NCBI GenBank assembly: GCA_963971535.1
Contig: OZ020589.1
Span: 49,638,692-49,702,691 of the forward strand
Length of the DNA: 64,000 bases
Origin: Notolepis coatsorum
Lineage: Eukaryota > Chordata > Actinopteri > Aulopiformes > Paralepididae
Reading direction: 5' to 3'
Shown here: in pieces, positions 1-64,000 of the stretch
Position numbering within the stretch: the stretch's first letter is position 1
Layout: each line of letters opens with the position of its first letter
Program-made: the position numbers and the translations under genes
The notes under the pieces: model-generated
The model's database searches: none
Told to the model about the DNA's origin: nothing
Seen by the model: only the letters and a program-made list of their open reading frames with translations

Positions 1-330
1 GTTCAGTTGTGGCCATTAGTAGAGATATTGGATGGGAACCTCACCAACCATCAGACATAAATGTCAAATTATTGGGCTTTGGAATTGACTTGTGAAGATG
101 TCTGATCAGAGACTCACTCAAATATATATTTAATTTGGACATTTCGCATGGTCATCCCTGGGTTAATGGTCCTTATTTTATTTGACCATTTTCCAGAACA
201 GGTTATTGTGTGATATTCTATACTGTTGATATATGATATAAACAAACAATATGAACTTATTCTCTTATGTGAATGTAATTTAAACAAAAGACAAGGATGT
301 GCACAGATACAGTATGTTCAGGAACATTAC

Positions 331-715
331 CACTAGCCCACGAGACCGGCAGGTTTAATGCCACCCCGGAGGAGGACAGAATTTGTTTGGTGTGTGACTA
401 GTGTAGACGAAATTGAGAATGAGGTACATTTTTTGTTTTACTGTCCCGTCTATAGGGATGTATATTTCAGTAAAATGTCCTCCATATATGTCGATTTGTT
501 TGTTTTTGGAACTTTTTTTTAACAAATTTGAATTGCCAAGCTTGGGAGAGAAGGGAGAATATTTAGTTTAAGACCGAGCTGTATAATAATCTGTTATTCT
601 GTAATGACATTAATGTAATGTAATAATGGAACACTGCAACAGTATTTTTGGTGTCTTATAAACCATGAGGGTTGGGCACTTTGTGTGTATGAGACGAAAA
701 TAAAAGAATCATACT
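331..715 (+). mobile_element. 3' end of a decayed non-LTR retrotransposon (LINE)
   Basis: Plus-strand codons from about 351 encode a C-x2-C, acidic stretch, HFLF, C pattern like the Cys/His knuckle at the extreme C-terminus of L1-type ORF2 proteins. The reading frame shifts by one base and meets stops near 405, so it is dead. The following A/T-rich tail with AATAAA-like words near 700 fits a LINE 3' UTR. The clade cannot be assigned from this short piece. Confidence 0.5.
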
Positions 716-822
716 TTTATACTGATACTGTATATGGCAGACCTGGGCATTGTACGGCCCGCGGGCCGCATCCGGCCCGCGGGATGATTCTGACCGGCCC
801 GCGAAAGATTACATGATAATAA

Positions 823-853
<31 letters not shown>

Positions 854-884
854 TTTTTTTTCATGTCAACGTTCACACGCACAA

Positions 885-1103
885 TATACACTTAGGAGAC
901 ATGCTCAGAAGATGTTGGTTCTCTTTGGATCCACCTACATATGTGAACAGACATTCTCAGTCATGACGTTTACCAAGTCCAGGTACAGATCCTCTCTCAC
1001 TGATGAACATCTGGCAGCTGTGCTTCGCATCTCCACCTCAGACATGCAACCTGACTTTGATGGACTTGTTAAAGCTCAACAGAGACTGGATTTCTCACAC
1101 TGA
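885..1103 (+). pseudogene. hAT transposase C-terminal fragment
   Basis: This frame gives about 70 residues ending in a stop at 1103. It contains the signature of the C-terminal hAT dimerisation domain: an FGSTYICEQTFS core, then KSRYRSSLTDEHL and an LRISTS segment. Similar sequence is found in GTF2IRD2/EPM2AIP1-like hAT-derived proteins. Everything upstream of this domain is missing and replaced by poly-T and G/C-rich terminal sequence. It lies inside the hAT ends and cannot encode an active transposase. Confidence 0.75.
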
Positions 1104-1780
1104 ATGAAACAAAAAAGAACTGAAGAACACTAAAATGTGGAAATATAACAAGTGAAATGGGACACTTGATATTTTTTTTTCTTAAATGTTTAATATAGGC
1201 ATGTAAAGTAAAAAAGGCTACAAAACTGGGACACTTTTCTTTACACAGTTCAGTGACTTGGTTATTTTTGCTATAAGATGATGTGATGTCTTTAGAAAGC
1301 TAAGAAAATCCTTGTTTCAATAGTATATGAAACTCAAAATGCCCTTTGTTATTAATGTTTCACATTTAGTTTATCATTTTGGAAATAAATTCTATTTGAA
1401 TAAATTATATTTTTGAAAGCTAACCTCACCTTTTAACACTTTGGGTGCCGGCCAAAAATCCGGAAAATGACTGTGGGTTGCCAGGATTCCTGGACGATTC
1501 TAGCATATCTCATGATCTTAGCGGAGCTATTTCTATATTTTATATTATAACTATGGGGAAATGGTTGGGCTCATTTGAAGACGACAAGTTGATGTACACA
1601 ATGCAAAAAACCGTTTGTTTCTGCATGTCTTCGTTCGTTCACAATTACAAGTTAAAAAACGTCAACAAAAGATAAAAGTGGAGGTAAATTATTTAGAACA
1701 GAAGTTACAGGCACTTTTATGAAAGGTGTGCCGGCGGGGTGATAATAGGTACTGAACGTGTTATAAAGCAATTTAGACTG

Positions 1781-2971
1781 GGATGGATGGATGGATGGTT
1801 TGATTGATTGATTGTTTGACAGATTGTTTTATTGGTTTGATTGATAGAATGTTTTATTGTTTTGTTGATAGTTTGATTCATAGATTGATTTGTTTGATTG
1901 ATTGATTACTTTGTTGGTCATTTGATTGATAGAATGTTTGATTGTTTTGTTGATAGTTTGATTCATAGATTGATTTGTTTGATTGATTGATTACTTTGTT
2001 GGTCATTTGATTGATAGAATGTTTGATTGTTTTGTTGATAGTTTGATTCATAGATTGATTTGTTTGATTGATTGATTACTTTGTTGGTCATTTGATTGAT
2101 AGAATGTTTGATTGTTTTGTTGATAGTTTGCTTGATAGAATGTTTGATTGTTTTGTTGATAGTTTGATTCATAGATTGATTTGTTTGATTGATTGATTAC
2201 TTTGTTGGTAATTTGCTTGATAGAATGTTTGATTGTTTTGTTGATAGTTTGATTCATAGATTGATTGGTTTGATTGATTGATTACTTTGTTGGTCATTTG
2301 ATTGATAGAATGTTTGATTGTTTTGTTGATAGTTTGATTCATAGATTGATTTGTTTGATTGATTGATTACTTTGTTGGTCATTTGATTGATAGAATGTTT
2401 GATTGTTTTGTTGATAGTTTGCTTGATAGAATGTTTGATTGTTTTGTTGATAGTTTGATTCATAGATTGATTGGTTTGATTGATTGATTACTTTGTTGGT
2501 CATTTGATTGATAGAATGTTTGATTGTTTTGTTGATAGTTTGATTCATAGATTGATTGGTTTGATTGATTGATTACTTTGTTGGTCATTTGATTGATAGA
2601 ATGTTTGATTGTTTTGTTGATAGTTTGATTCATAGATTGATTTGTTTGATTGATTGATTACTTTGTTGGTCATTTGATTGATAGAATGTTTGATTGTTTT
2701 GTTGGTAATTTGCTTGATAGAATGTTTTATTGTTTTGTTGATAGTTTGATTCATAGATTGATTGGTTTGATTGATTGATTACTTTGTTGGTCATTTGATT
2801 GATAGAATGTTTGATTGTTTTGTTGATAGTTTGATTCATAGATTGATTTGTTTGATTGATTACTTTGTTGGTCATTTGCTTGATAGAATGTTTGATTGTT
2901 TTGTTGATAGTTTGATTCATAGATTGATTTGTTTGATTGATTGATTACTTTGTTGGTCATTTGATTGATAT
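1781..2971. repeat. 85-bp satellite with higher-order structure
   Basis: GATTGATT-rich tandem array of a roughly 85-bp unit (key words TTGATTCATAGATTG and CTTTGTTGGTCATTTG). Some units carry an extra 36-bp partial duplication, making about 121 bp. The order 85+85+121 recurs with a period near 291 bp, a small higher-order repeat. Minus-strand ORFs of 69 aa in it only mirror the repeat. The array lies inside the piggyBac, between its left end and the transposase gene. Confidence 0.9.
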
Positions 2972-3137
2972 GCCTGGCGCTAATGAACAAGTAAGTTTTA
3001 TAACTACTGGTGTAGGTCCAGACAACATTATTATAAAATACAGAATACTTTACAATGCAAAAAACTTGAAACTTTGATGCCATGAACATTTTTATTGTAA
3101 AATATGTTCAATAAACTGGGTGACAAGTCATCAGTAC

Positions 3138-4808
3138 CAACCATTGTTGCTGTGCATTATATGCTGGTAACATTCACAGTATAGGATTATGGTAATTTAC
3201 CAAGACAATACCTTATAAAAAGTGAACACTGGAGGATAATCAACCATTGTTTCAGTGCATTTAGGAGTTTGTTGGTAACATTCACAGTATAGGATTATGG
3301 TAATTTACCAATACAATACCTTATAAAAAGTGAACACTGGAGGATAATCAACCATTGTTTCAGTGCATTTAGGAGTTTGTTGGTAACATTCACAGTATAG
3401 GATTATGGTAATTTACCAAGACAATACCTTATAAAAAGTGAACACTGTGATGATAACCAACCATTGTTTCAGTGCATTTAGGAGTTTGTTGGTAACATTC
3501 ACAGTATAGGATTATGGTAATTTACCAAGACAATACCTTATAAAAAGTGAACACTGGAGGATAATCAACCATTGTTTCAGTGCATTTAGGAGTTTGTTGG
3601 TAACATTCACAGTATAGGATTATGGTAATTTACCAAGACAATACCTTATAAAAAGTGAACACTGGAGGATAATCAACCATTGTTTCAGTGCATTTAGGAG
3701 TTTGTTGGTAACATTCACAGTATAGGATTATGGTAATTTACCAATACAATACCTTATAAAAAGTGAACACTGGAGGATAATCAACCATTGTTTCAGTGCA
3801 TTTAGGAGTTTGTTGGTAACATTCACAGTATAGGATTATGGTAATTTACCAAGACAATACCTTATAAAAAGTGAACACTGGCTGATGATAACCAACCATT
3901 GTGTCAGTGCATTTAGGAGTTTGTTGGTAACATTCACAGTATAGGATTATGGTAATTTACAAAGACAATACCTTATAAAAAGTGAACACTGGAGGATAAC
4001 CAACCATTGTTTCAGTGCATTTAGGAGTTTGTTGGTAACATTCACAGTATAGGATTATGGTAATTTACCAAGACAATACCTTATAAAAAGTGAACACTGG
4101 AGGATAATCAACCATTGTTTCAGTGCATTTAGGAGTTTGTTGGTAACATTCACAGTATAGGATTATGGTAATTTACCAAGACAATACCTTATAAAAAGTG
4201 AACACTGGAGGATAATCAACCATTGTTTCAGTGCATTTAGGAGTTTGTTGGTAACATTCACAGTATAGGATTATGGTAATTTACCAAGACAATACCTTAT
4301 AAAAAGTGAACACTGTGATGATAACCAACCATTGTTTCAGTGCATTTAGGAGTTTGTTGGTAACATTCACAGTATAGGATTATGGTAATTTACCAAGACA
4401 ATACCTTATAAAAAGTGAACACTGTGATGATAACCAACCATTGTTTCAGTGCATTTAGGAGTTTGTTGGTAACATTCACAGTATAGGATTATGGTAATTT
4501 ACCAAGACAATACCTTATAAAAAGTGAACACTGTGATGATAACCAACCATTGTTTCAGTGCATTTAGGAGTTTGTTGGTAACATTCACAGTATAGGATTA
4601 TGGTAATTTACCAAGACAATACCTTATAAAAAGTGAACACTGGCTGATGATAACCAACCATTGTGTCAGTGCATTTAGGAGTTTGTTGGTAACATTCACA
4701 GTATAGGATTATGGTAATTTACAAAGACAATACCTTATAAAAAGTGAACACTGGAGGATAACCAACCATTGTTTCAGTGCATTTAGAAGTTTGCTGGTAA
4801 CATTCACG
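3138..4808. repeat. ~108-bp satellite, about 15 copies
   Basis: Tandem copies of a 108-111-bp unit containing AGGAGTTTGTTGGTAACATT and ACAATACCTTATAAAAAGTG. Variants differ mainly at the junction word (GGAGGATAATC, GTGATGATAACC or GGCTGATGATAACC), and blocks of the same variant cluster, which suggests unequal exchange. It lies inside the piggyBac and contains no gene. Confidence 0.92.
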
Positions 4809-5457
4809 TCACATGAACTACAGGGCATATCTTACTTGGTCTCTCGCATCGATGACTGCATTGTCCATTGATAAATGGATGAAGCGCCAGATGATCTGTG
4901 GACCAAAAAATATCCAATACATGCTTCCAAAGTATATAAATAATAGGCCAATGGACTGCATTAGAAAAGTGTGGTATGTTACCTACAGTATATACTTTTT
5001 TAAACTGGGTGACTGTCAGCAACCATTGGTTCTGTGCAAACGGTAAAAATGAGGGGGGAAAAAGATAAATAAAAAAAAACTATATACACACACAATGCAA
5101 ATTATGAATGGAGTCGATACAGCTAGATCGCTAACATAACGTCTCATCTGCAAGTGGTCCAAACATGCCTATGCAATATCGACAACCGTGGCCCAAATAC
5201 ATGTGTTCAACGCATTTGTCTTGTACAGAAAACAGTGCAACTACCCATACACTATACTATACTATACTATACTACAATATACTATACTATACTATACTAC
5301 ACTATACTATACTACACTCAGCTAGCTATACTATGTACCGGTACACATGGTTCTGTCTGTATCACACAATGATGGATTATTTAGAAGTAATCTGTACTTC
5401 TGTGTGCCGGATTATTTAGAAGTAGTCTGTACTTCTGTATGACAACTAATAAAGAAA
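4809..5457. other. piggyBac 3' flank of the transposase, with (ACTAT)n
   Basis: Downstream of the transposase stop (the gene is on the minus strand). It holds an ACTAT microsatellite at about 5251-5315 and a short direct repeat based on TTATTTAGAAGTA at 5383-5445. No other coding signal was seen. Confidence 0.6.
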
Positions 5458-7133
5458 CTATTTAGAGAAATCCCTCTTTGTGTGGTACAGAGCGAAGCAT
5501 TTGTCACGATGCAGGGGGACTTTGCACGATGTGCAAAAATATCTGGTCTCACTCCTGATGCCACGCCTACTGCAGACACGACATTTCCTACACGGTAGCT
5601 TTCTCTTCGGGGTGGCTTTGTATGCAACCATTACATGCTTCACAAAGCCACCCACTAATCTGCTCTGCGGGTCCCCCAGTGGGGCCCTAGGGTCGACACG
5701 CCCCACCTGCTCAGCCCCTGCCTCCTCCTCATCCCCACCCCCTGCCTCCTCCCCTGCCTCCTCCCCTGCCTCCGCCTCCGCCTCCATCTCCGCTGTCACC
5801 CCAGGAATCTTCTTCTCCTTACCGTCTGTGTAGGTCCGCGCCACAGCCCTGGTGAACCGGAAGAGGTTGGAGTAATGCCCTTGTGGGTGCTTTTTTTTGT
5901 ACAAGACAAACGCGTTGAAGATACATATTTGGATCAGATACATCACAAACTTTTTGGTCCACTTTCCAGTCTTACGTGTAACCGGATAGTACGATATATT
6001 TTGATCCAGCTGATCGACGCCGTTCATGAATTTATTGTACTCCAGGATTGATGTTGGCTTGAGCATCTCCACCCTCAGCGCTTTGCCCTTCTTCTGCTTC
6101 TTCCACACCATCGCCTTTTCCATAGTGTCCTCGTGGAAGCTGCTGATGGTCTTCACGATTCTCTTATCGCGCCATGCCACGATCAGGACCTCCTTGTTGT
6201 TGACCGCAATGCGCTCCCCCACACCGATGTCACGTTTGGTAATGTTCTTGATGATGGCTGGCTCGCCCCGGTGCTTCCTGAGGGTACCACAGACGTCGGT
6301 CCTCAACTGTCGGAGCCTGGCTGACATACGTACCGAGTTGTAGAAGTTGTCCATGTAGAGCGTATAGCCGGCCCCAGACAGACGTCCAAGCAGACCGACG
6401 ACCGTGTCCCCCAGGATCGAGCCTTCCCGACAATATGGCTTAAATGAAAAGCAATATCCTGTGCGTGATTCGCACAGGAAGTAGGACTTGATGCCATAGC
6501 GGGTGGGCTTGTTGGGGTTGTAGACCCGGAAGGTCAGGCGGCCTCGCCATGCCATCACCCCCTCGTCAATGGCGAGCTCGCGTTCAGGCTGGTACAGCTC
6601 CTTGCACCTCGTGTTTACATGGTCGACTACAGGGCGTACTTTGCACAATTTGTCTCTAACCTCCAGGGAAGTATTGTCCGCAAAGTGGAGGAATCGCCAG
6701 ATCAATTGGAACCTGTTGCGTGGCATGGTATCAGAGTAGTACGGTGTGTACATCATGTCGTCAGTGGTCCACATCTGGTCCACGCGAGGCTTCCGCAGGA
6801 CACTGCTAAGGAAATGGAGTCCGAGGAACTTCTTCAGCTCCTTCAATGTGAGGGGCTTCCAAAGCAGTGCCCTGCTACTGGTTAGCGTGGGGTCCAGCCG
6901 GGCAATGGACTGCTCAGCGTAGAGGTTGGACTGGGCAACAATAGAGTTCAGAAAAGCATCTGTCAGGAACAGATCCATCCATTTCGCAGGCCGGTAAGAT
7001 CTGAGTGCCTTGGCGTCCTGGAGCAACCCCGGTTGGGCTGTGAAGGGGATCCTTTGAGGCACCCAGCCCTCACGAGACCAGGCATTCTCCTCTTCCTGAC
7101 GGATCGCAGCCCTGCTCTTCGCTCCTCCACGAC
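5458..7133 (-). CDS. Last exon: catalytic core and Cys-rich C-terminus
   Basis: The acceptor AG is at 7135-7134, immediately before GTCGTGGAG; the stop is at 5458. There is no ATG at the start of the open frame, so it must be entered by splicing. The exon encodes about 558 residues holding all three catalytic aspartates. Near the C-terminus the pairs CRKC, CSRRG and CTSC followed by HRDKC form the cross-braced zinc-binding domain typical of piggyBac C-termini. The antisense open frame at 5480-5833 is a shadow of its acidic Ala/Gly linker. Confidence 0.9.
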
Positions 7134-9438
7134 CTGTCAATTATACAAATATACTATAACACCCCTACTGTAGACATTCATATGCCACGTAGTTACAAAC
7201 TGTGTGAGTGAATGAGTGAGTGTGTGTGGGGTTCAGATGTCAGAGCTGGACGTGGTGTGGGGGTCAGAGGTCAGAGCTGGAAGTGGTGTGCAGAGTGAGG
7301 CCAACTTACCGCTCTTAGATGTGCGTTTCCGCCCTGCAACAGGTTCCGGCATGTCCAGACTAGCATCCAGTTCTAGAATCACATGATGTAATACATTACA
7401 CTAGGGCAACGCATTGTCATTGTATTTACCACCATCACCACCAGACCAGGCCCTGCAGCAGCCAGTCACCACCAGGCCCAGGCCCTGCAGCAGCCAGTCA
7501 CCACCAGGCCCAGGCCCTGCAGCAGCCAGTCACCACCAGGCCCAGGCTCTAGCAGCAGCCAGTCACCACCAGGCCCAGGCTCTAGCAGCAGCCAGCTACC
7601 ACCAGGCCCAGGCTCTAGCAGCAGCCAGTCACCACCATGTACAATTACCTGCAGGAGTAGAATGTGATCCTATGTCGTTGCCAGTCTCAGCGTCACTATC
7701 TGCAGGGTCTGCGCCAGAATCTGAATTGGATTAAATTCATTCAGTAAGTAAGTCTCACAAAACACAATAGTAATACATTTACACATACATAAATGTAGTT
7801 AGTACATACCCAAGCATGTTGGTGTATTGGCCCCGGATTCGGTTTCGGAGTGTTCTGCTGTGTGAACACAAAATAAATCAGCGGCCATCAAAGCATGTAC
7901 ATGTGTGTGTGTTGTAATCAATGGAATTTTACATATGCTACACAACCATGCATTTAAATATAGGCCTCGCCATGTGTCCATGCCATTGTGTATGTGTGTG
8001 CTGTAATCAATGGAATTTGCATATAGAGGCCTCACCATGTACTGCGAAGTTCAAAGGTGTTGGAGAGGATGCATGTCTTTTGATCTTGTGTGTGTGTGTG
8101 TGTACACACACTGCACACACACACACACACATACACACACACATCAAATGGCATGGGGTGAGGCATCTACACACACACACACACACACATCCATGTAACT
8201 AAATGTAGTGGCCTGTACATGCCTACTATATCTTGATTTGAACATGCACAAAACAATATTCACATTGCAACATACCAATTACCACGTCGACCACCACCAC
8301 CACGTCGTATCATGCCCAGCATGCAACTATTATCACTTACATGATAGCTACACACTTCAAAGAGCCACTTCAAAGGGCGTGCACATGCACACACACACAC
8401 ACACACGCACACAAGACAACCTAACTGTAGCACATGGTAGCGTGGCCTGTACTGCATGCCTACTATATCCTATATCATTCAACTATCGATTTGAACATGC
8501 ACAAAACAATATTCACATTGCAACATACCAATTACCACGTCGACCACCACCACCACGTCGTATCATGCCCAGCATGCAACTATTATCACTTACATGATAG
8601 CTACACACTTCAAAGAGCCACTTCAAAGGGCGTGCACATGCACACACACACACACACACGCACACAAGACAACCTAACTGTAGCACATGGTAGCGTGGCC
8701 TGTACTGCATGCCTACTATATCCTATATCATTCAACTATTGATTTGAACATGCACAAAACAATATTCACATTGCAACATACCAATTACCACGTCGACCAC
8801 CACCACCACGTCGTATCATGCCCAGCATGCAACTATTATCACTTACATGATAGCTACACACTTCAAAGAGCCACTTCAAAGGGCGTGCACATGCACACAC
8901 ACACACACACACACGCACACAAGACAACCTAACTGTAGCACATGGTCGCGTGGCCTGTACTCTACATCCCTACTATATCCTATATCATTCAACTATCGAT
9001 TTGAACATGCACAAAACAATATTCACATTGCATTAGTAAACATGACGTACCGTTGCCCCGTCGACCACCACCGTGTCCGACTCCCACGTCTGAATCGTGC
9101 GATGAATCAGACTCATACCTCCGACCCAAGCCGAGATCATCGTCAGATGATTCCGGAGCTAGAATATAATAAATGCATATCAGCGTTAGGTTTGGCAAAC
9201 TAACGTTACATAGTCACAGAATAAGCGGTAGGTAAATCATCAAATACACGTTTCACACACACACAATCACATGCATATCGCCGGCGTTGGTTTGTCGAAC
9301 TAACGTTACATAGACAGTCACAGTATGTAAATCATCAAATACACGTTTCACACACACACACAATCACATGCATATCGCCGTTGGTTTGTCGAACTAACGT
9401 TACATAGTCACAGTATGTAAATCATCAAATACACGTTT

Positions 9439-9470
<32 letters not shown>

Positions 9471-9810
9471 AGACCGTGTAATTACCTGGTGGTTCCCAAT
9501 CGGCGCTCCCATCAGATTCGTGGGCGGTCGAATCGCTGTCCCCTGACTCGCATGAAGAAGCTATGACCACAGCGGCAGCCTTCCTCTTCCTCGAACTGCG
9601 TCGGGTAGAGCCGCTCCCGGTCCCGGGGAGAGACGCGTTACTGGGCCCAGCAACGGTCTCACGGCTCTCTCCGATCGGAGCTACCAAAGACGTTGGTGCT
9701 GTTGGTGCTGCTGCTGCTTGAACAACCGCGGGTCCAAACGCCAGCTTCGTCTGAACAAAGCGACCCGCCGCCGGATTGTCCCCTCGCTTTCCTACACTAC
9801 GTCTCTTCAT
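5458..9810 (-). CDS. piggyBac transposase, six-exon gene, 763 aa
   Basis: The protein cuts and pastes the surrounding element at TTAA. Exons on the minus strand: 9810-9486, 9158-9051, 7857-7810, 7720-7649, 7372-7310, 7133-5458. Every junction has GT donor and AG acceptor, all five introns are phase 1, and the total (2292 nt) is a whole number of codons with no internal stop. The N-terminus starts MKRRSVGKRG and is basic, then Ser/Asp/Glu-rich across the small exons. The DDE_Tnp_1_7 core is in the last exon: catalytic Asp about 395 (AIDEG), 467 (YMDNF) and 579 (GVDQLDQ). An Asp/Glu-Ala-Gly linker and a C-terminal Cys-rich zinc domain follow. A TATAAAA lies about 310 bp upstream of the ATG. The gene appears intact; splicing is inferred from signals and phase only. 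Confidence 0.85.
7432..7640. repeat. 32-33-bp minisatellite in a transposase intron
   Basis: About six copies of a unit containing CACCACCAGGCCCAGG and CAGCAGCCAGT, inside the intron between exons 7720-7649 and 7372-7310. The plus-strand open frame over it is Pro/Gln-rich repeat translation, not a gene. Confidence 0.85.
8075..8195. repeat. (TG)n/(CA)n microsatellites in a piggyBac intron
   Basis: Runs of TG at 8090-8102 and CA at 8103-8190 in the long intron between exons 9158-9051 and 7857-7810. Short His/Thr ORFs here are repeat translation. Confidence 0.85.
8205..9050. repeat. 253-257-bp tandem repeat copying the edge of a transposase exon
   Basis: Copies start near 8235, 8488, 8741 and 8998 (period 253, 253, 257). 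On the minus strand each contains a GGTGGTGG-TCGACG segment plus the intron start, matching the last ~30 bases and donor side of exon 9158-9051. The copies look like tandem duplications of that exon end plus intron. In the phase-1 frame the copies meet a stop, so they are probably not used as coding exons. Confidence 0.75.
9172..9470. repeat. ~85-bp tandem repeat and (AT)n
   Basis: Three copies of a unit with CTAACGTTACATAGTCACAG and CATCAAATACACGTTTCAC, each followed by a CA run, ending in an AT run at 9449-9470. Lies in the first intron of the piggyBac gene. Confidence 0.8.
9486..9810 (-). CDS. First coding exon of the piggyBac transposase
   Basis: Starts at ATG 9810 and ends in phase 1 at a GTAATT donor (GT at 9485-9484). 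It encodes about 108 residues: a basic start with KLAFG, an Ala/Pro/Thr-rich stretch, an RRSSRKRKAAA basic cluster that could be a nuclear localisation signal, then a Ser/Asp/Glu-rich run ending DWEPP. The Ser/Asp/Glu character continues in the small downstream exons, supporting the join. Confidence 0.75.
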
Positions 9811-10020
9811 ACTGATCTAAATGAAACTACTAACTGATCAAACTACTATTACTACTACTGAAATATACTACCTAGACTACACACTAATCCCTCGAATAGT
9901 ACTACTACTTAGCACGACTAAGTACTTTCTAAAGCACAGCTGAAACCTTACAATTAGTCTGATACTACCACTATACTGTATAACACTATAAATATAGACT
10001 ATAGGCTGATCTCAATTCAA

Positions 10021-10085
10021 ATCTCTCTCTCAATCTCTCTCTCTCTCTCTCTATCGCTCTATCTATCTCTCTCTCTCTCTCTCTC
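10021..10085. repeat. (CT)n microsatellite
   Basis: CT-rich simple repeat between the putative piggyBac TATA box and its start codon. Confidence 0.9.
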
Positions 10086-10121
10086 CTCCAAAACCTCGTA
10101 GATTCTGGGATCGCGCTAACG

Positions 10122-10128
10122 TTTTATA
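10122..10128 (-). promoter_or_regulatory. TATA box of the piggyBac gene
   Basis: TATAAAA on the minus strand, about 310 bp upstream of the start codon at 9810 and inside the element. A CCAAT/ATTGG pair lies further upstream near 10140-10170 and CT-rich runs downstream at 10021-10085. Inferred from motif and position only. Confidence 0.45.
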
Positions 10129-10606
10129 CCTGTGGTTACATTGGCCAGGTATGCTGGCCAATCAAATGCCAGATTCATTGTGGGGTACAATATTCCCCCT
10201 ATTGTGATAGTGTTAGAAAATAGGGGGACACTGCCACCTAGTGAAATTTGAGAGGAAATGCAGTTTCCGGTTAAAATTTTCTTCCAAAAGCTCGGCGGTG
10301 AAGTTCAGACGGGGAAAATCGAAAAAAGATGTAAACAGATCAAAGACGCTGTACAGCGTCCTCGGCACCTTGAGCATGGCCGGGAAAGACGCTGTAAAGC
10401 GTTTCCCGGCACCCAAAGTGTTAATTGCCAAATAATAACATACACTCTTACCAGGGGTCAAAACAATGCCATTTACTGCTTTTTATATAGAAATAAAATG
10501 TATATTATGCATAATTGAGTTTGGAATTTTGGCCCGGCCCCCCAACATATTTTCAGTTGCTCATTCGGCTCCCCGGGAAAAATAATTGCCCACCCCTGGT
10601 ATATGG

Positions 10607-11026
10607 GCTACCCTGACAAGGTGTATCATATCAAGCTGAATTGCTGGAGTCTTCTATTTCCGAATGAGTCTATTACCTACACTAGTTTATTATTGAATAT
10701 GGTCCTTTGCTTTATTTATATCAATGCATCACTATAGGCTTATACAACCGTGTGTAATATTTTTTTTTACCAAATATATTCACACCGGGCTACACATTAT
10801 GGATTAATACCCTTACCAATGTCATTAAATAGATGGATATCTTGATGGCAGAGGCGATATTGGATGTGTGGGACCTTAAAAATAATAGTATGTAATCTGC
10901 GATATTGACAGTAGAACTCCTGTACAAACTTGGCAATTAATTATTGATGGACATACTGTATAGCATGAGTCCAGTACGAGGTACAGTATGGTAGAAAATA
11001 TATAGTTTTCAGGCTCCTTCAGTCTT

Positions 11027-11030
<4 letters not shown>
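10607..11030. other. Unassigned sequence
   Basis: A/T-rich sequence between the hAT target duplication and a CT microsatellite. No coding pattern or recognisable repeat was seen. Confidence 0.5.

Positions 11031-11033
<3 letters not shown>

Positions 11034-11117
<84 letters not shown>
11034..11117. repeat. (CT)n microsatellite
   Basis: About 42 uninterrupted CT dinucleotides. Confidence 0.97.
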
Positions 11118-11120
<3 letters not shown>

Positions 11121-11307
11121 CTCTTGTCATGTCAGGTGCAGAATGCAGCTGTGATGCTGTCAGTGGAGCAGCTGATTGACGTCTGTGGGGCAATTACGTC
11201 AGTAATATAACCCCGCCCCAGATGTCATGAAGCTGCCAGATCGTAACTTCGTATTTCCCAGTTAGTCATGTTATTCTGCTCTCTCTCGTATTGTTCTTTA
11301 GTCCATT

Positions 11308-11448
11308 GTGGCAGATTTTTGGCTGCTTTTGTTTTTATCCAAAGCACTTTACAATTTGTTCCTCACATTTGACCCATTCACTCACACATTCACACACCGA
11401 CGGCGGAGGCAACCATGCAAGGTGCCAACCTGCTCATCGGGAGCAATT
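11308..11448 (-). mobile_element. tRNA-derived SINE, 3' part only
   Basis: Matches the tail of the fuller copy at 30206-30466: a TTTACAATTTGTTCCTCACA block, the CATTCACACACCGACGGCGG block and CATCGGGAGCAATT. It stops at GAGCAATT, where LTR-like sequence begins. Confidence 0.7.
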
Positions 11449-12243
11449 GTGCTTCTTCCGTGTCTAACCCTTGTTCTCATCCTTCCCCGCAGTCCTACCT
11501 GGCTCTTCACCCTGTCCTCTGGCTCCCGACAAAGACGTGTTCTGACCCCTGCCTGCCTGACTAACTCTCCTTGCCTTTCCCGGAACGTATGAGGACCCGC
11601 ACCTGTTTTGATCCCTGCCTGGCTAACTCCCCTGTACCCGCTCCGACCCCTGCCTGGCTGACTACTCCATTCCCGTGTATCGACCCCTGCCTGGCTGACT
11701 ACTCCGTTCCCGTGTATCGACCCCTGCCTGGCTGACTACTCCGTTCCCGTGTATCGACCCCTGCCTGTCTGACTGGAAGGATGCTGTTATGAATGGTGAA
11801 ATACAGTTGAGTTACTGATTTATTTATTTAGTTAGTATTGTTAGTTTAGTTAGTTAGTATTGTATTTGTGGTTGGAGCCTTTGTGTGTTTTTTCTTTGTG
11901 AGATTTTGAAGATGTTGAGAATGTGCTTAGGCTAAGGTGTTTCTTATGTTTTTATTGTTTTGTTGTTACTGTAATGTAATGTTGTAGTTTGTGTGTTAGG
12001 ACCCCAGGAAGAATAATCTTTCACCCATGGGTGTAGACTAATGGGGATCCATAAAATAAATAAATAAACTCCTGCACGCCCGTGGACTGTATGAGTGCTC
12101 CCTCCGTGTATCGACCTTATAAAGACCTGCCTAAATACCCGACCATTCTTTATTTATTAAATATACCCAAAACTGGATTTTAACAAGATCTGTCTGCCGA
12201 GTCTCATTATCTGCACATTGGGTTCAATACGTCAAACCGTGAC
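11449..12243 (+). mobile_element. LTR-like remnant carrying an inserted LINE 3' piece
   Basis: C/T-rich sequence with a ~37-bp tandem unit (TGCCTGGCTGACTACTCC, 11640-11772), then a TTATAAAGACC promoter-like word, AATAAA-like words and an end reading CATTGGGTTCAA ... GTGACA, resembling fish gypsy LTR ends. About 11772-12068 has the look of a LINE 3' end (AATGGGGATCC then AAATAAATAAATAAA). No matching second LTR is seen. Confidence 0.4.
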
Positions 12244-12424
12244 ACCTACTGTATGGTACAGTATTTCCCCATTCAGCTGCAGGATATTTCCCCTACCTGG
12301 AAATGTTATATTAATATTCTATTCTCTGGATGACCTAAGATTAAGAGGTAATGACTATTTCTGGGACTTGATTGTCTTACTAGGCATGATTTATATCGTG
12401 TTTGTTTTGTGTCTTACAACTTAT

Positions 12425-12604
12425 GCCTTACATTCACCCATTCACTCACACATTCACGGCGGAGGCAACCATGCAAGATGCCAACCTGCTCATTGTGAGC
12501 AGTTAGGGGTTAAGTGTTTCGCTCACTTTGACATCCTACTCGGGAGGAACTGGAATTGAACTGAGAACCATCTGATTACCGGACAACCGCTCTACCTGTC
12601 ACCA
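12425..12604 (-). mobile_element. tRNA-derived SINE copy
   Basis: Same family as 30206-30466. On the minus strand it has a degraded box A near 12590, a box B-like GGTTCTCAGTTCAATTCC near 12557-12574 and the family tail with CATTCACTCACACATTCAC. Truncated at the tail. Confidence 0.65.
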
Positions 12605-13640
12605 AAAGGAATCACTTAACACCATTATAATACAACCTGCTTGAGACCAGGCTGCCTCCCCCACAACAAGCACAGCCACATCAAGGTCACAGTGGATATG
12701 AAACGGGCACTGTGCTGGCTGGCCAACGGGTCACTGAGATAGCCGTCTCCCTCTGGCTCTCTGCTTCTCTGGTCCCCTCGTCAGCTCTGCAAAGGTGAAC
12801 AATGATCATAGAATAGAGGAGGGTCAGGGCAGGGCTGGGGGGGCAGATAAGCAACACATTTCTGGGAGAGGTGGGGAGGGAGGAAAATATGATACAAAGC
12901 ACACACACACAAATGCACGCACACACACTGCTATAGCTATCAATCGAACATCAGCAATATCATCACTTTACATTTATTTTATTTATTTTTTTACTTTTGT
13001 CAATTTGAAAATGAATATGTTTGAAAATGAAGACTTAAGCACATAAATGAATACATTAAACGAAGTGTGCACTTTGACATAGTCAACCGACATCCCAATG
13101 AATCACATTCTTTTTGCCGATTTTCCTGCAAGGTAATTTGTCACGGGGAGGCAGAACACCAGATAAGAGGCAGGGTCTGTTGGGTGGAGAGACGCTGTGG
13201 AGAGGAAAGGCTCCCATGGCCAGGGGCTGGATGGTGCTCCTCTCAACTATTTATTTTGTAGGCTCTGTCGTTGTCTGCCCGTGTACGACAGCCATTTATC
13301 ACTGTCCATAGTGCTGTATCTGTTTTAGTTAATTTAACAGGGGCCATGCACAACACAACTGTTGGACCAAAGTCAGCTGGATAGTGTAATATTTACATAT
13401 GCCGTCCATGGGCAGGAAGATAAAACAATACACTACAATTAGCGGAATTTACAAACATATAAAACAACATCATACAAAAATATACATTACATTATGTTCT
13501 CCATGTGGGTTTTCTCCATGCAAGTTTAGATCAGTGATCACATGATTGGTATGTCTTGAGCCATGTTTTAAGTGTTACCCGCTGCTCTGACTGAAAATGC
13601 TGATTGTCAGAAAAGAGTTTTCCTGAATTGAGCCGAGCAG
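12605..13640. other. Unassigned sequence
   Basis: Mixed-composition DNA with a short CA run at 12900-12927 and T-rich stretches near 12970. No coding pattern was found. Confidence 0.45.
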
Positions 13641-13649
13641 CTGACTTAT

Positions 13650-13782
13650 TTTAGCACAGTCACTCCTGCCTGGGACCAGCGTGTAGCACAGTCACTCCTG
13701 CCTGGGACCAGCGTGTAGCACAGTCCCTCCTGCCTGGGACCAGCGTGTAGCACAGTCACTGCTGCCTGGGACCAGCGTGTAG
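13650..13782. repeat. 32-bp minisatellite, left half
   Basis: Four copies of GTGTAGCACAGTCACTCC plus GCCTGGGACCAGC. The array is interrupted by a hAT element and resumes at 15328. Confidence 0.92.
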
Positions 13783-15327
13783 CAGGCACATGCACACATA
13801 GAGCCCAAGGGGTGCTTGAGCACCTGCCCTTTTGAGCCTCATAAAAAAAATTACCTTAGGCATATAGACTGCCCTTCCAACTGAGAAATGTCAGGATATA
13901 ATCAAAATATTAGGTAAAGAGAGAGAGATGCCCCATATTCCATTGCAGTTTGCACGGCCTCCTCAGCGTGCCTCTCAGCGGACCTATATATTTTATGCAT
14001 AGCGTGGGTGGTGATGATGATGATGATGATGGAAACCGCTGTGGCGCATACAGTTGAATGCTGGTATTACACTCATTGAGGGACATGAAGAAGTCAAATC
14101 CGATGGGATTTGGGAATCTCAAATACAAATCGGGATTGGAATAAAAAATGCATTTATATTAAACAATACAGAATATACAGCACTTCTTGGGGTCTGTAGG
14201 GTAAGCACTTATTCCCTCCCCCCTGAACATTTATGGAGATGTATGGGCCTTTTAAGTCAGTGATAAAAGTGTCTTTTAAGTGAGCTCCTGGACTGATTAT
14301 TATTAGGGATTATTAGGGAATTTTTTTTTTAATTGGGAGTGAAATAATAATAATAAACGTTTTGTTTTATTCAACAAACATGACCATGTTCACGTCTTAA
14401 ACTCATACGTCTTACATATCATCATTCATTTATTTATTGTCACACAGAGCAGAAGAATTTGCCAAAACAAACACATTTCCTTTGATTTACACCGCCGCAC
14501 GACAGTGACGTGTGCCGTAAATAGCAGACCTACAAGCTCACAACGCGTCGCTCCCGAAACACCGGCAGGTCCACCTGATAACTCGTAACACCTGAGCAGC
14601 TAGACAAAATGTCAGAAGTTTGGAAGCATTTTAAAATTGAAACCGAAGCCAGTCCAATAGCCAGTTGCAATGTTTGCAAGGCGGACGTTCCGCGTGCGTC
14701 AACGTTATGTGACTAGAGCGAGCAAAGGAATGGGGGACGGCTGGTGCTCTGCCAAACAGTTGTGTTGAATGCCTCGCTTGAATGAAGAACGTTCACCTGG
14801 ATAACGTCAACATTCGCTTTGTGAGGATTATTCGTCTGCGTTTCAGACCAAAATGGAGCAAATCATTACGTAAGTCGAACACTGAATGTATACTAATGTG
14901 CAAACAGATTGAAACTTTGAATATTTCTTGTATGGTGAATGTAATGCGAGCCGCCGCGCTCGACTGGGGCTATTAAGGCAAGTTCAGGCAACAGAGGGGC
15001 TTGTCTTGCTTCACCAGTTTCTGACAAAAATGCGTCAAAAAGGTTACTAATGTGAAAGATCGGCTCGGGAAAGATCGGTATCGACAGATACTCAAAATCA
15101 CATGATCGGGATCGGATCGGGAGCAAAAAAATGCGATCGGGACATCCCTAATTATTATAGTTCAATATTCAATATTTGATCACCAAAACCCCCCAAAAAG
15201 CATAAAAAGGGGGCATCCCCGCCCGAAAAGGGCCCTTAAAAATCGGGCTCAGTTAAAACACACACAGGTATAGTGCCCTTTTCAGCCTTTGAGCACCTGC
15301 CCCTCTAAAGTCCTGTGCACGTCCCTG
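13783..15327. mobile_element. hAT-type element inside the minisatellite
   Basis: The left end is CAGGCACATGCACA and the right end read inward is CAGGGACGTGCACA. Further in, GGTGCTTGAGCACCTGCCC pairs with GGGCAGGTGCTCAAAGG. The flanks are GCGTGTAG at 13775-13782 and 15328-15335, an exact 8-bp duplication. The 1.5-kb interior holds a BED-finger fragment (14609-14716) and a second hAT-like terminus near 15030-15152 (GATCGGGACATCCCTA), so it has itself received an insertion. No transposase core remains. Confidence 0.85.
14609..14716 (+). pseudogene. BED zinc-finger N-terminus of a hAT transposase
   Basis: ATG at 14609 opens 35 codons before a TAG. The peptide starts MSEVWKHF and has an ASCNVCKADV Cys pair, matching the first half of a BED zinc finger (W/F-x-H-F then C-x2-C). 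The His pair that would complete the finger is lost at the stop. The sequence around it contains no further transposase. Confidence 0.65.
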
Positions 15328-15557
15328 GCGTGTAGCACAGTAAGTTATAGTCACTCCTGCCTGGGACCAGTGTGTAGCACAGTAAGTTGTAGTCACTCCT
15401 GCCTGCCCAGCGTGTAGCACAATAAGTTGTAGTCACTCCTGCCTGGGACCAGCGTGTAGCACAGTAAGTTGTAGTCACTCCTGCCTGGGACCAGCGTGTA
15501 GCACAGTAAGTTGTAGTCACTCCTGCCTGGGACCAGTGTGTAGCACAGTAAGTTTAG
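15328..15557. repeat. 42-bp minisatellite, right half
   Basis: Units of GTGTAGCACAGTAAGTTGTA plus GTCACTCCTGCCTGGGACCA. This is the left-hand 32-bp unit with an extra ~10 bp (TAAGTTGTAG). One unit lacks GGGA. Confidence 0.92.
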
Positions 15558-15589
15558 TGCAAGAAAATCATTGCGTACAGGAAGAGCTT

Positions 15590-15712
15590 AGCAGCGGCTA
15601 GAGGCAATTTTATATTTTAAATTAATTAGGTTAGTTCTGACACTTCTGGAGACCTCCCGCATTTCATTGTATACTTGTATGCCGTGACAAATAAAACTCT
15701 TGACTATTTATG
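15590..15712 (+). mobile_element. LINE/SINE 3' tail
   Basis: GACCTCCCGCATTTCATTG followed by CGTGACAAATAAAACTCTTG, the 3' end shared by several fish non-LTR elements. A related tail in the other orientation begins near 63046. Confidence 0.5.
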
Positions 15713-16655
15713 TGTTTCTTAACATTTCAGATACTTGAAGTGCTCAACAATATTTATTACCTCTCCATGATGTGAGATTGATGTCTGTCATTTCTCTTGC
15801 CTATATTTTTGCTCACATTAATCATAAGAGTGAGTTAACAAGTCTGATACTTGGCACAGCACTGCAGTGAATTTGGAAGCAGCTTGTTCTCATGTTTTAA
15901 CATGGGTGGTGTAAATATCTGATTCCCTTCATAGAAAGCACTGCACACCAGGGACTGTACACAAGAGCTGGGCGGTTCCTGACTCATCCGGGTTAAAGAT
16001 CTGAATCTTTGTACTGAATCAGCAATCACAAGTCCGAGGTCTCAATTAACCCGGAGGCCTCCGTCTGACTGGCTGGCTGCTGCAGTGCTGTCTGCTAAGT
16101 AGTACACACAAAATAGAAAGACTGTGGACTCAGATTTAGTGCTGTCTGCTAAGTAGTACACACAAAACAGAAAGTTTTGTTTAAAGATTCAGGTTAGCAA
16201 TCTCCTGTTAGCGGACTCCCCATATATGTAATCTCGTCGTCACTGAAAATTAAGGAAACCTCCGTGCCTTTCAAAATAAACGTTGAATGAATTCCGTTCA
16301 CTAACTTCACTCCAGTCAGTGAATCTAAGTAATAAATTAAATGTTGCAATAAACAAGTGGTTATACACACTGGTGTTCGTTATGTGGCTGATATATTTTA
16401 TGCACATGCTATGATGATGATGATGATGGTTATGATTATTATTATCAGTACTAGTGGTATAGACTATAAAATTAACCGGAGTCCATAAAAATGTACCGGA
16501 TTTACCACAACTAATTACGACTGGCCTTCATTACTGGAGACAGCTTTGATTGCTTTGAGGAATAGCCTTGATTAGGATGTGGTAGAGTTAATGGATGTTA
16601 ATTACCAATGTATTATAGAACACATATGAAATACATGATAAAAAAAAAAGGATTA
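15713..16655. other. Unassigned sequence
   Basis: Contains a ~45-bp direct duplication around GTGCTGTCTGCTAAGTAGTA (about 16087 and 16140) and a GAT run near 16410. No gene seen. Confidence 0.5.
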
Positions 16656-16656
16656 T

Positions 16657-17035
16657 GACAGGGAGGTGCAGTGGTTAACACTGTCGCCTCACAGCAAGAA
16701 GGTCCTGGGTTTGATTCCCGCTTGGGGACCAGGTTGCCGGGTTGCCAGGTACCCAGGTGGGGTATCTCCCGGGCCTTTCTGTGTTATGTGGAGTTTCCAT
16801 GTTCCCCTCCGTGCTCGCAAGGGTTTGCCCTCCAGAAAAAGAGATAAACCCAATGGAAAAACATGCGGAACAGATCGCTAACGCTGTCGCATCCCTAACG
16901 AAGAAAGGCAGGAGCACGGCCGCGGCCCCACATTGCAACTCATGTCTGCTCCCGGCTTCCCTTGGGGGTAAGGACTGCGTGATGGGTCAAGCGCTCAGAG
17001 GAAATGTCATCGGTGACCCAATACATTTTTTTAAT
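16657..17035 (+). mobile_element. tRNA-derived SINE (GTGCAGTGGTTAACACTG head)
   Basis: The head has box A-like GTGCAGTGGTTAACACTG and box B-like GGTTTGATTCCC, followed by GCCTTTCTGTGTTATGTGGA and the GTTTGCCCTCCAG block of a very common fish SINE. The box spacing fits a pol III internal promoter, but the sequence is not a folded tRNA gene. Confidence 0.75.
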
Positions 17036-17049
17036 GCATGTGTGTGTGT

Positions 17050-17540
17050 TCCTATAATTCATTACATTTATATAGCGCTTTTCTAGACACTCAAAGTGCT
17101 CCCCACAATGTAGGTGGAAATAGCCTCCTTCACCACCACTGGTAGCACCCAACTTTGGACTACGCAGGCTCAATGGCTGCCATACACTGGCACCAGGCAC
17201 AGATCACACTACACAATGGCTGAACGGCTCAGGAGACAGGGATTAATATCAGCCAATTAAGGGGAAGGGATGATTAGGCGATAGGCGTCCTGGGTTCTTT
17301 AATGACAGAGATTCAGTCAGGGCCTGGGTTTAGCGTCTCATCCGAAGGACGGCACTCGCAGCTATACGTGTCCCTATCACCGTAACAGGGGCATTGTTAC
17401 TGACTAGTCAAGAGGACAGAGTGCCCCCTGCTGGACAACAACACCACAAGACAACAGCCTTGACCTAGGCTGGAACCGGTGATCTTCCGATCATGAGTCC
17501 GGAGCTCTACTCATGTAGCCATGCTGCCGGACAGTGCCGG
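17050..17540 (-). mobile_element. tRNA-derived SINE, opposite orientation
   Basis: Read on the minus strand, the head near 17535 has box A-like TGGCTACATGAGTAGAGC and a box B-like ACCGGTTCCAGCC. The body has the conserved GTCCTTCGGATGAGACG block and the end has AAAGCGCTATATAAATG. Confidence 0.75.
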
Positions 17541-17839
17541 ACTATGTGTCGCCCTTCTCACATGTGTGTGTTTGCTGCATGACAATGTAGCAATGTGTGC
17601 TACAAATAAAGACTTCTTCTAGTCCAGTTTCATGTCAGTCAGTTTGTATGAGGATTTGATTGTGTGATGATGATCAGGCTTAGTACCAGAGTTGCCACAG
17701 ACTACTGGAATTCAATGGGCTGCAACGTCCTGTCCAGACTGAACTCTACTCCAGCATGACTGCCTCTGGTTTTATTAAGTGTTGCCTACCAGTCAAATCA
17801 TACTGCACTGAAGATCCAAAGCTTGGTAACACTAAATGT

Positions 17840-18050
17840 ATTTAAGGCTATGGTGAAGCCTATTGTAACCACGTTTTCTGTGTGCAGATGTTTTGTTTGA
17901 CCATTTTGTAACGTTGCTTTTGTCTGTAGTGTCTATGTGTGTATGTTGAAACTTTGTGTTGCTGCTGTTTCTTGGCCAGGTCTCCCTTGTAAAAGAGATC
18001 CTGGATCTCAATTGGGACAAACCTGGTTAAATAAAGGCTAAATAAATAAA
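17840..18050 (+). mobile_element. LINE 3' end
   Basis: CTTGTAAAAGAGATCCTGGA, CTCAATTGGGAC and GGTTAAATAAAGGCTAAATA in order, the 3' UTR of a common fish non-LTR retrotransposon. No coding part remains. Confidence 0.6.
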
Positions 18051-18309
18051 AAGTTCCAAGTATTTGTGGACTTGGCAACCAATTCTGTCCTAAAGGCAAC
18101 AAGATGGATCTCAATGTTGACGCCGAAGTAGCAGTTAAAAATAGGCATAAAACATTACAAACCCTGGTCTTCCTGTAACTGCCACATCATAAACAACCCA
18201 ACACGGGAGGATACAGACTGATGTTTATGTAACTGCACTGCTTAGCTCAGAATCGATAACAAATAAGCCCATCGTTTCTAAAGAGTGGGCCTACTAAGCC
18301 TTCAACCAG

Positions 18310-20925
18310 GAGGAGAACAGTCACATCTCCTCAAGAGAACAGTCACATCTCAAGAGAACAGTCACATCTCCAGAGAACAGTCACATCTCCTCCAGAGAAC
18401 AGTCACATCTCCAGAGAACAGTCACATCTCCTCCAGAGAACAGTCACATCTCCTTCAGAGAACAGTCACATCTCCTCCAGAGAACAGTCACATCTCCTCC
18501 AGAGAACAGTCACATCTCCTCCAGAGAACAGTCACATCTCTTCCAGAGAACAGTGACATCTCCAGAGAACAGTGACATCTCCTCCAGAGAACAGTCACAT
18601 CTCCTCCAGAGAACAGTCACAATCTCCTCCAGAGAACAGTCACATCTCCAGAGAACAGTCACATCTCCTCCAGAGAACAGTCACATCTCCTCCAGAGAAC
18701 AGTCACATCTCCTCCAGAGAACAGTCACATCTCCTTCAGAAAACAGTCACATATCCAGAGAACAGTCACATCTCCTTCAGAGAACAGTCACATCTCCAGA
18801 GAACAGTCACATCTCCTCCAGAGAACAGTCACATCTCCAGAGAACAGTCACAATTCCTCCAGAGAACAGTCACATCTCTTCCAGAGAACAGTCACATCTC
18901 TTCCAGAGAACAGTCACATCTCCTCCAGAGAACAGTCACATCTCCTCCAGAGAACAGTCACATCTCTTCCAGAGAACAGTGACATCTCCAGAGAACAGAA
19001 CAGTCACAATCTCCTCCAGAGAACAGTCACATCTCCAGAGAACAGTCACATCTCCTCCAGAGAACAGTCACATCTCCTCCAGAGAACAGTCACATCTCCT
19101 CCAGAGAACAGTCACATCTCCTTCAGAAAACAGTCACATATCCAGAGAACAGTCACATCTCCTTCAGAGAACAGTCACATCTCCAGAGAACAGTCACATC
19201 TCCAGAGAACAGTCACATCTCCAGAGAACAGTCACATCTCCAGAGAACAGTCACATCTCCTCCAGAGAACAGTCACATCTCCTCCAGAGAACAGTCACAT
19301 CTCTTCCAGAGAACAGTCACATCTCTTCCAGAGAACAGTCACATCTCCTCCAGAGAACAGTCACATCTCCAGAGAACAGTCACATCTCCTCCAGAGAACA
19401 GTCACATCTCCAGAGAACAGTCACATCTCCTCCAGAGAACAGTCACATCTCCTTCAGAGAACAGTCACATCTCCTCCAGAGAACAGTCACATCTCCTCCA
19501 GAGAACAGTCACATCTCCTTCAGAGAACAGTCACATCTCCTCCAGAGAACAGTCACATCTCAAGAGAACAGTCACATCTCCTCCAGAGAACAGTCACATC
19601 TCCTTCAGAGAACAGTCACATCTCCAGAGAACAGTCACATCTCCTCCAGAGAACAGTCACATCTCTTCCAGAAAACAGTCACATCTCCAGAGAACAGTCA
19701 CATCTCCTCCAGAGAACAGTCACATCTCCTTCAGAGAACAGTCACATCTCCTCCAGAGAACAGTCACATCTCTTCCAGAGAACAGTCACATCTCCTTCAG
19801 AGAACAGTCACATCTCCTTCAGAGAACAGTCACATCTCCTTCAGAGAACAGTCACATCTCCTCCAGAGAACAGTCACATCTCCTCCAGAGAACAGTCACA
19901 TCTCCTTCAGAGAACAGTCACATCTCCTCCAGAAAACAGTCACATCTCCTCCAGAGAACAGTCACATCTCCTCCAGAGAACAGTCACATCTCCTTCAGAG
20001 AACAGTCACATCTCCTCCAGAGAACAGTCACATCTCCTCCAGAGAACAGTCACATCTCCTCCAGAGAACAGTCACATCTCCAGAGAACAGTCACATCTCC
20101 TCCAGAGAACAGTCACATCTCCTTCAGAGAACAGTCACATCTCCTCCAGAGAACAGTCACATCTCCTTCAGAGAACAGTCACATCTCCTCCAGAAAACAG
20201 TCACATCTCCTCCAGAGAACAGTCACATCTCCTCCAGAGAACAGTCACATCTCCAGAGAACAGTCACATCTCCTCCAGAGAACAGTCACATCTCCTTCAG
20301 AGAACAGTCACATCTCCAGAGAACAGTCACATCTCCTCCAAAGAACAGTCACATCTCCTCCAGAGAACAGTCACAATCTCCTCCAGAGAACAGTCACATC
20401 TCCAGAGAACAGTCACATCTCCAGAGAACAGTCACATCTCCAGAGAACAGTCACATCTCCAGAGAACAGTCACATCTCCTCCAGAGAACAGTCACATCTC
20501 CAGAGAACAGTCACATCTCCACCAGAGAACAGTCACATCTCCTCCAGAGAACAGTCACATCTCCTCCAGAGAACAGTCACATCTCCTCCAGAAAACAGTC
20601 ACATCTCCTCCAGAGAACAGTCACATCTCCAGAGAACAGTCACATCTCCTCCAGAGAACAGTCACATCTCCAGAGAACAGTCACATCTCCTCCAAAGAAC
20701 AGTCACATCTCCAGAGAACAGTCACATCTCCTCCAGAGAACAGTCACATCTCCAGAGAACAGTCACATCTCCTCCAGAGAACAGTCACATCTCCTCCAGA
20801 GAACAGTCACATCTCCAGAGAACAGTCACATCTCCTCCAGAGAACAGTCACATCTCTTCCAGAGAACAGTCACATCTCCTCCAGAGAACAGTCACATCTC
20901 CTCCAGAGAACAGTCACATCTCCAC
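18310..20925. repeat. 2.6-kb minisatellite of 22-bp and 19-bp units
   Basis: Over 100 units of AGAGAACAGTCACATCTCC with or without a further TCC/TTC. Both unit lengths equal 1 modulo 3, so three units return to frame and any plus frame reads a 22-aa cycle containing ENSHISS, REQSHLL and QRTVTSP. This gives an 809-aa open frame at 18553-20982 with no start context, domain or codon bias. Rare 23-bp units with CACAATC switch the phase. Confidence 0.95.
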
Positions 20926-21215
20926 AGTATTATGAAGGGGGAAAAAGCGAGTCCTGCAATAATGATGGCGATGGTAACGTGAAAAAGGAAGTGTTATCTT
21001 GTTCCTTTGAAAAGAACAGAAAACTGCTGGGAAGAAGAAAGGGCCTTGGTAATGGTGAGATCAGTCACTGGAGCTTCAAGTACACGGACAGAGTTATGGC
21101 CCTGAGGCACGAGTTAATGACCATAATAAGACATGTCTGTCTGTTAGGAGGGATCAGCCACACTGGCCTGTGGAGTCACCCGACCACCAGCTCAATTTAA
21201 ACAGCCTGATGACGA
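20926..21215. other. Unassigned sequence after the minisatellite
   Basis: No convincing gene; open frames here continue from the minisatellite. Confidence 0.5.
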
Positions 21216-21218
21216 CGA

Positions 21219-21364
<146 letters not shown>

Positions 21365-21724
21365 ATCTGCTGTCTTTTCTTTCTTGTATTCTATGAGGTT
21401 AAAGAAACTGCTTTGAGCTCATTCCACCATCACATCAATGCGAGTCAGTTTGGAGTCGACCGTTTCTTGTGGCTAACTGGTTATCTTTAATTGAGCATGC
21501 ATGATGCATGCTTGTTCAGAGATAAATGACAGGTATACTTAGCGGGGAGACACGGCCAATAGACGGAGCGGAAACCTAATATCAGGGCACACGTCACAGG
21601 GGGACCCCCACAAAACTCTTCTTGGAATGACATTTACAAATGTGATCAAACATCCATGTGCTGTGCTGCCTACTGCATTGTCCTTTCAAATAGGCGCCCA
21701 CACTGAAAGGGCTTGTGTACACAC

Positions 21725-22189
21725 CAGTGTTGTAATCGAGTCACTAAATCTCGAGTCCGAGTCAAGTCTCGAGTCCCCAGTGTTCGAGTCCGAGTCCAAG
21801 TCACCACGAAGAGCCAGAGTCGAGTCCCCATTACCCTGGTCCGAGTCCGAGTCCAAGTCATCAAGGTTGAGTCCACTCCGCTCTGGCAGTCAAAGAGCTG
21901 ACATACAAATAAAAAAAGGTCTACATTAAACATAAATGACACAGCGGTCACCATTTCAAAGGGAGTTTATTTACTCTGTGACACAATAGCCAAACAAATG
22001 CACTAGCCATCAATATCTTATGCCAAATGAGTAGGGCCTATTACAAAAGATATATGAAATAAATAACTGTATTTATCACAAGTCAGAGTCGTCTTCTGCA
22101 CCTTCCAAGTCCGAATGCAGTCAATGCTCGAGTCCAAGTCTGAGTCATCAGTGCTCAAGTCCAAGTCGAGTCACGAGTCCTTAAAATCA

Positions 22190-22190
<1 letters not shown>
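21725..22190. repeat. CGAGTC-rich degenerate repeat, possible hAT-derived
   Basis: Starts CAGTGTTGTAATCGAG, which resembles a hAT terminus, and contains many GAGTCCGAGTC/AAGTC words at both edges with ordinary sequence between. The expected mirrored right end and an 8-bp duplication were not found, so the element assignment is weak. Confidence 0.4.

Positions 22191-22194
<4 letters not shown>

Positions 22195-22272
<78 letters not shown>
22195..22272. repeat. (GA)n microsatellite
   Basis: About 38 GA dinucleotides. Confidence 0.97.
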
Positions 22273-22275
<3 letters not shown>

Positions 22276-22589
22276 TATAGATGGCTGCAGGGAGACAGAT
22301 TTAATGTGAGAGATAGAGGGAGAGGAAGCCTTTTGCTTTGTCATCCAGAGGAGAGAGGAGGACTGGCTATCCACGAGCAAAAAGTAATTCTCCCTATGTA
22401 CATACAAAACTAAGATGCCACATTATTAAATCTTTGTTGATATAATTCTCATATAGCAACAACATAGCAGCCGTTGTTTTGCACCTAGCAACCGTTGTCT
22501 CTTCCATTTCCATGTACAAAACAATGGTTGCTATGTTACAGGCAGCCATGTTGGAAGACAGAGAACTACGCAAACATTCCACGGCCTCT

Positions 22590-22692
22590 ATTCGTCTTGA
22601 TCCACTTTTCTTGATCCTCCAATCACAACTGTTGCTTGTCGAGGAAAGCAATAGTTGTGGATCAAGGATCAAGAAAAGAGGGTGGAGCTTGA
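22590..22692. mobile_element. Short foldback element (CTTGATCCTCCAATCACAAC), copy 1
   Basis: Inverted halves: TTTTCTTGATCCTCCAATCA with ACAACTGTTGCTT, then AAGCAATAGTTGTGGATCAA with GGATCAAGAAAAG. Further copies are at 34703-34814 and 45905-46010. Confidence 0.7.
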
Positions 22693-22847
22693 AATAGGTA
22701 AATTGCCTCAGGGCGGGTGAAAGAGCCACATGCGGCATGGGAAACATAGGTTTCTGACCACTGGTCTCTACTATACTGTAGTGTAGGTGAGGAGATAACA
22801 CTGGAGAAAGTGAAACCTATGATCAGAATAGTCACTTTTTGTGCGGC

Positions 22848-23296
22848 TGGGTAGAATAAGCACTCTCTTACCACCGCAGAGACTCTGGGATCGAATCCAG
22901 CTGTCAGCGGTACCTCCGGCTTGGTCAGTTGTCCCTACTAACACAATTGGCAGTGTTAGTGGGTGGGAAGCCGGTGGGGTATGTGTCCTGGTCGTTGTAA
23001 ACTGTGACTCCTACTGGTCGGTCAGGGCGCCTGTTCAGCAGGGAGGGGATATGGGGGAAATAGCATGAACCTCCACACACGTTACGTTCCCCCAGTGAAA
23101 CTCCTCACTGTCAGGTGAAGAGAAGCGGCTGGCGACTCCACATGTATCGGAGAAGGCATGTGGTAGTTCTACACCCTCCCCAGGCTGACAGTGGGGCAAT
23201 GCACGCAACGACCGGGAAGGGAATTGGCATAACAACTAAATTGGGATCGGTGAAAAATACAGAAAGCCCAAAAATAAATAGAATAAAAAAAATTTA
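22848..23296 (+). mobile_element. tRNA-derived SINE in copy 1
   Basis: The head contains GCGGCTGGGTAGAATAAGCA and box B-like GGGATCGAATCCAGC; the tail ends GAATAAAAAAAA. Same family as 45310-45763. Confidence 0.75.
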
Positions 23297-23299
23297 AAT

Positions 23300-24036
23300 C
23301 AATTAATCCTTTTCCTAACCCCATCCTTTCTAATACTGCCCATAGATACGACCATTCCAGCCTATCAAAAGCTTTCATTGCATCCAGGGACAGCATCGCC
23401 TTGGGTGTGGTGTCGTCCTTGCTGGCATCTAGTACGTATATAGTAATCGTCTTATGTTGTCAGTGATCAAACGGTTTCTTATGAAGCCAGTTTTATCCGG
23501 ATGAACTAAAGACGTCATATGCTTTTGAAGTCTGATGGCTAATACCTTAGAGAACAGTTTGATATCGGTTCCGAGGAGGCTTACGGGTCTATAACTACCG
23601 CACTCGGTGGGGTCTTTGTCTTTTTTAAGGAGGACTGTTATGAGTGCAATATTGTCGTTCTTATGAAAGTTCCCCTCATTGACTGAGTATAAAATCATAT
23701 TAAGTAATAGGGGTCCAATTATGTCCCAACATGAAAGGTACATTTCTGGTGGGATACCGTCTCTTCCAGGAGCCCTACCACTTTGCATTTCGGATATGGC
23801 CTTCCTGAGTTCCTCTAGTGTGATTGGTGTTTCTAACTGTTTAGCATCATCCTCTGAAAGTTTGGGGAGGTTAATTTGATTAAGATATGTGTCCATTTTG
23901 TTTTGATCGAAGGTCGTTTCTGATTTATACAAGTTGGAGTAGAATTCTTTGAATGTCGTGTTTATTTCTTTGGTGTCTGTTACAAGTCCTTGTTGTGCTT
24001 TAATGGAGGTTATATCTGCAAATTTTGCGTTAACTC
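23300..24036 (-). pseudogene. LINE reverse transcriptase, N-terminal part
   Basis: Reads KAQQGLVTDTKEI, SGRAPGRDGIPPEMY, NDNIALITVLLKKDKDP, SYRPVSLLGTDIKLFSK and [16 protein letters not shown], the early RT blocks of L1-like elements. A frame change near 23430 separates these from a [16 protein letters not shown] segment, which holds the first catalytic Asp region. The YxDD block and thumb are absent. The ATG at 24055 belongs to the inserted element's end, not to a native start. Confidence 0.8.
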
Positions 24037-24040
24037 TTAA

Positions 24041-25477
24041 CACTTTGAGTGCCACGCCGGGTTTTCCTTTTTACCCCCTTGATGCCACCACCATCCACTT
24101 CAATGTTAACGTTAATATCGCCTAATCTATGTTTTAAATTATGTGTCTAATCTGCCCGTCGCTTATCAAAGACTATTTTCCAGTCAGTGCTGTCAAGGCA
24201 GATTGGTTTTTTATCGCTTCATTTCCGTTTCAGAGCATTTTGAAAAGCACCCGTTTTGAAATAAAAAACAGTTCATTCTAGACCATTCTTTTTTTTTTAT
24301 TGATCTTTTTCCCCCTCCATTTTTCCTCCGATTTTCTCCCATCCCAATGTTAGTCGTATGCCAATTCCCAGTCCCTTCCTGGTCGCTGCGCACTTACCCC
24401 CCACAGTCAGATCATCTGGGAGAGTGGAGGCTACCACGTGCTTCCTCCGACACACGTCCAGCCAATCACCGCTTCTTTTCACCTGGCAGCGCGGATTCTC
24501 ATCGAGAGGGCGTAGCGTGTGGGAGGACCACACTATCCCCCTCAAGTCCTATCCGCGCTTAGCAGGCGCCCCGACCGAACTGTAGGAGTCGCTGTTTACA
24601 ACGACCCGGACCCACCCCGCCAGCTTCTCCCACCCTCTAATACAGCCAATTGTATTAGTGCAGACGGCCAGCCAAGCTGGTGACAACCCCGGAGCTGTGT
24701 GCTGGATTCGAACAGGCGAATCCAGCTCACAGCTCCGGGGTTGGTGACGAACGCAATCTCCGCTCGGCCACCTAACCGCCCATTCTAGACCATTCTGTGA
24801 TAATCGTCTTTTACTGGAATATTCCAGAACGTCGATATTCGTCTGCCTATTTATGAATCGTTTTCAAATAAACGCTAGATGATCAATATTATACGTGCAC
24901 GCAAGCACATTCGCGCCGCGCACGGATAATCGGCGTGTTCATTTCCTCTTGGACTTTTCCAGTGAAACCGAAAGAGCCCATTTCACAAAATAGCCTATAT
25001 CTTCATCAAAATTAGTCTGATTATCCTAACACTGATAACATAGATTCCTTACCTGACATCAGATGGTATCCAACTGGTATATTCCAATTCCTGATCACCA
25101 TTCGAAAAAATCAATAAGTGTATTGATCCAACGTGTATACAGTGCAGTACATGATTCCGCAGGGCTGAGAGGCTCCAGAATGAACTGTGGTAATTCCGGC
25201 TGGATCAGTGGACTGGAGAATGTGGAGTACCGGATTTTTTTCCCCATCCATTTTCATTGAGTCCATTCCAAAATCCCTTATGTCATCTGGGAGACGATAG
25301 GGGGGGCGCTTTTTTCCACATATGATCGCCGGCGATGCTCGGGTATACTCGGGTAGGCTCGCGTGATGCAATATGATTTCAGATCGCTAAAAAAAAAAAA
25401 AATCCGAGAAATCTCGTGAGTGGCTTTCAACATAACTATTGGAAACCCGAGATATCTCGTGTGTGGCAGTTAAAGTG
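24041..25477. mobile_element. piggyBac-like non-autonomous element
   Basis: TTAA at 24037-24040 and 25478-25481; the ends CACTTTGAGTGCCAC and (inverted) CACTTTAACTGCCAC differ at two positions. The left end resembles the complete piggyBac at 1437 (CACTTTGGGTGCC). A subterminal GAGATATCTCG palindrome lies near 25449. No transposase; a SINE sits inside. Confidence 0.8.
24290..24780 (-). mobile_element. tRNA-derived SINE with 16-bp target duplication
   Basis: CATTCTAGACCATTCT is present at 24274-24289 and again at 24781-24796. Read on the minus strand the head is GGGCGGTTAGGTGGCCGAGC (box A) with a TGTTCGAATCC box B, and the tail is a poly-A run. The long exact duplication supports LINE-mediated insertion. 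Confidence 0.9.
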
Positions 25478-25691
25478 TTAATCGCGTAGCTAGTAGGTGA
25501 CTTGGTTTGGAACCTTGAGAGTAATGCTGTTGTCTTGTGCTACGTATTTGTACTTCAGATTGTTGTCTGTAAATGGCGTTAATCTCTATTTTTAGTAAAT
25601 TTACTTGAGATTCCAGTCAAGCGGAGTCGTTATATTGTAAAGAAGTAAATAATGTAGAGTAGAGCGTTTCTAATTCCGCCAGTTTTGAGCA

Positions 25692-26260
25692 TCAATTCTT
25701 GCGTATTTTGGATGAAAAGCTATCCGTGAAATCCTTGATCATTCCCTTTACCGACATCCATAATATTCTAGGGTCCGGCACCGAGTTCACATTCTCTGAT
25801 AGGAATACTGAAAGAGCTTCTTTGAGTTGTGTAATGAATTCCTTGTTATTCAGCAGTGTTGTGTTAAAGCGCCATCTTGGGGCTCGGGATGATAGTACAC
25901 CAAATGATCCTTTTAGGAGTAAATAACAATGATCTGATAATGCATTGGGTACCATCTCCACTTCATAGTTATCAAATAGTCTCGGTGTTGCGAAAACATA
26001 ATCTATTCTGGAGAGTGTTTTATGTCTTGCTGATCGACAAGAGTACTTCCGGGTCGTGGGGTTGAGTGATCGCCATAGATCATTTACACCTGTATTCTTT
26101 GCCCAATCCTTTAATGCATTAGATGACTTTTTTTGTTCGTTGGAAAAGATGGGATAAGATTTATCCAACCCACGGTCCCAAATGGCATTAAAATCTGCAC
26201 CAATTATAAGACAATTTGTAGACAAAACGTGTAGACAATTTATGATAATTTGACAAAAGT
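25692..26260 (-). pseudogene. LINE endonuclease domain, 5'-truncated
   Basis: Contains the IIGADFNAIWD, SRIDYVFAT and ALSDHCYLL motifs of the APE-type endonuclease of L1/Tx1 LINEs. These carry the Asp/Asn and Asp-His of the active site and nick target DNA for target-primed reverse transcription. The N-terminal catalytic Glu region is missing. The frame is open to 25692, where it stops before reaching the RT part. Adjacent elements explain the truncation. Confidence 0.75.
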
Positions 26261-26499
26261 GGAGAGAGCGGGGCTTTGAAATACAATCAGTCAAGAATGT
26301 CATTACAAAACCAGAGGACACAGGAGGGGCAGGTGTGCTACAAGATGTGTCCGATTACAAAACCCAAATTGAGTCAACTCAGGGATGAAAAGTACCACCT
26401 CAAGTTGAAAAGTGATCATATCAAAATGAGGTCAACCCATTTTTGGAAAAGGATGTACATAGATGAGAAATAATTTGACTTTGTATGTTAAATCATCCT

Positions 26500-27085
26500 C
26501 CATTCCGCTACACACACAAATCCCTGGAATAGCCCCCTGGTAGCCGCATTATCCACTTTTGTGGACCATCACATCAAGCCTTATGTCTTTGAACTACCAT
26601 CCTTCTTATTCAAATACAGTAATGCTGTCATACAATTGTTAAAGACATTACTAATTCCTGAATCTACCAGCGTATGTACCTTGGATGTAGAGAGCATCTA
26701 TATAATAACATTCCACACAGGTGGCACAGAAGCATTGAACGTCTTTTTTGGACAGCAAATCAGATATTGATGCCTCATGCAGAAAATTCCTAAAAACAAT
26801 TGAACTTGTTTTAACTAAAAATGACTTCAGTGTACTTCAGGAATGATTGGCAACACTGTGGTTGTGCTATGGGCACAGTTGTAGCACCAAACTATGTAAA
26901 CCTCTATGTTTTAAAATTAAACACATCTTGAATGAAGAGAATAATCCTTATCGGAAACACATCATCTACTGGAAAGGTTTTATTGACAATATAATATTTC
27001 TCTGGACAGATGGTGAACAGGGATTTCTTGATTTCTCCACATGGCAGAATGGCAGATGTCCATCACTCAAGTTTGAGCTGCAAGT
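26500..27085 (+). pseudogene. Penelope-like element: reverse transcriptase fragment
   Basis: Frames on the plus strand encode FVDHHIKPYVFELPSFLFKY, TLDVESIY, a GCAMGTVVAPNYVNLYV block and GFIDNIIFLW followed by CPSLKFELQ. This is the order of Penelope-like RTs (first catalytic block, AMG block, FIDD block). The second catalytic pair reads D-N instead of D-D, and stops and frameshifts occur between blocks, so it is inactive. The C-terminal endonuclease of the same family appears at 29383, in the same orientation. Confidence 0.75.
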
Positions 27086-27960
27086 TTGAAATCCGTGTTT
27101 CGAATCCATGCGTTGTGGACAGAAGCACGGATATATCCGTGGGAAGTTGTTATTGCTTTTATTCCATTTTAATAACCTATTCAAGGTCGCCGAGCGGCAC
27201 TGCAGATTTACCCTACTCTTTGAATTCGCCAACATGCAATACCGGCCAGATCCTCTTAGGGGCGCTATCGCGATAATAGAGTGTTCCCTGTGGCAGAAGT
27301 TGTCTTTCTTTTTTTGGATCTCTAATGTAGTTTTCTACTCATCTGAAGCGATAGCTATTGTCTGTTGCACGGGATACGTTTTGAATTGCGGATTTCACTA
27401 TGCAATAAGGGGATTTATCATCAGCCAATGGACATATCGATCTACCAGATGGCGATCGATAACGGGGAAATGCTCGGGGGGATCCAACCGGCTCATGGTA
27501 AGATCTTTTTCACGTAAATTACAGCCCGACCGGGCATTGTTTTGATAGCCATCCAGGCGATCGGCCTATGTGGCTAGTTAGACGAACACGGTTATTGGTA
27601 ATCAATAATAATAAACGACGTCCCCCGCCCCCCCCCTTTCATGCATACATGCTTTGGGATCGTGCCGATCATATGCAGTTTGAGTTATTTCTGTAGCATC
27701 TGTAAAACGGAAATGCCATTGGATATAACGTTAGCAGCTATTAGCTTTATATCTAGCCTTCCAGAAAATATACTAGTCCCAAATCCCGTATAACGCTTGA
27801 ATTCAAAGAGTAGGGTACATCTGCAGTGCAGCTCGGCGACCTTGAATAGGTTATTAAAATGGAATAAAAGCCAAAACAACTTGCCACGGATATATCCGTC
27901 CTTCTGTCCACAACGGGTGGAATCGAAACACGGAGATATCCGTGCTTCGTCACAAATGTG
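27086..27960. mobile_element. Foldback element with ~155-bp inverted repeats
   Basis: 27095-27235 matches 27795-27945 in reverse: GTTGTGGACAGAAG, CACGGATATATCCGTG, CTTTTATTCCATTTTAATAA and GGTCGCCGAGC. The right end is CACAAATGTG followed by TTAA (27961), as in piggyBac-type ends; the matching left terminus is missing. Confidence 0.75.
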
Positions 27961-28180
27961 TTAAGGGGATGCAAACCAGAGAAAGACGTTTGTCTTGTTT
28001 ACATCAGGGTCCCCCATTTTCAATTCATAGTGACATTTATGACATACACAACATACATGACATCATGCCATTTATGGCATAGGGACATACATGACATACT
28101 ACAGGTATATAGTAATGTTACATTTGTGACATATACGATATGCAAATATACAGTAATGTTACCCATAGATCCTGACAGAG
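27961..28180 (-). mobile_element. LINE/SINE tail family, truncated copy
   Basis: Shares GGGGATGCAAACCAGAGAAA and CATCAGGGTCCCCCATTTTC with 29590-29870 and (opposite strand) 62188-62352. This copy starts exactly at the TTAA of the foldback element. Confidence 0.65.
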
Positions 28181-28186
28181 TATATA

Positions 28187-28378
28187 CATATGATGGGGAG
28201 GAGACTGTACATTAGGAGGGGGTGGGTGGGTGGGAGAGAAATATACATACGGTGGGGAGAGAATATATACATACGGTGGGGAGGAGACTGTACATTAGGA
28301 GGGGGTGGGTGGGTCGGAGAAAAAAGATTCATACGGTGGGGGAGAATATACGGTGGGGAGGAGACTGTCTACACAGAT
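28187..28378. repeat. G-rich VNTR
   Basis: Two to three imperfect copies built from ATACGGTGGGGAGGAGACTG and AGGAGGGGGTGGGTGGG. Confidence 0.8.
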
Positions 28379-28379
28379 A

Positions 28380-29210
28380 CACCTGTGTGATGTTGCTACG
28401 GAGTTAAGCTAATAAAGGATACTCACAACCACAACAGGGGACTCACGTATTTGTACTGTGAAGTAACACGACAATGATTAATGTGTTGTTTCTGTTTTTC
28501 TTTTTGACATAGTTGCGGAACACGGAAGAAGTTAACTCACCACTACAGCCCCCAGTAGCCTAGCCAGTCTCTTGAAACACCGCTATCTTCAAACTTCCAT
28601 TCCTCTCGAAACTTTCTTTTGTTGGGTGGTGCCGCTCATCCTTTTCGTCTGAGAAAACCACGGTGGTTTTTCTTTTTAGTGGCCGGCTTACTCCTTCCAT
28701 TTAACCGACGCTATTAAGCTAACGTTAGCTAATCGGTATAGCAGCATTACAGTGCAAGCAGGTGGTGGATGGGACATCGGTAAACAAGGAGAGTTGACGC
28801 GCGAGGCTGCAAAAAAGGCGACTGTCGTAAAACCAAAACACACCGCAGTTTTAATTATTTTACATGACTATTTTGTTACCCGCCATGTGGCGGACAGACC
28901 TCTCAGACCTCGCAAATGTCACTCGCCCAATAGCCTCCAGCTGCAACCGCGGAGCGAGCAGCGTAATCCTGTCTCTCGAGTCGCTGAGTCCTGCCATTAT
29001 TGCTTCGCAGCTCACCAATGACTGCTTGGCGCGGCCGCGCCGTGATAGAAAAAAAATTCCCTTTTTCATGATATTTGACGCCTCTGATTGGCTCAATTTA
29101 GATTCAATCTGTATGCATCTACAAATCATATTATACCAGGTAGCCAATTCCATCAGACTCCGAATCAAATTGACGGAAATCCGTCTGGAGACGGAACGCT
29201 TTAATGCCTG
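28380..29210. other. Unassigned, partly CpG-rich sequence
   Basis: Contains CTAACGTTAGCTAA and a CpG-rich part around 28900-29040. No conserved protein recognised; opposing short ORFs at 28860-29325 overlap each other and lack support. Possibly part of an unrecognised transposon. Confidence 0.4.
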
Positions 29211-29211
29211 T

Positions 29212-29312
29212 GTATTGTATTGCATTGTAATGATTGTATTGTATTGTATTGTATTATATTGTACAATGTGTACGTACATTATCAATAAAGGGATATCTTA
29301 TCTTATTGTTTT
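29212..29312 (+). mobile_element. Non-LTR 3' tail with (TGTAT)n
   Basis: A TATTG/TGTAT run, then ATCAATAAAGGGATATCTTA. The same tail wording occurs at 38155-38193 and 38480-38505. Confidence 0.55.
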
Positions 29313-29382
29313 GCTGGTGCTCTAGTGACAATCATTTTCAAATGTGCACACTTCCAACACACAAGTACATGTCCTTCTTCCA

Positions 29383-29600
29383 TCCTGTAACAGGAACTTA
29401 GTACACGATTCCGGGCACAATTTCCTGTACAACGAACCACCGGAGTCATACAGTATACCTCACCAAGTGTCCTTGTCGTAAAGTATACATCGGCATGACA
29501 ACCAGATCCTTTGAAGACTGGCGAAACATTGTTCAGTTGATCAAAATGCAAACATAGACAGTTGTCCTTCATTTTGCACATATGAAACATGATCATCCCC
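29383..29600 (+). pseudogene. Penelope-like element: GIY-YIG endonuclease fragment
   Basis: One plus frame reads TIPGTISCTTNH, VYLTKCPCRKVYIGMTTRSF and later LHFAHMKHDHP. The VYL...KVYIG core and trailing HFxxxKHD are the GIY-YIG-type domain at the C-terminus of Penelope-like proteins. In-frame stops (near 29399 and after KMQT) make it non-functional. Position and strand fit it being part of the same copy as 26500-27085. Confidence 0.75.
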
Positions 29601-29870
29601 CTGATTGATTGATTGATTGATTGATTGAATTGATTGAAAACTTTATTAACAGATTGCAGAATGGGTACAATACAGTACAGCTCAATACACACAATTGTTA
29701 AGGGGATGCAGACCAGAGAAAGACTTTCGTCTTGTTTACATCAGGGTCCCCCATTTTCAATTCATCAGGACATATATGACATACATGACATACAGATATT
29801 CAGTACTGCTACATCTATACATTTATGACATACCAGATTTGCAAATACAGTACTGTTTGTGATACAGAAG
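29600..29870 (-). mobile_element. LINE/SINE tail ending in (TCAA)n
   Basis: On the minus strand this ends CTTTGT-like CCATTCTGCAATCTGTTAAT, AAAGTTTTCAATC, then TCAA repeats. The plus-strand copy at 62188-62352 has the same end. It lies inside the Penelope-like remains. Confidence 0.7.
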
Positions 29871-30119
29871 GAGTCAAGAAAAGGGAGTATATACATCTGA
29901 CCACATACTGGTATAGTGGTTTTGAGAGAGTTCACATTTCCAGACGAGGAGGCAATTTAAAGGAAGGTGGATTAGGATTACTGAATTAGAGACTCTCCTG
30001 CCAATGGGAATGAACAAGGATCTGAATGTCAGGGATTTCCTGTGAAACAGACCTACTGCAAAATTCCCCAAATATATTTTTTTATAACTGACCCATGTGT
30101 TTTATATAAAATGTTTTGT

Positions 30120-30145
30120 ATATACACACACACACACACACGTGC
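30120..30145. repeat. (CA)n microsatellite
   Basis: A short CA run next to a SINE-rich stretch. Confidence 0.85.
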
Positions 30146-30205
30146 GGGCATACACACACACCACCACCATGTACATTACATTTACATTTAGTCATTTAAC
30201 TGACG

Positions 30206-30466
30206 CTTTTGGTAAATGGCTGCATTTATATAGCGCTTTTATCCAAAGGGCTTTACAATTTGTTCCTCACATTTTACCCATTCACTCAGACTTTCACACA
30301 CCGACGGCAAGGGCAACGATAAGGTGCCAACCTGCTCATCGGGAGCAATTAGGGGTTAAGTGTCTTGCTCAAGGACACTTCAACAGGCTGCCTGGGAGGA
30401 GCGGGAATCAAACCAGGAACCTCCGGTTTACGAGACAAGTGCTCTACCTCCTGAGCCACTGTCGCC
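30206..30466 (-). mobile_element. Full-length tRNA-derived SINE
   Basis: On the minus strand the head is GGCGACAGTGGCTCAGGAGG with box A TGGCTCAGGAGGTAGAGC and box B GGTTTGATTCC. The body has AAGACACTTAACCCCTAATT and the end reads AAAGCGCTATATAAATGCAG. It interrupts another fish repeat (CATTTAGTCATTTAACTGAC ... TATCCAAAGCGAC), so it is the younger insertion. Confidence 0.8.
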
Positions 30467-30649
30467 CCTTTTATCCAAAGCGACAACTCTGGCAACTACT
30501 GTAAGTAGGATTGTTCATCAAACAGTGTAGAACTTGAGTGATGCAGTCTTGAGTGCAGTACAGACATAATAGCATAGTATATAATTAGTAGCATAGTAGA
30601 TATAACATGTATGCACGTGTTTTTCCCCCTTTGTTTTCTGTTTTCCATG

Positions 30650-30975
30650 TTTTGGGTGGGCCTGTGTTTTAATTGGTTTATATTATGTTTTACATTTGTA
30701 CGTGGATGAATCTAAAGTTATAGGACCCCACGGCCACGGGCATGTGTATACTGTAGATGTGGGATATATTTTATATACCACTAGCCTAAAATTTGTTTTA
30801 GCTTTTTAGTAGTATCAATAGGATTTTGAATATATGTAGCCAAGACAGCTGTGGACCATCATACGATTATGAAAATGCTCATGTAACACTGCCAGTTTGT
30901 AGTTGATATGTATTGAGAAAGGTCCTTGTAAATGAAACGTTGACTCTTTTAATAAACAATTTTTTTTTGGAATGG
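30650..30975 (+). mobile_element. Likely 3' end of the Penelope-like element
   Basis: Contains AAAGGTCCTTGTAAATGAAA, CGTTGACTCTTTTAATAAAC and a T-rich end. The GAAACGTTG word followed by AATAAA is typical of Penelope-like 3' UTRs. Order and strand agree with the RT and endonuclease pieces upstream. Confidence 0.55.
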
Positions 30976-31159
30976 CCTTGATGTATAAAAACAGGTAATA
31001 CTATTGAAATGTTTAAATGCAGATATAAACAGGAATTCATGGACACGTATAAGTTAGAGGAACTTGAAAATAACGTGAACTAGTATTTTTAGTAATTATT
31101 TATTTATCTTTTGCTGTAGTGGATAGGTATATAATTTTTTGATATTGATAAATAACTTA

Positions 31160-31390
31160 TTAATATGATATTGTAAGCAGTGGTGCAGTGCTGGGCAACC
31201 GCGGTCAAACGGCGTTTGGGGCAGGACCAGATAAGCTTGGTTTCTTTCTGTCCCTTCTCGAACAAAACCATATATATTTGTCTCGAGATGTTGATGTTTT
31301 TATTTAGTTTTTGTTATTTTTTGTTATTACAACTTTATGTGTTTATGGTTGTTCGAGATAAATAAAGATCAAATCATATCAAATAAATGA
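31160..31390 (+). mobile_element. LINE 3' tail
   Basis: GTTCGAGATAAATAAAGATC followed by AAATCATATCAAATA, a tandem-tailed non-LTR 3' end. Confidence 0.5.
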
Positions 31391-32671
31391 ATGCAAAGGC
31401 GTAGTGTGTGTGCGGGAATTGACTTATTTCTTTGGAATCGGATATTCGGGGGAATTGATTCCAGTCAAGTGGAAGGCAAGTGGTGTGCGTTTTGCTTTCT
31501 ATCGCTGCAAAGTCAGACAAACACTCATGCCTAACTATATCCACACTTCATTAATTTAATAATTTGTAGGCTGACGGGGCGATGAAAGGCTATAATCCAT
31601 GGCGATAACTGGTCGCTAATTCTAATTTGAATGCATTAATTTCGAAAGTATGTATCCTGTGCTCTTCTCTGCGTCTGTAGCTCTCTCCCTTCGAGACTTG
31701 GCGTTACAATAGTGACCTCCAGCGAGCGCACCAAATCAAAAGGCACAGTGTGGCATGCACGCGCATGGACTAATCTACGGAGTAGGGTAGAGAGCGCAGT
31801 GCGGGAGTCTTCTGTCCGTCCAGTTGACAGGTGACAGCAGCAATATTAACTCTTCATTATGCGTGGTCATGTTTGATTTGGGATAGACTCATAAAAGTCA
31901 CGTGCTCGGTGTGGGCTCCCTAAACCACACGTGCAGCCCGCAAATCAAACCAAAATGCAAAATAGACCTGTGCGCTTTAGTGTCAGCAAGCCTATAGATT
32001 ACGCACGGAACACCGGCGCAATAGATACAGCCTGCATTAATACAACATAAAATAGTTATTCCGACCTGCCCCGTCAATAACTTACAGTCACCTGTGAGAT
32101 ATAGCCTTGAAAGAACAATCCATTTTCATTTCAAAATCTACGAATGATTTCATTACCCACCATATTTCCCCTGCTGCACCTCTCTCCTCTCCATCTCTCT
32201 TCTCTCCATTCTCTTTCATTTTCTTGTTAGGGGCGGAGGCGGAGCGGGTCCCTGCTCGTTTTTAATGTGAATAGCACGTGGTTGTTACAAGCCTCTAGAG
32301 CAGGACACAGCTGGGAGTGAGCTGGAGACGGGTGCAGTCGGGATGGGAGAGGACACGGTGCGCCGAGGAGGGCGCGTGCTTTCTAATGATGGAAATTCTA
32401 CGATGATGACCAGTCAAGACACATCTTTTTAGGAATACGGTCTTTTAAAAAAGGAAACCTCTAAAGGCTTGTCAGATCACAATCCTAACCTTTTTTCTTT
32501 TCAAAGGAAGGGCATGCATGTATGGAAGAAAGCAGGTGAGGAGAAGAAAAAAGACTATTTGATGTAAAAAGAAAATAAATTGTGACAGTTATTGCGAGAG
32601 AAACCTCACTATGGGGCATTTTTATAGATTTTAGATTATTTAAAAGTCTCACCCAGAGTAGAAGATTAAAA
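31391..32671 (+). promoter_or_regulatory. Upstream region and 5' UTR of adra2c
   Basis: Few repeats are seen here. It contains CACGTG E-boxes (near 31900 and 32276) and a GGGGCGGAGGCGGAGC GC-box-like stretch at about 32230. The receptor ATG has an AAAAATGG context. The transcription start cannot be fixed; the whole region is an inferred regulatory interval. Confidence 0.4.
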
Positions 32672-34000
32672 ATGGATTTTTTAAATATCTCCGGTTTAGA
32701 GGAGATCGAGGTGGGCAATAACTCCTCGAATTCCACCTCTGAAAGCCAGTATTCCCAGCTCGCTATCTGGGGTCTGGCAGGACTTGTCAGCTTTATCATC
32801 TTGTTTACAATAGTGGGGAATGTGTTGGTTGTTATTGCCGTTTTAACCAGCAGAGCTTTGAAGCCGCCTCAGAACCTCTTCTTGGTCTCTCTGGCCAGCG
32901 CCGACATCCTGGTGGCCACGCTGGTCATGCCCTTTTCTCTGGCAAATGAACTTATGGGCTACTGGTTTTTTGGCAAAGTTTGGTGTGACATCTACCTGGC
33001 GCTGGACGTTCTATTCTGTACCTCCTCCATCGTTCACCTGTGCGCCATTAGTTTGGACAGGTACTGGTCAGTGACGCAGGCGGTCGAATACAACTTAAAG
33101 AGGACCCCCCAACGGGTTAAAGGGATGATCGTGGTGGTGTGGCTGATCTCGGCCGTCATATCCTTCCCTCCTCTGATAACGATGGACAGGAGCAGCAGCC
33201 ACAGCGACCTCAGCCCCCAGTGTATGCTTAACGACGAGACCTGGTACATCCTTTACTCCAGTATTGGCTCATTCTTCGCCCCCTGCGTCATCATGATCCT
33301 GGTGTACATCCGGATCTACCAGGTGGCCAAGACTCGGACCAGAACCATGTCGGAGAAGAAGAGGGAGGTAGAGAATGGGCTGGACCAGCCTGAGCCCGGC
33401 GGCGGGTCGTTAAAGTGTAACGGTGGCGGCAGTATAAAGGACAGTGAGAACGGCCACTGCCAACAGCCGACTGTGGGATCTCCTCTACCCAACGAGCCCA
33501 AGCATCCGCAGACGGACCATGACGATGACTTTGAGGACAGCAGCTCGTCGGACGAGAAGCCCAAAAAGCATGCCTCCAAACATCGCCACGACGACAGGAA
33601 AGACAAGAAGTCTAGGCGGAAGAGCAGCTCCTCCTCTAAACACTCGAGCAGGAAGTCACGCGCCAGCTCCAAGTCCATGGAGCTGTTTGCCTCACGCCGG
33701 AAGCGGCGGAGCACCGTGAACCGGAAGAAGATATCTGCCGCTCGGGAGAAACGCTTCACGTTTGTCCTCGCCGTGGTTATGGGCGTCTTTGTGGTCTGTT
33801 GGTTCCCGTTCTTCTTCTCCTACAGCCTCTACGGGATCTGCCGGGAGCCCTGTGAGATCCCAATGCCACTGTTCAAGTTCTTCTTCTGGATTGGCTACTG
33901 TAACAGCTGTCTGAACCCGGCCATCTACACCATCTTCAACCAGGACTTCAGGAGAGCTTTCCAGAAGATCCTCTGTAAGACATGGAAGCGCTCCTTCTGA
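32672..34000 (+). CDS. adra2c: Alpha-2C adrenergic receptor, 442 aa, single exon
   Basis: Gi/o-coupled receptor for noradrenaline and adrenaline in the plasma membrane. Seven membrane segments are evident. N-glycosylation sites lie near residues 5, 16-17 and 20. Asp112 (3.32) binds the amine; Cys105/Cys184 form the loop disulphide; DRY is at 129-131; Ser196, Ser197 and Ser200 line helix 5; CWFP is at 376-379 and NPAIY at 415-419. The long third loop (about 221-357) has an acidic [12 protein letters not shown] phosphorylation-type stretch and a basic Ser-rich tract; Cys435 may be palmitoylated. SLYGICRE before helix 7 matches ADRA2C rather than 2A or 2B. The length is near human (462). The ATG at 32672 gives the family N-terminus; an in-frame extension to 32582 lacks an ATG. 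Confidence 0.93.
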
Positions 34001-34702
34001 GGGCACCTCGCGTGGGTGTGCTTATGCAAGGGATGAGCACTGCAGAGTGAAATGCAACCTGCCAGACGCTATCGGCTATAATGGTGCTGGCCTGGGTGGT
34101 GTTCCCACCACTGTGTTCAGGGACTGTGCTGGGAAGGGAAGAATGATTAGCGGATCGAAAAATGTTACGATAAGGTGTTGAATGGTTTAAAAGTACGCCC
34201 CAGTGCTGCTCCCTGGAGGATTCTGTGAGGGACTGACTTGACTGCTTTTACAATATTGACGCGGGGCATATCACTATCTGCTAAAAAGCAAGAGCAGTCA
34301 TTGACTTACTGTGATGTACGCACAGCCTTACGTATTGACTGGAGAGGCTGTGTTGAATGGACTTCATGGGAGAGAGCAGAGATATTGATTCACAATGTGA
34401 CCTCACGTTGATAACAATGTTATGGCCTAGAGTAGACAATCTCCACACAACAGTTGTGACGTCCGCTAACTGTATTGATATCTCTCCTTTTTTTCTTTTT
34501 CTTTTTTTCTAACACGTCACACTCTGACGTGAGGACTAATGGGATGAAGGGGCTCCTTGCTTTACTGTTTCAGTAGCAAAACTAAAACTGACAACAAAAA
34601 AATATGTGAAAAAAAAAATACATTTATATCTATCCAAAATCATCATTCTGCTTTAATCCACCGTGTAAGGCATTTAAATCAATGTGTTTCTTGTCTTAAT
34701 TG
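34001..34702 (+). other. 3' flank / UTR of adra2c
   Basis: Non-coding; A-rich runs at 34590-34620. No clear AATAAA was found close to the stop, so the poly-A site is undetermined. Confidence 0.5.
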
Positions 34703-34814
34703 ACCTATCTTAAACCCTGTCCTCTTTTCTTGATCCTCCAATCACAACTGTTGCTTCCCCACAAAACAGTTGTGATTGGAGGATCAAGAAGAGAGGGTGG
34801 GGTTTGAGATAGGC
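34703..34814. mobile_element. Short foldback element, best-preserved copy
   Basis: The outer arms ACCTATCTTAAACCC and GGGTTTGAGATAGG and inner arms TCTTGATCCTCCAATCACAA and TTGTGATTGGAGGATCAAGA form a hairpin with a ~13-base loop. Same family as 22590-22692 and 45905-46010. Confidence 0.85.
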
Positions 34815-34954
34815 CACTTGGGGCTGCAGGAAAAGTGTTTCCTTTCCCCTGGGACCAGTGCACAGTTGTCTCTTCTACCCTTGGAATACAGAACTGCAGC
34901 TGAGTAAGATGGGGGACCCACTGAGGCTTTCAATATATGCGCGTGTGCATGTCT

Positions 34955-35322
34955 GTGAGTGTGTGTGTGTGTGTAGGTGCGTGTGTGAGTGCGTGTGTGT
35001 GTACATGTGTGTGTGTGTGTGTACTGTGCATGCCATTGCCACAGGTACCGGTGAGTGAAAGACAAAGTGTGTGACATGTAGCAGTGTATCCTGTTGAAGG
35101 ACTGAATGATGGAGAGTGTTACGCCTTAGAGAGAGAGAGTGATAAGTGAGTCTGTGTGTGTGTGTGTGTGTGTGTAAGGCTGTCTTTGTCTCACCCTGCT
35201 GTCTAGGGAATAGCCTAATTCTCCCTGGCGAGGTGTCCACTTCAATTCTCTATCACACAGAGAGATACTATTTTGCTAACCTCCCTCATGCACACTCATG
35301 CACACACACACACACACACACA
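34955..35322. repeat. TG/CA microsatellite cluster
   Basis: TG runs at 34958-35022 and 35152-35176, and a CA run at 35299-35322. Confidence 0.9.
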
Positions 35323-35594
35323 AAATCACTTATCTATAGAGCAGTGCAGAGAAAGGAGGGTCATTTCCTCTCCTGTACTATGCCTGTAATTCTACAGTAT
35401 ATTGGGTATTGACATCTTTATATTTCAAAGTATTTGCTGACATCATCAGGTAGGGCTTTGTTTGTCATGTGCATAATCTTAAAACAATTAACTGCTGCGT
35501 GGTCCCATGTAATCACACGTTCATTAGTGACGATCAAAATGTACCATTTGTATATGATGAACAAATGTTCTGAAAGATGTTCGAGATGAAATAA

Positions 35595-35597
<3 letters not shown>

Positions 35598-35682
<85 letters not shown>
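35598..35682. repeat. (CT)n microsatellite
   Basis: About 42 CT units. Confidence 0.97.
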
Positions 35683-35687
<5 letters not shown>

Positions 35688-35966
35688 TTTTGTAATGTTC
35701 CAAAAAAAGTGAAAAGAACAACAACATTGGTAACTCCTCTGCTTTGAGCACATTAAAAAATTATCAAATAAAGAAATGACCTACTGACTGAACATTTCTT
35801 CTGGAGACACTTGCGTACGACTGCCTTCTTGCTCATTGTTGTCGTTATTTATTGTTGTATCAAAGCTGTTTATTATCACTGACACCACTGTGCCATTGTT
35901 CTTTTTGCTCAGAACAGATGCACGAAGGTCTTTTATATAAGAGCAGTCACTATAAACGTGCCTTAA

Positions 35967-36091
35967 AGGAACACGCTAACATTGTGGGGAATGCGCTTAC
36001 CATCTCCAGATTAGAAGATAGACAGAGAGACAGACATCTATCTTCTTGTGTGACTGGAGAAGATGGTAAGAGAATTTCCCATAATGTTCCT
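35967..36091. mobile_element. 125-bp TTAA-flanked foldback element
   Basis: TTAA at 35963-35966 and 36092-36095; ends AGGAAC and GTTCCT; subterminal CTTACCATCTCCAG pairs with CTGGAGAAGATGGTAAG. It belongs to the AGGRA... TTAA group also seen at 54210, 60266 and 62409. Confidence 0.75.
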
Positions 36092-36099
36092 TTAAAAAT

Positions 36100-36329
36100 A
36101 AATAAAACCCACCCGATATCTTCACTGCAGTAGACAATACTTTAGAAGTATAATCTATTAAGCTTTGAGAGTTTCAGGATTTACTTGTGTACAATATCCT
36201 ACATGGTCTTAAACCCCTCCACCTCCGTCTGAATTCATTACGTCACGCATAAACTCACAGCATGATACGCATGCCGCACAACATTTGGGCCAGTCTGGCG
36301 TCTCCTTTAAGGCCAGTAACAAGTGGAAG

Positions 36330-36364
<35 letters not shown>

Positions 36365-37440
36365 TCTGGCAGATATTAAGACATGCTGTTCCTCGAGCAG
36401 CTTCAAATATGAAGTGAAAGTAATGTATTCTGTGTCACGTCTTTCTATAGTCATACATTTGTAATAAACATTGTGTTTTGGTTTAGAGAGCTTAGAACAT
36501 CATGCTCGAAACATATGATGGCCGTTCCCATGCTCAATTATGTTTCATTAGTTGCTGTAGCAATTTCTGGGTTGATACAATTTTATTTTACACAGATTTG
36601 GCTAAATTCTTTACCATTTTTGACCAACTTGAGAATTGATAAAATAGTCATAAATCCCTCCAAATCCCACATTAAGACACCAAAGCTGCATGGTATTAGC
36701 ATAGAGTGGGCTGGTATGTAATGGGGAAGTTCGTGGCTACCCACAGAACCCATTTGATAACTTGAGGTGAGAGGTCAGGGACCCATTTGAAAAAATGGCC
36801 ATGGCAGTTTTCAAAATGTAGCCTAACTTTTGGAGCATTATCCTTCATACAGTAGGTTGTCTCGTTTCCTATGATACCAATATCTTCAATCTAGCTTCTA
36901 AACCTGACCTAGCCACAACCTCTGAAAGACTGACCGTCATCTGGTCTCAGAGGGTTAAGCACCACTGTTGACATCTAAGAGAGTTACCAGGCAACTCTTG
37001 AAGACCAGTGTGCTCTTATTAAAGTCATACTGATATTAGAGAAGAAGAATGTTTTTATTCAAAAGGTAATCAACAATTATGTTACAATGGATGTTTACAG
37101 AATTAAAGGCCACACGCTCTATTGATGTAGGATGTATTACTGCATTAAAACTGTGAGGAAACAAAGTTGACTCCCTGTCTCCTATGAGGTATAGCAAGTG
37201 TGGAATGTGTAACGCCATTAGCCAAATCAACTGTCAGCAGTGAAAGTGAATAGCAAATCAAAACACTGTTATTCCCTCTTGACGTCAATATAAATGTAAA
37301 AGTGAACATTCTCTGAAACTAAAGGGCAACGAGGGTTGAAATATACACCATTACACAATGTGCTCTGCGCTTCACCCATCAATCACATTCCTGCCCCCGA
37401 GGGCTATTCGCACTTGATTGCACCACTCAACATAAAATGC
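36100..37440. other. Unassigned sequence
   Basis: AT/AC microsatellite at 36330-36363. About 36590-36850 (GAGTGGGCTGGTATGTAATG, GGTGAGAGGTCAGGGACCC) looks like a dispersed fish repeat but was not classified. No gene seen. Confidence 0.45.
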
Positions 37441-37582
37441 TACTTCTAGGCCTCTACATCCCTTTTTGTCTCCGTCGCTTCCCTCGATCTCTTCCCAGGA
37501 CTAAGCGTCCTGGCACCCTGCCTGCTGCCGGATTGATCCTCCCCGCGACTGAGATGAGTGCGAGGCCATAGGGGGGGGGCAT

Positions 37583-37726
37583 CCCCAGGGGGAAGAGAGT
37601 GCCTTTCTCCGGTCATGGCCTCGGACGCAGTCTCTCCTGGGGCCCCCGAGGCCGTGCGCTCTGGAGCCCCAGGAGAGACTGCGTCCGAGGCCATGACCGG
37701 AGAAAGGCACTCCCTTCCCCCTGGGG
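37583..37726. repeat. GC-rich near-perfect hairpin
   Basis: Arms of about 64 bp (left starts CCCCAGGGGGAAG, right ends CTTCCCCCTGGGG) differ at about two positions, around a loop of about 16 bases. The arms contain CCGGTCATGGCCTCGGACGC and its complement. Overlapping ORFs on both strands here are consequences of the palindrome. Confidence 0.92.
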
Positions 37727-37949
37727 ACTGCACCATCGTTCTGCCTGCAAGCGGAGAATGCGCCCTTCTGCGTCCGCACCAAATAGCCCGTCTCCTGCAT
37801 GGCACCTGTACACTAACGTTCCATTCTCTACTTCTTGCCTTCCTAATGAATAGAGCATACATTTAGCATTTTTAGATTATATATTAGATTAGATTTCGAT
37901 TATTGGATTATTAGATTATATATTATATAACTATATTTATTGTAGGGCA

Positions 37950-38195
37950 AATATAACTGAGAGGGCATACATACCCTCATCTTGCACCTTGTTGCCCATA
38001 TGTGCATGTCCAGAGTTATATTGTTAACGCTGCCTTTTTGTATTCTATTTTTATTTTTACTTCTCCACTGTACTATAATTCTATGACCTGTACCATGTCT
38101 TTTACTACCTGTACCTCCACTCCACCCTGCTGCTATGATGCCTGAATTTCCCCAAGGGGATCAATAAAGGAATATCTTATCTTAATACACTTAAC
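37950..38195 (+). mobile_element. L2-like LINE 3' end
   Basis: GCTGCTATGATGCCTGAATT, TCCCCAAGGGGATCAATAAA, then GGAATATCTTATCTTA. The layout fits an L2/Maui-like 3' UTR. The GC-rich hairpin upstream might belong to the same unit. Confidence 0.55.
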
Positions 38196-38199
38196 TGTA

Positions 38200-39526
38200 T
38201 GGTGGGGTTTTGTGTCTTGGTGTAAGCCTGGACTCGTGAAAGACAAAACATACTAAGGAGGTATATCTCTTTTGTCTGACCTTGGGCAACGCTGATGTGG
38301 CATTGGCACCTCCCCTTTGTGAACTCACAAACAATACAGACGTGGGCGGTGATTGTGTGTGGGGTTGGGTTTGTCGTGTGTATGAATGTAGGTAGCTATT
38401 TTTTGTAGAAGATAAAAGACAAATATACTGAATAAGTAATACAATTCACACTCACACTACAAAGCCTACGTATATTATGCCTGAATAAAGGAATCTCTTA
38501 TCTTAAATACATGACTTCCATTTTCACACCATTACACACAGGTTCATGTGGGATGTGTGCATATCTGTCCTCTGCAGGTTCTTCTGAGTGTGCCTCCAAG
38601 ATGACACCTCTTATTTGTAATTGTTTTGAGAAAGCGTGGTGTTTTTCCAGCCTTCGGGTTTAGACATGCAGTGTTACGACAGTGGCATTAGGCTGAACAC
38701 TTTATCCTTGTCGTGCACATCTGATTCCTGAGCTCAGAGACATGTGGGGTGTCCATATGGAAAAGGGTCAAGCCCTTCAGCTTTTAGCTGCAGGCCATGT
38801 TGTAGATGTGTGTGTGTATGTACATGCATGTCTATGTGTGTGCGTACACGATATGTCACATGCTTAAACCACGATGCACTGGGGACTCCCTCCAGTTCCA
38901 CGTCAGATTTGGGTGAGGGTTTCTGGTGAGGATCCAGGAGGATTTCCTCTAGACAGAGCGTGAAAACAGCATCCACCTCTCCCTCTCCCCTACTTTCTTA
39001 TTCATCCCCCGGAAGTCGGCGAGCACCAGTGCCACCGTGACCGCACCGAGTGGATTCTGTCACTGCGTCTCTTCCATCTATATAATGTTAGCAACTCGCC
39101 GTGTCAGCAGCCCAAATCAGCCCATGCATTCACGGCCTGGGGCTCTGCGGTGCTGCATCCGCTCAGCTATAGGATTTATACCACGCCATCCAGCAGCAAT
39201 GTTAGAGATGGTGATGTATTCAACCACATCTGTCCCCACCTCCTACACCCCAGGAGAGTTCAACTCGTGGACATTTCTTCTCCAGAAGATGTGCTGAGGA
39301 GGCAGAACGTGTAGATGAAATGTGGAGATTGTGTAAGCAATATCCATATAGGTCAACCCCATAACCCCCCCCCCCCACACACACACACACAATTAACCTG
39401 TATTGCGGGATTGTTTGTTTTGGTTTCTGTAATGCATTATAATCTTGTGCACATGATTATTTTTAGTTAGGTGTAATAATTAACATTGTGGATAATGAGC
39501 AACACGACTTTGAAAACACAATCACT
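38200..39526. other. Unassigned sequence with a second short LINE tail
   Basis: CCTGAATAAAGGAATCTCTTATC at 38480-38505 repeats the tail seen at 38160. A C-run/CA run lies at 39366-39390. No gene recognised; short ORFs at 38744 and 39037 lack family features. Confidence 0.5.
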
Positions 39527-39530
39527 GAAT

Positions 39531-39960
39531 TGTGGGGGACAATAATGGACAATAGAATTCACATTCATCTGGATCGAGCTGGAGCATATGTGTGTAGGTT
39601 TTTTAGATAACAGGTATTAGGGGTATATCTTATATAAGACAATTAACTAAAATGTGATCTCATTGGATGTGCCCTGACAATTAATGCTTGTATATCTTAT
39701 CGTGTGTTGTCATGTTTGTTTATGTGTTTGTTTAAAAAATAATTAAAAAATAAAATACAAAAAAAAGAATTCATATTCTGTCACCTCCATGTTCAATGTT
39801 ATGCACAGGGTGTGGTTAGAGGGCATTGACGTTATGTAGTCACACGGGTTGACGTGATGACGTATTAGTTTGTATTAAGGAAGTGGGAAGTAAACATGAG
39901 ACGTTACGTGTATTGCATCTAAACAACTGTCTGGCAGTCTGTTTGTTCCGCACTCCTACA
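39531..39960 (+). repeat. 5' LTR, carrying a 206-bp insertion
   Basis: Equivalent to the 224-bp 3' LTR except for 39569-39774, a retroposed piece ending in a poly-A-rich tract and flanked by ATTCAT (39563-39568 and 39769-39774). Outside the insertion I saw one difference from the 3' LTR (ACAACTGTC versus ACAACCGTC). Confidence 0.9.
39569..39768 (+). mobile_element. Retroposed LINE-like 3' fragment in the 5' LTR
   Basis: About 200 bp ending TAAAATACAAAAAAAA, with a 6-bp ATTCAT target duplication. It is absent from the 3' LTR, so it arrived after the gypsy element. Confidence 0.7.
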
Positions 39961-39961
39961 T

Positions 39962-39979
39962 TGGTGACTCTGACGATCG
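39962..39979 (+). promoter_or_regulatory. Primer binding site, probably tRNA-Trp
   Basis: TGGTGACTCTGACGATC begins one base after the 5' LTR. It matches the 3' end of vertebrate tRNA-Trp except for a few bases (family form TGGTGACCCCGACGTGAT). Confidence 0.6.
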
Positions 39980-40027
39980 TTTTTGGACGCTTCCAACGAC
40001 TGGATTACATTTTTTGAACAAGCAAAT

Positions 40028-40731
40028 ATGTCTGTGAACGCTGTAGCAGTGAAGCTACCGGAGTTCTGGGAGCAGCAGGCTGCTGTTTGGTTCGCGCAAA
40101 CGGAGGTGCAGTTCGCTATACGGAGGATAACAGAGGATGATACAAAGTATTATTACGTGGTATCGGCGCTCGGCGGGGCTACCGCATCCAGAGTAGCACA
40201 TCTGCTCGGGAATCCTCCGGAGGATAGTAAGTACGACACACTGAAAGACGTGCTGCTAGAAACTTTTGGTCAAACGGAGTCTGAGCGTGCACGTCAGCTA
40301 CTGTCTTTGCCGGGCTTGGGCGATGCTAAACCATCGGAGCTAATGGATCGAATGTTGGCTTTACTACCAGGCAACCACAAGCCTTGTTTTATCTTTAAGG
40401 AGCTATTCCTGCAGCAGCTACCATGGCAAGTGTGGTCGGCTTTGGCTAACTCTCCCATTATAGACTATCGGGCATTGGCTAAAGAGGCAGATTTTTCTCT
40501 GCTACACAACAGTGTCAGGTGGCTAACAATATTGTGTACCAGGTGGATGACTCTCCGCACCCTGCTGTTGCTGCTGCCCTGTCCAGAGCCCCCGCCCCGG
40601 CCCAGAGACAAAAGCCCACAGGTATGTGTTTCTACCATGCACAGTTTGGCTCTAAGGCTAGAAAATGTCTACCCCCATGTAACTACCCCCATGCCAAGGT
40701 GTCGGGAAACGAGAGGGCCAGCACCCGCTAG
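40028..40731 (+). pseudogene. gag of the CsRn1-like element, frameshifted
   Basis: The first Met in frame is at 40028 (MSVNAVAVKLPEFW), the conserved start of this Gag type, followed by WFAQTEVQFAIRRI and FGQTESERARQLL capsid motifs. Near 40500 the coding signal moves to another plus frame. That frame carries YQVDDSPHPAVAAALSR and the CFYHAQFGSKARKCLPPC zinc finger and ends at a TAG at 40729-40731. The protein would form the intracellular particle; as it stands it is broken by one frameshift. Confidence 0.8.
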
Positions 40732-40736
40732 CTGCC

Positions 40737-41870
40737 ATGAGTGTTGGCCATGAAGGCAGTTTATTATTTATTAGAGACACACTTTCTGGGCGGCGTTTTT
40801 TGTGCGACACTGGGGCCACTGTGAGCGTTTTACCCGCATCTGTTTTGGATATACAAGCCGGAGTACGGGGTTCACCACTAGAGGCGGCCAACGGCAGTCC
40901 CATACGGACCTATGGTGAACGGCATGTGACATTGTGTTTGGAGGGACAGCATTTCTCATGGACGTTTGTTACCGCTGAGGTGTCTAACCCATTGTTAGGT
41001 GCAGATTCTTTGTGTGCCCATGGGCTGCTGGTGGACATTAAAAACCGGCGCTTGGTCAGCGCAGAGACTTTTAGCTCATTCCCATGTGAACTCAGTGGTT
41101 CTAGCTCCTCAAGGCTGTCCAGTACCCTTACTGCCTCTGAGTTCTCGAGTATGTTGGCTGAGTTCCCAGTTCTTACCATGCCAACTTTTTCAGCAGCTAC
41201 AGCTAAGCACGGTGTGGAACATTATATACCGACTGCAGGCCCGCCAGTACATGCCCGTGCACGGCGCCTGGATCCAGGTAAACTGGCTATTGCTAAAGCG
41301 GAGTTTGAGGCGATGGAGTGCCTCGGCATAGTGCGCCGGTCCAATAGCCCCTGGGCCTCGCCACTCCATATGGTGCCAAAGGCCGCCGGAGGTTGGCGCC
41401 CGTGTGGTGATTATCGTCGCCTGAATGATGCTACGACCCCTGACCGCTATCCTATACCACACATTCAGGACTTTTCATCTCGCCTTGCGGGGAAGGTCAT
41501 ATTTTCTAAAGTGGACCTGGTTCGTGGTTATCACCAGGTGCCGGTGCAGTCACAGGACATTTCCAAGACCGCGGTAATCACCCCTTTCGGGCTTTTTGAG
41601 TTCCTCCGCATGCCTTTTGGGCTCAAGAACGCTGCCCAAGCATTTCAGCGCCTCATGGACAGTGTGTTAAGGGACCTGCCTTTCCTGTTCATTTATTTAG
41701 ATGACATCCTCATCGCCAGCTCCTCCAGGGCTGAACACATGGTTCACCTCCGCACACTTTTTGAGCGCCTGAGTCAGCATGGCTTGATTCTTAACCCAGC
41801 CAAGTGCCAGTTTGGACTGCGAATAATTGATTTCCTCGGGCACCGCATCACAAAGGATGGGGCAGTGCCT
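40737..41870 (+). pseudogene. pol part 1: protease and reverse transcriptase
   Basis: Starts at ATG 40737, six bases past the gag stop and in another frame. The aspartic protease has [13 protein letters not shown] and a LLGADSL flap/end motif. The RT runs from [17 protein letters not shown] through [48 protein letters not shown] and the [11 protein letters not shown] catalytic block to FLGHRIT. All RT catalytic residues are present. A frameshift near 41865-41880 cuts it from RNase H. Confidence 0.88.
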
Positions 41871-43135
41871 CTGCCATCAAGTGCAGGCTCTGAGCGAGTT
41901 TCCGCAGCCCTCCACCGTCCGGGCACTACAGGAATTTTTGGGTATGGTGAATTTTTATCATCGCTTTGTGCCTGGCGCAGCCCAGCTCATGCAGCCCCTC
42001 TACGAGGCACTCAAGGGCAAACCTGCTAAGCTCACTCTCACTTGGACAGAGGAGATGGAGGGAGCTTTTAAAAACACTAAGCAAGCCCTGGCTACAGCGG
42101 CCATGTTGGCGCACCCATTACCTGAGGCGCAGATCGCTCTCACAACCGACGCATCGGATTATGCTGTTGGGGCAGTGTATGAGCAGCTAGTCGATGGTCA
42201 CTGGCAACCCCTTGCCTTTTTTAGTCGGCAGCTCAGAGCCAGTGAGCGCAATTACAGCACCTTTGACCGGGAGCTCCTCAGCCTCTATCTGGCGGTACGG
42301 CATTTCCGTTTCCTGTTGGAGGGCCGACCATTCACAGCATTTGTCGATCACAAACCGTTGACCTTTGCTATGGCCAAGGTCTCAGAGCCATGGTCCGCTC
42401 GCCAGCAACGCCAGTTGTCCTCCATCTCGGAGTTTACAACAGACATCCAACATGTGGCCGGGAAGGACAACCCTGTCGCCAACTGCCTCTCTCGTGCTAT
42501 CATCAGTACGGTCCACCTCGGGATTGATTATGCACAGATGGCAGCCGATCAGCTTTCCGACAAGGACGTCCAGGCATGTAGGACCACCGATACAGGTCTT
42601 CAGTTGGCGGACATCTCTTTTAATGACACTGGTTCTACGCTCCTGTGTGACATCTCACTTGGGCAGCCTCGCCCTGTTGTCCCTGCCGCTTGGAGGAGGC
42701 GTGTTTTCGACGCCCTTCACTGCCTTTCTCACCCGGGCAGGAAACCATCTCAGCTGTTGGTGGCAGCCAAGTTCGTCTGGCACGGTCTTAAAAAGGATGT
42801 TCGGGATTGGGCTAATGCTTGTCTAGAGTGTCAACGGGCCAAGGTACACCGCCACACCAAGGCCCCACTAACCCCTTTCAATATGCCTGAAAGGCGGTTT
42901 GATCATGTGCACATAGACTTGGTTGGGCCACTGCCACCATCACACGGTTGCACCCACCTCCTTACCATGATTGACAGGACAACCCGTTGGCCAGAGGCCG
43001 TGCCACTATCTTCAACTACATCTGCCGACATTGCACAAGCATTCATCGGCACCTGGGTTGCCCGTTTTGGTGCTCCATCGGATATAACCTCCGACCGGGG
43101 GCCTCAGTTTACATCGGAGCTCTGGAATGCTGTGG
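41871..43135 (+). pseudogene. pol part 2: RNase H and integrase core
   Basis: In the next frame: [14 protein letters not shown] (RT connection), LTTDASDYAVGAVYEQ with the RNase H Asp and YSTFDRELLSLY with its Glu, then FVDHKPLTFA. The integrase zinc domain (H...H, then ACLECQRAK) and core HIDLVGPLPPS plus TSDRGPQFTSELW give the first two catalytic acidic residues. A second frameshift near 43130 precedes the catalytic Glu. Confidence 0.87.
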
Positions 43136-43371
43136 CCCAGGGTAAAGCTGCACCGTACAACGGCTTATCACCCTCAAGCCAATGGACTGTGCGAGAGGTT
43201 TCATAGGTTAATGAAGGCCGCATTCAGGGACAGTCTTCGGGACAATGGGTGGGTTGACAGACTTCCGTGGGTCATGCTGGGCCACCGATCAGCCCCTAAG
43301 GAAGATCTTCAGTCCTCCTCAGCTGAACTGGTTTATGGGCAGCCATTGCGAGTCCCCGGGGATTTCATGCC
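43136..43371 (+). pseudogene. pol part 3: integrase C-terminal half
   Basis: A third frame carries TTAYHPQANGLCERFHR, which includes the integrase catalytic Glu, then LPWVMLGHRSAPKEDL and AELVYGQPLRVPGDF. It runs to 43371, where a solo LTR is inserted. The sequence continues in the same frame at 44112 after the insertion. Confidence 0.82.
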
Positions 43372-44106
43372 TGTTACATCCCAATGTATATATTCCCCAG
43401 TGTGTGTCTCCATGTGTGTGTGTTCTCCATTTTTCTTTCCTCCCTCCAGCCATTGTTCCCTCCACCATTGGTCCCTGCCAGGCCTGCCCTTCCATTACCC
43501 AGCACAGCACCGATTGGTGGATGGTTTTCCAGACTCCAACACTCAATCAACACCACCCAATCATGGATCACCACACACCTGTTAAAACATGGCTTCTCCC
43601 TTCAGTCTTTCTCTCTCTCTGGCATGAGGCTAGGCCTAGTGTTATTTTGTGGCATTGTACTTTGATAATATCCCTTTTTGTTTATAGGCCTTTGTAATAG
43701 TGAAAGTGCCTTTGTGATTGTATGGCCGCAGAGAGAGCATTGTTACCTATAGATTGTTTTGTTATGTTTCCATTTTGTTGTATGTATCATTAATGTGTTT
43801 TTCTCTCTTTCTCAGGAAGCACAGATGGGGTGAGCTGCCATTTCCTTTGGATATTGTTTTCTCCTGTTTTGGTTAGGTAAGAGTAGTTTAGGTAATGTAA
43901 TTTATTTTACCATAGATTAGATTGGGTTTATTTGGAGTATAGTGGTGTTTGTTTGTTGTTTTGGCCTGGGCTCACCCCTGAGCTACATGTGCTTCCTTTG
44001 CATCTCTCAATAAATATCATTGTTGTTTACAAATGTGGTCCATCTTTTCTGTCAACCAACTGTTATGTTACAGCCCTTTACCCTTAGACACACAGGGGTC
44101 GTAACA
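43372..44106 (+). mobile_element. Solo LTR of another retrotransposon
   Basis: Starts TGTTACATCCC and ends GGGGTCGTAACA, with a TGTTAC/GTAACA 6-bp inverted end. ATGCC is duplicated at 43367-43371 and 44107-44111. An AATAAA lies near 44010. At 735 bp with no internal genes it fits a solo LTR left by LTR-LTR recombination. It interrupts the gypsy pol; removing it and one ATGCC restores the frame, which confirms the boundaries. Confidence 0.9.
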
Positions 44107-44526
44107 ATGCCCAACACCACAACGCCTTGGTCTGCTGGCCAGCAACGGTCTGTTTTCCTGGACAATGCCAAGGTATTTAGGCCGGTGCCTACGTCACAGC
44201 ACATTGTGCCCCAGGCTTATATTCCACCTGATCTCCATACAGCAAAGTACGTCTTTGTCCGCCATGATGCCCATCGGTCGCCACTACGGCCACCATATGA
44301 GGGGCCTTTTCATGTTCTGGAGACAGGGGACAAGTCATTTGTAGTCGAAATAGGAGGGAAACCGGACCACATTTCAGTGGACCGTCTGAAACCGGCTCAT
44401 GTGGACCTGGACCGTCCGGTTCCTGTAGTTCAGCCGCCGCGGCCGCCCTCCGGCCATCAGAACCTCAGACCGCCCTCCGGGGTCTACGGGTTCCACCATG
44501 ACGCAGGGTTTCCCCCTGGCCGTTAA
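44107..44526 (+). pseudogene. pol part 4: post-integrase tail
   Basis: Continues pol after the solo LTR in the same frame. It has KYVFVRHDAHRSPLRPPYEG, FHVLETGDKSFVVEIGGK and HISVDRLKPAHVD, the conserved integrase C-terminal beta domain of this gypsy group (GPF/Y-like). A Pro-rich end runs to a TAA at 44524-44526. A few Gly-rich bases before 44662 serve as the polypurine tract. Confidence 0.8.
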
Positions 44527-44661
44527 GTCCTCAGACCACCCTCTGGTGGTAACTGGTCCCGTCGCTACACAGACTCTGGACACCCGAAGCCGCTTCGGCA
44601 GGATTTTACGGGGTCCTCAACGGCTCATGCTGCCAGTTCTTGTGAATTCTGGGGGGGCGCA

Positions 44662-44885
44662 TGTGGGGGACAATAATGGACAATAGAATTCACATTCATA
44701 TTCTGTCACCTCCATGTTCAATGTTATGCACAGGGTGTGGTTAGAGGGCATTGACGTTATGTAGTCACACGGGTTGACGTGATGACGTATTAGTTTGTAT
44801 TAAGGAAGTGGGAAGTAAACATGAGACGTTACGTGTATTGCATCTAAACAACCGTCTGGCAGTCTGTTTGTTCCGCACTCCTACA
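44662..44885 (+). repeat. 3' LTR
   Basis: 224 bp, TG...CA, preceded by a GGGGGGGCGCA polypurine-type tract. Almost identical to the uninterrupted parts of the 5' LTR. Confidence 0.92.
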
Positions 44886-44889
44886 GAAT

Positions 44890-44980
44890 CACTTTTTCCC
44901 CCCTATTTCCCTAGCTCTATTTTTTGTCCTGATTGTGAAGCGACCTTGGGTAATATGAAAGGCGCTATATAAATTTGATC

Positions 44981-45064
<84 letters not shown>
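44890..45064 (+). mobile_element. SINE/LINE tail with (ATT)n
   Basis: GAAGCGACCTTGGGTAATAT, GAAAGGCGCTATATAAATTT and then about 27 ATT units. The gypsy element inserted next to this repeat's 3' part. Confidence 0.65.
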
Positions 45065-45065
<1 letters not shown>

Positions 45066-45309
45066 TATGATGCCTTACAATGAGATTGCAAGCCAATACA
45101 AGTCACCAAAGCTGGTCATTATTACTTTCAGTGTAATGTAATCATATTGTAAGGTATAATCTTTTACTGAAATCAGTTAAGAGTCGGAATGACTATAGTC
45201 ACAGCTTAAATCAGTAGTTCTCAATGTGGAGTACATGGATCCTAAGGGCATTCTAGGGGTTCCACAGAACCACATGCCCAATGTGAGAGTGTATAAAAGT
45301 GACTATTCT

Positions 45310-45763
45310 TTATTTACATTTCTTTCATTCTATTTATTTTTGGGCTTTCTGTATTTTTCACCCATCCCAATTTAGTTGTTATGCCAATTCCCTTCCTGGT
45401 CGTTGCGTGCATTGCCCCACTGTCAGCCTGGGGAGGGTGTAGAACTACCACATGCCTCCTTCGATACATGTGGAGTCGCCAGCCGCTTCTCTTCACCTGA
45501 CAGCGAGGAGTTTCACTGGGGGAGTGTGCAGAGGTTCACGCTATTACCCCTAGATCCCCTCCCTGCTGAACAGGCACCCGACCGACCAGTAGGAGTTGCA
45601 GTTTACAACGACCAGGACACATACCCCACCGGCTTCCCACCCACTAACACTGCCAATTGTGTTAGTAGGGACAACTGACCAAGCCGGAGGTACCGCCGAC
45701 AGCTGGATTCGATCCCAGAGTCTCTGCGGTGGTAAGCGAGTGCTTATTCTACCCAGCCGCACA
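45310..45763 (-). mobile_element. tRNA-derived SINE with 15-bp target duplication
   Basis: AAAAGTGACTATTCT at 45295-45309 and 45764-45778. The minus-strand head carries GCGGCTGGGTAGAATAAGCA and box B GGGATCGAATCC. Confidence 0.88.
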
Positions 45764-46142
45764 AAAAGTGACTATTCTGATCATAGGTTTCACTTTCTCC
45801 AGTGTTATCTCCTCACCTACAGTATAGTACAGACCAGTGGTCAGAAACCTATGTTTCCCATGCCGCATGTGGCTCTTTCACCCGCCCTGAGGCAATTTAC
45901 CTATTTCAAGCTCCACCCTCTTTTCTTGATCCTTGATCCACAACTATTGCTTTCCTTGACAAGCAACAGTTGTGATTGGAGGATCAAGAAAAGTGGATCA
46001 AGACGAATAGAGGCCATGGAATGTTTGTGTAGTTCTCTGTCTTCCAACATGGCTGCCTGTAACATAGCAACCATTGTTTTGTACATGGAAATGGAAGAGA
46101 CAACGGTTGCTAGGTGAAAAACAACGGCTGCTATGTTGTTGC
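45312..46142 (-). repeat. Copy 2 of the inverted duplication (partner 22451-23296)
   Basis: Reverse orientation relative to the partner. Its SINE retains intact flanking duplications, so this locus looks ancestral. Confidence 0.85.
45905..46010. mobile_element. Short foldback element, copy 3
   Basis: Part of copy 2 of the inverted duplication; arms as in 22590-22692. Confidence 0.7.
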
Positions 46143-46360
46143 TATATGCAGGGGCGTAGCTCTAGATTCTGGGCCCCATGGGCCCCCACTCCATGCGAGG
46201 GCGTAAAAATACTATGGTTTTTACCTATACATTCGGATCAGCAGTTCAGCACCTGAACTGTTGGTGGGTGAGCCTAGTAAAGGATCGCACATTGCGTTCA
46301 TCTTCAATGAATGGACCAATGCAATAGTCTACCAAAGAACCTTGAGTAGGCTAGGCATAT

Positions 46361-46545
46361 TGTTGTGTATGGACGTACCACGCTGTTACGTGGTTACGTC
46401 ATAGGAACTGACGCTGTGCGTGCACTCCAGAGTTTGCAGACTGAGAGTAAGTAGAGTGCTGGAGCACGAGAACGGACGATGCAATAAAAGACTATTGTTT
46501 AAATACTGAGTCGTTCTTAAATGAAGAGATACTAAATATCTAACA
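46361..46545 (+). repeat. 5' LTR of a second gypsy element
   Basis: Starts TGTTGTGTATGG, contains a CAATAAAAG poly-A signal and ends ATATCTAACA. A primer site TGGCGACGAGGAT follows, then the gag ATG at 46602. No 3' LTR was found. Confidence 0.7.
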
Positions 46546-46601
46546 ATGGCGACGAGGATAAACTCCGAAGAGTAGAGTTATCACGGTGTTGAGAAGAGAA
46601 C

Positions 46602-46755
46602 ATGGACAACGTGCCGAAGTTTGAATGCTACAATGAGCCAGCTACACTGGGACCGAGGTGGACCAGGTGGCTAATGGCGTTTGAGCTGTACGCTGACGGG
46701 AAAGGGATGATTCTGTCTGTCGGTGTGGACGCCACAGTGAGACAGAGAAGAAGGC
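46602..46755 (+). pseudogene. Second gypsy: gag N-terminus
   Basis: Starts MDNVPKFECYNEP, then GPRWTRWLMAFELYADGKG and VRQRRR, the N-terminal capsid region of a gypsy Gag. It breaks at 46755, exactly at the left end of the 12.7-kb transposon; the rest is at 59428. Across the removed insert the frame is off by one base, so a small indel also occurred. Confidence 0.8.
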
Positions 46756-46769
46756 TACCCAGATAGCAA

Positions 46770-47160
46770 AGAATGAGTGAATCAACGTTGAAATAGGGTT
46801 CAGCAGAAATATTGAATCTATGTTGAAGCCTGACATCTAAATTATATAGATCGTTGTCTATGACTTACACGTTGAATCAACGTTAGGTGTCAACCATAGC
46901 TGATACTATATCAATGTTGATTCAACCATCATCTAAATGGTAATCTACATGCACATTTTAGTTGATTTTTATATTGAATCAATGTTAGACATCAATGTTT
47001 ATTCAACCATAATCTAAATGGTAATCTACATGCACATTTTAGTTGATTTTATATTGAATCAATGTTAGACATCAATGTTTATTCAACCATAATCTAAATG
47101 GTACTCTACTTGTACATTTGTAACTTGTACATCTACTTGTAACTTGTAAAGTTAAGGAAT
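46770..47160. repeat. Left subterminal repeats of the 12.7-kb element
   Basis: Multiple GAATCAACGTTG or CAATGTTGATTCA words, and a ~79-bp direct repeat with CATAATCTAAATGGTAATCT and TATTGAATCAATGTTAGACA at about 46910-47105. Subterminal arrays of this kind bind element-encoded proteins in CACTA transposons; that role is inferred here. Confidence 0.75.
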
Positions 47161-47657
47161 CAATACTGATTAATGTACATTTTACATTAAAATATTGCTG
47201 CTGATATGTATACATCATAACATTACATGTTTTTTTCCTGCTGTTAAACACACTATTGTTAAATAAATAATAATAAAATTCTTATATGACCATATTTCCA
47301 AAAATGTGTGAACAAAAATGACAACATGGCTTTAGTATGACATTTTTTTTTCTAGGGTATCAGAACTTCCAGTGACTAAAACTTTTTACAAAAAACAAAT
47401 AACAGACCTTATAACAGGCTTTCATTAACAATATAGCCACTGCCAGAATAGTGACACACATATTGTGTGTGGTGAGCACACGCATTCATGCACAACGAAG
47501 ACAAGATTGCAATCATTTTAACTATAAATTTATGAGCTCAAAGTATGAGCTCACTACTGACTGAAATGTCCAACAAAAAGCATCAATTGTCAAATAATAT
47601 TGATCACATTAACTAGACTAGATGTTTGAGGAAATTAGAAAGGGAACAACAACTTAA
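47161..47657. other. Non-coding left arm of the element
   Basis: A/T-rich, no gene or clear repeat recognised. Confidence 0.5.
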
Positions 47658-48022
47658 CCCTTGTGTCTGATCAGATTCGTATTTGTTTGATAACTTTGCA
47701 GTGATGAGCCAACATAATATGTGGCATAATCTTTTAATTATCTTGTATTTTTTTTTTTACTCTTCATAAATTGTTTATTCCACTTCAGCCCGATCATAAC
47801 CACCACATATTATTTTTTTTGTCATATTTAACAACTCTTTTCAGAAAAGTGGGAGTATTTCATTACAAAAATAATATAAAAAATGGTTATGATCAGGGCT
47901 GAAGTTGAATAAAATATTTATGGAAAAGAAAGTGGGAAATTATTTCAACATAATCTTTTTATGGAGTTTTTCAATTTAGTCCCCTAATAAGAGTATAATA
48001 CTTTAGTTTTCAGACACAAGGG
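47658..48022. mobile_element. piggyBac-like MITE
   Basis: TTAA at 47654-47657 and 48023-48026; 13-bp ends CCCTTGTGTCTGA and TCAGACACAAGGG. Internally GATCATAACCACCAC and GTGGTTATGATC-type words are partly inverted. 365 bp, non-coding. Confidence 0.85.
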
Positions 48023-48239
48023 TTAAATAACAATGGCATAGGATTTGAATTTAAACACAGTGGAGCTTAGATGATCTACAGTTGTCCACGACTTATCCTC
48101 CAAGGCATCTGCTATATAATAATCTTCAGATTTACTTAAGTGTTATTAGTAGGTTACAGCAGTAAGCATTAGTTTGCTCAGTCAATTATGGCCAATTCGT
48201 TTTATATTGTTTAATACAGTTAAATAAATAGATAAATGA

Positions 48240-48340
48240 TTCCCCCCCCCCCCACTGTACCGAAAATAATACCGAACGTGTCTTCAAAACCGAGGTACGT
48301 ACCGAACCGTGGATTTTGTGTACCGTTACACCCCTAATGT
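48240..48340 (-). mobile_element. hAT-type terminal fragment
   Basis: On the minus strand reads TTAGGGGTGTAACGGTACAC, ACGGTTCGGTACGTACC and TCGGTATTATTTTCGGTAC, a common fish hAT terminus, truncated at a C-run. Confidence 0.5.
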
Positions 48341-48374
48341 TTCTATAACTCTCTCCCATATAACTCTCTCCCAT

Positions 48375-48940
48375 ACCCTTAACACCAACCGCTGAAGTGC
48401 CCTTGAGCAAGGCACTAAACCCCCAACTGCTCCAGTGGAGTTGCTCAGTGGCCAACAGTGTCAGACTGTGGTTGTACTGGGGCCTAACAAAATTAATAGT
48501 TGGTTTCAGGTTGGTTGTCAGTTTGGCCATGGGTAGGTAGGGAATTTATTTTATTTAATTTTTTTATTTTATTCTTTCCCACGGCGACTATGGATAGGGA
48601 ATTTCTTTATTTAATTAAAATGTTCACAACAACATGGATGCATGTACTCTGCCAGCATGTTTAATATCCATAATACTAAATGTTTGACTAAGATTTCTAT
48701 GAAACTTTATTAAAAAAAAAAAAAAATATATATATAATTTTTTCTAAAAACTCATAAAATATATTGGGTCGCACCTAAATCGGCAGGGTCGGTCAGCAAC
48801 CTGAAACCAACTATTAATTTTGTTAGGCCTGGGCAGCTCCCAGGTGTGAATGGAACTCTGTGAATGTGAAGCAGGGCGTAGCTGAAAAAGAGCATCTGTG
48901 CTCAGCGAACCTACCCTGGGTAAATAAAGGTTAAAATACA
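48375..48940 (+). mobile_element. SINE split by a MITE
   Basis: GTGCCCTTGAGCAAGGCACT to GGTTGTACTGGG on the left; CAGCTCCCAGGTGTGAATGG to GAACCTACCCTGGGTAAATA on the right, continuous once 48482-48828 and one CTGGG are removed. This is the 3' part of a common fish SINE. Confidence 0.75.
48482..48828. mobile_element. 347-bp MITE with ~32-bp inverted ends
   Basis: Ends GCCTAACAAAATTAATAGTT and its inverse continue for about 32 bp (to GGTTTCAGGTTG). Flanked by CTGGG at 48477-48481 and 48829-48833. Superfamily not determined. Confidence 0.85.
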
Positions 48941-48961
48941 AAATAAAAAAAATAAACACTG

Positions 48962-49306
48962 CAAGAACAGGCTGAAGCAGCATGTCATTCAAGTAGATGC
49001 CGTCCATGGAAGAACAGTGTCCAGGGTAATTCCTTGTACTGTATGAACCAGGGAAACAGTGTGCTGGGGTACCCCAAGTTTGACTCTGGTTCGCTTGACA
49101 ATTAAGTTTGGGTCACTTCGGTTCCAAGAACAGGCTGAAGCAGCATGTCATTCAAGTAGATGCCGTCCATGGAAGAACAGTGTCCATCAGGGTAATTCCT
49201 TGTACTGTATGAACCAGGGAAACAGTGTGTGCTGTGCTGTGCTGGGGTACCCTAAGTTTGACTCTGGTTCGCTTGACTTAAGTTTGGGTCACTTCGGTTC
49301 CTTGAG
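48962..49306. repeat. ~165-bp tandem duplication at the 3' end of the DUF4806 gene
   Basis: Two copies of a block with AACAGGCTGAAGCAGCATGT and GGTACCCCAAGTTTGACTCT/GGTACCCTAAGTTTGACTCT. The right copy overlaps the last codons and stop of the DUF4806 gene. Confidence 0.85.
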
Positions 49307-52300
49307 ATGCCTCCCTCCCGGTCTGGCGCATAACGAAGCCACTTCTTGACAGTTTCGCTGTAGTCCTGGTCGGTCAGCTTGGGGTCAAACTGTCGAGCAG
49401 CAGCTGATAGACACAAAAATAAAAAAGTGAGGAAGAGAGGTGAGATGATGTACGATGATAAGAGCACCCCTCACTTCACACGAGTGCGATTTTTTTTAAT
49501 CACTCAATTACTCACTCTGTAGGTCTACAGTAACAAGCTACAGTCAGCATCCAGTTAGACTGGACAGGAAAGAGAATTAAGCAATCGCCTAGCCTGACAC
49601 CATCTAGGCAATACAATGTGTATCCATGCACCTCTAAAGCTCACCAATTACGTTGTCCATTTCTTATAGGTTGCACTTTCATCACTTTATTCCAACATAA
49701 CACTTTTTTTTAAAGTTTTTGCAACAGCATAATTATATTCTGAATCACCAGCATCACCAGCATCACCACCTCACTACCTAAACTTAACCTATGAAGTAGT
49801 TTGCAGGGGAGGAAGCTCACCAAACATGCAGGCTTGTAGTGTGGTGTGCTTGAATGGCTTCTTGCTTTCTGAACAACGCTTGTCTTTCTTTCCAGCCCAG
49901 TTGAACCCACTGGCCAGGGCGTTGGTCATAGCAGTTTTCAACATCAGTCTGATCAGGTTCTCTGAATTGGTGCCTCCTACCAAAGCCAGGCGAGAAATCT
50001 AAATCAGAGAGAAGAAAATGAAGGCCCTGCGTTAGAAACAGCATAACGTTTATTTTATGAACACAGAGCAACCAACTTGTTTATACACACACTTTATGCA
50101 TGCACTGATATTCCAGCCCATGCCAGTCATTAGGTTTAACCACATTAACCCTCCTGTCCATATGTAAACGGTATATTTGAACAATTTCAAAATGTTTCAT
50201 AAATAGCAGATATACAAGCTCTAACACGTTTTGAACTAGAAAGTGCTAAACACATTTTTCCCCTGAACAAGACCACACTGAAACGATCTACATTTGATAA
50301 ATGAATGCAGTTCAATAAATTACCATCTTTTGACGGACTGATTGCTCCATCAGTAATGATTCTGCCTCATTGAAGTCTTGTTCACTGGCGATTGGCAGCT
50401 GGAAGGGGAGCATAGTGGTTGTGGTGGCCACCCCGTGTCCCCTGGTCCCACCAGATATGTTGCCCTCAGCCAACTCGGTCTTGATGAACTGCACATCTCT
50501 CGATAGATCCTTCACCACGACAAGTAATTCAGCCAGCATTGAATTATTCTTCTGGATGGTAAGGTCTTCAGAAGAAGAGTTAAAATCATTAAGTGAGAAA
50601 TAAAAATAAGCAGCAAATCACACGAGGAATTACACCATGTCCAATAGACTTGCCTTTCAGAAGCTGCCCGTCATCGCCGGCCATCTGTCTACGCTGTGAA
50701 ACACCAGATTGCCCTGAGCTGTGTCCTGACATCGCTGTAGAAACAAAATCATAGTTATATATTTCACTAGTTTGACTGCATTGGATCAAACTGGTGGTAG
50801 TTCCCTCTAAAATGGCATACCATTTTGTGCATGTTGTGAGAGACCAGGGGGACTGTAGTATTGCCCCGAGCTGCATCCCGACATCCCTGTAGAAACAAAT
50901 CATTATATTTAAAAATACAAAATCTGACTTGTCAGTCAAATGAACATACATGTCATAATCACTAACACCGGTTCCTGACAGGCAGCAAGCGAGCGAACTG
51001 GAGACGAAATCGCACACGACACTGTCCTGATATGACGCAGCGCGTGTCCGAGTGTGTGTTACCTCGATTCTCGACCAATAAAAAGTGTTTAGGGGCGGGA
51101 CTCGGCCGCGTAATCGCTCAACTAGAGACACAGCGAGCGAATATTTGAGGGGTGAACGACATCGCTGCTCAGTTCACTGTCGCTCGCGGCAGGTCAGGAT
51201 AGTCTGATTGAAACAAATACATTTTAATCACTTTTTCTCGCTCGCTCGTGTCGCTCTATGTCAGGAAGGGGTGTAAGGAGTTGTATCCCCGTCTCTCAAA
51301 ACACTGTTACTGAAAGAGTACTGTATCATACCACTACTTGCACTTTGTCGATCTTGCAGCTGCTGGACATGTGAGGCCTGCTGCTGCTGGTGATACTGAA
51401 CAATATCAAATCCTGGCATCTCGGCTGAAACACAGTAGGAAATACACAAAGTTATTAGCAAATGACGCTATTGTAATCCCCCATGTGAGAAAATGTTTGA
51501 TTTCCATTCAGCTGATTTCACGTGCACTGCCAAATACTACTTTAATAAAAATATCAAAGACAATGCGAGACAATACAGATATTTTAAACATGCCAGAATA
51601 TTATGTTATGAGATTGCTTGATAACTCACCATTATGTTGAGTTAGCGATTGCCGGTAGTTGCTAGTAACCAGATCTACAAAGGGGAAATGTAAAATAAGT
51701 TGCGACTCAAACATGGTGGAAATTGTGCTCAATATAAAAGCATTATGTACAACTACACATTTTTATTGTGACATTGCTTGCAAGTTGTGAAGGCTTTGAA
51801 TTTTTGTAGTGGGCTGGCATGCACATTGTAAACATGTATTCTGTTGCATGCATGATGCCAGCGACCTGCCAGCAAGCTCCTCACAAGAACACAGATATGG
51901 GTTCACTTACTGTTATTTGGATCAGAAGTCTGCAACGAATCTAAATAGCTGTAGATCATGCCACCATCCAAAGAATCTAAAAAAGGTAAGCCAGGGTGAG
52001 AATTGAAGATGCTACAAATCATGTTTAAACAGTCATCTAGTTGGCATTTTAACATGCATAGCAACATACCATTCATTGTAGGCTCTTGGCCAACAACTGG
52101 AGGGTTGACGGATCTTAGCGCCTTACGAGACCGGCTCGATTTTGGAGTCTGTCCTACAACATATTTTAGTTGGCATGTTATTCACAATGTATATATTTTG
52201 GGCCAACTATAGAATAACTGCAAGAAATGCAGAAGTCCAATCAAATTAAAATGCTCAATTTGTCGGTACATGGTCAGACTAATTTGTTTAACTGTTTATT

Positions 52301-53155
52301 ATTATTATTATTATTAACTGTAGCCATTTCCAAAGTGCCTATATAAAATAAATGCATTGCATCAATACCTGGGAAACCCACATCAGGTGCTTTGGCAAAA
52401 CGTTTTCTTTTGGCGTCGCCACTCGAGTCAGAGTCCGAGTGCACATACTGCTGATTTGGCCTAAAAAAAAGTATATATATACACACATATAAATAAATGT
52501 AGTTATGATACTACGTTTATTAGTCAAGGCTAAAGTCTGAATACATAGGCCCTCAGGCCACTGTGTGTTATCCTTTTAGCACTACTTGCAACTACAACAG
52601 CAGTGCCATTATTTACAACACCCTAGGGAGAGTTGTCCCTTTAACAAAGTGAACACTGTACCTGGATCTTCTTTTCTGGCGGAGATCTCCTTCGTCCTCA
52701 GATTCAATTTCAGAGGTTGGACACATAGTTGAGGTGTACTTGGTCTCTCGTTTTTTGGCCTCATCATGGGTCTCTGGAAAGAGCAGAGAGAAAATGACAA
52801 TTAACATATCTGCAGTCCAGTGTTTAACGAAAAAATATATGTACCTCTTATCATATGTGCATCGTCACAATTTGCGTCCTCACTTTTTGTGTATGTGTTG
52901 CACGAAATACTCACCACACGTAGTAAGCTCACGTACATCCTTATAGGTGATCCATTTATCATCTGGTTGCAGTCCATCTCGAAGGGCTTTTGTGAGCTTT
53001 ATGTGTTTAGGGGGCCATAACACAGTCTGGTCTTTAGCATTAAACCAGCTCTCTAGAACTACTGCTGTCCCACCATTTGGGAACTGTACAACTGACCACA
53101 GCACCACCTCACCATTCATCTTCAAAGGGCTGAAATGAGAATTTACGGTACTCAT
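49252..53155 (-). CDS. DUF4806 protein, 12-exon gene, 483 aa
   Basis: Exons (minus strand): 53155-52915, 52773-52662, 52460-52369, 52153-52070, 51976-51911, 51674-51630, 51424-51332, 50886-50821, 50734-50654, 50565-50324, 49998-49821, 49403-49252. They total 1452 nt with no internal stop; phases match at all 11 junctions. One donor is GC (AAAG|GCAAGT at 50654); the rest are GT-AG. The N-terminus (MSTVNSHFSPLK, WSVVQFPNGGTAVVLESWF, LWPP) is a domain often paired with DUF4806. A charged, Ser- and Gln-rich middle follows. The C-terminal DUF4806 has FNEAESLLMEQSVRQKM, ISRLALVGGTNSENLIRLML, ALASGFNWAGKK and TVKKWLRYAPDREGG. Function is unknown; an accessory DNA-binding role for the transposon is inferred. 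Confidence 0.82.
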
Positions 53156-53206
53156 AATGATCTCTCCTTACAAGCCATTCCCATACCGTCCTAAACTAAT
53201 ATAATC

Positions 53207-54178
53207 CAGCCTTATTTCTGTAGTCGTCGGTGTAGGTTATCCAGTGTACATATCCACACGGTCCTCGTCTAGGGCTCCTCGGGTGAAAGCGCCAGGGTAA
53301 GCAGCCCAGCCTGGATAAGCACACTAGCTGGTACGAGGAAACGTTGGTAATGCTGGTCACTGTAGAACGGTAGCCGCACGATACACTATACATAATAGAC
53401 TAATAATAATAGAATAGGTCGAACTCGACGATACAGCTTTAAACTCTGACACTTCAGCTATCAATTTGCACGCGGTCTCAAGGCTCTATTTTGGGGCAAA
53501 ACGGGCACACTTCACAGCACGTTGTATCATGGTGAAGGCTTCAACTTATTGGGGTAACTAACTGCTGTATCCACCTGAAACGTATTTATACGTAAGGTGA
53601 ATAATCTATAGTACCAGCCTTATTTCTGTCTGTCGTCGTCGGTGTAGGTTATCCAGTGTACATATCCACACGGTCCTCGTCTAGGGCTCCTCGGGTGAAA
53701 GCGCCAGGGTAAGCAGCCCAGCCTGGATAAGCACACTAGCTGGTACGAGGAAACGTTGGTAATGCTGGTCACTGTAGAACGGTAGCCGCACGATACACTA
53801 TACATAATAGACTAATAATAATAGAATAGGTCGAACTCGACGATACAGCTTTAAACTCTGACACTTCAGCTATCAATTTGCACGCGGTCTCAAGGCTCTA
53901 TTTTGGGGCAAAACGGGCACACTTCACAGCACGTTGTATCGTGGTGAAGGCTTCAACTTATTGGGGTAACTAACTGCTGTATCCACCTGAAACGTATTTA
54001 TACGTAAGGTGAATAATCTATAGTACCAGCCTTATTTCTGTCTGTAGTCGTCGGTGTAGGTTATCCAGTGTACATATCCACACGGTTCTCGTCTAGGGCT
54101 CCTCGGGTGAAAGCGCCTGGGTAAGCAGCCCAGCCTGGATAAGCACACTAGCTGGTACGAGGAAACGTTGGTAATTAG
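53207..54178 (-). promoter_or_regulatory. Tandemly duplicated promoter-like unit (412-bp period)
   Basis: 2.3 copies of a 412-bp unit directly upstream of the DUF4806 start codon. Each full copy contains, on the minus strand, CGTATAAATACG (TATAAATA; 53581-53592 and 53993-54004). The first lies about 430 bp before the ATG. Copies are nearly identical, so the duplication is recent. The third copy is cut off before the foldback element at 54210. Confidence 0.65.
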
Positions 54179-54209
54179 TCCGCACACATTGCATTTTTGA
54201 AGCATTTAA

Positions 54210-55611
54210 AGGAAAACTCCAACATTTTGTGAAATTAGCTTATTTGACATCTTCCCTGGAGTTATAAGAAGATACATACCTTTTTCGTCTCTCTGCATGC
54301 ATTGGGCTTAGGGAACGCCTGGACAGTTAGCCTAGCTTAACTTCATCACTGGAAGTGGGGCAGACATCTAACCTAGTTCACTACAGTCAGGAAATATACT
54401 CCAAATACAATCAAAATACAACTCCCAAACGTTCCCGTAAACATGTTGTGACCTGTGTATTTACCACGTCTCCCAGTCACACAAGTCTCCAAGTCACACA
54501 AGTCTCCCAGTCACACAAGTCTCCAAGTCACATGAGTCACACAAGTCTCCAAGTCACACAAGTCACACAAGTCCAAGTCTCCAAGTCACATGAGTCACAC
54601 AAGTCTCCAAGTCACACAAGTCACACAAGTCACACAAGTCACACAAGTCCAAGTCACACAAGTCTCCAAGTCACACAAGTCTCCAAGTCACACAAGTCTC
54701 CAAGTCACACAAGTCACACAAGTCACACAAGTCCAAGTCACACAAGTCACACAAGTCTCCAAGTCACACAAGTCACACAAGTCTCCAAGTCACACAAGTC
54801 TCCAAGTCACACAAGTCACACAAGTCACACAAGTCCAAGTCACACAAGTCTCCAAGTCACACAAGTCACACAAGTCACACAAGTCACACAAGTCCAAGTC
54901 ACACAAGTCTCCAAGTCACACAAGTCTCCAAGTCACACAAGTCTCCAAGTCACACAAGTCACACAAGTCACACAAGTCCAAGTCACACAAGTCTCCAAGT
55001 CACACAAGTCACACAAGTCACACAAGTCCAAGTCACACAAGTCCAAGTCTCCAAGTCACACAAGTCTCCAAGTCACACAAGTCACACAAGTCACACAAGT
55101 CACACAAGTCCAAGTCACACAAGTCTCCAAGTCACACAAGTCTCCAAGTCACACAAGTCTCCAAGTCACACAAGTCACACAAGTCACACAAGTCCAAGTC
55201 ACACAAGTCACACAAGTCTCCAAGTCACACAAGTCTCCAAGTCACACAAGTCACACAAGTCCAAGTCACACAAGTCACACAAGTCTCCAAGTCACAAAAG
55301 TCTCCCAGTCACACGAGACTCATGTGACTGGGAGACTCGTGTGACTTGTGTGACTGGGAGACGGGGTAAACACACAGGTCACAACATGTTTACAGGAACG
55401 TTTGGGAGTTGTATTTGGAGTATATTTCCTGACTGTAGTGAACTAGGCTAGATGTCTGCCCCACTTCCAGTGATGAAGTTAAGCTAGGCTAACGGTCCAG
55501 GCGTTCCCTAAGCCCAAAGCATGCAGAGAGACGAAAAAGGTATGCATCTTCTTGTCCAACTCCAGGGAAGATGTTAAATAAGCTAATTTCACAAAATGTT
55601 GGAGTTTTCCT
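54210..55611. mobile_element. TTAA-flanked foldback element with a VNTR core
   Basis: TTAA at 54206-54209 and 55612-55615; ends AGGAAAACTCCAACATTTTG and inverse. Inverted arms of about 270-290 bp share TTAGCTTATTTGACATCTTC and CACTTCCAGTGATGAAG-type words. The core is a pure tandem array (54468-55318). Related to the elements at 60266 and 62409, which lack the array. Confidence 0.9.
54468..55318. repeat. Array of three short monomers (9, 8 and 6 bp)
   Basis: Built almost wholly from AGTCACACA, AGTCTCCA and AGTCCA in varied order. Larger blocks recur, for example a run of three or four 9-mers followed by the 6-mer. ORFs of 329 and 245 aa here (SHTS, KSHK, VTQV) are repeat translation. Confidence 0.95.
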
Positions 55612-55769
55612 TTAAGCGTTTCAATTGGCCAGCCAAACATGTTATCTGTGTACATGTAATATTGTACTAATTGTGTATTTATTAATGAGGTAAGTTATGC
55701 CCCGAAATCCGACGTTAGAGTCAGTGTGTCAATATAGTTACTGCACTTTAGCTTTGTAGGGCAGTATGG

Positions 55770-57875
55770 TTATGCTGTTAAATGAAGTAGTGGTATTGCA
55801 ATGGCACCATCTCCGTCTGGAGAGAGAAGACATTTGCGCTTGATATAGCGAAGTTTACCTATCCCTATATCTTCTTGCAAGCCACTGACCTTGTATGTAC
55901 CAATGTATGATGATTCACAGGGATACATGTAGTATGGCTGTTTGTGTCTGTACTTTGTGTAAATTATATATACCTCTTCCTCTGATTTAAGAATATTCTC
56001 TACTAATGCAAATCCATCTCCAACCTCAATACAATTGTCTCCTTTCTTTGTGGACAAAGTAAACCGATGAGTGGAGACCTTCCTGTACTGTTGTGAAGAA
56101 GTAAACTGTGGGGGGACAGGCCCATCAGTGTGAATATTACGCAAAATTGGATCATCTGTGGGACATGGGGATCCAACATGTGGAATTTCAGACAACCTTT
56201 TCACTACCTGTTGTAGAGGCTGATGTGGCTTGCGTAGAAGATGCTTAATTTGTCCAAGATAGTTCTCAAAAGGGAATCCTGAGATATTATCTAGAGTGCC
56301 AAACTTCCTGTATTCCTCAGCCAAATGAATAAGCTGGTGTACATTGTACACAATTTCACCTCTTCCATACACTGTCCCAAAGTGTTCAACAAAAGAAACC
56401 ATCAACTTGTGCGCAAAGGCCAACATTTCCTCAGAAATACTAGGGGACAGCAACAAGTACATTCCAACAGAAAACAACATGAAGTTGTCATACAGCTCAC
56501 TGGGGAGGGAATCCTTCAAAACAACAGAACCCCAATACAACATGAAGGATCGCAACTCAGTAGCTTTCCAGCGATCTAACTCTGACAGTTCCCTTGGTTT
56601 ACGGTTAAATTCACAAGGCATGTAGGGACGTAGCTTTAGCAGTTTACCTGAAATGGCTTGTACAGTTTTGGAAGGGACCCTTGTTGCCAAATTCTTCCCC
56701 TTTAACCATATATTAAGCAGTTTCCTTGTAACTCCGAGACAACAGAGATGCATGTAATCAGTTGGAAACATAGAAACCATCTTAACTAAACCTGTTAAAG
56801 GGCTCGTCCCATTGTGATGTGCCTCATCAACCATGTCTGAGAAACTGGAGTCTGTCCTAAGTCTGACTTTTGTTTCAGGATATGTCATTTTATTTCTCCA
56901 TACACCCTCCTGAAAACACTTGTCACAACCAGAATAGCCATTAAATGCCTTGGTCTGCTTAATATAAGCTCTAGCCGGGGCATCACAAATGAAAGAAGAA
57001 ATCTGTACATCAAATTGCTTGTCATTATAAATAATGCCATTAGACAGTACATTCTGAAGATCTTTGACAAACTGCTCTAGGTACTCAAAAACACTCTTTG
57101 GCTTGCTTAGACCACAAAAAATGCCAACAACAAATGGGGACTTTGTGTAGTCACATTTGAGACTTCCAAGTATGGGCCAAAACTGAAGTTTAGAACTTTT
57201 GAATAAAGGTAAACCATCTATATTAAACTGTAAATTAAGAGTTGTCAGAGTTGCCGGTAAAATCAAACATGCCAACCGTGAAAGCACCCCTTTGACTAAA
57301 CCAAAATGATAGTATTCTCCCCCTTCAATCTTAGTGGTAGGCACATGTTTTTGTGTTCCTAGCAATGTTCTTCCATCTTTAGGAAGGGTGGGGTGAAACA
57401 TCTTCAAAAAGGACAGCAAAGATGATAGTGCAACCAGAGAGACTGAATAGGATGTTGCCCAATATTTTAAACTTGTCATGAGGAAATCTTCATTATGCTC
57501 ATCACTGTCAAAGACATGTTCAGGTTCAATTTCGTCATCCCCAGCTATACTTTCAAAATGTGCATTTGACTCACCTGGTGAGTCAATCTTTTCACTTTGA
57601 TCACTGATAGTTAGTGGTCTGTTTAGTGGCAAGTCTGAAGTTGATAAATCTAGTGGCAAGTCTGATCTAGTTGTTAAATCTAGTGGCAAGTCTGTCTTTG
57701 GTAAATCGAGCAGGCACTCAGTATAGGCTGTGACAGGATCTGTGTTCTCTAAAGAGTGATGGTTTGTCCTTGAATTAGCAGCAACAATTAACTTATAATC
57801 AGTGAGGATAGCCTGCTCTGTCTCTCTCACTAATTTGTTGACTCTACGTCTTTTAGCCCGAGAATAAGATGACAT
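55770..57875 (-). CDS. tnp2-like transposase, 701 aa, single exon
   Basis: ATG at 57875, stop at 55770, uninterrupted. The start MSSYSRAKRRRVNKLV is basic. Short LPLDL repeats and an acidic stretch follow. The core has LTTLNLQFNIDGLPLFKSSK and QFWPILG, then SSFICDAPARAYIKQTKAF, NGYSGCDKCFQEGVW, DYMHLCCLGVTRKLL and VHQLIHLAEEYRKFG. These blocks, including the two conserved Asp positions in NIDGLP and CDAPA and the C-x2-C, are those of the tnp2/CACTA-type transposases found in animal and fungal elements. It would cut the CCCAGATAGC ends. A DUF4806 gene follows on the same strand. Family assignment is firm; the exact clade is not. Confidence 0.85.
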   Translation of the reverse strand: MSSYSRAKRRRVNKLVRETEQAILTDYKLIVAANSRTNHHSLENTDPVTAYTECLLDLPKTDLPLDLTTRSDLPLDLSTSDLPLNRPLTISDQSEKIDSPGESNAHFESIAGDDEIEPEHVFDSDEHNEDFLMTSLKYWATSYSVSLVALSSLLSFLKMFHPTLPKDGRTLLGTQKHVPTTKIEGGEYYHFGLVKGVLSRLACLILPATLTTLNLQFNIDGLPLFKSSKLQFWPILGSLKCDYTKSPFVVGIFCGLSKPKSVFEYLEQFVKDLQNVLSNGIIYNDKQFDVQISSFICDAPARAYIKQTKAFNGYSGCDKCFQEGVWRNKMTYPETKVRLRTDSSFSDMVDEAHHNGTSPLTGLVKMVSMFPTDYMHLCCLGVTRKLLNIWLKGKNLATRVPSKTVQAISGKLLKLRPYMPCEFNRKPRELSELDRWKATELRSFMLYWGSVVLKDSLPSELYDNFMLFSVGMYLLLSPSISEEMLAFAHKLMVSFVEHFGTVYGRGEIVYNVHQLIHLAEEYRKFGTLDNISGFPFENYLGQIKHLLRKPHQPLQQVVKRLSEIPHVGSPCPTDDPILRNIHTDGPVPPQFTSSQQYRKVSTHRFTLSTKKGDNCIEVGDGFALVENILKSEEEVYIIYTKYRHKQPYYMYPCESSYIGTYKVSGLQEDIGIGKLRYIKRKCLLSPDGDGAIAIPLLHLTA

Positions 57876-58450
57876 AGTGATGAGGTGCTGTAGTCAATGT
57901 AATGGTACATACATTGTGCTATTTACTTGGCTAGAACAGGTCTTTGCTTCAATTGCTGCAACGTGCGGCTTCTTGAAACTGGTACGTGATTCTGGAAAAA
58001 GAAAGAAAAAAGGGGGGAGGGTCGACATTAATGTGCTGCATTGCAATGTGCAGGGTGAAACGCTTGCATAATTCTACATTTTGATCAATATCAAGAGAGT
58101 CCATTATTATATTATTGTTATATTGTTCATTAGAAAATACCATGTATATAACCAAACGTCTAACTATATAGTCAATGTAATGGTACATAAATTGTGGTAT
58201 TTACTTGGCTAGAACAATTAAGTCTCAAACAGCCTGCAAACTACCTGGCGTTCTATCGCCATGCTCTAAGACAAACTCTAACCTTAACCAACTTAGAAAG
58301 AGTGCAAGGGGAGATGAAGCATATAGCGATATAAACATAGTCATAGCATCAAATTAGTATTTAGATAAGCCACAGAAAAAAATCACGTTATAAAAATAAG
58401 CAGTTTCTAAGAAAAAACGATTTGTTATGTGAAGCGCTTTATCAACATGG
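57876..58450 (-). other. 5' leader of the transposase gene, with a local duplication
   Basis: On the minus strand a TTTCTTTTTCCAG acceptor (near 57993) may end a 5'-UTR intron. GTTCTAGCCAAGTAAATA...CATTACATTGACTA occurs twice (57884-57945 and 58148-58218). No protein-coding signal. Confidence 0.4.
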
Positions 58451-58463
58451 GCGCCGCCATTTT
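58448..58463 (-). promoter_or_regulatory. YY1-like motif upstream of the transposase
   Basis: CAAAATGGCGGCGCCC on the minus strand (plus GGGCGCCGCCATTTTG). CAAAATGGCGGC is the YY1 core often found at transcription starts of genes and retroelements. It lies about 580 bp upstream of the transposase ATG, in a locally GC-rich patch. Inferred from motif only. Confidence 0.45.
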
Positions 58464-59159
58464 GTTTGGTGACATCACCGTCGCGGTGCATTTAGCTAGC
58501 TGGCTACCTAGCCGCAGCCGGGATTCAAAGCCAACTAACCGGCTAACCCAGCTCGCTAAATACTGCATGTAGCTAGCAGAACTGTAAAATTAGTTTGAAC
58601 AGCCATACAAAAAGAAACACGCGGTCCCGTTGTTGTCTGGTAGGCAACGTTGCATTTACGGATCCACGTGTTTACTAGGCCAGCTAGCGCGTGCTTCCTT
58701 GACTACTTCCTGTTCACCCAATAAGCATGCTTTTGATTGGCTGAGTCGCACAACGTCATTCAGTACCAACGCACGCAATTGGACCACGCAATTTCTAATC
58801 GTTGGCGCTATAATAAATACATCGAAATAACTTAAACAACCGTACGATTCCACTTGCACACTCTCCAGAGTTATATTAAGCACACGCTACGAATATTCAT
58901 GAATATTTATCTTAGTTGACGTATATATATATTTACCTACCAAACTGCAGCATATCACATGCACAACGCCGTCAAGATCCACTGGTGCACACTCACAATA
59001 ACGTTATTTTTCACAGAACACAGTTAAGATAAAAGTAATATAGCCAAATCTTACTGTAAAGCACTCAGTAGAATCAAATCCGGGGGAACCAGACGTGCTG
59101 TTCTGAACAGCAGTTCACATCGAGTGCTCAGCTGCATGCTGGGACGTACGTCTGTTTAA
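58464..59159. other. Right arm of the element, upstream of the transposase
   Basis: Contains GCTAGCTGGCTACCTAGC-like words, CCAAT/ATTGG boxes near 58718-58740, and a TATATATATATA stretch near 58924-58936. No gene. Confidence 0.5.
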
Positions 59160-59412
59160 ATTGGGGGGGGATTCGGATCGGTCCAACGTAATGACGACAA
59201 ACAGCATACGTTGAACAGCATCCGTTGATTCAACATTTATTAGATATTGGCATTTCAATCATTAAAATGCAACCACAAAACAATATTGATTCAATGATAT
59301 GTTTTCAACATTAGTCAATTGCTTTAGCGGTTAATGGGTGATTCAACATCAATCGTCGACCTTAACCAAAAATCAAGCATTTTGACCATAAATCAACATT
59401 GAATTAACACCT
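59160..59412. repeat. Right subterminal repeats of the 12.7-kb element
   Basis: Words such as TTGATTCAACATTTATTAGA, ATATTGATTCAATGA, GATTCAACATCAAT and AAATCAACATTGAATTAAC, mirroring those at the left end. Confidence 0.7.
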
Positions 59413-59427
59413 TTTGCTATCTGGGTA

Positions 59428-60261
59428 TGCTCTTACATCATGCAGGTACAGACGTACAAGATATATTCGCTACATTGCCCGACGGGGGAGGACCGACGGA
59501 CTATGCTAAAGCTGTTAAGGCGCTAAATGACTACTTTGTGCCGCAGGTAAACACTGCGTTTGCGCGCCAGGCTTTCTACCAAGTATCACAGAAACCAGGT
59601 GAAACTGTACAGCAGTTTGTGACGAGGCTTCGTCAGGCTGCCAGAGACTGTGCATTTGCTGCGGACATTAGCAATCAAATAAGGGATGCGGTGCTGAGCA
59701 GGGGCACGTCGGACTATGTACGGAGAAAGTTACTGGAGGAACCACAACTTATGCTGCCGTGTGCGTTGGAAATAGCGTCGCAGTGTGAAAGAGTGGAGCT
59801 GCAAATGGCGGCGATGAAGATGAGTGACGGCGCTGAGGGGAGAGAGACGGTGAATCGTGTCTTCAAGAAAGAGGGCCAATTCCAGAAGTGGAAACCATCG
59901 CCTCGTGGAGATCGTGGAGAAGGAAAAGAGAAATCCAAATCCGATAAAGTGTGCTACAGATGTGGACACGGGGATCATCTGGCCAATGATTCTGCATGCC
60001 CTGCAAAAGGACAGACATGCAGGAAGTGTAATGGAAAAGGCCATTATGCCAAAGTCTGTAAATCCAAAGGTAAAGAAAGACAGACTGTGAGATGTGTTGA
60101 AACTGAGGACCAGAACACTGGGAACAGAGACTATGCATTTGTGGTTGAAGATGATTCAAATACTGAGAGGGTCACATTTGATGTTGGGGGAGTAGATCTA
60201 CTTATGTTAATCGATTCAGGTGCATCAAGTAACATTGTAGATGAGAACACATGGAAAATGC
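59428..60261 (+). pseudogene. Second gypsy: rest of gag and start of protease
   Basis: Continues the Gag begun at 46602: LLHHAGTDVQDIF, NDYFVPQVNTAFARQAFYQ and KPGETVQQFVTRLRQAARDC. Two zinc knuckles follow (CYRCGHGDHLANDSAC and CRKCNGKGHYAKVC), then the aspartic protease start with LMLIDSGASSNIVDE. It is cut at WKML by a palindromic element at 60266. No LTR-complete copy remains. Confidence 0.85.
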
Positions 60262-60265
60262 TTAA

Positions 60266-60886
60266 AGGCGAACTCCAACATTTTGGGAAATTAGCTTATT
60301 TAACATCTTCCCTGGAGTTAGACAAGAAGATACATACCTTTTTTGTCTCTGTGCGTGCATTTTAGCTTTGCGAATAGACGCTCCGTTAGCATAGCTTAGC
60401 TTCATCACTGGAAGTGAGGCAGGACAGTAGCCTTACAGTGCCTTACAGTGTATTGCAAGGTCTGACATTGACCAAACTTGATATGCATGACCTTGGTGGG
60501 TTCTAGGTCAACTCCTGAAAAGGGGGTCAATGTCAGACTTTGCAATCAAAAGTTAGGGGGCTAATAACCCTTGCCATAATTTCAGTGCACCCCCTAACTT
60601 TTGATTGCAAGGTCTGACATTGACCCCCTTTTCAGGAGTTGACCTAGAGCCCACCAAGGTCATGCATATCAAATTTGGTCAATTTCAGACCTTGCAATAC
60701 ACTGTAAGGCACTGTAAGGCTACTGTCCTGCCTCACTTCCAGTGATGAAGCTAAGCTATGCTAACGGAGCGTCTATTCCCAAAGCTAAAATGCACGCACA
60801 GAGACAAAAAAGGTATGTATCTTCTTGTCTAACTCCAGGGAAGATGTTAAATAAGCTAATTTCCCAAAATGTTGGAGTTCCCCTTT
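60266..60886. mobile_element. 621-bp palindromic TTAA element
   Basis: TTAA at 60262-60265 and 60887-60890; ends AGGCGAACTCCAACATTTTG and the inverse. Almost the whole element is an inverted repeat (arms near 300 bp). The centre contains CCTTGCCATAATTTCAGTGC. Near-identical to 62409-63027. Confidence 0.9.
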
Positions 60887-60890
60887 TTAA

Positions 60891-61120
60891 GAGTAAAAAT
60901 GTGTGTTTCTACCAAGGCAGCTAACAAACCGCTGTATACATACTCTTCCAAGATGCCTCTTCCAGTAATGGGTATATTCAAATGTCATGTTAAGGTGGGA
61001 GAGTGTGACACTGAGGCAGAGTTCACTGTAATACAGGGACGGGGGGAGCCACTGCTAGGCAGGAAGACTGCTATTGAGCTAGGTGTACTGAGGGTGGGTA
61101 CAAACATAGTATGGGGTGGT
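60891..61120 (+). pseudogene. Second gypsy: protease remainder
   Basis: Resumes after the palindromic element with VSTKAANKPLYTYSSKMPLP, FKCHVKVGECDTEAEFTVIQ and GEPLLGRKTAIELGVL, the second half of the gypsy protease domain. A one-base frame change separates it from the part before the insertion. Coding similarity ends near 61120, where an unrelated duplicated block starts. Confidence 0.75.
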
Positions 61121-61126
61121 AAATTT

Positions 61127-61690
61127 CTATCAAAAATAAACAAACGCAAAAGTAGAATCCACAATCGTAAAGTAGAATCCACAATCGTAAAAACTATCCA
61201 CACAATCATAAAAACTATCCACACAAACATACCTCTCAATTTGTGTTTCATAAATCATAAAAACACGCTTGATTTGTTTATATTTACGTACGGAATTCTA
61301 AAAACAGCTTGATCTGCTTAGATTTACGTACGGAATTATAAGGACACACTTGATCAACTTGGAGTTACGTACGGAATTTTGAGACAAATATTTCACTGTT
61401 TTCCCCGTGGGGATTCGTGTGTGATGCTTCTTCTTCTTAGAGGTCCATCAAAAATAAACAAACGCAGAAGTAGATTCCACAATCATAAAAACGATCCACA
61501 CATACACACCTCTCAATTTGTGTTTCATAAATCATAAAAACACGCTTGATTTGTTTATATTTACGTACGGAATTCTAAAAGTTACGGACAGAATTAAAAG
61601 TTACGGACAGAATTTTGAGACAAATATTCCACTGTTTTCCCCGGCGGGGATTCCTGTGTGCGTCTCTACAATTCGTAGCCGCATTTCTGC
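61127..61690. repeat. ~300-bp direct duplication, unclassified
   Basis: 61133-61440 and 61447-61690 share ATCAAAAATAAACAAACGCA, CTCAATTTGTGTTTCATAAA, TTTATATTTACGTACGGAAT and CACTGTTTTCCCC. The source element was not recognised. Confidence 0.8.
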
Positions 61691-61800
61691 AGACCCCTCT
61701 CTGATTGGTTGAGGACATTTCTGCAGACCCCTCTCTGATTGGTTGAGGCCATTTCTGCAGACCCCTCTCTGATTGGTTGAGCAAAGCCCCTCTCTGATTG
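61683..61800. repeat. ~32-bp minisatellite
   Basis: Three and a half copies of CATTTCTGCAGACCCCTCTC plus TGATTGGTTGAGG. Confidence 0.9.
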
Positions 61801-62187
61801 GCCCCTCTCCGAATCCCGGATCCCAGTTTTCTGATGAATAGCCCCAAAACATGGAGGTCTCGAACGCAATTTATACGCATGGAAGTATTGATTACGCCAT
61901 AACGAATCATTAAAAAAATATACCGTTAACTGGAATATGTTGTGTGTGCCTTTACACATATGTTGGATAGGATTATGTAATTGGTTTGTATAGCTTCGCG
62001 TATAACGTTATTTCGCGTGACTTCGTGGTTTATTCATAACACATTTCACAACACAGCCAGCGTTCAACTTGTTTACACTCCCCACTTACTGTACAATGTA
62101 ACATTTAGATTAACCCAGTTAATGCTTTAGACAGTTACAATGTAACATTTAGATTAACACAGTTAATGCCTAACTGTACTGTCTATC
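61801..62187. other. Unassigned, with short direct repeats
   Basis: ACAATGTAACATTTAGATTA plus CAGTTAATGC is repeated at about 62094, 62138 and (after an insertion) 62368. No gene. Confidence 0.5.
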
Positions 62188-62352
62188 TGTATGTCATATG
62201 TTACGATGAATTGAAAATGGGGGACCCTGATGTAAACAAGACAAAGTCTTTCTCTGGTCTGCATCCCCTGGCCTTAACAATTGTATGTATTGAGCTGTAC
62301 TACTGTACCCATTCTGCAATCTGTTAATAAAGTTTTCAATCAATCAATCAAT
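62188..62352 (+). mobile_element. LINE/SINE tail ending in (TCAA)n
   Basis: GAAAATGGGGGACCCTGATG to CTGTTAATAAAGTTTTCAAT, then CAATCAATCAATCA. Minus-strand relatives are at 27961 and 29600. Confidence 0.7.
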
Positions 62353-62408
62353 AACTAGAGACAGTTACAATATAACATTTAGATTAATTAACCCAGTTAA
62401 TGCCTTAA

Positions 62409-63027
62409 AGGGGAACTCCAACATTTTGGGAAATTAGCTTATTTAACATCTTCCCTGGAGTTAGACAAGAAGATACATACCTTTTTTGTCTCTGTGCGTG
62501 CATTTTAGCTTTGGGAATAGACGCTCCGTTAGCATAGCTTAGCTTCATCACTGGAAGTGAGGCAGGACAGTAGCCTTACAGTGCCTTACAGTGTATTGCA
62601 AGGTCTGACATTGACCAAATTTGACATGCATGACCTTGGTGGGCTCTAGGTCAACTCCTGAAAAGGGGGTCAATGTCAGACCTTGCAATCAAAAGTTAGG
62701 GGGCGCACTGAAATTATGGCAAGGGTTATTAGCCCCCTAACTTTTGATTGCAAAGTCTGACATTGACCCCCTTTTCAGGAGTTGACCTAGAGCCCACCAA
62801 GGTCATGCATATCAAGTTTGGTCAATGTCAGACCTTGCAATACACTGTAAGGCACTGTAAGGCTACTGTCCTGCCTCACTTCCAGTGATGAAGCTAAGCT
62901 ATGCTAACGGAGCGTCTATTCCCAAAGCTAAAATGCACGCACAGAGACAAAAAAGGTATGTATCTTCTTGTCTAACTCCAGGGAAGATGTTAAATAAGCT
63001 AATTTCCCAAAATGTTGGAGTTCCCCT
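62409..63027. mobile_element. 619-bp palindromic TTAA element
   Basis: TTAA at 62405-62408 and 63028-63031; ends AGGGGAACTCCAACATTTTG and inverse. Same family as 60266-60886, with the small central asymmetric part in the opposite orientation. Confidence 0.9.
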
Positions 63028-63039
63028 TTAAGAGAGAGA

Positions 63040-63305
63040 GGCTGGTGGTCAAGTCAAGTCAAGAATTTTATTTGTCACAAGTTGTTTATTTGCATACAAG
63101 TTTACAATGATTATGCAACGATGTGCATAATACAATAGTAATAACATATAATAGAATCCAATAGAACGACATTGTGCAATAAAACAAGTAAACAGAGTAG
63201 GGCATATCGGTATATGTACATAAGTTATTTACAGAGCATGGTAGGACATGCTAGGTCCTGTGGTAGTGCAATACACTGTTAGATCCGGATGAGGCACTGG
63301 GTCTT
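63040..63305 (-). mobile_element. LINE/SINE 3' region
   Basis: On the minus strand it ends TGACAAATAAAATTCTTGAC followed by TTGAC repeats, a common fish non-LTR 3' end. Confidence 0.55.
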
Positions 63306-63412
63306 TATGTACATGCTATATTGGTGGTCAATGTCACTTCGGATTGCTACGACACATCTCTACTGCTTGTGACAGGCTGTGGTGCATTCCAGACTTTACT
63401 CCTGTTGGGAAA

Positions 63413-63759
63413 CTATAGAGATGGGCCGTTGCTCACCACACTTTTCTTCGGACTCCCCGCAGCGAGCCGGCGTCGACCCCCGAGCTTCATTTTACGACGG
63501 GCAACAGAGGTGGGTTGAGCCGCTATGCTTGGCCCAGCACGGTTAGCGACTCGCCTGAGCGCGTGTGCACGTTTTGATGCATGGCTGATACCAGAGCGGC
63601 CGAAGGTGTGTAGAGCTGACAGCAGCTTGGAGGGATTCCCCTTCAGCTGATTGAAGATCTTTATCATGGCTGACGCTCCCCCTTGAAGTTCCTCATTGGT
63701 CAGCATTTCGTGGAACTCCTCTTTGAACTCCTCCAATTGGGACCGATACCTCTCTCTGG
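63413..63759 (-). CDS. Unrecognised exon-like ORF
   Basis: The minus strand has a CTGTTTTAG acceptor (AG at 63761-63760) followed by an open frame to a TAG at 63413. A possible GTGAGC donor also occurs near 63436. It reads ERYRSQLEEFKEEFHEMLTN, NQLKGNPSKLLSALHTFGRS, then AAQPTSVARRKMKLGGRRR. The Q-P-T-S-x-A-R-R-K and GGRRRLAAG-type basic tail recall C-terminal exons of SWIM-zinc-finger, transposon-related fish proteins, but no diagnostic domain is visible. It may be the last exon of a gene beyond the window. Confidence 0.35.
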
Positions 63760-64000
63760 CTAAAACAGCTGAAAAAGATGGAGCAATAGATGATATTGTA
63801 TTTGAACTGTAGTGTAAACATTTATATAAATTCAAAAATGGTCAGCAGAGGAGATCGAGCCTTTGAGGTGTCAGCACCTAGAGGTACGCCTTGCCAATGG
63901 ACATCCCACGTGTTGAGCAACCTAATTGTTGTATTTATAATGCATGTATAAATACATTGACTATTGGCCATGACAATGAACACAATTTTGAAAAAAAACA
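63760..64000. other. Right edge, unassigned
   Basis: No additional feature recognised before the window ends. Confidence 0.4.

Follow-up and report, generated by a model that had tools for sequence, protein, structure and literature searches.

Plant CACTA/En-Spm transposons encode a transposase and a DNA-binding helper protein and carry subterminal repeats, with ends that begin with CACTA or CACTG. Their target duplication is 3 bp long (PMC12730594). Animal elements named TRC ("Transposon Related to CACTA") were assigned to the CACTA superfamily in 2006, and the available text of that paper describes ends starting with CCC, such as CCCAGTCAAC in Aedes and CCCTAGTAGCACC... in Tribolium, duplications of 2 bp, relatives of Transposase_21 in animals including Danio, and a second open reading frame (ORF) likened to TNPA (PMC1636069). 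For SmTRC1, the element of Schistosoma mansoni, the second protein was argued to act like TNPA, and according to the same text it has no conserved relative in other TRC elements (PMC1636069). Among fungal elements of the CMCT clade, ESTA is described with TA duplications and PlavakaA with 2-bp duplications, in transposases with the order D...D...CxxC...HxxxH...E (PMC12730594, available text). The domain family DUF4806 (also PF16064 or IPR032071) is cited as a subtype of the DNA-binding BEN domain in the part of PMC11075544 available, where BEN domains are predicted to recruit chromatin modifiers and the subtype assignment is second-hand, taken from another paper. Neither a tie between DUF4806 and a transposon nor a link between CACTA elements and BEN domains was found in the openly accessible literature searched, and DUF4806 was not found by name in the available text of PMC1636069.

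The element described here lies in the window, i.e., the whole 64,000-nucleotide stretch of Notolepis coatsorum DNA that was analysed, and occupies 12,668 bp (positions 46758-59425), as defined by exact 13-bp inverted ends and TA flanks. By sequence match, the left terminal inverted repeat, CCCAGATAGCAAA, is located at 46758..46770 on the plus strand and its complement at 59413..59425 on the minus strand, each occurring once in the window, and TA is found outside both (46756..46757 and 59426..59427). The two arms are identical over exactly 13 bp and then diverge. An earlier note on this DNA had proposed inverted non-CACTA ends of this length enclosing two intact genes on the minus strand, and both proposals were confirmed, as the ends enclose a transposase of 701 amino acids (aa) and a second gene of 12 exons. 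Between the genes are found a 412-bp tandem repeat of 2.3 copies (53217..54175) and a foldback sequence with a 17-bp minisatellite (54197..55624) that is taken as nested, both considered non-essential. Visual inspection of the open frames on either side indicates that the element interrupts the gag frame of an LTR retroelement. When the flanks were joined, the resulting 118-bp sequence aligned by BLAST at 40 scored places in the genome, of 112 candidates, and the three places that were read showed an uninterrupted target with a single TA and a one-base length difference near the junction. Because of this one-base difference, an exact-length pattern of the joined flank had no match in the genome. 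The empty sites with their single TA therefore identify the element of the window as an insertion, and not as a chance pair of motifs.

Genome-wide, the 13-mer CCCAGATAGCAAA was found in 1152 and 1171 exact copies on the two strands (2,323 in the 3.42-Gb genome), compared with 41 and 38 for the reversed control. The first 100 places, all on one contig, were listed, and 74 of these could be grouped into 37 convergent pairs spaced by less than 40 kb, leaving 26 unpaired; neighbours within the same distance in another orientation were limited to one divergent and one same-direction case. Spacing in the 37 pairs among the matches listed ranged from 4.4 to 35.8 kb (median 13.0 kb), and by their end sequences 31 belong to the family of the window copy, hereafter family A, and 6 to a second one, family B. 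The expected multi-copy, mobile family with shared ends thus exists. The two outer base pairs were identical in 36 of the 37 pairs, whereas mismatched partners agree in 12.7%, and agreement over 3 bp was observed in none of the 37. The duplicated dinucleotides were TA (10), AT (6), AA (5), TT (4), AG (3), CA (2), and TG (2), with GT, CT, GA, and AC found once each. From flanks that are identical over 2 bp but varied in sequence it follows that the target duplication has a length of 2 bp and no set sequence. The TA duplication that had been claimed holds for the window copy; across copies that share its ends, however, TA accounts for only 10 of 37 pairs, and a fixed TA duplication was rejected.

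The transposase is encoded by a single exon at 55770..57875 on the minus strand, with the stop codon at 55770-55772, within an open frame of 707 codons (55773-57893) whose ATG is at 57875. Of 1217 candidates in the genome, 63 were scored, each 99-100% identical in an alignment that covers 706 or all 707 aa; 61 of them contain no stop, and the other two contain one each. The 30 best-scoring copies, which represent the youngest copies and not the whole family, differ on average by 0.23% (range 0.05-0.52%). Their ratio of nonsynonymous to synonymous differences was 30:55 (neutral, about 2.5:1), a figure biased by the ranking of copies by protein score and not evidence of selection. At up to 2 mismatches, the transposase motif of family A occurs at 365 places genome-wide. 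The suggestion that the element has been active recently, based on two open genes, is supported by these closely similar copies.

Assignment of the transposase was less direct. No Pfam match up to E 10 was obtained for the transposases of family A or of a third family, C, and the only Pfam signal for that of family B was a sub-threshold DUF4218 (E 0.013). The PF02992 (Transposase_21) profile likewise had no match up to E 10 in A, B, or C; it scores 76 bits at one other locus in the genome, which showed no significant similarity to the transposase of the element (best E 0.6). The published motif I of Transposase_21 (PMC1636069) was found in all three families, whereas none of 5000 shuffles made from each sequence contained it. 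In family A, the candidate catalytic residues are D220, D298, and E537, with CDKC at 317 and HQLIH at 513. The spacing of the two aspartates is 78, 78, and 77 in A, B, and C, respectively; CDKC is present in all three; and CxxC and HxxxH, followed by the final E, stand between the second D and E in the order of the CMCT group. The eumetazoan box [LVI]-D-x-[LM]-H-x3-L-G is matched strictly in B, and A and C differ from it at the first residue only. A single-sequence structure model was unusable (mean pLDDT 34.8), the PDB gave no match to the transposase sequence or to a profile of the three families, and a search for relatives found none in plasmids and one pattern match in viral contigs that was not confirmed. 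The proposal of a tnp2-like transposase is therefore borne out by published motifs, though without a PF02992 match.

The resemblance to TRC elements, as judged from published motifs and descriptions (PMC1636069, available text), extends to ends that start with CCC, duplications of 2 bp, and, as in SmTRC1, insertions in LTR elements for which empty sites are known, as well as to motif I, the D-x-[LM]-H-x3-L-G box, a spacing of about 80 between the aspartates, CxxC, a second ORF downstream of the transposase, and many copies with internal deletions. However, SmTRC1 is about 4.5 kb long with ends of 54 bp, whereas the element here has 12-13 kb and ends of 13 bp, and the second protein of SmTRC1 (PrA/PrB) is not detectably conserved, in contrast to the conserved multi-exon DUF4806 gene found here (12 exons in A). 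The fungal ESTA and Plavaka share the order of catalytic-type motifs, and the TA duplications of ESTA and 2-bp duplications of PlavakaA are like those of the element, but Plavaka ends (TGT...ACA or CATCA...TGATG) are unlike its own, a comparison made by description only (PMC12730594, available text). The element would thus appear to work like TRC elements and to share their motifs, although in the absence of a PF02992 match it is not a profile-proven member. The idea that its non-CACTA ends mark a distinct animal lineage is consequently not new, since TRC elements were published in 2006 (PMC1636069). The apparent novelty lies in the second gene of a TRC-like element, which is of the DUF4806 type and is conserved.

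This second gene (gene 2) spans 49252..53155 on the minus strand and comprises 12 exons encoding 483 aa, with 11 introns, ten of them GT-AG and one GC-AG (GC donor). The DUF4806 domain begins in exon 10 (50324..50565) and has its main part in exon 11 (49821..49998), followed by exon 12 with the stop codon (49252..49403), all on the minus strand. When the domain and exon 12 of family A were submitted alone, Pfam returned DUF4806 at 38.4 bits (E 1.6e-9; cut-off 25), and the domain of family B, also submitted alone, gave 35.5 bits, so that in both families it matches the domain of animal DUF4806 (PF16064) proteins above the curated cut-off; the gene here differs from those in sitting inside a transposon. 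The whole 483-aa protein of family A gave no DUF4806 match in Pfam, and a negative result with the long protein of gene 2 is therefore not to be trusted. A six-frame scan of the genome with PF16064 found nothing, as did the same scan of control genomes, which in our reading is explained by introns that split the domain. The shared N-terminal exon containing W-P-P (no Pfam match for this region in A, B, or C) has an in-frame ATG directly preceded by AG in all three families, and the translation of gene 2 therefore probably starts at 53119, behind a splice acceptor, rather than at 53155. The probable true first coding exon is accordingly 52915-53119 on the minus strand, and the 12-exon gene model stands in its exons and domain, with this correction to its first coding exon. 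Such an acceptor suggests that, as in Spm, a leader lying upstream may be spliced to gene 2; measured from the transposase-side end, compatible candidate donors lie at 372 and 430 bp in A and at 373 bp in B, alongside other donor-like sites.

The association of the two genes was examined in the three families. In family B, one locus read whole is 12.0 kb long and has the same 13-bp ends and an intact transposase frame of 714 codons, 63.6% identical to that of A by tblastn and 65% in a multiple alignment. Its gene-2 exons begin about 80 bp past the transposase and follow in the same order, with 41-69% identity to A. Family C has a transposase frame of 687 codons with 44% identity to A, and its ends were not found. 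Default tblastn did not find gene 2 in the 9 kb beyond this transposase; a more sensitive search of a 15.5-kb stretch located the main DUF4806 exon about 9 kb downstream, with acceptor and donor (E 4e-6), and a W-P-P exon at the same locus (E 0.02-0.07). The fragment of this DUF4806 exon scored 15 bits in Pfam, below the cut-off of 25. At a second C locus, the stretch fetched contained the DUF4806 exon in antisense copies only, together with the W-P-P exon. A, B, and C share the splice position at which exon 11 begins.

Counts across the genome agree with these loci. For family A, 100 exact places each were listed for the transposase and exon 11, of overall totals of 365 and 598 with up to 2 mismatches allowed; across contigs C1, C2, and C4, with 54 transposase and 96 exon places (46 and 4 on later contigs being left out), exon 11 lies downstream on the same strand at no fewer than 44 of the 54 transposase sites listed, and controls on the other strand or side gave 0. 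For family B (137 transposase and 140 exon places in total), an exon was found downstream of at least 77 of the 100 transposase sites listed, compared with 96 of 100 exons listed, with one control case. In family C, 27 of the 39 transposases were compared with the 100 exons listed, of 173, and an exon lies downstream in sense at a minimum of 21 of the 27, in antisense near 24, and upstream of none. Transposase sites that lack a gene-2 site downstream therefore amount to at most 10 of the 54 in family A, 23 of the 100 in B, and 6 of the 27 in C. Within the 37 end pairs, where motifs were counted as exact matches only and some recorded as absent may exist with mismatches, 8 hold both motifs of family A, 13 the gene-2 motif only, 16 neither (6 of which are family B), and none the transposase motif only. 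The two genes thus usually occur together in three families, with DUF4806 in the accessory position as had been supposed, and the contrary case, that they never share the same ends, is contradicted by the 8 pairs with both. Between A and B, the transposase has a dN/dS of 0.19 (dS 1.3), and in gene 2 the ratio is 0.17 over exons 10-12 (dS 1.9) and 0.41 in exon 1 (dS 0.9); the dS values are near saturation, but judging from these ratios both genes have clearly been kept by purifying selection.

Subterminal repeats had also been proposed and were confirmed at both ends. The left 400 bp of the window copy (46758..47157) contains 8 TTGATTCAAC-like sites and the right 400 bp (59026..59425) contains 5, counted at up to one mismatch on both strands, whereas shuffled sequences have on average 0.06 and 0.05 (at most 2) and the interior has one; palindromes are therefore concentrated at the ends. 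Within the left region, 2.6 copies of an 80-bp unit occupy 46910-47119. In family B, 5 TTGATTCAAC-like sites were found at the gene-2 end and none at the transposase end or in the interior, and the counts with TTGAATCAAC were 9, 1, and 0 at these three positions. Eight ends fetched from the genome contained 0-9 palindrome sites, two of the eight having 0 or 1. The palindromic core TTGA-W-TCAA (TTGAWTCAA) would suit a symmetric DNA-binding protein. Separately, text matches for CCCAGATAGCA in the literature include a paper about American shad that could concern this kind of sequence or be unrelated to it.

These results bear on several ways in which the element and its second gene could be understood. 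Its general plan, with a tnp2-type transposase, a second protein, and subterminal repeats, is that of plant-type CACTA/EnSpm elements, and the available text of the 2006 paper puts TRC itself in the CACTA superfamily (PMC1636069), so that an ordinary member with drifted ends could be imagined. However, the two defining features fail, the ends being CCC and the duplications 2 bp, and the transposase lacks the PF02992 match that is found at a dissimilar locus elsewhere in the genome (76 bits; best E 0.6), which makes this explanation extremely improbable. Membership of the plant type was rejected on the ends and on the duplication length, as 0 of 37 pairs agree over 3 bp. Scarcely more credible is a passenger role for gene 2, in which an ancestral element would have picked up a host gene on a single occasion and kept it since. 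Three families with transposases of 43-65% identity retain the gene order and orientation, A, B, and C have the same splice position where exon 11 begins, and dN/dS between A and B is 0.17 for exons 10-12, all of which argues against this role, even though DUF4806 is abundant in some animals, with 69 domains in one Hydra species and 54 in another (PMC7642931, available text), and is enriched among species-specific gene families of a beetle (PMC13270666, available text).

A regulatory role deserves more weight, although it is still unlikely. Gene 2 would then encode a chromatin regulator of the BEN type that protects the element against silencing or represses competitors, and any binding of this protein at the ends would set expression and not synapsis. 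The description of DUF4806 as a BEN subtype and the predicted recruitment of chromatin modifiers by BEN domains (PMC11075544, available text) are in line with such a role, as are the 13 of 37 end pairs with an exact gene-2 motif and no exact transposase motif and the excess of gene-2 over transposase motifs (598 and 365 at up to 2 mismatches), which would be expected if gene 2 were valuable alone. However, family A carries palindromes at both ends, as for an end-binding factor, and copies that lack the transposase could be products of internal deletion that move in trans.

We consider it likely, with good though not full confidence, that the element is a recently active, probably autonomous cut-and-paste transposon of the TRC lineage, whose DUF4806 protein would be TNPA-like and bind the subterminal palindromes. 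In the proposed mechanism, a DDE-type transposase would cut at the 13-bp CCC...GGG ends, a chemistry suggested by its motifs, and insertion would proceed with a staggered 2-bp duplication. The multi-exon gene 2 would produce a DUF4806 (BEN-type) protein, most likely binding the TTGAWTCAA palindromes, that may help to join the ends or control the promoter, by analogy with TNPA in plant Spm, and a shared leader exon could be spliced alternatively to either gene. A broader proposal, that DUF4806 was at origin the TNPA-like partner of TRC/CACTA transposases reading TTGAWTCAA, and that the many DUF4806 genes annotated in fish, insects, and Hydra are largely genes of transposons or host genes derived from these, is offered tentatively, as one that somewhat more probably fails than holds.

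For the DUF4806 family, an orphan domain, the element provides a concrete setting and a testable job, and TRC elements gain a conserved candidate partner protein, of the sort that the 2006 paper, in its available text, sought without success (PMC1636069). A young-looking two-gene transposon of a vertebrate would be usable for mobility assays, and the "gene expansions" of DUF4806 in animal genomes may be counts of transposons.

The motif for exon 11 of the DUF4806 gene (gene 2) was found more often than that of the transposase, with genome-wide totals of 598 and 365, respectively, in a pattern search allowing up to 2 mismatches. Among the matches listed, 13 of the 37 convergent pairs of 13-bp ends on one contig (C1) carried the gene-2 motif without the transposase motif, absence here meaning the lack of an exact match, and 8 of the 37 carried both. 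The sole PF02992 match reported in the genome, where 150 of 253 candidates were scored, lies at G000:C6:153135334-153135705 (L115) with 76 bits; this locus had no significant similarity to the family A transposase by tblastn.

The region between the transposase and gene 2 of the window element contains a 412-bp tandem repeat of 2.3 copies (53217-54175), a piece 82% similar to which is located past gene 2 in the related family B, and a foldback sequence (54197-55624) that includes a minisatellite of 17-bp units. Arms related to this foldback occur elsewhere in the window, near 60256-60433, 60717-60886, 62404-62576, and 62860-63032. A minisatellite frame of similar look was also observed at one family C locus. 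Other genes in the window include a single-frame alpha-2A adrenergic receptor-like gene on the plus strand (32669-33997; PDB chains E 2e-141, 7tm_1), which points to a vertebrate host, and a long open frame on the minus strand (5464-7050) matching DDE_Tnp_1_7 and zf-Tnp_2, which is presumably a piggyBac-type transposase.

In family C, an antisense DUF4806 exon, in one or two copies, was identified 1.6-9.4 kb past the transposase motif in 24 of the 27 copies compared among the matches listed, and a sense DUF4806 exon was also present in 21 of these 27. This inverted arrangement of DUF4806 exons could be a source of double-stranded RNA.
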